From positions 1 to 20,178 of IMG/VR virus record IMGVR_UViG_3300046090_000022: DNA of 20,178 nucleotides, one strand, 5' to 3'. The stretch is from a virus. Below are positions 1 to 20,178 of this stretch, piece after piece. The first letter of the stretch is position 1. The number at the start of each line of letters is the position of its first letter. The notes under the pieces are model-generated. The model did no database searches. It worked only from the letters and a program-made list of their open reading frames with translations, and was not told the DNA's origin. The position numbers and the translations under genes are program-made.

Positions 1-92
1 TGTGCTGCTGCTTGTTGTTCGGCAGCATCACTAGCATCCTGCCCAGCTTCATACTGCATATATAAAGCCCCTACCCCTACGGATATTGCCAT
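1..92 (-). CDS. Internal virion protein, T7 gp14-like (partial, N-terminus only)
   Basis: An open frame starts at the ATG ending at 92 and runs off the left edge after 30 codons. The visible residues begin MAISVGVGALYMQYEAG and then turn Ala/Gln/Asp-rich and helical. Its ATG overlaps the stop of the preceding GNAT-like gene as TAATG, and GAAGGAA lies just upstream as a ribosome site. Position is the main argument: in T7-type phages the gene after gp12 (nozzle) and gp13 is gp14, an internal core protein ejected at infection, and gp14 also opens with a short hydrophobic stretch followed by an Ala/Gln-rich helix. The product call is inference from synteny and composition; the reading frame itself is well supported. 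Confidence 0.6.
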   Translation of the reverse strand, partial: MAISVGVGALYMQYEAGQDASDAAEQQAAA

Positions 93-535
93 TATAGTTC
101 CTTCATATGTAAAATATCTTTAACTTCATAGGATAATTTAGGTAATAATTTATCAAGGGCTGTCCCAACCTTTGCGTGCCATATTAGAGCATAAGCCCCT
201 CTTGCTTTTGCTAAAGTTTCTGTCTCTTTAATTAATTTTATACCTATTGACCCATTTCTGTAATCTTCTAGAATAAAAATAGCATCATTTATACAAAGTA
301 GTTTGCTTCTATCGTGCATATCAGGAACAAAAGCACTTATAGAATAACCAATAAGACTATTATCTATAAAAGCTCCTAGGGATATTAAGAATCCTTTGTC
401 TTCTAAAAGAAAGAATGCTTCTACATCTAGATTAAGTTTTCTACTATGTTTGTTTGTGGCAACCTCTTCCCAATGACTAATAGATAATTCTTGTATCTTA
501 GAAGAGTGTTCTCGAAGAGATATTTGTTTTATCAT
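92..535 (-). CDS. GNAT-fold protein, T7 gp13-like
   Basis: A 147-residue protein with the layout of a GNAT acetyltransferase. Residues 47-70 form the central strands (FLISLGAFIDNSLIGYSISA), and 83-100 hold the strand-turn-helix that binds acetyl-CoA in the family, with the loop RNGSIG at 93-98 matching the R/Q-x-x-G-x-G/A pattern. The start ATG overlaps the nozzle gene stop (TAATG) and its own stop overlaps the next start, so it is translated in series with tail genes. T7 gp13, in the same position after gp12, has been grouped with acetyltransferase folds and is needed for normal virion assembly. The gene could therefore be a virion assembly factor that keeps the fold, or an active enzyme; the sequence does not decide. 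The GNAT fold is fairly sure, the substrate unknown. Confidence 0.7.
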   Translation of the reverse strand: MIKQISLREHSSKIQELSISHWEEVATNKHSRKLNLDVEAFFLLEDKGFLISLGAFIDNSLIGYSISAFVPDMHDRSKLLCINDAIFILEDYRNGSIGIKLIKETETLAKARGAYALIWHAKVGTALDKLLPKLSYEVKDILHMKEL

Positions 536-2928
536 TATATTTCAGATTTTCCTGTAATCATTTGAGACCATCCTAATAGTTGCATATCTTTACCTGTCTC
601 AGAAGAAATCTTTAAACTTAATACTTTACCAGAACCACGAAGTTTATTTTTAGTAACAATAACAGCATCACCATAATCAAATGTATCACCAGCACCAGAA
701 GGAGTATAGTTACGATTTAGTCTATAAGCTTGGAAAGGATTTCCCCATTTACCACTATTAGCGCTATTAGTCCAATTCCATTGTGCTTGTACAATACAAC
801 CAGAAGGATTATCTAATTGTAGTGTATCTCCTACAGCAGTAAAACCATTCTCTGTACGATTAAAATAGAATTGGATATAAGGTACTTGTTTATCTCTCAT
901 AATATCACCGGCATATTCATAGCCAGTAACAAGATAGCTAGAAAAATCTACCCCAGTTCCATTCTCTGTTACCCAATCTTTAAATCCTGTATTACTTAAG
1001 GCCCCTATAGTAAATGATCCGCCTTTCATTACTAGGTATCGAAAAGTTTCTACTCTAGGTGTTGAATTACTTAATGTAATTATAGCTTGGTCTGTACCTA
1101 CAAGAATATTATCAATATTAGCAGATAAGGTTAGATCTACGTTTTGTAATGAATATCCCGGAATCTTAATAAAATCACAGATTCGTGGGAGAGTCTGTTC
1201 TGTTACATCTAAGCTACTAAAACTAAATTTAGAAAAAGCTTTTAGAGACAAATCCATATTCAATTGTTTATTATATGTATTTATATAATTAGTCTCTGAA
1301 TAATTAGGATCATCACTATAGAGCCATTGTACCACATTACGAGCTTCATTATAGAAACCTCTAGCATTAGTACGGGCTACTTGTGATATATTATTATAGT
1401 AAGACTGTATTGTAGTAAGTGTAGCATTTTGTGCAATTAGTCTACCGGAATTTTGGTCAGTTGTTAAATAATGAATGCCTGTTTTAGCCCAATAGAAGAT
1501 AGTACCACCAGCATTTACAATAGAATCTGGACTACTTACTCCAACAGTTGTAACTTTACTTACTTGAAAAGCTGTAGCATTAAATCCTTGATTAACTCCT
1601 TCACCACCTAATTCCCAAATACCATTTTCAGCAAAGATAATTAATGATTCACGATTAGTCATTAACTTAACTATTCTATTTGCTTCTGGGATATGGATTG
1701 TGCCTCCATCAGTAGGTAATAGATCACTTATTTCCGCAGAAGTAGGATCATTTTCTTGATAGCACATCCCCAACTTTTCAATTGATTTTGCTATTTGAGA
1801 AAAAAATACATACCCAGAATAATTGGGAGATACTAAATCCCCGTCTGAAATTTGTGATACAATACCAGAGTAGAAGATACGTCCGGCAAAGGACTCTACA
1901 GCACTAACTCTACCCATTTCAGCATCCATAGGTAAAGCTGGACGGTATAATGTGATCTGAACTCTTCCCGGAATTGGTGTTACAGCGGTATTAACTATAC
2001 CTGTATGACGAGTTCTACTAGCACCTCTTGAATATATGTTTAATAAAACCGCCCCTTTAGGAGCAAGTGTATTTTCAATAGAATTCTTTTTTAGTGTTGC
2101 TGGATCATATGTCTGATAATTAGCAGCAGCAGGATTACCTATTTTTCCTAATGACCATATATCAGAATTACTTGGGTAAACACCAAGTACAGATTTAGTA
2201 CAATCAATAGCTGTATTTGTGGTATTTGCTGCAATATAACCAACATTTTTTCTACCAATAGGGAGAGATAAGGTAGTAGTTATATCTACAGAAGTAGCAC
2301 AAGTAGATGGTATTTTTGAACTCCATCCTTGGTTAATTAAATTATATTTATGAAGGGGAGATAAAATTACAGGTCTAGAATCATTGGTAAGATAATCATC
2401 TACCCCTTCAAAATCTCGTACTACTATTGCTGTTGCCTCCTGTGTTATAGTGTCTAGAGAAGAATCATAAGTTAATATTACAGGTAGATCTAACTCTTCT
2501 GAGACTAAAACAAAGAAGTTATTGACTATAGCTGTCTGAATACGAGATGTAGTCAGTCCAGTTATAGTAATAGCATTACCCCCATTCATTAAATGAGCAC
2601 TTGGGTTTGCTTCCAATAGATTAATAAAATATAACTTATTATAGGCACGAATTACTCCAAGTACAATATCAGTAGAGCCACCGGGAAATGCCCAAGTAGT
2701 AATGGAGTATCTACTTAAGTTTAAAGTTCCGGGGAGTATTCCTGTACTATTGTATTGATGTCCTACTTCATAATCAACTCCAAGTCTACGACTACGGCTA
2801 CCACTTAACTCTAATATAAAATTATCTTCATCTATAGAAGAGTTTTCTGGGAACGTGAGGGCGCTGGCCTCAGTAATTAGACCTTTAACAAAAGAGTTTA
2901 CCTGTTTTTCGGATACAACTTTAGACAT
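535..2928 (-). CDS. Tail nozzle protein, T7 gp12-like (tail tubular protein B)
   Basis: A 797-residue protein, close to the roughly 790 residues of T7 gp12. The N-terminus (residues about 14-60) has the family pattern: a helix, then KGLITEASALTFPENSS, then LELSGSRSRRLGVDYE, seen in nozzle proteins of many podoviruses. The rest is rich in beta strands with frequent Asn, Thr and Gly, as expected for the beta-propeller and platform domains. Nozzle proteins form the hexameric tip of the short tail, below the adaptor, and carry fibre contacts. The ATG at 2928 has the site AAGGAACAAG just upstream, and the gene follows the adaptor with one small gene between, the usual order. Product identity rests on N-terminal pattern, length and synteny. 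Confidence 0.85.
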   Translation of the reverse strand: MSKVVSEKQVNSFVKGLITEASALTFPENSSIDEDNFILELSGSRSRRLGVDYEVGHQYNSTGILPGTLNLSRYSITTWAFPGGSTDIVLGVIRAYNKLYFINLLEANPSAHLMNGGNAITITGLTTSRIQTAIVNNFFVLVSEELDLPVILTYDSSLDTITQEATAIVVRDFEGVDDYLTNDSRPVILSPLHKYNLINQGWSSKIPSTCATSVDITTTLSLPIGRKNVGYIAANTTNTAIDCTKSVLGVYPSNSDIWSLGKIGNPAAANYQTYDPATLKKNSIENTLAPKGAVLLNIYSRGASRTRHTGIVNTAVTPIPGRVQITLYRPALPMDAEMGRVSAVESFAGRIFYSGIVSQISDGDLVSPNYSGYVFFSQIAKSIEKLGMCYQENDPTSAEISDLLPTDGGTIHIPEANRIVKLMTNRESLIIFAENGIWELGGEGVNQGFNATAFQVSKVTTVGVSSPDSIVNAGGTIFYWAKTGIHYLTTDQNSGRLIAQNATLTTIQSYYNNISQVARTNARGFYNEARNVVQWLYSDDPNYSETNYINTYNKQLNMDLSLKAFSKFSFSSLDVTEQTLPRICDFIKIPGYSLQNVDLTLSANIDNILVGTDQAIITLSNSTPRVETFRYLVMKGGSFTIGALSNTGFKDWVTENGTGVDFSSYLVTGYEYAGDIMRDKQVPYIQFYFNRTENGFTAVGDTLQLDNPSGCIVQAQWNWTNSANSGKWGNPFQAYRLNRNYTPSGAGDTFDYGDAVIVTKNKLRGSGKVLSLKISSETGKDMQLLGWSQMITGKSEI

Positions 2929-2938
2929 TACTTGTTCC

Positions 2939-3118
2939 TTATTTTGTCTTACTTAGATATGAAAGAACACTCTTTTCTGCTGCTCTTACTGAAGTATAAA
3001 GACCGGCCAATTCATCTGGTAATTGGCCTCCGGGAACAAATTTTAATCTAATATGTGCTGTCTTAGTATCAATAAACATTTCTATTTTTTTACCAGCAGT
3101 AGTTTCAAAGGACATCAT
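2939..3118 (-). CDS. Small tail-region protein, 59 residues (main part of a split gene)
   Basis: A frame too short for usual gene finders. It begins at tandem ATG codons (3118 and 3115) and encodes a compact protein starting MMSFETTAGKKIEMFIDT, followed by a segment containing RLKFVPGGQLPDELAG and a helix ending in SYLSKTK. No good ribosome site precedes the tandem ATGs. A 19-codon frame directly upstream does have one, and its TGA overlaps this ATG (ATGA). The protein may therefore be made by re-initiation, or as the second half of a 78-residue product by -1 frameshifting. It lies between adaptor and nozzle and is probably a small tail or assembly protein, but I do not recognise a named family. 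Confidence 0.7.
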   Translation of the reverse strand: MMSFETTAGKKIEMFIDTKTAHIRLKFVPGGQLPDELAGLYTSVRAAEKSVLSYLSKTK

Positions 3119-3174
3119 TTTTTTGGTTTTCTTTCAGATTTAGACTGTTTATTTTGATCTTTATCAGTTGACAT
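3115..3174 (-). CDS. 19-codon upstream frame ending at an A7 run
   Basis: Starts at the ATG ending at 3174, which overlaps the adaptor stop (TAATG) and has a strong site, GGGAGGAAATA, directly before it. It encodes a Lys/Ser-rich peptide (MSTDKDQNKQSKSERKPKK) and stops at TGA. The last codons read CCA AAA AAA TGA, so the form A AAA AAA, in the right phase for -1 slippage, is followed at once by the stop. A -1 shift enters the 59-residue frame without interruption. The strong ribosome site makes this the true start of the locus. It is either a programmed frameshift, a gene broken by a one-base indel, or a leader cistron. Confidence 0.65.
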   Translation of the reverse strand: MSTDKDQNKQSKSERKPKK

Positions 3175-3923
3175 TATTTCCTCCCAAAATTAGGGTATGT
3201 AACACCTCTATTTAGTTTCCATGCTTCCTGACTCATTCTATTTCTCTGTGATTTAGCATTAACTTCTACTTTAGGATTAAGAGCTTGTTTCAAAATACTA
3301 AAAGCATTTGATTTAGCTTCAGCCAAAAGATAAGAGAATTGCTGTACAGGTAAGTCTGGAATAAATGTATCACTTATAGTGAAAGAAGTACTACGTCTAC
3401 CCCAACCACTAGACTTACTTGCTTGTATAGTAGTGTCTATAGTAGAATCAAAAGAGTCTAAAATAATATAACTATCATCAAAAGAAGTGTAATATTGAGG
3501 AGCTTTATCATTTAAAATGTTAAGGGTTACAGTGCTAAAATCAGAGACCACTTGAATATTAGAAGCACTAGAGTCTCGTGCATCTACCATTCTTAGGAAC
3601 TCTTGTGGATCTTTAAATTTAATATCTGTGAACTTATTCTTAGTATCTGAAAGACTACGAGTATTATACTTAAGCCATTCAACATTAACAATAGTAGTTG
3701 GAATCTTTAAGTAGTTAGGTTTAGATATAGAACCTAGAGCCTCAAATTGAAATAGCTCATATAAATGGGGGTAATGTTTTCCATCAACCATAAGATTATA
3801 TGTTGTCTTTACAATCTGAGCCACTTGTTCTGCTTCAACTGTATCATTAATACTATTGACTGGATCAGAATCCAAGTCATTTAATATGTCTTGTACAATT
3901 TCTAATAAAGTCATAGATGACAT
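3174..3923 (-). CDS. Head-tail adaptor, T7 gp11-like (tail tubular protein A)
   Basis: A 249-residue protein with the architecture of podovirus adaptors. An N-terminal helical segment (residues 4-47, MTLLEIVQDILNDL then a long helix) is followed by a beta-rich middle. The C-terminal helix from about 200 contains LPVQQFSYLLAEAKSNAF, then KQALNPKVEVNAKSQRNRM, the most recognisable part of the family. T7 gp11 forms a dodecameric ring below the portal and joins it to the nozzle. The gene order adaptor-nozzle-gp13-gp14 matches T7. The ATG at 3923 has only a weak ribosome site, so translation may depend on the gene before it, from which it is separated by 3 bases. A second in-frame ATG at 3914 is possible. 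Confidence 0.8.
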   Translation of the reverse strand: MSSMTLLEIVQDILNDLDSDPVNSINDTVEAEQVAQIVKTTYNLMVDGKHYPHLYELFQFEALGSISKPNYLKIPTTIVNVEWLKYNTRSLSDTKNKFTDIKFKDPQEFLRMVDARDSSASNIQVVSDFSTVTLNILNDKAPQYYTSFDDSYIILDSFDSTIDTTIQASKSSGWGRRSTSFTISDTFIPDLPVQQFSYLLAEAKSNAFSILKQALNPKVEVNAKSQRNRMSQEAWKLNRGVTYPNFGRK

Positions 3924-3926
3924 AAA

Positions 3927-4478
3927 TTATACCGCTTGAAGGTTAAATCCTGCTTCAACAGGAGTTATTGTGGAGTTAATACTACTTTTAGCATAGATAG
4001 ATATTACTTGTCCGGCTGTTAGTGCAGCTATACCAAATGACCCAGCATTTAGTCTATCAACACCAGCAGTAAGTTTCTGCACGGAAATACTACGAGTAGA
4101 AATAACTCCATCTATAGCATAATAAAAGGTATATAATGTTCCTGCTGCTACGGCGTCTGTATTGAATGAACACCAAAAGTCAACAGAATACTTATCTGTT
4201 TGGGTAATAGTAAAAGTACCATCTGCTGCATTTAATGTAATATTAGCTGATTCTCCAGCTACCCAAGTGGCTCCGGGATCTATCCTAGCTGCTGTAGCTG
4301 TTAATGCTTGGGCCGTAACTGCCCCAGTCATATACAACTCCCCATACTTAGACAAATACTTCCAAGAACCACTTCCCAAACCATCAGTAATATAGACCTG
4401 ACCGTTTAGGGCTGTAGAAACACCTTTACTCTCATGTAAATAAGCTTCCGGTATTGCTGCATGTTGAATATTTGCCAT
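3927..4478 (-). CDS. Head fibre/decoration-like protein with jelly-roll type C-terminus
   Basis: A 183-residue protein. Residues 5-40 contain PEAYLHESKGVSTALNGQVYITDGLGSGSWK, a pattern (LHExKGVxTA...Y.xDGxGSGSW) that recurs in small podovirus head fibre or capsid-associated proteins, apparently as an attachment segment. From about residue 70 the sequence is beta-rich with alternating hydrophobics (for example FTITQTDKYSVDFWCSF), as in C1q/TNF-like trimer domains. It sits immediately after the 72-residue fibre-type gene and before the adaptor, so a trimeric surface appendage on the capsid is the best reading. The ATG at 4478 is 3 bases after the previous stop. Family assignment is from memory of sequence pattern, not a search. 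Confidence 0.6.
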   Translation of the reverse strand: MANIQHAAIPEAYLHESKGVSTALNGQVYITDGLGSGSWKYLSKYGELYMTGAVTAQALTATAARIDPGATWVAGESANITLNAADGTFTITQTDKYSVDFWCSFNTDAVAAGTLYTFYYAIDGVISTRSISVQKLTAGVDRLNAGSFGIAALTAGQVISIYAKSSINSTITPVEAGFNLQAV

Positions 4479-4480
4479 GC

Positions 4481-4699
4481 TTATGCGTCATTCATCAAAC
4501 CGTGGGATTCTAGTACATCAAGAATCAAGTTAATGCGAGTAGCAATACTATCTGCCTGTGCTTGAGAAGCAAAACCCCAAGGAGTTGTTTGTGTAGCAGC
4601 AGTTGTAGCCATATCAGCTACTAGGGCTTGACGAGTGCTTAAAAGAGGTTTATTATTTTTGTCTGCTGTAATACTATTTTCTTTAATTGGATTTGCCAT
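4481..4699 (-). CDS. Small head-fibre type protein (Phage_fiber_2-like motif)
   Basis: A 72-residue protein ending in WGFASQAQADSIATRINLILDVLESHGLM. This matches the common phage motif YGF-xxx-QAD-xxx-(hydrophobic heptads)-LxxxGL found at the C-terminus of phi29-type head fibres and related small proteins, where it forms a short coiled coil. The N-terminal half (residues 1-40) is polar and probably extended. It is the first gene after the terminator at 4727-4759, so it depends on read-through from the capsid unit or the main late transcript. The ribosome site is the purine-rich AAGAAAGAAGAA before the ATG at 4699. It may pair with the next gene to form a head fibre. Confidence 0.6.
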   Translation of the reverse strand: MANPIKENSITADKNNKPLLSTRQALVADMATTAATQTTPWGFASQAQADSIATRINLILDVLESHGLMNDA

Positions 4700-4726
4700 T
4701 TTATTCTTCTTTCTTAAATTTAAATT

Positions 4727-4759
4727 AAAAATGGGATAGGAGCGAAACCCCTACCCCAT
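4727..4759 (-). terminator. Rho-independent terminator after the capsid genes
   Basis: On the minus strand a 12-bp stem pairs 4748-4759 with 4731-4742 around the loop TTTCG, then runs into TTTTAATTT. Two of the pairs are G-U on the minus strand and would be A-C mismatches on the plus strand, so the hairpin works in the leftward direction. It lies 28 bases past the decoration-like gene and before the head fibre genes, closing the unit that begins at the 7306-7334 promoter. Confidence 0.85.
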
Positions 4760-4786
4760 TCAAGGACTAACTATTTATTTATATTA

Positions 4787-5317
4787 TTAAGCTGCTTTTA
4801 GTGCATAAGATACAAGCAAGCGAGCCTTACCTACTGTGGGTACTGTACCTGTGTACAAGACACGGATAACAGCAGCAGCAGCAGAAGCACCCAGACCTGC
4901 AGTACCAGTAACTAAGAGAGCACCAGCACCTACCAGACGATCACCAATAGCATCAATAGCAGCCAAGGCAGAGCCAGCAGCAGTTATCAAACCATCAGCA
5001 TCTTGTGCAGTAGTACCATCAGCAGCATTATATGTACCAATAGTCAGAGCAGTAAGAGCATCAAAAGCTGTTTCTACAATTACGTTAGCAGACAAGAATA
5101 CTGCACCAGCCGGAATTACTACATCCAAGCCATTCTTAGCCCAAGCAGCAGCAGCCATACCATTAGAAGCACCACCTGCACCCGATGTGGGTGCTTGGAA
5201 TTCAACTGAAAGGAATCTAACTACTTCATCGCTTTGTTCAGCACCATAAGCAGAGTTAGTTGTGCGTACACCATAAGAATTCAGTACGCCACGTTTAGAA
5301 TCAAGTTCAAAAGCCAT
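4787..5317 (-). CDS. Capsid decoration/head-associated protein
   Basis: A 176-residue, very Ala/Gly/Thr-rich protein with few charged residues after residue 30. The centre alternates small and hydrophobic residues (VVIPAGAVFLSANVIVETAFDAL) as in beta-sandwich capsid accessory proteins, and it ends in a strand, ARLLVSYALKAA. It follows the major capsid gene by 18 bases and has one of the best ribosome sites of the window (AAAGGAG), so it should be made in large amounts. A rho-independent terminator follows directly. Such a position and expression level fit a decoration or cement protein. It could also be the base of the head fibre made by the next two genes. Confidence 0.6.
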   Translation of the reverse strand: MAFELDSKRGVLNSYGVRTTNSAYGAEQSDEVVRFLSVEFQAPTSGAGGASNGMAAAAWAKNGLDVVIPAGAVFLSANVIVETAFDALTALTIGTYNAADGTTAQDADGLITAAGSALAAIDAIGDRLVGAGALLVTGTAGLGASAAAAVIRVLYTGTVPTVGKARLLVSYALKAA

Positions 5318-5335
5318 TTTTTATTCTCCTTTAGA

Positions 5336-6319
5336 TTAGTATGTAGTGCTGGTTGTTAAGATAACGCCCAGAGTATCTACACGTTGAGCACCAAGACCAA
5401 AGCGAGATGTTACTTGGAACTTATCACCACGACCTTCTGGATCACGCCAGCCTTCAGTCTGTGGTTGACGACGCCATGCGTGCATAATAGGCTTGCAAGC
5501 ATCATCTGCAACACACATAAAGATATTAGCTACGTCACCAACAGCAGCAGTAGTATTAGCCAAACCATAACTAGAAGCGTTCAGGGCCTCAGTTGCAGTT
5601 TTTACTGGAAGGAAGTTAGAGGTATAAATATCAAAACCAAAGATATTACGTACAAACTTATGGTCACGAGCAAAACCTTCTGTGATAATACCTTCAAACA
5701 TTGGGTTATTAGATACGTTTACCAAATTGGTCAAGCTATTAATCGTAGCTTCAACAATAGGATCAACGATAGCGATACGACCACTTGCAGGTACATTAGC
5801 TTTATCAAAGGCCAACTTCATAGCGATAAAGTCAGACATAGACATTACGCGAGTAGTAACACCAGAACCACCACCAATCCAACGATGAGGACGAGCGTTG
5901 ACCAAGTTTACGTTAGCATTAGTTTGAGCCAAGTTAGCTACAGAGAGGAAACGAGATTCATGATTTTCACCAAGAGCACGAGTAGATTCCATAGCTCGCA
6001 TAGACATTAAAGACTCTACTTGAGAACCATCTTCACGCAGGTCATCCGATACACGCCAAGCATCACCAACATAATCAGTGATAGACAGAGTGATTGTACC
6101 AGTATCAATTGGATTGAATACCAGTGGAGTATCTTCAGCAGCATCCTGCAGAGTTACTGTACCAACGGTTTTGATGTTCAGAGTTGTACCAGAACCAAAG
6201 TCTGATACGTCACGAGACATACCTTCAGGGAGCAGATAGTCATGCAGGTTATCTAGGATAAACTGACTATACTGTTGTGCTTCGACAAAAGCGGTTGTGT
6301 TGCCTGTTAATTGCGACAT
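5336..6319 (-). CDS. Major capsid protein (HK97 fold)
   Basis: A 327-residue protein placed directly after the scaffold-like gene. The pattern is that of short podovirus capsid proteins: an N-terminal helix (EAQQYSQFILDNLHDYLLPEG, about 13-33), then beta-rich GSGTTLNIKTVGTVTLQD, the E-loop region around 60-85 with ITDYVGDAWRVSDDL, and a P-domain helix with MRAMESTRALGENHE near 107-121. Further on are IAIVDPIVEATI and a C-terminal strand with RVDTLGVI. It forms the icosahedral shell. It has a clear ribosome site (AAAGGAATAAAATA) before the ATG at 6319. No separate protease gene is visible, in line with capsids assembled on a scaffold without cleavage. Confidence 0.88.
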   Translation of the reverse strand: MSQLTGNTTAFVEAQQYSQFILDNLHDYLLPEGMSRDVSDFGSGTTLNIKTVGTVTLQDAAEDTPLVFNPIDTGTITLSITDYVGDAWRVSDDLREDGSQVESLMSMRAMESTRALGENHESRFLSVANLAQTNANVNLVNARPHRWIGGGSGVTTRVMSMSDFIAMKLAFDKANVPASGRIAIVDPIVEATINSLTNLVNVSNNPMFEGIITEGFARDHKFVRNIFGFDIYTSNFLPVKTATEALNASSYGLANTTAAVGDVANIFMCVADDACKPIMHAWRRQPQTEGWRDPEGRGDKFQVTSRFGLGAQRVDTLGVILTTSTTY

Positions 6320-6334
6320 TATTTTATTCCTTTA

Positions 6335-7057
6335 TTATTCAGGTTTACCAATTTTTTGACCCGCTATTTTCCATGCAGCAACTAGGTCTTTAGTAGAAGC
6401 CCCTTGTTTAACACGAGCAGATAATGCTTGATTACCTGATTTATTATTCAAAGATTCTGTATTAATAGAACTAGTTGGCTTAGATACAACAGGGTCAACT
6501 TTTTTAGTTTCAATTCCAGCAAGTTTTAATACTGCTGAAGGTGAGGTTGCAGAGAGACGATTTAAATCAGATAAAGCAATTCCAGATTCTTTTGCTACTT
6601 GAATATAAAATTCTTCTGCCTTATCTCCAAATTTATTACTAAAAGCTTGACGAACACTTTCAGTATTAGTTTTGGCTTGTGTTTGTTGCTCATTTTGTAC
6701 AAAGGTTTGTTGTACAATCCTTGCTACGTCTTCCTGAGTTAATCCAGCCACCTGAGTTTGTGTCTCATTGCTTTTATTAACAGAGTTGTTACGCATTTCC
6801 TCAAGTAAGTTTTCGGCTGTGCGGCGCTTTTCCAATTCCAACTTTGCTGCTTTCAGTTCCTCTGTTAAAGTAAGGATATGAGTTTGAGCATGTGGTACTG
6901 ATTTTAAAGCCTCTTCTACAGACTGGTACTTCTTTCCTGTACCTACGTACTCTGCAACTTCTGGTGGGATAATTGCACTAGTTTGGGGAGGAACTACAGG
7001 GGATACTGCTTCTACAGGTGTCGCTGTAGTATTAAAAATACTTGTGTCGTTTGACAA
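6335..7057 (-). CDS. Capsid scaffolding protein
   Basis: A 240-residue, charged and Gln/Asn/Ser-rich protein between portal and major capsid, the normal place for a scaffold. Residues 1-35 are Pro-rich and probably disordered. Residues 38-54 (YVGTGKKYQSVEEALKS) match a motif frequent in podovirus scaffolds, and 57-90 form a coiled coil (HILTLTEELKAAKLELEKRR). The C-terminus is basic and helical (VAAWKIAGQKIGK), as in scaffolds whose tail contacts the capsid protein. The start is TTG at 7057, preceded at good distance by GGAAGG; no ATG is available nearby. It lies within the unit driven by the 7306-7334 promoter. Confidence 0.8.
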   Translation of the reverse strand: MSNDTSIFNTTATPVEAVSPVVPPQTSAIIPPEVAEYVGTGKKYQSVEEALKSVPHAQTHILTLTEELKAAKLELEKRRTAENLLEEMRNNSVNKSNETQTQVAGLTQEDVARIVQQTFVQNEQQTQAKTNTESVRQAFSNKFGDKAEEFYIQVAKESGIALSDLNRLSATSPSAVLKLAGIETKKVDPVVSKPTSSINTESLNNKSGNQALSARVKQGASTKDLVAAWKIAGQKIGKPE

Positions 7058-7059
7058 TT

Positions 7060-7293
7060 CTAATTACCTTCCGGGTCAGGAGTGGGAACAAATGTTGCTA
7101 CTTTATTATATGCGCGTTGCATACCTAATTGAAATGCTTGGTATTCACTCCAACTAGGTTTATTAAAGGAATCTTCATCTAAAGTCTTACGTTGAGATAA
7201 TTCTATTTGTTCCCGAATAAATTCTTGAATGATTAGAAAAACCTCTTCTTTAGAATACTCCTTAGCTTCTTTACTTTTTAGGTTTAAATTCAT
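7060..7293 (-). CDS. Small helical protein at the head of the capsid unit, unknown function
   Basis: From the ATG at 7293 this gives a 77-residue acidic protein with an N-terminal helix (SKEEVFLIIQEFIREQIELSQ) and the segment WSEYQAFQLGMQRAYNKVATFVP. The frame can be extended to a GTG at 7314, but that codon overlaps the -10 box of the perfect promoter at 7306-7334, so ATG 7293 is preferred. There is no ribosome site before either start. The expected transcript would begin only a few bases before the ATG, making it almost leaderless. Small helical proteins between portal and scaffold are common in podoviruses, but I do not recognise a named family. The downstream scaffold begins 2 bases after its stop. 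Confidence 0.7.
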   Translation of the reverse strand: MNLNLKSKEAKEYSKEEVFLIIQEFIREQIELSQRKTLDEDSFNKPSWSEYQAFQLGMQRAYNKVATFVPTPDPEGN

Positions 7294-7305
7294 ATTTATA
7301 TATCT

Positions 7306-7334
7306 ATTATACACTATTTTAAAGGATTTGTCAA
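7306..7334 (-). promoter_or_regulatory. Perfect sigma-70 consensus promoter for the capsid genes
   Basis: On the minus strand TTGACA (7334-7329) is followed by a 17-base spacer and TATAAT (7311-7306). Both hexamers and the spacer match the bacterial housekeeping consensus exactly. It lies between the portal stop at 7342 and the ATG at 7293, pointing at the scaffold and capsid genes. The expected start of transcription is near 7299. Confidence 0.85.
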
Positions 7335-7341
7335 GAACTAT

Positions 7342-9114
7342 TTACATTGTTTGTGGAGTAATCATCTCTTCCGCAACAGGAGCTGCCTGTTCATTCTCTA
7401 AAGTAGCCCCAGCTTGGTTCATAAGACGTTGAGTTTCCGCATTCTCTACAACAGCAATATTATCACGAATAAATTGATATTGTTCAAAGCCCATCTGTTC
7501 TTCAACTAATTTAGCCAGACTCTTAGCAGAGATGTGTGGAGCAATTGTTTGTCCAATAGGACTATTAAATATACCTAGCATATTTTGCATCAGTTGTGCT
7601 CTAGCAGCATAGTGTCTAGCTCCAATAGGACGAAGTTTACCTTTAGCCGTAATATCTTCTTTAGTAATAGAAATAAACTCGATTACACCTAGATCATCGT
7701 CCATAGTTCTAGCTACATCTACAGTATCCATCTTACGCTTAGACATCTCTAGCATTTTATTAATAAGTGGTTCCATAAACTCAATTTCAAATTTATTTAC
7801 TTTATTATTAAAAATACGACCAGAAGAATTTTGTAATTGTTGTACTTCAAAAGCAGTCTTTTCTCCGGGAGTACGAATACCCATAGCCTCTTTAGGAGCA
7901 CCTGCCATTTCTTCCATAAGAGTAAGAAGACCTATAATCTCGTTATTAACTTGGAAAGCAGCAGGATTAGGTGGAAGTAACCTTACATCACCATCTTCAG
8001 GTACATGGATGTTTACTCCGGGGCCCCATTCAAAAGGCTCTACATTACCTATTAAAACTTTAGGTGGTAAAATAGTTTGGTCAAGAGCATCTGCCTTTAA
8101 GTTTTCTAGATGATCTACACGATACTGCATACCTACTAAGTTATCTAGTGGCCCCATAGCATATAAATTATCTGGACGTTCTCTCCAACCTACGTGTACT
8201 TTAGTATCTTGTCCTAACCAAGAAGGATTCTGTACATCTCGTAGAATATGAGTTCTATCTACAATAGTAATAATACGCTTCTCTTTTAGCTCATCATTAT
8301 CTTCGTCGTATATATCACCCTCAAACTCGATGATTTCAACCATACCTGAAGAATAATATTCTTGTAGTGTACCAAAACCATCTACTAGGTAACCATTAGA
8401 TTTATTAATATCCTCCATTCGGAAGGAGGTTAGAGCTTTACGAGTATCAATAATTTTCTTAATTGTTACCTCATCATACCCTAATCTAGGATTAACAATC
8501 ATGTCCTTTTTTAGTTCTCCTATAGACTTTACATAACGTGTAAATTTAGGAGACTCTTTAAACGATGCTGCTGTAGGATTAAATACAATGTCAAAAGGAG
8601 ATATGCGTATTGCCTTTGGGCCTACGTAGTTTACAACTTCTTCTTGTGTTGCTGGATCTGTATGTTTTTCTTCTACCCAAGTAACTTCAGCAAAAGTATT
8701 ACCATAATCAATATAATCATATAATAATCTAGAGATAGTTTCACGAAAGCCACTTTCACGAAGCTTGTTTTTCATATAAGTTTCAATGGCTTTTCTTTTT
8801 GTAGCTACTACAGAGTCAGGACTATACCCTTCCCAACGTAACCAATTATCGTTTGGGAAAAGAGCATCCATATAATTAGCATGGAGATTGTCCCTAATCT
8901 GTGTTAGCTTAGGAATAGTAGTCTTGTTCTTCCAAGGGAGTTTAGAATTAGTAGTTTTTGTCGTATCTGTAGCAAACAAATAATTACGAAGTTCTCTCCA
9001 CTCTTTTTCTTTCTCAGAACGAGGAATCCACCATTTATTATATAAAGAGGCTAACTGCCTAGCTAAATTACTAGGATTAAGAATTTCCTCTATCTGAGCA
9101 ATCTTACCTGCCAT
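7342..9114 (-). CDS. Portal (head-tail connector) protein
   Basis: A 590-residue protein following the large terminase and one small gene. Family features in order: an N-terminal helix with SNLARQLASLYNKWWIPRSEKEK (14-37), a segment with PKLTQIRDNLHANYMDALFP near 68-87, a wing domain with beta-rich stretches (about 120-330), and the stem/clip helix region around 395-445 with EEMAGAPKEAMGIRTPGEKTA and VQQLQNSSGRIFNNKVNKFE, very typical of podovirus portals. Twelve copies would form the ring through which DNA is packaged and ejected. The start ATG overlaps the previous stop (TAATG). The C-terminus has a low-complexity Gln/Glu-rich tail, as in the barrel of several portals. Confidence 0.87.
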   Translation of the reverse strand: MAGKIAQIEEILNPSNLARQLASLYNKWWIPRSEKEKEWRELRNYLFATDTTKTTNSKLPWKNKTTIPKLTQIRDNLHANYMDALFPNDNWLRWEGYSPDSVVATKRKAIETYMKNKLRESGFRETISRLLYDYIDYGNTFAEVTWVEEKHTDPATQEEVVNYVGPKAIRISPFDIVFNPTAASFKESPKFTRYVKSIGELKKDMIVNPRLGYDEVTIKKIIDTRKALTSFRMEDINKSNGYLVDGFGTLQEYYSSGMVEIIEFEGDIYDEDNDELKEKRIITIVDRTHILRDVQNPSWLGQDTKVHVGWRERPDNLYAMGPLDNLVGMQYRVDHLENLKADALDQTILPPKVLIGNVEPFEWGPGVNIHVPEDGDVRLLPPNPAAFQVNNEIIGLLTLMEEMAGAPKEAMGIRTPGEKTAFEVQQLQNSSGRIFNNKVNKFEIEFMEPLINKMLEMSKRKMDTVDVARTMDDDLGVIEFISITKEDITAKGKLRPIGARHYAARAQLMQNMLGIFNSPIGQTIAPHISAKSLAKLVEEQMGFEQYQFIRDNIAVVENAETQRLMNQAGATLENEQAAPVAEEMITPQTM

Positions 9115-9326
9115 TATTTATCTTTCTTTTTGTAGTTATCTGGAATACCATTACTACGACCTTTATTAATATCACTTATATGGTCATCTATAGATTTTCT
9201 AAATTGAGACATGGAAGACCCTTCTTCAGGACTAGAACTCTTCATCTCTTTCTTAGTCTCTTTTGGAGCAAGAGGTTCGTAAGTTTCATCACGTTTTCTG
9301 TAACCTTCAATTTTACTCTCTGCCAT
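9114..9326 (-). CDS. Small charged protein between terminase and portal, unknown
   Basis: A 70-residue, highly charged and Ser-rich protein (many Lys/Glu; the end reads NYKKKDK) with no hydrophobic core, so it is probably disordered in isolation apart from a short helix around MSQFRKSIDDHISDI. It has a good ribosome site (AAAGGAAATAAA before the ATG at 9326), and its stop overlaps the portal start (TAATG). That makes it a real and possibly coupling cistron. A role at the terminase-portal interface is suggested only by position. I do not recognise a family. Confidence 0.7.
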   Translation of the reverse strand: MAESKIEGYRKRDETYEPLAPKETKKEMKSSSPEEGSSMSQFRKSIDDHISDINKGRSNGIPDNYKKKDK

Positions 9327-9336
9327 TTTATTTCCT

Positions 9337-10875
9337 TTAATAAGCTACACCACCGAAGCGGCTATGAGTTAATATATTACTACCTAAACTAGAAGCAGTT
9401 CTTTGTCTTGGGATATTAGATATACTTATAGCATTTGCTAGAGCGTCTTTAATATCATCATGCGGAGGATGAAGCATTACAAGCTCCTCTTCAAGAGATT
9501 GACAATTTCCACCATGATAATGCCATACTTGCATATTGTCATACTTAGGTTCTAATGTAGCATTGACACGTTCATCCTTATCACCTTGATGTCTGTTAGG
9601 GCGAAACTCATCAATAGAAAGAGCAATACCATTAGGTTTAATATAACTTTCTTTTAGTTCTCCTACAATAGCTTGTTGAGCAACAGTAACTTCAGCTCTA
9701 ATCTTTCTAAAGCCCCATTTTTGTTGTGCTTTTACAATATGATTAAAGTATTCAACAATCCTATCTGTTTTAAATCTATCTATATCTAAAACATAGAAAT
9801 TACCTAAATGATCTACACCAATTACAACTAGAGCAGAATAGTCTGCTTTTTTCTTTAGAGAGAAAGCAAAGTCAATTGCAGCATAGACATTTAATTTTCT
9901 ATCTTTAATATACCAGTCACCTTCTTTATTTTCTAGAAGCTTTCTCTCATAATACTGAAACTTATCAGAATTAATCCTAGCAGTGTCGGCATTATTTGGG
10001 TTATTGTAGTATTGAGAATAGAACTGAGTAATATCTCCTTGATACTTACCTTTAATATTAGCCAATATTTTATAATCAAAGCCAAAGGTTTTACCATCTG
10101 ATCTTGTTTGAACAGGCCAGAGAAATTCCCCGTTTGTTTCAACAACTTTTTGAAATAACTCATAAATTTCGTCTTCTGACTCAAGATCTCCAGTTTCAGG
10201 ATTATATATTTCTGCTTTCATCTCAATCATACTTTGATAAATATCTTTAGGATGATAACGTGTACCTACAACACACTCAGAGGCTCCGGGATTTTCAATA
10301 GAAGCTAGTTGAGAGTAAGCAGAAGCCACTTTATCTCTACCTTCTTCTGTATAGGCATTCCCCGGAACAACTATGTCATCAAGAACCACAAGATCAGCAT
10401 GGAAACCAGTAGTATTACTAGTGAGTCCAACGGCTTTGCAGGTGGCATCTCGAATCCCCTCTAACTTACGTCTTGGATGATCTACACAAATCTCAGCTAC
10501 AGCCCACTTCTCTCGTTTACCCTCATCTGGCCCAATCATTTCAGGCCAATAACGACGATAGATAGGATTATCCAAGATTTGTTTTATTTGATATAACTGT
10601 TTTTCAGCTAAGTCAGCAGTAGCAGACACATATAAAATGGTTATTTCTGGATGTTTTGTTATTTCCCATGCAGTTTTATAAGCAGCTATTTTACTTTTTA
10701 AGTGTCCACGAGGAAGTAAGATTAACTGATTCTTCTTTGCCTCAGACCGTGTCATCCACTTGATGAGTTCTTGATGAATACTTCCTAATAAAAGGTGTGG
10801 AGCTACAAGTCTTATGAATACAGCTAGATCTGCCTCGGCTGATTCACGAACTAGTTGTATTTTATTTGTTGTCAA
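9337..10875 (-). CDS. terL: Terminase large subunit
   Basis: A 512-residue packaging ATPase/nuclease. The ATPase half has a Walker A-type motif LLPRGHLKS (53-61), a Walker B LVVLDD (162-167) and a coupling motif with GTRYHP (204-209). The nuclease half has the acidic residues of the RNase H-like fold: Asp335 in AAIDFAFS, Glu395 in RAEV, and Asp473/474 with Asp477 in HDDIKDA. It pumps DNA into the prohead and cuts the concatemer. The start is TTG at 10875, overlapping the TGA of the lysis gene, with no ribosome site in front, so translation probably depends on coupling. No ATG occurs before the conserved region. The lysis cassette directly upstream of TerL is less usual than the small terminase. 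Confidence 0.95.
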   Translation of the reverse strand: MTTNKIQLVRESAEADLAVFIRLVAPHLLLGSIHQELIKWMTRSEAKKNQLILLPRGHLKSKIAAYKTAWEITKHPEITILYVSATADLAEKQLYQIKQILDNPIYRRYWPEMIGPDEGKREKWAVAEICVDHPRRKLEGIRDATCKAVGLTSNTTGFHADLVVLDDIVVPGNAYTEEGRDKVASAYSQLASIENPGASECVVGTRYHPKDIYQSMIEMKAEIYNPETGDLESEDEIYELFQKVVETNGEFLWPVQTRSDGKTFGFDYKILANIKGKYQGDITQFYSQYYNNPNNADTARINSDKFQYYERKLLENKEGDWYIKDRKLNVYAAIDFAFSLKKKADYSALVVIGVDHLGNFYVLDIDRFKTDRIVEYFNHIVKAQQKWGFRKIRAEVTVAQQAIVGELKESYIKPNGIALSIDEFRPNRHQGDKDERVNATLEPKYDNMQVWHYHGGNCQSLEEELVMLHPPHDDIKDALANAISISNIPRQRTASSLGSNILTHSRFGGVAY

Positions 10876-11267
10876 TTTATTGAAATAGTGATTGTGTCGT
10901 TAGCTTCATAAGCTTTTTCTAATTTAGAGAATAGAGCTTTGTAAGCGAGTTTAGAGTTAGAAATAAAGTCCTTACTCTTTGCTTGTCCTACTAAAATACA
11001 CCCATCTGTATCTTCAGCCTTATTTCCAGAATGTATTCTAATACCTTGGAAATTAGGAACATTTAAGATTTGTGGCATAATTCTTTTATATTTTGGACTA
11101 TAGTTTAATTCTATTGTATATACTCCACATGGAATAGCCGTTTCTCCATATACTTTCTCTAATCTAATTACATCCTCTAAAGTATAACATTCAAATTTAC
11201 CATCTACATACATAGTACCAATGGTAGATTTGTCTGTAAATGTATCTCTAAATACTGTAATAATCAT
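10872..11267 (-). CDS. DUF5675-type protein, probable lysis enzyme
   Basis: A 131-residue protein of the family Pfam calls DUF5675. Key segment: IRIHSGNKAEDTDGCILVG, with His79 and Cys90, which resembles the His...Gly-Cys active site of L,D-transpeptidases (YkuD). Upstream, ECYTLEDVIR (26-35) and the segment with IPCGVYTI (45-52) are also typical. In phages this family sits beside holins and is thought to act on peptidoglycan, although the reaction is not firmly established. Here it overlaps the holin-like gene by 4 bases (ATGA) and no lysozyme, amidase or transglycosylase is seen in the window, so it is the best candidate endolysin. It has no signal peptide, so it would need the holin to leave the cell. 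Confidence 0.78.
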   Translation of the reverse strand: MIITVFRDTFTDKSTIGTMYVDGKFECYTLEDVIRLEKVYGETAIPCGVYTIELNYSPKYKRIMPQILNVPNFQGIRIHSGNKAEDTDGCILVGQAKSKDFISNSKLAYKALFSKLEKAYEANDTITISIN

Positions 11268-11452
11268 AGTCGTGTGATTTTCCTTCGATCTGCTATTTGT
11301 TTACCAGTAATCATTTCATATATACGTAGAGCTGTCCAAATAATAGATAGTAATGCTGCTATAGGAGGAAGCCATGCTGTTAATGTTCCAACTACTGTTG
11401 TTACAGAGATAGCATCAACAATATGTTTTGTAGTTTCATTGAAATGAGTCAA
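11264..11452 (-). CDS. Holin-like small membrane protein
   Basis: A 62-residue protein with a polar N-terminus (MTHFNETTKHIVDAIS), a hydrophobic stretch from about 17 to 46 containing VVGTLTAWLPPIAALLSIIWTALRIYEM, and a basic tail (ADRRKITRL). A Pro-Pro kink divides the stretch into one long or two short membrane segments. This is the common layout of small podovirus holins. Its stop overlaps the start of the DUF5675 gene (ATGA), giving a two-gene lysis cassette. The start is TTG at 11452, preceded by AAGG; no ATG is available in the right place. A TTG start may keep the level low, which would suit a lysis timer; that is inference. Confidence 0.8.
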   Translation of the reverse strand: MTHFNETTKHIVDAISVTTVVGTLTAWLPPIAALLSIIWTALRIYEMITGKQIADRRKITRL

Positions 11453-11454
11453 GA

Positions 11455-11733
11455 TTAGCCGCCTTGGTCAATATCAGCGATTGCAGTATCAGATACAGTA
11501 GCAGCATTGGTTTTCATGTTATTAACAGCGGTGTAGAAATTTGAACCCTGACCAACTACTACCCCAAATTCAGGGCTTGATTCCAACAGGGCTGGTGTTA
11601 CGCCACCGGCAGAGATTGAGTTAGCCAATGCGGAAGCGCGGGTTAAAAGGTCTCGGCCTTTACGGATATGGTCTACTGCTTCCGCTACCATCTTTCCGCC
11701 AATTGTTGTTGAGTTATATACGATTCTAGCCAT
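11455..11733 (-). CDS. Small helical phage protein, unknown
   Basis: A 92-residue protein, mostly helical: VYNSTTIGGKMVAEAVDHIRKGRDLLTRASALANSI is an amphipathic stretch in the N-terminal half, followed by a Gly/Ser/Thr-rich turn region and a second helix. It ends DIDQGG. It has a strong ribosome site (AGGAG) before the ATG at 11733 and lies between the tail fibre helper-like gene and the holin. Small proteins of this look occur near tail fibre and lysis genes of podoviruses, but I cannot name a family or role; a minor virion protein is possible. Confidence 0.65.
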   Translation of the reverse strand: MARIVYNSTTIGGKMVAEAVDHIRKGRDLLTRASALANSISAGGVTPALLESSPEFGVVVGQGSNFYTAVNNMKTNAATVSDTAIADIDQGG

Positions 11734-11734
11734 G

Positions 11735-11983
11735 TTATTCTCCTATTGTTTTCAAAAGTAATACTGCGTCTATTGGTGATAATTTTTCTGCCCTACGTCT
11801 AATCATGCCCTTATAATTATCAGCAGATACCTCCATGTTTGTCGGAGGGTCTGGTTGAAGAACTACCCCCCCAGCAGCTATCCATCTTAGATATTCTTTA
11901 TAGTCAGTATTCCGCAAGTCAGCAGGTATCATTGCACCATCTGATAGCCGGAGTATTGATGTTGTGTCGGTTAGTTTATACAT
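11735..11983 (-). CDS. Small tail fibre-associated protein
   Basis: An 82-residue protein. The N-terminus has the pattern YKLTDTTSILRLSDGAMIP followed by NTDYKEYLRWIAAGG, which recurs in small genes directly after tail fibres (T-x-x-I-x-R-x-x-D-G-A-x-I-P...D-Y-x-x-Y-x-x-W). The C-terminus is basic and helical with LSPIDAVLLLKTI. Such genes are often annotated as fibre assembly or chaperone-like, without firm proof. The ribosome site GGAG lies inside the last codons of the tail fibre gene, whose stop is 1 base before this ATG, so the two are coupled. That supports a fibre-related function. Confidence 0.65.
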   Translation of the reverse strand: MYKLTDTTSILRLSDGAMIPADLRNTDYKEYLRWIAAGGVVLQPDPPTNMEVSADNYKGMIRRRAEKLSPIDAVLLLKTIGE

Positions 11984-11984
11984 T

Positions 11985-13565
11985 TTATAGCTCCGCTTCG
12001 GCCTGAATGTAATTCGCTGCGGCGAATGTGAAGTTTGCGTTTATGCTTGCCGTGCTTCCATCTGCAATTAGCCTGCATCCATCAGGTATATTTGTACTGC
12101 TGGCAGTGACAGCCGTTACATTAGACAATGTAATACCAGTAAAATTATATAAAATTGTTGGGACTGCACGCATTTTAGTAGGGAACATTACAGGCCATGC
12201 TTGCTGAACGTTTGTCGTATAAGCCCCAAAATTTAAAGAGGCACAAGGTAATCCGCGCCATAGATACCTGAAACACCTTAACTCCATATCACCACAACCA
12301 ATATGTTCATAAGATGTAGATACAACTCCTAATTCTAATTGGTGTCCTGAGTAAGTAATATAGCCAGTTGAGCTTGTCAGTGGCCCTGTGGTGTATTCAA
12401 TGGCTATTCCTAGCCCTGCATTTGCACCAGCGTTAAATGTAAATTGATAAGTGGTATCAGTGGTAGTAGCACTTATACTACCAGTGGCTATTTGGGTTTT
12501 AGTCGAAAACGTATCTTCAACCGTTGCGTAGTAAGCAGTCCATGTGACTGTTCTATTTACGTCACCAATAATATTAACTTTCACAGCAACGTTTTGATTA
12601 ACTAAATGTACGCAGTCTTTACCTTCAATCCGTTGACCGTGAAGTGTGGTAGTTGGGCCAGTAGCTCCAGCTATTAACTTATAGGCGTATTTAAACGGTG
12701 ATGTTCCGGCAACACGTTGGGCAGTGATATTCTGCCCGGTTGATTGTGTGTACCACCTATCAATAGTGTAGTTGATCGCCGCCCCAGCGGTTATAGTCGC
12801 AGCAGCAGTTGGGTTCTTTTGGGCTACTTGATATGCCCCGTTAATTAGTTTATTACGCCCTACTGTTTGATCTAGTCTGACTGCTTGATCTGTGGCTGTT
12901 GCCACTGGGATTAACGGGCTGCTTGAAAATGTCTTTATCCCTGCAATAGTCTGATTGCCAGTGGTTAAAACAGTATTTACGGTGGTAGCGATAGTATTCC
13001 ATGCCGCCGAGTACCATGCTTCCAAAACTGACAAGGTAGTATTAAACCGGAAATATCCATCAACAGGTGAAGCATCCCTCTGTTCGGTAGTTCCAGAAGG
13101 GTTAATTGCCGAACCTGTCGCAGAAGTAGCGTCTACAGCATAATCCCAACTAGGCATAATACCATCGGTTTTAAGATATTTACCAGTATTTCCTGCTTGA
13201 GTAGGTAGTGTTCCTGCTACAAAGGTCTGCCATTTTCCATTAGAAAGATCTGTAGCAAAAACACCTGACGTGTGTTCTACAATACAAATATAAGCAATAC
13301 CACTAGTTTCTATAATATCACCAACTGAGTACACTTGTGCTGTAATCCAAGGGCCTTCCCAAACTAAGCCTGATACTGTAATAGGATTACCTTGATTAAT
13401 AATTAGATGTCCATTCATATCAATGGGACTTTCCATCTGATTAGGACTCGTCCCATCTCTGCTGAGGGTATTTTCTATCGCTGTTTCAATACGATCAAAA
13501 TTTTCATTAAGAGTTGTATTACTAGCATAACCACTAGTTATAGGATTTAATGTTAGTTTTGCCAT
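11985..13565 (-). CDS. Tail fibre protein
   Basis: A 526-residue fibre. Residues 1-55 carry the virion-attachment pattern of many podovirus fibres: KLTLNPITSGYASNTTLNEN, then FDRIETAIENTLSRDGT and SPIDMNGHLIIN. Residues about 66-115 form a small aromatic domain (WEGPW...YSVGDII...GIAYICIVEHTSGVF...GKWQ) like those in tail spikes and carbohydrate-binding modules. The middle (about 140-235) is a low-complexity shaft. From about 236 a beta-sandwich begins with GRNKLINGAYQVAQKN and YTIDRWYTQ, ending near YSGHQLELG. The last 85 residues are a separate beta-rich tip. Such proteins bind surface sugars or receptors and set host range. No catalytic spike motif is seen. It is followed by a small fibre-associated gene. 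Confidence 0.85.
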   Translation of the reverse strand: MAKLTLNPITSGYASNTTLNENFDRIETAIENTLSRDGTSPNQMESPIDMNGHLIINQGNPITVSGLVWEGPWITAQVYSVGDIIETSGIAYICIVEHTSGVFATDLSNGKWQTFVAGTLPTQAGNTGKYLKTDGIMPSWDYAVDATSATGSAINPSGTTEQRDASPVDGYFRFNTTLSVLEAWYSAAWNTIATTVNTVLTTGNQTIAGIKTFSSSPLIPVATATDQAVRLDQTVGRNKLINGAYQVAQKNPTAAATITAGAAINYTIDRWYTQSTGQNITAQRVAGTSPFKYAYKLIAGATGPTTTLHGQRIEGKDCVHLVNQNVAVKVNIIGDVNRTVTWTAYYATVEDTFSTKTQIATGSISATTTDTTYQFTFNAGANAGLGIAIEYTTGPLTSSTGYITYSGHQLELGVVSTSYEHIGCGDMELRCFRYLWRGLPCASLNFGAYTTNVQQAWPVMFPTKMRAVPTILYNFTGITLSNVTAVTASSTNIPDGCRLIADGSTASINANFTFAAANYIQAEAEL

Positions 13566-13567
13566 TC

Positions 13568-13837
13568 TTAATTATTCCCCGGTTTACTGCGTTTACGTTT
13601 AACTTCTTTAGCAGCATTAGCTTTAGCACTAATAACCTGCACATTTGATTTTTTATTAGATCCACCTTGGGATAGTGGTTTCTTATGGTCTGCTTCTCGT
13701 GGATCGCCTACTTTAAGGCCAGCTTCACGGCGAGCTTTGTTTCGTTCAGCACGATCCTTACCACGAGTATCTCCATTCTTCTTTTCCCACTCCCTCTCTT
13801 TTTTATAATTACGCTTTCCGTTGGTCATAAATGGCAT
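13568..13837 (-). CDS. HNH-type nuclease domain protein (small)
   Basis: An 89-residue, very basic protein starting at ATG 13837; a GTG at 13855 would add six residues but overlap the previous gene. The N-terminal half is a charged helix (YKKEREWEKKNGDTRGKD, then RAERNKARREAGLK). The second half carries the HNH core: ADHKKPLSQGGSNKKSNVQV, with Asp50-His51, Gly-Gly at 58-59 and Asn61/Asn65, followed by the helix with NAAKE. This form lacks the zinc cysteines of classical HNH genes. HNH genes near terminases help packaging cleavage in some phages; others are homing enzymes. Here it follows a possible small terminase region, so a packaging or DNA-processing role is plausible but unproven. Confidence 0.72.
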   Translation of the reverse strand: MPFMTNGKRNYKKEREWEKKNGDTRGKDRAERNKARREAGLKVGDPREADHKKPLSQGGSNKKSNVQVISAKANAAKEVKRKRSKPGNN

Positions 13838-13838
13838 A

Positions 13839-14291
13839 TTAAGATACCACCACACCAGCTACAACTGGTCTATAACGCATCTGGAGCTTCCAAGTACCTG
13901 TTGTGCTACCTACCCCTACCACAGTAGTAATAACACCAGCAGGAACGATTATACCCACCGTACCGGCGATACCTACACCATTAGCATAGATTACTGGAGC
14001 AGTGGCAAGAGTACCCGGAACAGTTGCCACAATAGTACCTGCAGCAGCACTAGCCAAAGTAGCACTAGCTCCTGTAATTGTAGTAGCAGCCCCATCAGTA
14101 CCATCAGCACTAAACTGAAGAGTAGAAGCTGTAGCATTATTAGCTGTCACACAGATAGCTAGGATCTCTTCAATAATAATAGGGCCACCAGAAATAGTAA
14201 ATACTGTAGTACCGTTTACCAATACTGCAGCATCTTTACTTACTGTATATGAGCTATCTACTTGTACATCGTTATATGATTTTAGTGGCAT
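13839..14291 (-). CDS. Beta-rich virion-type protein
   Basis: A 150-residue protein almost free of charge after residue 20, rich in Ala, Thr, Val and Gly. It contains TTVFTISGGPIIIEEILAIC and NATASTLQFSADGTDGAATT, and ends in a strand pair with GTWKLQMRYRPVVAGV. The ISGGPI.I..I...T pattern followed by a TxLQ...T.GA segment appears in small structural proteins of many tailed phages, including the 105-residue gene at 15670-15987 (TISGGPQVEEVTM). It is probably a virion surface or minor tail protein. The ribosome site AGGAAC lies about 11 bases before the ATG at 14291. Confidence 0.6.
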   Translation of the reverse strand: MPLKSYNDVQVDSSYTVSKDAAVLVNGTTVFTISGGPIIIEEILAICVTANNATASTLQFSADGTDGAATTITGASATLASAAAGTIVATVPGTLATAPVIYANGVGIAGTVGIIVPAGVITTVVGVGSTTGTWKLQMRYRPVVAGVVVS

Positions 14292-14293
14292 TT

Positions 14294-14857
14294 TTATTTA
14301 GTTCCTGTTATAAGTGAAATTCCTAGGCGATCCATATCACCTTGTAGATCATCTCGTATACCTGCAGCTACTTTTAATTCACGAGCTTTTTCTTCTTTGG
14401 TAATACGTCCAACTTTACGTGGGACATACCCTTCATCTGCAAGATACTTAGCTGCATTAACTCCTACAGCAGAAGTCTCACGAGAAGCAATTACCATCTT
14501 ACGAATAGCTTCTGCTTTAATTTTAATTGTTAATTCTTCTCTCCATTCTTTAAACATATCTCGTAGAGATGAATCAAGAATAACAATCCAGTGTTGCCAA
14601 GAACCAAACACATCCATTGCAAATTCATACTCATGTCCGGGAACATGATCGTAAGACATATAGATTGCTTTAAGAGAAGGGTAAGTAGTAGCTATACCGT
14701 TTTTAGTAACTGTATGTTCTTTTACTTTAGTAGAGAAGAGTGGTTCATATTCTTCATCACTCTTAACATTTCTTGTTTCCCAGAATAGAGATCTAGTCCT
14801 AAATCTACCAAGGTTGTCTAGCATTACAGATCGCCATGCGGCGTATTCTTCTTTCAT
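14294..14857 (-). CDS. Putative terminase small subunit
   Basis: A 187-residue helical protein. The central part (63-122) reads KAIYMSYDHVPGHEYEFAMD, FGSWQHWIVIL, then EWREELTIKIKAEAIRKM. This is a pattern I associate with genes called small terminase or DNA-packaging protein in podoviruses: a short DNA-reading segment, an EWREEL helix, then an NAAKYLADEGY helix-turn (134-144) and a charged C-terminal coiled helix (TKEEKARELKVAAGIRDDL). The small terminase recognises packaging sites and regulates TerL. It lies about 3.4 kb upstream of TerL, separated by the HNH, fibre and lysis genes. The ribosome site AGGAGATTATAA before the ATG at 14857 is strong. Identity is tentative; a structural protein is the alternative. 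Confidence 0.5.
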   Translation of the reverse strand: MKEEYAAWRSVMLDNLGRFRTRSLFWETRNVKSDEEYEPLFSTKVKEHTVTKNGIATTYPSLKAIYMSYDHVPGHEYEFAMDVFGSWQHWIVILDSSLRDMFKEWREELTIKIKAEAIRKMVIASRETSAVGVNAAKYLADEGYVPRKVGRITKEEKARELKVAAGIRDDLQGDMDRLGISLITGTK

Positions 14858-15667
14858 TTATAATCTCCTACGTCTACGGTAGTTTAGTTCACCTTGGGCA
14901 CTTACAATACCACCACTAAAAGTTAATGTAACAGCACTAAAAGTAACAGGATAATTAGTAACCCCAACACTAACTTTATACCCTTTTAATAAACCAACAT
15001 TATTAAAAGTACTTGTATATGCTTGTGGTGTTATTGTTAATTTATGCCCTTTAATTAAATCTATACTTTGTGTAGTTATAGAATAACTTCTTGGAGTAAA
15101 GACTAATACTCTTTTGTATAATATATTTAAGGTTTGTGTTGCAGCCGTAAAAGCTGCCGATGTTATGGAGACTTTACTTCCTTTTAACAAATTAACTGTT
15201 TGTGTAGTTACTGCATAAGAACTAGAAGTAATAGGTAAACTATAATTAGTAATACCACTAGACTTTGTTAGGGTTACAGGATTAAATGTAACACTATAAG
15301 AATTACTTGTTATTGCTAAACTTCTCTTATAGAGAAGATTTACTGTTTTGGTAGTAACAGCGTAGCTAGAAGAACTTACTTGAACTCTACTACCTTTTAG
15401 TAAATTAATGCTCTGAGTTGTAACTGCAACCGAAGCTGGAGTAATAGATAGTGTATAAGCTGTTGGCCCACCTGCTTCGGCAGCCATTATATATTGACCA
15501 CCTCGTAACCAAGCATGATTAGACCATGCTGTTGTAGGAGTAGAAAATTCTAATCCTTCACCACTACTGCGATTTCCGAACCATCCCCAGTTAGTCGCTG
15601 TCGCTGCTGGGCTGAACTCAACGAGTATTGATCGCCCGTCTTGTATTACCCAGTTATTTTCAGCCAT
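14858..15667 (-). CDS. Repeat-built beta protein (about eight 22-residue repeats)
   Basis: A 269-residue protein. Residues 1-68 are rich in Trp, Gly and Ser. From 71 to about 255 there are eight imperfect units of about 22 residues with the pattern L-x-I-T-x-x-S-Y-x-V-T-T-x-x-V-N-L-L-x-x-x-(K/R), for example LPITSSSYAVTTQTVNLLKG and LVFTPRSYSITTQSIDLIKG. Two units carry the variant LLYKR instead of LLKG. Each looks like two strands, giving a beta-solenoid or stacked sheet. The protein ends NYRRRRRL. Similar short repeats (xYxxTGxxVxLxYxR) occur in proteins of other tailed phages. It is probably a virion appendage or fibre component. The ribosome site is weak. Confidence 0.65.
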   Translation of the reverse strand: MAENNWVIQDGRSILVEFSPAATATNWGWFGNRSSGEGLEFSTPTTAWSNHAWLRGGQYIMAAEAGGPTAYTLSITPASVAVTTQSINLLKGSRVQVSSSSYAVTTKTVNLLYKRSLAITSNSYSVTFNPVTLTKSSGITNYSLPITSSSYAVTTQTVNLLKGSKVSITSAAFTAATQTLNILYKRVLVFTPRSYSITTQSIDLIKGHKLTITPQAYTSTFNNVGLLKGYKVSVGVTNYPVTFSAVTLTFSGGIVSAQGELNYRRRRRL

Positions 15668-15669
15668 GA

Positions 15670-15987
15670 TTACAAGGTTATATCAATACTTGCAGAAACA
15701 AATCCGGTTACTGCCGCAACAGCAATCAAACGAATACGCTCGTTTACAGCCATTGTCACTTCTTCCACCTGCGGCCCACCAGATATAGTTCCATAGGCTG
15801 GTACTGCAATAATCTGTGACTTAATCACAGTAGTTCCATCTGAGGCAACATGCTGTAGTTCTAACGCACACTGCACAGTGGCGGCAACAGTGCACTTGAA
15901 CATGCGCTGTTTAGCTGGCAATGGGCCGGTATCAACAATAACTTGGTTTAGAATTGGATTTGGTAATCTACCACTTGCATACCACAT
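15670..15987 (-). CDS. Small beta-rich virion-type protein
   Basis: A 105-residue protein with alternating hydrophobic strands: RMFKCTVAATVQCALELQHV, then IIAVPAYGTISGGPQVEEV and a final FVSASIDITL. It belongs to the run of small beta proteins of this region and shares the ISGGP element with the 150-residue gene at 13839-14291, so the two may be distant copies. The ribosome site AAGGGGAATAATT before the ATG at 15987 is strong. Role unknown; a minor virion protein is likely. Confidence 0.6.
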   Translation of the reverse strand: MWYASGRLPNPILNQVIVDTGPLPAKQRMFKCTVAATVQCALELQHVASDGTTVIKSQIIAVPAYGTISGGPQVEEVTMAVNERIRLIAVAAVTGFVSASIDITL

Positions 15988-15999
15988 AATTATTCCCCT

Positions 16000-16671
16000 T
16001 TAAGGTGTGAATTCATCCCAAGATGCTGTGAATACCATACGGCGGTTAGCGGTGGTTACGGCAGCGGCACTCCATACAACAATACCTTCTCCGGGTTTTA
16101 ATATAATCTCTTCATGGTCGCTAGAGGGATCAAAGTCATCCACATACGGATTCCAGTGACCAGCACCTCCCGTTACTAAGTCCATTGTTGGAAGTAGCAT
16201 ATTATCAATTACCGCGCCAAGAGTTGGAACGGCAGTTGCAAAGGCTGCCGTCATATTGCCTTGGTTTGTGGCATCCCCTGAATTTATCTTTGCGGGTGTG
16301 GCTACTGCACCTGAGTTTACTCCTGTGAATGTAAAACGGTTTGCCCTAATCTCACCCACCAGCAAATCAACAGCAAGGGCGGTGAAATTAATCCTTGCTT
16401 TCATCCCGCTAATTTGCATCCAGATTGTGCTGGCTACTGGATTATACAACCAGCCAAATGCAGTAGTTGTGCCGTTCTGCGCGGCGATAGGGATAGTCAC
16501 AACACCACTACAGACTTTATAACGACCAGTAACATCACGCCCATCTCCAATGAGCACAACATCTTCGTGTACTGTATCAGCGCCAACTGTACGTGAGTAC
16601 GTCCGTTTTTTCTTTCCTGTGTTACCTGTATCTAGAGGTAACTGTACAAACCCTGCTACTGGTGCTGCCAT
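16000..16671 (-). CDS. Virion structural-type protein
   Basis: A 223-residue protein beginning VAGFVQLPLDTGNTGKKKRTYSRTVGADTVHEDVV and ending with PGEGIVVWSAAAVTTANRRMVFTASWDEFTP. The start (Q-L-P-x-D-T-G-N-T-G-K-x-x-R) and the end (PGEGxVxW...ANRR...) match a type of beta-sandwich protein found in structural gene runs of many phages. The middle is Thr/Ala-rich with a region of strands (SGMKARINFTALAVDLLVGEI). It has a strong ribosome site (AAAGGAATAATATA) before the ATG at 16671. It is probably a tail or baseplate-like surface protein; the exact place is unknown. Confidence 0.65.
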   Translation of the reverse strand: MAAPVAGFVQLPLDTGNTGKKKRTYSRTVGADTVHEDVVLIGDGRDVTGRYKVCSGVVTIPIAAQNGTTTAFGWLYNPVASTIWMQISGMKARINFTALAVDLLVGEIRANRFTFTGVNSGAVATPAKINSGDATNQGNMTAAFATAVPTLGAVIDNMLLPTMDLVTGGAGHWNPYVDDFDPSSDHEEIILKPGEGIVVWSAAAVTTANRRMVFTASWDEFTP

Positions 16672-16685
16672 ATTATATTATTCCT

Positions 16686-17102
16686 TTATACTATTGTAAG
16701 TACGCCGTTGGTTGGATCAAAGTCTGCTGTAAATGTTTCTAATGCCAATAGAGAAATACTAGAAGCATAATCAGCCCAACCAATTAAAGGTTTTGTTGCA
16801 TCTGTATCATTATAAAGAACAGCATAACGGAATGGGCCAAATCCAGTTGTAGCAGTAAATACTACGTCTGCTAGAACTAACTTATAAGTACCTGTAGTTT
16901 GAGCACTAGATGTTATTGTAGCGGCTGTACCACCAGCAGTGTATCCACCACCAGTAGTAAGATCCGTGATGTTAGCATAGACAGTATTAGTAGCTACTGG
17001 AGCTGAGTTAGTAAGACAAATCTTAAGAACATCTGCTCCTAGATTATGTTTTTTCTCTGCTAGATCTTCTACAAAACAATTGAATTTATTAAGCGTTGCC
17101 AT
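16686..17102 (-). CDS. Virion-type protein of a common phage family
   Basis: A 138-residue protein with a widely seen phage pattern: MATLNKFNCFVEDLAEKKHN, then LKICLTNSAPVATNTVY, GGGYTAGGTAATITSSAQTT, TGFGPFRYAVLYNDT and LIGWADYASS. This family (N-K-F-x-x-F-x-x-x-L-x-x-x-x-H-N-L...G-P-F-R-Y-A-V-L-Y-N) is common in structural gene runs and is thought to be a beta-sandwich virion component. It starts inside the 3' end of the coiled-coil gene (14-base overlap), with AAAGG at good distance from the ATG at 17102. Confidence 0.7.
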   Translation of the reverse strand: MATLNKFNCFVEDLAEKKHNLGADVLKICLTNSAPVATNTVYANITDLTTGGGYTAGGTAATITSSAQTTGTYKLVLADVVFTATTGFGPFRYAVLYNDTDATKPLIGWADYASSISLLALETFTADFDPTNGVLTIV

Positions 17103-17568
17103 TTAGTAGCCTTTGTATTTGTTCTTTAGCAGAAGAAATTCTACTCTCTAGATCCGCTATTTCTTTTTGTTTAGTCTTAAGATAGATGTCATGATTCTTA
17201 ATATGTAATCTAAGTTTATCACACTCTTCATTAAGAATGGTTACTTCTTTTTCTTTTTCTTGCTTCCGCAGGCCATAGGTATTATCCAGTTCAGCTAACT
17301 TCTGTGCTTCATATTCTTTTATTTGATCTCGGACAAATATTTCTTTAGCTGATAGTTTATCATCCAGTTCAAGACTCTTATCTTGTTTAGATCTAATGTC
17401 TACTTTAAGTTTAGTCAGGGATGCTTCTAATTCCTTCTTAGAGGCACTTAGCTCCTTCGTATGTTGTTCCAAGGAGGCTAAGGCTATCAGAGCATTCTCT
17501 GCCTCTGCAAACGCTTTGTAGACCTTTACTTGCTTACGTATTTCTTCTAGGGCTAATTCATGGGACAT
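17089..17568 (-). CDS. Coiled-coil protein, unknown
   Basis: A 159-residue protein that is nearly all coiled coil: from residue 2 to about 155 it is rich in Leu, Lys, Glu and Gln with heptad spacing (EQHTKELSASKKELEASLTK; KEIADLESRISSAKEQIQRL), with no Pro breaks. Its start overlaps the previous stop (TAATG) and AAGGAAG lies in front. It is surrounded by beta-rich structural genes. Possible roles are a fibre shaft, an assembly chaperone or a tail measuring element, though it is short for the last. Nothing in the sequence selects one. Confidence 0.65.
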   Translation of the reverse strand: MSHELALEEIRKQVKVYKAFAEAENALIALASLEQHTKELSASKKELEASLTKLKVDIRSKQDKSLELDDKLSAKEIFVRDQIKEYEAQKLAELDNTYGLRKQEKEKEVTILNEECDKLRLHIKNHDIYLKTKQKEIADLESRISSAKEQIQRLLNGNA

Positions 17569-17924
17569 TAATTCTTCCTTACTAGCATAGAGACATTAAC
17601 TGATGTAGTACCATCTCCAGAAGAAACTCGTGGACGAATAGCTACTACAATCTCAGATACAGATTCTATCTTAGCTGTACTAATAGAAATAGCATTACCC
17701 TGTGGGTCGTTAAGAGTACCGTAGACAGAATTGTTATTAGTGCCTTCTACTACTACTAGACCACCTGCTCCAAATGTTCCGCTTACTTGTACACTACGAT
17801 CTGCATACTGACTCAAAGTAAAAGGTAGGCCAGTATCGTTAAGTGCAAGACCATTCCATGTTACTAACATAAAATCAGAGTTACCACTAATAGGAAAACT
17901 CTGCTCGTAGCTTATCTCAGCCAA
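17568..17924 (-). CDS. Beta-rich virion-type protein (TTG start)
   Basis: A 118-residue protein: FMLVTWNGLALNDTGLPF, YADRSVQVSGTFGAGGLVVVEG, then TLNDPQGNAISISTAKIESV and VVAIRPRVSSGDGTTSVNVSM. The pattern W-x-x-L-x-x-x-D-x-G-x-P...Y-x-D-R-x-V-x-x-x-G-x-F-G-x-G-G-x-x-x-x-x-G...x-R-P-x-x-x-x-G-D-G-x-x-x is common in phage structural runs and indicates a small beta-sandwich, probably on the virion surface. The start is TTG at 17924 with AAAGGA in front; the next Met is too far in. The gene is the second of the late transcript. Confidence 0.7.
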   Translation of the reverse strand: MAEISYEQSFPISGNSDFMLVTWNGLALNDTGLPFTLSQYADRSVQVSGTFGAGGLVVVEGTNNNSVYGTLNDPQGNAISISTAKIESVSEIVVAIRPRVSSGDGTTSVNVSMLVRKN

Positions 17925-17935
17925 AATAAATCCTT

Positions 17936-18151
17936 TTATATAAAATTAAAGCTTTCAGTAACAATATAGTACTGACAAGCATATGCATCTGTAGCAGTCA
18001 GATGAGCATAACAATGTAAGACCCAATTGTATACACTGCACGACAATTCATGTGTTAGACCATTACTACTTAAATACTTAGAACATTCTTTAAATTCTGG
18101 TAAGACTATAGTAAGAAATGGTTCCAGAGAAACTTTAGTTTCGAAGAACAT
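17936..18151 (-). CDS. First gene of the late transcript, 71 residues, unknown
   Basis: A small protein, MFFETKVSLEPFLTIVLPEF at the start, then a Ser/Tyr/Cys/His-containing middle (HELSCSVYNWVLHCYAHLTA), with four Cys (23, 38, 47, 59). It is supported by one of the better ribosome sites in the window (AAAGAGGGATACT before the ATG at 18151) and by its place directly behind the strong leftward promoter and leader. No signal peptide or clear membrane segment is seen. I do not recognise a family. The Cys residues do not form a clear zinc pattern. Being first in the operon, it may be regulatory, but there is no direct sign of this. Confidence 0.6.
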   Translation of the reverse strand: MFFETKVSLEPFLTIVLPEFKECSKYLSSNGLTHELSCSVYNWVLHCYAHLTATDAYACQYYIVTESFNFI

Positions 18152-18173
18152 AGTATCCCTCTTTAGTATTTAT

Positions 18174-18238
18174 GTATTATTTAATACTTCGGTTTCTTTG
18201 CTGAAACCTTCAGTGGAAGAGCCGCGCTCGTTACCACT
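18174..18238 (-). promoter_or_regulatory. Structured leader of the late transcript (three hairpins)
   Basis: Between the promoter start point and the first gene the minus-strand transcript can form three hairpins in a row. The first is AGTGG(TAAC)GAGC-GCG-GCTC(TT)CCACT at 18238-18212, two stems around an internal loop. The second is GGTTTC-AGCAAA-GAAACC at 18208-18191. The third is GTATT-AAAT-AATAC at 18187-18174. The ribosome site follows about 15 bases later. None has a U-tract, so they are not plain terminators. Smaller overlapping pairings (18201-18213, 18208-18219) are also possible. Confidence 0.6.
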
Positions 18239-18287
18239 CACTACTAGCTTAAGCATTCTTTTTATTAATTGCTTATACAATACATAT

Positions 18288-18316
18288 ATTATAGCATATT
18301 TTTAAGAGAAAGTCAA
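18288..18316 (-). promoter_or_regulatory. Strong leftward sigma-70 promoter (late operon)
   Basis: Minus strand: TTGACT (18316-18311), a 17-base spacer, then TATAAT (18293-18288), with TGC directly before the -10, an extended -10 element. Five of six -35 bases and all -10 bases match the consensus. The expected start is near 18281, giving a leader of about 130 bases before the gene at 18151. All late genes lie downstream in the same direction. Confidence 0.85.
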
Positions 18317-18357
18317 TAGATTTCTGATATATATTTTAATAGTGTCTCATTATTGAT

Positions 18358-18701
18358 ACATGTTCTAACTCATGTGACAGATCGTATAATATTGTATAAC
18401 GATCTGGAACGATTTATTCCTTTTCAATATCCCATAATTTCTGGTAGATTTTATTTAGGTGTAATGCACTATATAAAATAGTGTATAACCCCCCTTATAC
18501 CCCATAAGAATATTATTATATTAATATATTCTTATATTCTTATGACCATATCTATATTAGTATATTCTAATATTATTGTTTAATTATAACCACACCATAT
18601 CTATGACTATATTCTTATATACTTATAATCAATACATTCAACCAGTTACTATATATATCTAACTCAACTAACTTATCCATTATACTAATACTTAATAGTA
18701 T
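18358..18701. repeat. AT-rich block with several perfect dyads; candidate origin/control region
   Basis: No gene is seen here. The block is visibly the most AT-rich part of the window and holds dyads with these arms: 18358-18362/18371-18375 (ACATG), 18378-18385/18399-18406 (CAGATCGT), 18467-18472/18478-18483 (CACTAT), 18494-18498/18504-18508 (CTTAT), 18504-18513/18526-18535 (ATAAGAATAT, 10 bp), 18554-18560/18567-18573 (ATATTAG) and 18682-18687/18696-18701 (ATACTA). ACCATATCTAT occurs twice (18545 and 18594). A C6 run at 18489-18494 stands out. It lies between diverging transcripts. An origin, a regulator site cluster or simple AT-rich spacer are all possible. Confidence 0.45.
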
Positions 18702-18753
18702 CAACAACTTATAACCTACCATCTATTCTATCAATCGTTATTCAATTATCCAT

Positions 18754-18792
18754 TGATATAATCTTACATTTATTTATCGCTTTGTGTATAAT
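18754..18792 (+). promoter_or_regulatory. Rightward promoter candidates
   Basis: CTTACA (18763-18768), an 18-base spacer and a perfect TATAAT (18787-18792) form a plausible sigma-70 promoter. A second -10 with an extended element, TGATATAAT, lies at 18754-18762 but lacks a good -35. Either would transcribe the 34-codon frame, the following gene-free stretch and the gene at 19613. Confidence 0.6.
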
Positions 18793-18831
18793 GGGCACAT
18801 CGAACAACTAATTAATAAAGGAAATATAATT

Positions 18832-18936
18832 ATGTTTTTTCTTACTACTGATAATATATTCTATACCATTGATGAATACATGATGTTGAATAAAAGTGTA
18901 ATGGGTGAGTTTGTATATTGTTCTTTAATATATTAG
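18832..18936 (+). CDS. Possible 34-residue leader peptide
   Basis: ATG at 18832, preceded by AAAGGA about 10 bases upstream and by a promoter about 40 bases upstream. It encodes MFFLTTDNIFYTIDEYMMLN and 14 more residues, ending at TAG. The peptide has a mildly hydrophobic, Tyr/Phe/Met-rich composition without a clear membrane segment. No family is recognised. It is the only short frame between promoter and the gene-free stretch with both a start and a ribosome site. It could be a small early protein or a leader frame. Confidence 0.4.
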   Translation: MFFLTTDNIFYTIDEYMMLNKSVMGEFVYCSLIY

Positions 18937-19129
18937 TTGGTCGGTCATTGTTTTAAAGTAGAGCTTGCAAAATTATGTACATTGTGCTAAAGTGTGCATA
19001 ATCCTGACAAGTTCAGGGAATTGAACAAAGTAATAATAGAATGACTGCAAAGCTAATGTTGTGGGCGTGGGTGCGGTTAAGTGTTAGATAATACTATACT
19101 AAGTTATTATAACCCGAAGGTATTAATGC

Positions 19130-19158
19130 TTGACGAAGAATTGAATTTGTGAGATAAT
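19130..19158 (+). promoter_or_regulatory. Possible second rightward promoter
   Basis: TTGACG (19130-19135), a 17-base spacer and GATAAT (19153-19158): five of six matches in each hexamer with ideal spacing. It lies inside the gene-free stretch, about 455 bases before the gene at 19613. It overlaps one of the predicted RNA hairpins (19127-19133/19159-19165), so the similarity to a promoter may be a by-product. Confidence 0.35.
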
Positions 19159-19396
19159 GCAAGCGTAATAAATGAATTGATGTTGTGAATACTACACATA
19201 AACAAAGTAATATATTCTTTCCCGTGATGCGAAGATAACATTTAATGCAGGGTTATGGGGTACTAGTAAGTACCAACTAACCAAAGTAATATGATCTATA
19301 TGGTCTAATTGCTTGCAAGTTATCAAAACTAATACAGAATAAATAATCTAAGGGTTATCTGTATATGGTCACAAGCTAGGGCAAAGAAGGCAGATA

Positions 19397-19420
19397 ATAC
19401 TGGCAGTATGTAATACATAC
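19397..19420. repeat. Overlapping perfect palindromes
   Basis: ATACTG-G-CAGTAT (19397-19409) is a perfect 13-base dyad around a single G. It overlaps GTATGT-AAT-ACATAC (19406-19420), also perfect. Such paired dyads can be operator sites or RNA hairpins. Only one of the two could form at a time as an RNA hairpin. Confidence 0.5.
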
Positions 19421-19443
19421 CTAAGAACCACGCGACGAAAAGA

Positions 19444-19517
19444 TATATTCTAGTATCTAAAGCTAACAAGCTATGATGCATGACAATAGAATATACTTGA
19501 TGAGTGAGAAGTATATT
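19444..19517 (+). promoter_or_regulatory. Two mutually exclusive 9-bp stems before the rightward gene
   Basis: TATATTCTA (19444-19452) pairs perfectly with 19487-19495. AATATACTT (19490-19498) pairs perfectly with AAGTATATT (19509-19517). The two stems share 19490-19495 and cannot coexist, a layout seen in RNA switches. Neither is followed by a U-tract. The stretch ends about 95 bases before the next gene. Confidence 0.4.
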
Positions 19518-19612
19518 AAAAGAGTCGGTCACGCCTCATATATAGTATATTTCTTACTGGGCATATTATGTATGCTTTAAATTAATAACCTTTAAGAAAG
19601 AGAGACAATAAA

Positions 19613-20152
19613 ATGATTAACGATAAACAATTCAATAACACAATTAAGAACATCAAAAAAGGTAGCGAAGAATTAGCTCAAGCTATCCATGAAGCGGGTG
19701 TATTTGCCATTGCACAAGCTAACTTACACGGTAATGACGGCTTCGCACAACGCCTCATTGAGGCAATGGGTAAAAAACACGACACTCAACGTGTAGCTAC
19801 TTGGCTCATGAAGTTTGGCAAGTTGGGTATTAAACAGGGTGTTATGGTATTTCGTAAACGTGTAGATATTACACCAGAAAATGCACAAGTATTTATTGAT
19901 AATGCAGAAGCTACCCCATATTGGGAATTAACACCACAACCACAACTTAAAATGACGGTTGATTATCTTGCACTATTGCAAGGTATTGTTAAGCGTCATA
20001 CTACAGCCGAAGAAAGCCGTAAAGAAGGAAAAGAGGTTACAGAGCTGCATCCCGAAGTATTGTATTCTATTAAAGAGTTATTGAAGAAAATTGGCACAAC
20101 TGATATACTAGCAAAGAACGAAGCGGGTAAACCTGAAATGGTATCAGCTTAG
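19613..20152 (+). CDS. First rightward (probably early) phage protein, unknown
   Basis: A 179-residue, basic, mostly helical protein. Residues 1-60 (KQFNNTIKNIKKGSEELAQAIHEAGVFAIAQANLHGNDGFAQRLIEAM) have a pattern I associate with early-region proteins of many phages: a helix, then a helix ending A-x-x-x-H-G-(N/D)-x-x-x-x-x-x-L. Residues 60-85 continue with RVATWLMKFGKLGIKQGVMVF, a strand-like stretch and a motif WELTPQPQLK (104-113), then a C-terminal helix (LHPEVLYSIKELLKKIG). The role is unknown; DNA binding is a guess from basic charge. The ribosome site is AAGAAAGAGAGA before the ATG at 19613. The codons look better ordered than the flanking AT-rich DNA. AAAGGATTAATTAGATA after its stop suggests another gene starts just beyond the window. 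Confidence 0.75.
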   Translation: MINDKQFNNTIKNIKKGSEELAQAIHEAGVFAIAQANLHGNDGFAQRLIEAMGKKHDTQRVATWLMKFGKLGIKQGVMVFRKRVDITPENAQVFIDNAEATPYWELTPQPQLKMTVDYLALLQGIVKRHTTAEESRKEGKEVTELHPEVLYSIKELLKKIGTTDILAKNEAGKPEMVSA

Positions 20153-20178
20153 TAATAATACAAAGGATTAATTAGATA

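Follow-up and report, generated by a model that had tools for sequence, protein, structure and literature searches.

By comparative evidence, the gene-free stretch at positions 18937-19612 is a large structured RNA of the plus strand, non-coding and with a conserved fold. The window, i.e. the whole stretch of DNA that was analysed, is a podovirus record of 20,178 bases in which terminase, portal-type connector, capsid and tail genes lie on the minus strand. The sequence-only reading had proposed a large structured plus-strand phage RNA at this place, and this core claim is now supported by covariation. Since the fold covaries in related phages, no reading frame is conserved and no Rfam model matches, the RNA appears to belong to a new family. 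This large phage RNA is probably made early, and by the favoured reading it would serve as a free scaffold or decoy, not as a message.

Locus and relatives

Late and early genes diverge at the RNA locus, which heads the early-gene side, and all six related podoviruses have it at this place. The gene-free stretch is bordered by a plus-strand ORF (18832-18936) and a plus-strand gene (19613-20152). The product of the latter, a 179-aa protein of family phrog_1448, has a predicted fold of low confidence (mean pLDDT 63.6), and a profile search against solved structures gave only marginal gpW matches (E 0.02), which were not used. No tRNA was found in the window. The features are as follows.

18763..18792, plus strand: sigma-70-like promoter CTTACA-N18-TATAAT, 5' of the small upstream gene
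18832..18936, plus strand: small upstream gene, 34 aa, MFFLTTDNIFYTI...; in L002 a comparable ORF directly precedes the RNA
18965..18993, plus strand: weak sigma-70-like promoter TTGCAA-N17-TAAAGT, read from the sequence, absent from the consensus scan
19000..19590, plus strand: large structured RNA, about 590 bases, start approximate; position and structure kept in L001, L002, L003, L005 and L017
19003..19017, plus strand: 5' hairpin CCTGA-CAAG-TTCAGG
19199..19229, plus strand: conserved segment TAAACAAAG ... CCCGTGATG; TAACAAMG-N13/14-CCCGYRA in L001, L003, L005 and L017
19259..19274, plus strand: hairpin GGTACT-AGTA-AGTACC; of GTGA/TCAC type in relatives, with a conserved CTAAC after it
19332-19337 with 19359-19364, plus strand: hairpin ATACAG/CTGTAT, compared by eye
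19367..19403, plus strand: conserved core GGYCACAASCTAGGG...ATACTGGC, in which no helix is supported
19406..19420, plus strand: hairpin GTATGT-AAT-ACATAC; TAAYA top constant, stem changing
19440..19498, plus strand: long arm; outer helix 19440-19452/19487-19498, conserved bulge GACAAT
19453-19457/19475-19479 and 19461-19463/19470-19472, plus strand: inner helices of the long arm
19505..19556, plus strand: 13-bp hairpin (19505-19517 with 19544-19556)
19559..19587, plus strand: 3' pseudoknot; stem 1 19559-19563/19573-19577, stem 2 19564-19568/19583-19587
19594..19604, plus strand: Shine-Dalgarno-like AAGAAAGAGAG, directly 3' of the RNA
19613..20152, plus strand: 179-aa gene, family phrog_1448

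With the 179-aa protein as probe, the contigs L001, L002, L003, L005 (complete phage MW202697), L016 and L017 were obtained, and further probing with phrog_1448 proteins beyond L016 and L017 gave no more contigs. The terminases of the relatives are 74-86% identical to that of the window; therefore, these phages form one group. Each relative has a gene-poor stretch of similar length at the matching place. Nucleotide similarity within it is good only for L001 and L002, and blastn of the window against L003 or L005 gave no match in the gene-free stretch. Full members of the RNA number six (the window, L001, L002, L003, L005 and L017), all from the one phage group. Viral contigs and genome contigs were scanned with DNA patterns; these scans returned only contigs already known, so the family appears to be rare in these collections. 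In L016, the TAAYA hairpin and the TAACAAAG motif are kept and the 3' model is unmatched; at 4728-4830 of this contig, two copies of GAATCGAGCGCAAGCCATTC, both in hairpins, replace the usual 3' domain.

Two further elements were seen in this phage group. Another conserved element outside genes, consisting of TTTCTATTAGATTTTATTTNGGTGTARTGCA and then CCCCCCTTATACCCC or a similar sequence, is located upstream of the late operon in those relatives that were read (window ~18436-18505; L001 2660-2725; L003 2785-2860; L005 3905-3975) and is perhaps a late promoter or origin. The sequence GTCGGTCAY is present in 2-8 copies per genome, nearly all on the early-gene strand, partly intergenic and partly within genes (window 18940-18948 and 19524-19532; L001 3092, 3466 and 4679), and its positions inside the RNA differ.

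Structure and conservation of the RNA

The plus strand of the stretch folds better than dinucleotide shuffles (z -3.3) and the minus strand does not (z -0.7), as expected for the plus-strand structure that had been read from the letters. However, neighbouring coding sequence, taken as a control, scores the same (z -3.2); the z-score alone is therefore weak evidence, and the structure is settled by covariation.

For the 3' domain (19426-19590, 165 bases), a covariance model was built from the window, L001 and L002 only, in two versions, with and without base pairs, and 121,683 bases were searched. The structured version matched L017 (54.8 bits, E 3.6e-10), L005 (54.2 bits, E 4.9e-10) and L003 (36.4 bits, E 5.1e-6); each of these matches is at the syntenic place. 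Five relatives have one match per genome. The sequence-only version found L005 weakly (23.8 bits) and missed L017 and L003. In the alignment of the six sequences, for which the helices were drawn after inspection of all six and the alignment was fitted to the model, so that the figures have some built-in lean though the margin is large, 96.2% of 211 cells pair and both-sided changes occur in 24 of 36 pairs. The covariation score is 0.717; shuffles give 0.277, and slid controls, in which 40-50% of cells pair, give no more than 0.157. None of 500 shuffles reached any of the five measures used. Covariation among relatives, which had been proposed as the check on the stems, is thus strong. A long secondary structure is backed by it strongly in the 3' 165 bases and partially elsewhere, the alignment of the middle and 5' parts having been made by eye and being partly supported. 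A model of the middle domain was left out, as the aligner shifted a stem.

The five helices of the 3' domain have pair counts, and the pseudoknot stem and the TAAYA hairpin are backed by anchored tests, in which flanking or loop letters, and not complementarity, defined the arms; an arm-swap count was set aside since its arms had been picked for complementarity. In the long arm, the three helices show both-sided changes in 19 of 20 pairs among the six genomes. The 13-bp hairpin has all of its cells paired (100%), with both-sided changes in five pairs and two invariant G-U pairs, and at its top the window alone carries an extra piece with GTCGGTCAC. For stem 2 of the pseudoknot, the 7 bases after GGGCAA were set against the 7 before AACC/AATC: all seven pair in each of L001, L002, L003, L005 and L017, and no two of these five share the same sequence. 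The window has no GGGCAA anchor, and its stem 2 is of 5 bp only, placed by eye. Around the TAAYA top, all five flanking pairs form in the window, L001, L005, L017 and L016, each of which has its own stem sequence; of 124 such sites in the window as a whole, 3 have five flanking pairs.

The structured RNA of the sequence-only reading stands as a whole; several of the stems named in it turned out to be wrong or specific to one genome. The proposed stem 19354-19398 (TTATCTG/CAGATAA) is not kept in L001 and L002, and it conflicts with the hairpin 19332-19337/19359-19364, whose partners change together in relatives (ATCAATT/AATTGAT in L001, ATTAG/CTAAT in L017). No counterpart in relatives was found for the branched unit described at 18962-19054, which partly overlaps the possible -35/-10 at 18965-18993; only its second hairpin (19003-19017, CCTGA..TCAGG) recurs in L001 and L002. 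The motif AACAAAGTAATA, reported at three places, is exact at ~19024 and ~19201 and occurs as AACCAAAGTAATA at ~19281.

Two explanations that dispense with an RNA can be weighed on these data. Inverted repeats at a divergent late/early junction with promoter-like motifs nearby could belong to a DNA element such as a promoter, origin or packaging site, yet stems that change while their loops stay constant, and a pseudoknot, would not be expected of DNA sites. Moreover, G-U is kept as a pair in 24 of the 211 cells of the 3' domain, two columns being G-U in all six genomes, and 203 cells pair when read as plus RNA as against 182 when read as minus RNA; the use of G-U pairs to assign the strand is therefore borne out across relatives, and a DNA element is very improbable. 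That the stretch holds unrecognised small protein genes is suggested by the record of MW202697, which annotates four hypothetical ORFs over its copy of the RNA. However, the window has no plus-strand ORF of at least 40 aa in 18937-19612 (the longest has 35 aa), in line with the lack of a gene noted from the sequence. In most members the longest plus ORFs are short, and their places do not correspond between members; no reading frame is conserved across relatives, and 13 of 15 indels between the window and L001 have lengths that are not divisible by three. Therefore, the four ORFs are probably spurious, small protein genes are extremely unlikely, and the stretch is non-coding, as befits a large structured phage RNA.

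Expression signals

The pattern TGGCAYR-N4-TTGCW, which we take to be that of sigma-54, occurs exactly once in each of L001, L002, L003, L005 and L017, upstream of the RNA and on the same strand, and its reversed form, used as a control, has no match in these five relatives. No sigma-54-like motif was found near the RNA in the window. Counterparts of the weak sigma-70-like site of the window lie at the RNA start in L001 (TTGACA-N17-TTTAAT, 3167-3195) and L005 (TTGACA-N17-TAGTAT, 4319-4347); in the region of the CTTACA-N18-TATAAT site, the number of sigma-70-like sites is not above chance. The sigma-54 motif of L002 and L017 is followed by small ORFs before the RNA begins, so that the RNA would be internal to the transcript in these genomes.

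Known families and possible role

Rfam release 15 (4227 models) was scanned against the window, the stretch alone and eleven related loci. The whole-window scan gave nothing for the stretch; the stretch alone, at E up to 10, gave only chance matches to eukaryotic small RNAs far below threshold, and nothing was found in the RNA of the relatives. No credible match to GOLLD, ROOL or other large RNAs thus appeared in the window or in relatives. On the one feature compared, a covariance-model match, membership fails for GOLLD and ROOL (window and relatives) and for OLE. Elsewhere in the window, inside a tail gene (2311-2413, minus strand), there is a sub-threshold match to the caiA RNA (30.4 bits, cut-off 55.5), probably by chance. 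The literature covered, a part of the papers, holds no description of this RNA.

The likeness to GOLLD and ROOL, which had been offered as a comparison and not as an identification, holds in kind. GOLLD is likewise large, phage-linked and rich in helices with pseudoknots. It is tied to late infection, whereas the RNA described here, which is shorter and has no tRNA in its window, probably belongs to the early-gene side. ROOL has a similar length of about 600 bases and is often linked to phages or mobile elements. OLE is also a large ornate RNA, found inside an operon; it is bacterial and has known protein partners. The pRNA of phi29, another phage-encoded structured RNA, is part of the packaging motor and much shorter, and it too gave no Rfam match here. 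Recent structures show GOLLD and ROOL to be RNA-only cages (PMC12286853). The GOLLD cage is homo-oligomeric, and that of ROOL is octameric.

Gene-free stretches also precede phrog_1448 in other phages. In annotated Autographiviridae they measure about 0.3-1.6 kb in the majority of the loci that were read and are absent in two; the same RNA was considered there and is not claimed, since neither RNA model gave a credible match to these stretches and folding scores were mixed. In the Pseudomonas putida phages L010, L026 and L027, a gene-free stretch of about 400 bases before phrog_1448 is nearly identical between phages, with varying flanks and one compensatory stem change (GCAAGC/GCTTGC to GCAAGG/CCTTGC), and may be another structured RNA; that of L010 folds no better than shuffles. 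In the Brevundimonas phage Babayka (L014), the gene-free stretch 2080-2960 before phrog_1448 has strong plus-strand folding (z -4.5).

It is also conceivable, with considerable doubt, that the RNA is a cis-acting 5' or intercistronic leader, in which the folded RNA, with a pseudoknot right before the Shine-Dalgarno sequence, would control how the early mRNA is translated or processed or how stable it is; the phrog_1448 protein might sense this RNA. What speaks most for a leader is that in all six genomes the pseudoknot at the 3' end of the RNA lies 16-23 bases before a start codon that is preceded by a Shine-Dalgarno-like run, although such spacing would be expected from any compact genome. 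In the window, a scan of the interval from the RNA to the gene gave no terminator-like site, and phrog_1448 follows directly in four of six genomes; however, in L001 and L002 the next gene is a 57-aa ORF. The frequent gap before phrog_1448 in Autographiviridae also points this way, but it is the usual genome-end leader, which neither RNA model credibly matches. About 590 bases of conserved fold are far beyond what a leader requires, and, to our knowledge, the size and complexity of the RNA exceed those of known cis-regulators. An autonomous RNA is therefore favoured, since the fold is long and elaborate, since small ORFs separate the sigma-54 motif from the RNA in L002 and L017, and since the next gene differs in L001 and L002. 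That it is GOLLD, ROOL or another described large RNA, diverged beyond the reach of the models, would agree with its size class, phage location, many helices and pseudoknot (PMC12286853); with no such match for the stretch alone even at E up to 10, and none in relatives, this is most improbable.

The most likely scheme for the autonomous RNA is that host RNA polymerase makes it early, within the rightward transcript, from a promoter of sigma-54 and/or sigma-70 type. The RNA would fold by itself into a compact body, would be released from the early mRNA or tolerated within it, and would act as a free scaffold or decoy and not as a message, trans action being the least certain step. More tentatively, it may stand for an undescribed class of ornate phage RNAs that act early in trans and have a host sigma-54 promoter in most members; RNA-only assembly or a decoy against host defence would be examples of such roles.

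Few RNAs of this size keep an elaborate fold, GOLLD, ROOL and OLE being the standard examples. Since the public complete genome MW202697 carries one member, relatives can be followed up, and an unrelated further family in podoviruses would provide an independent case for testing the role of such RNAs.
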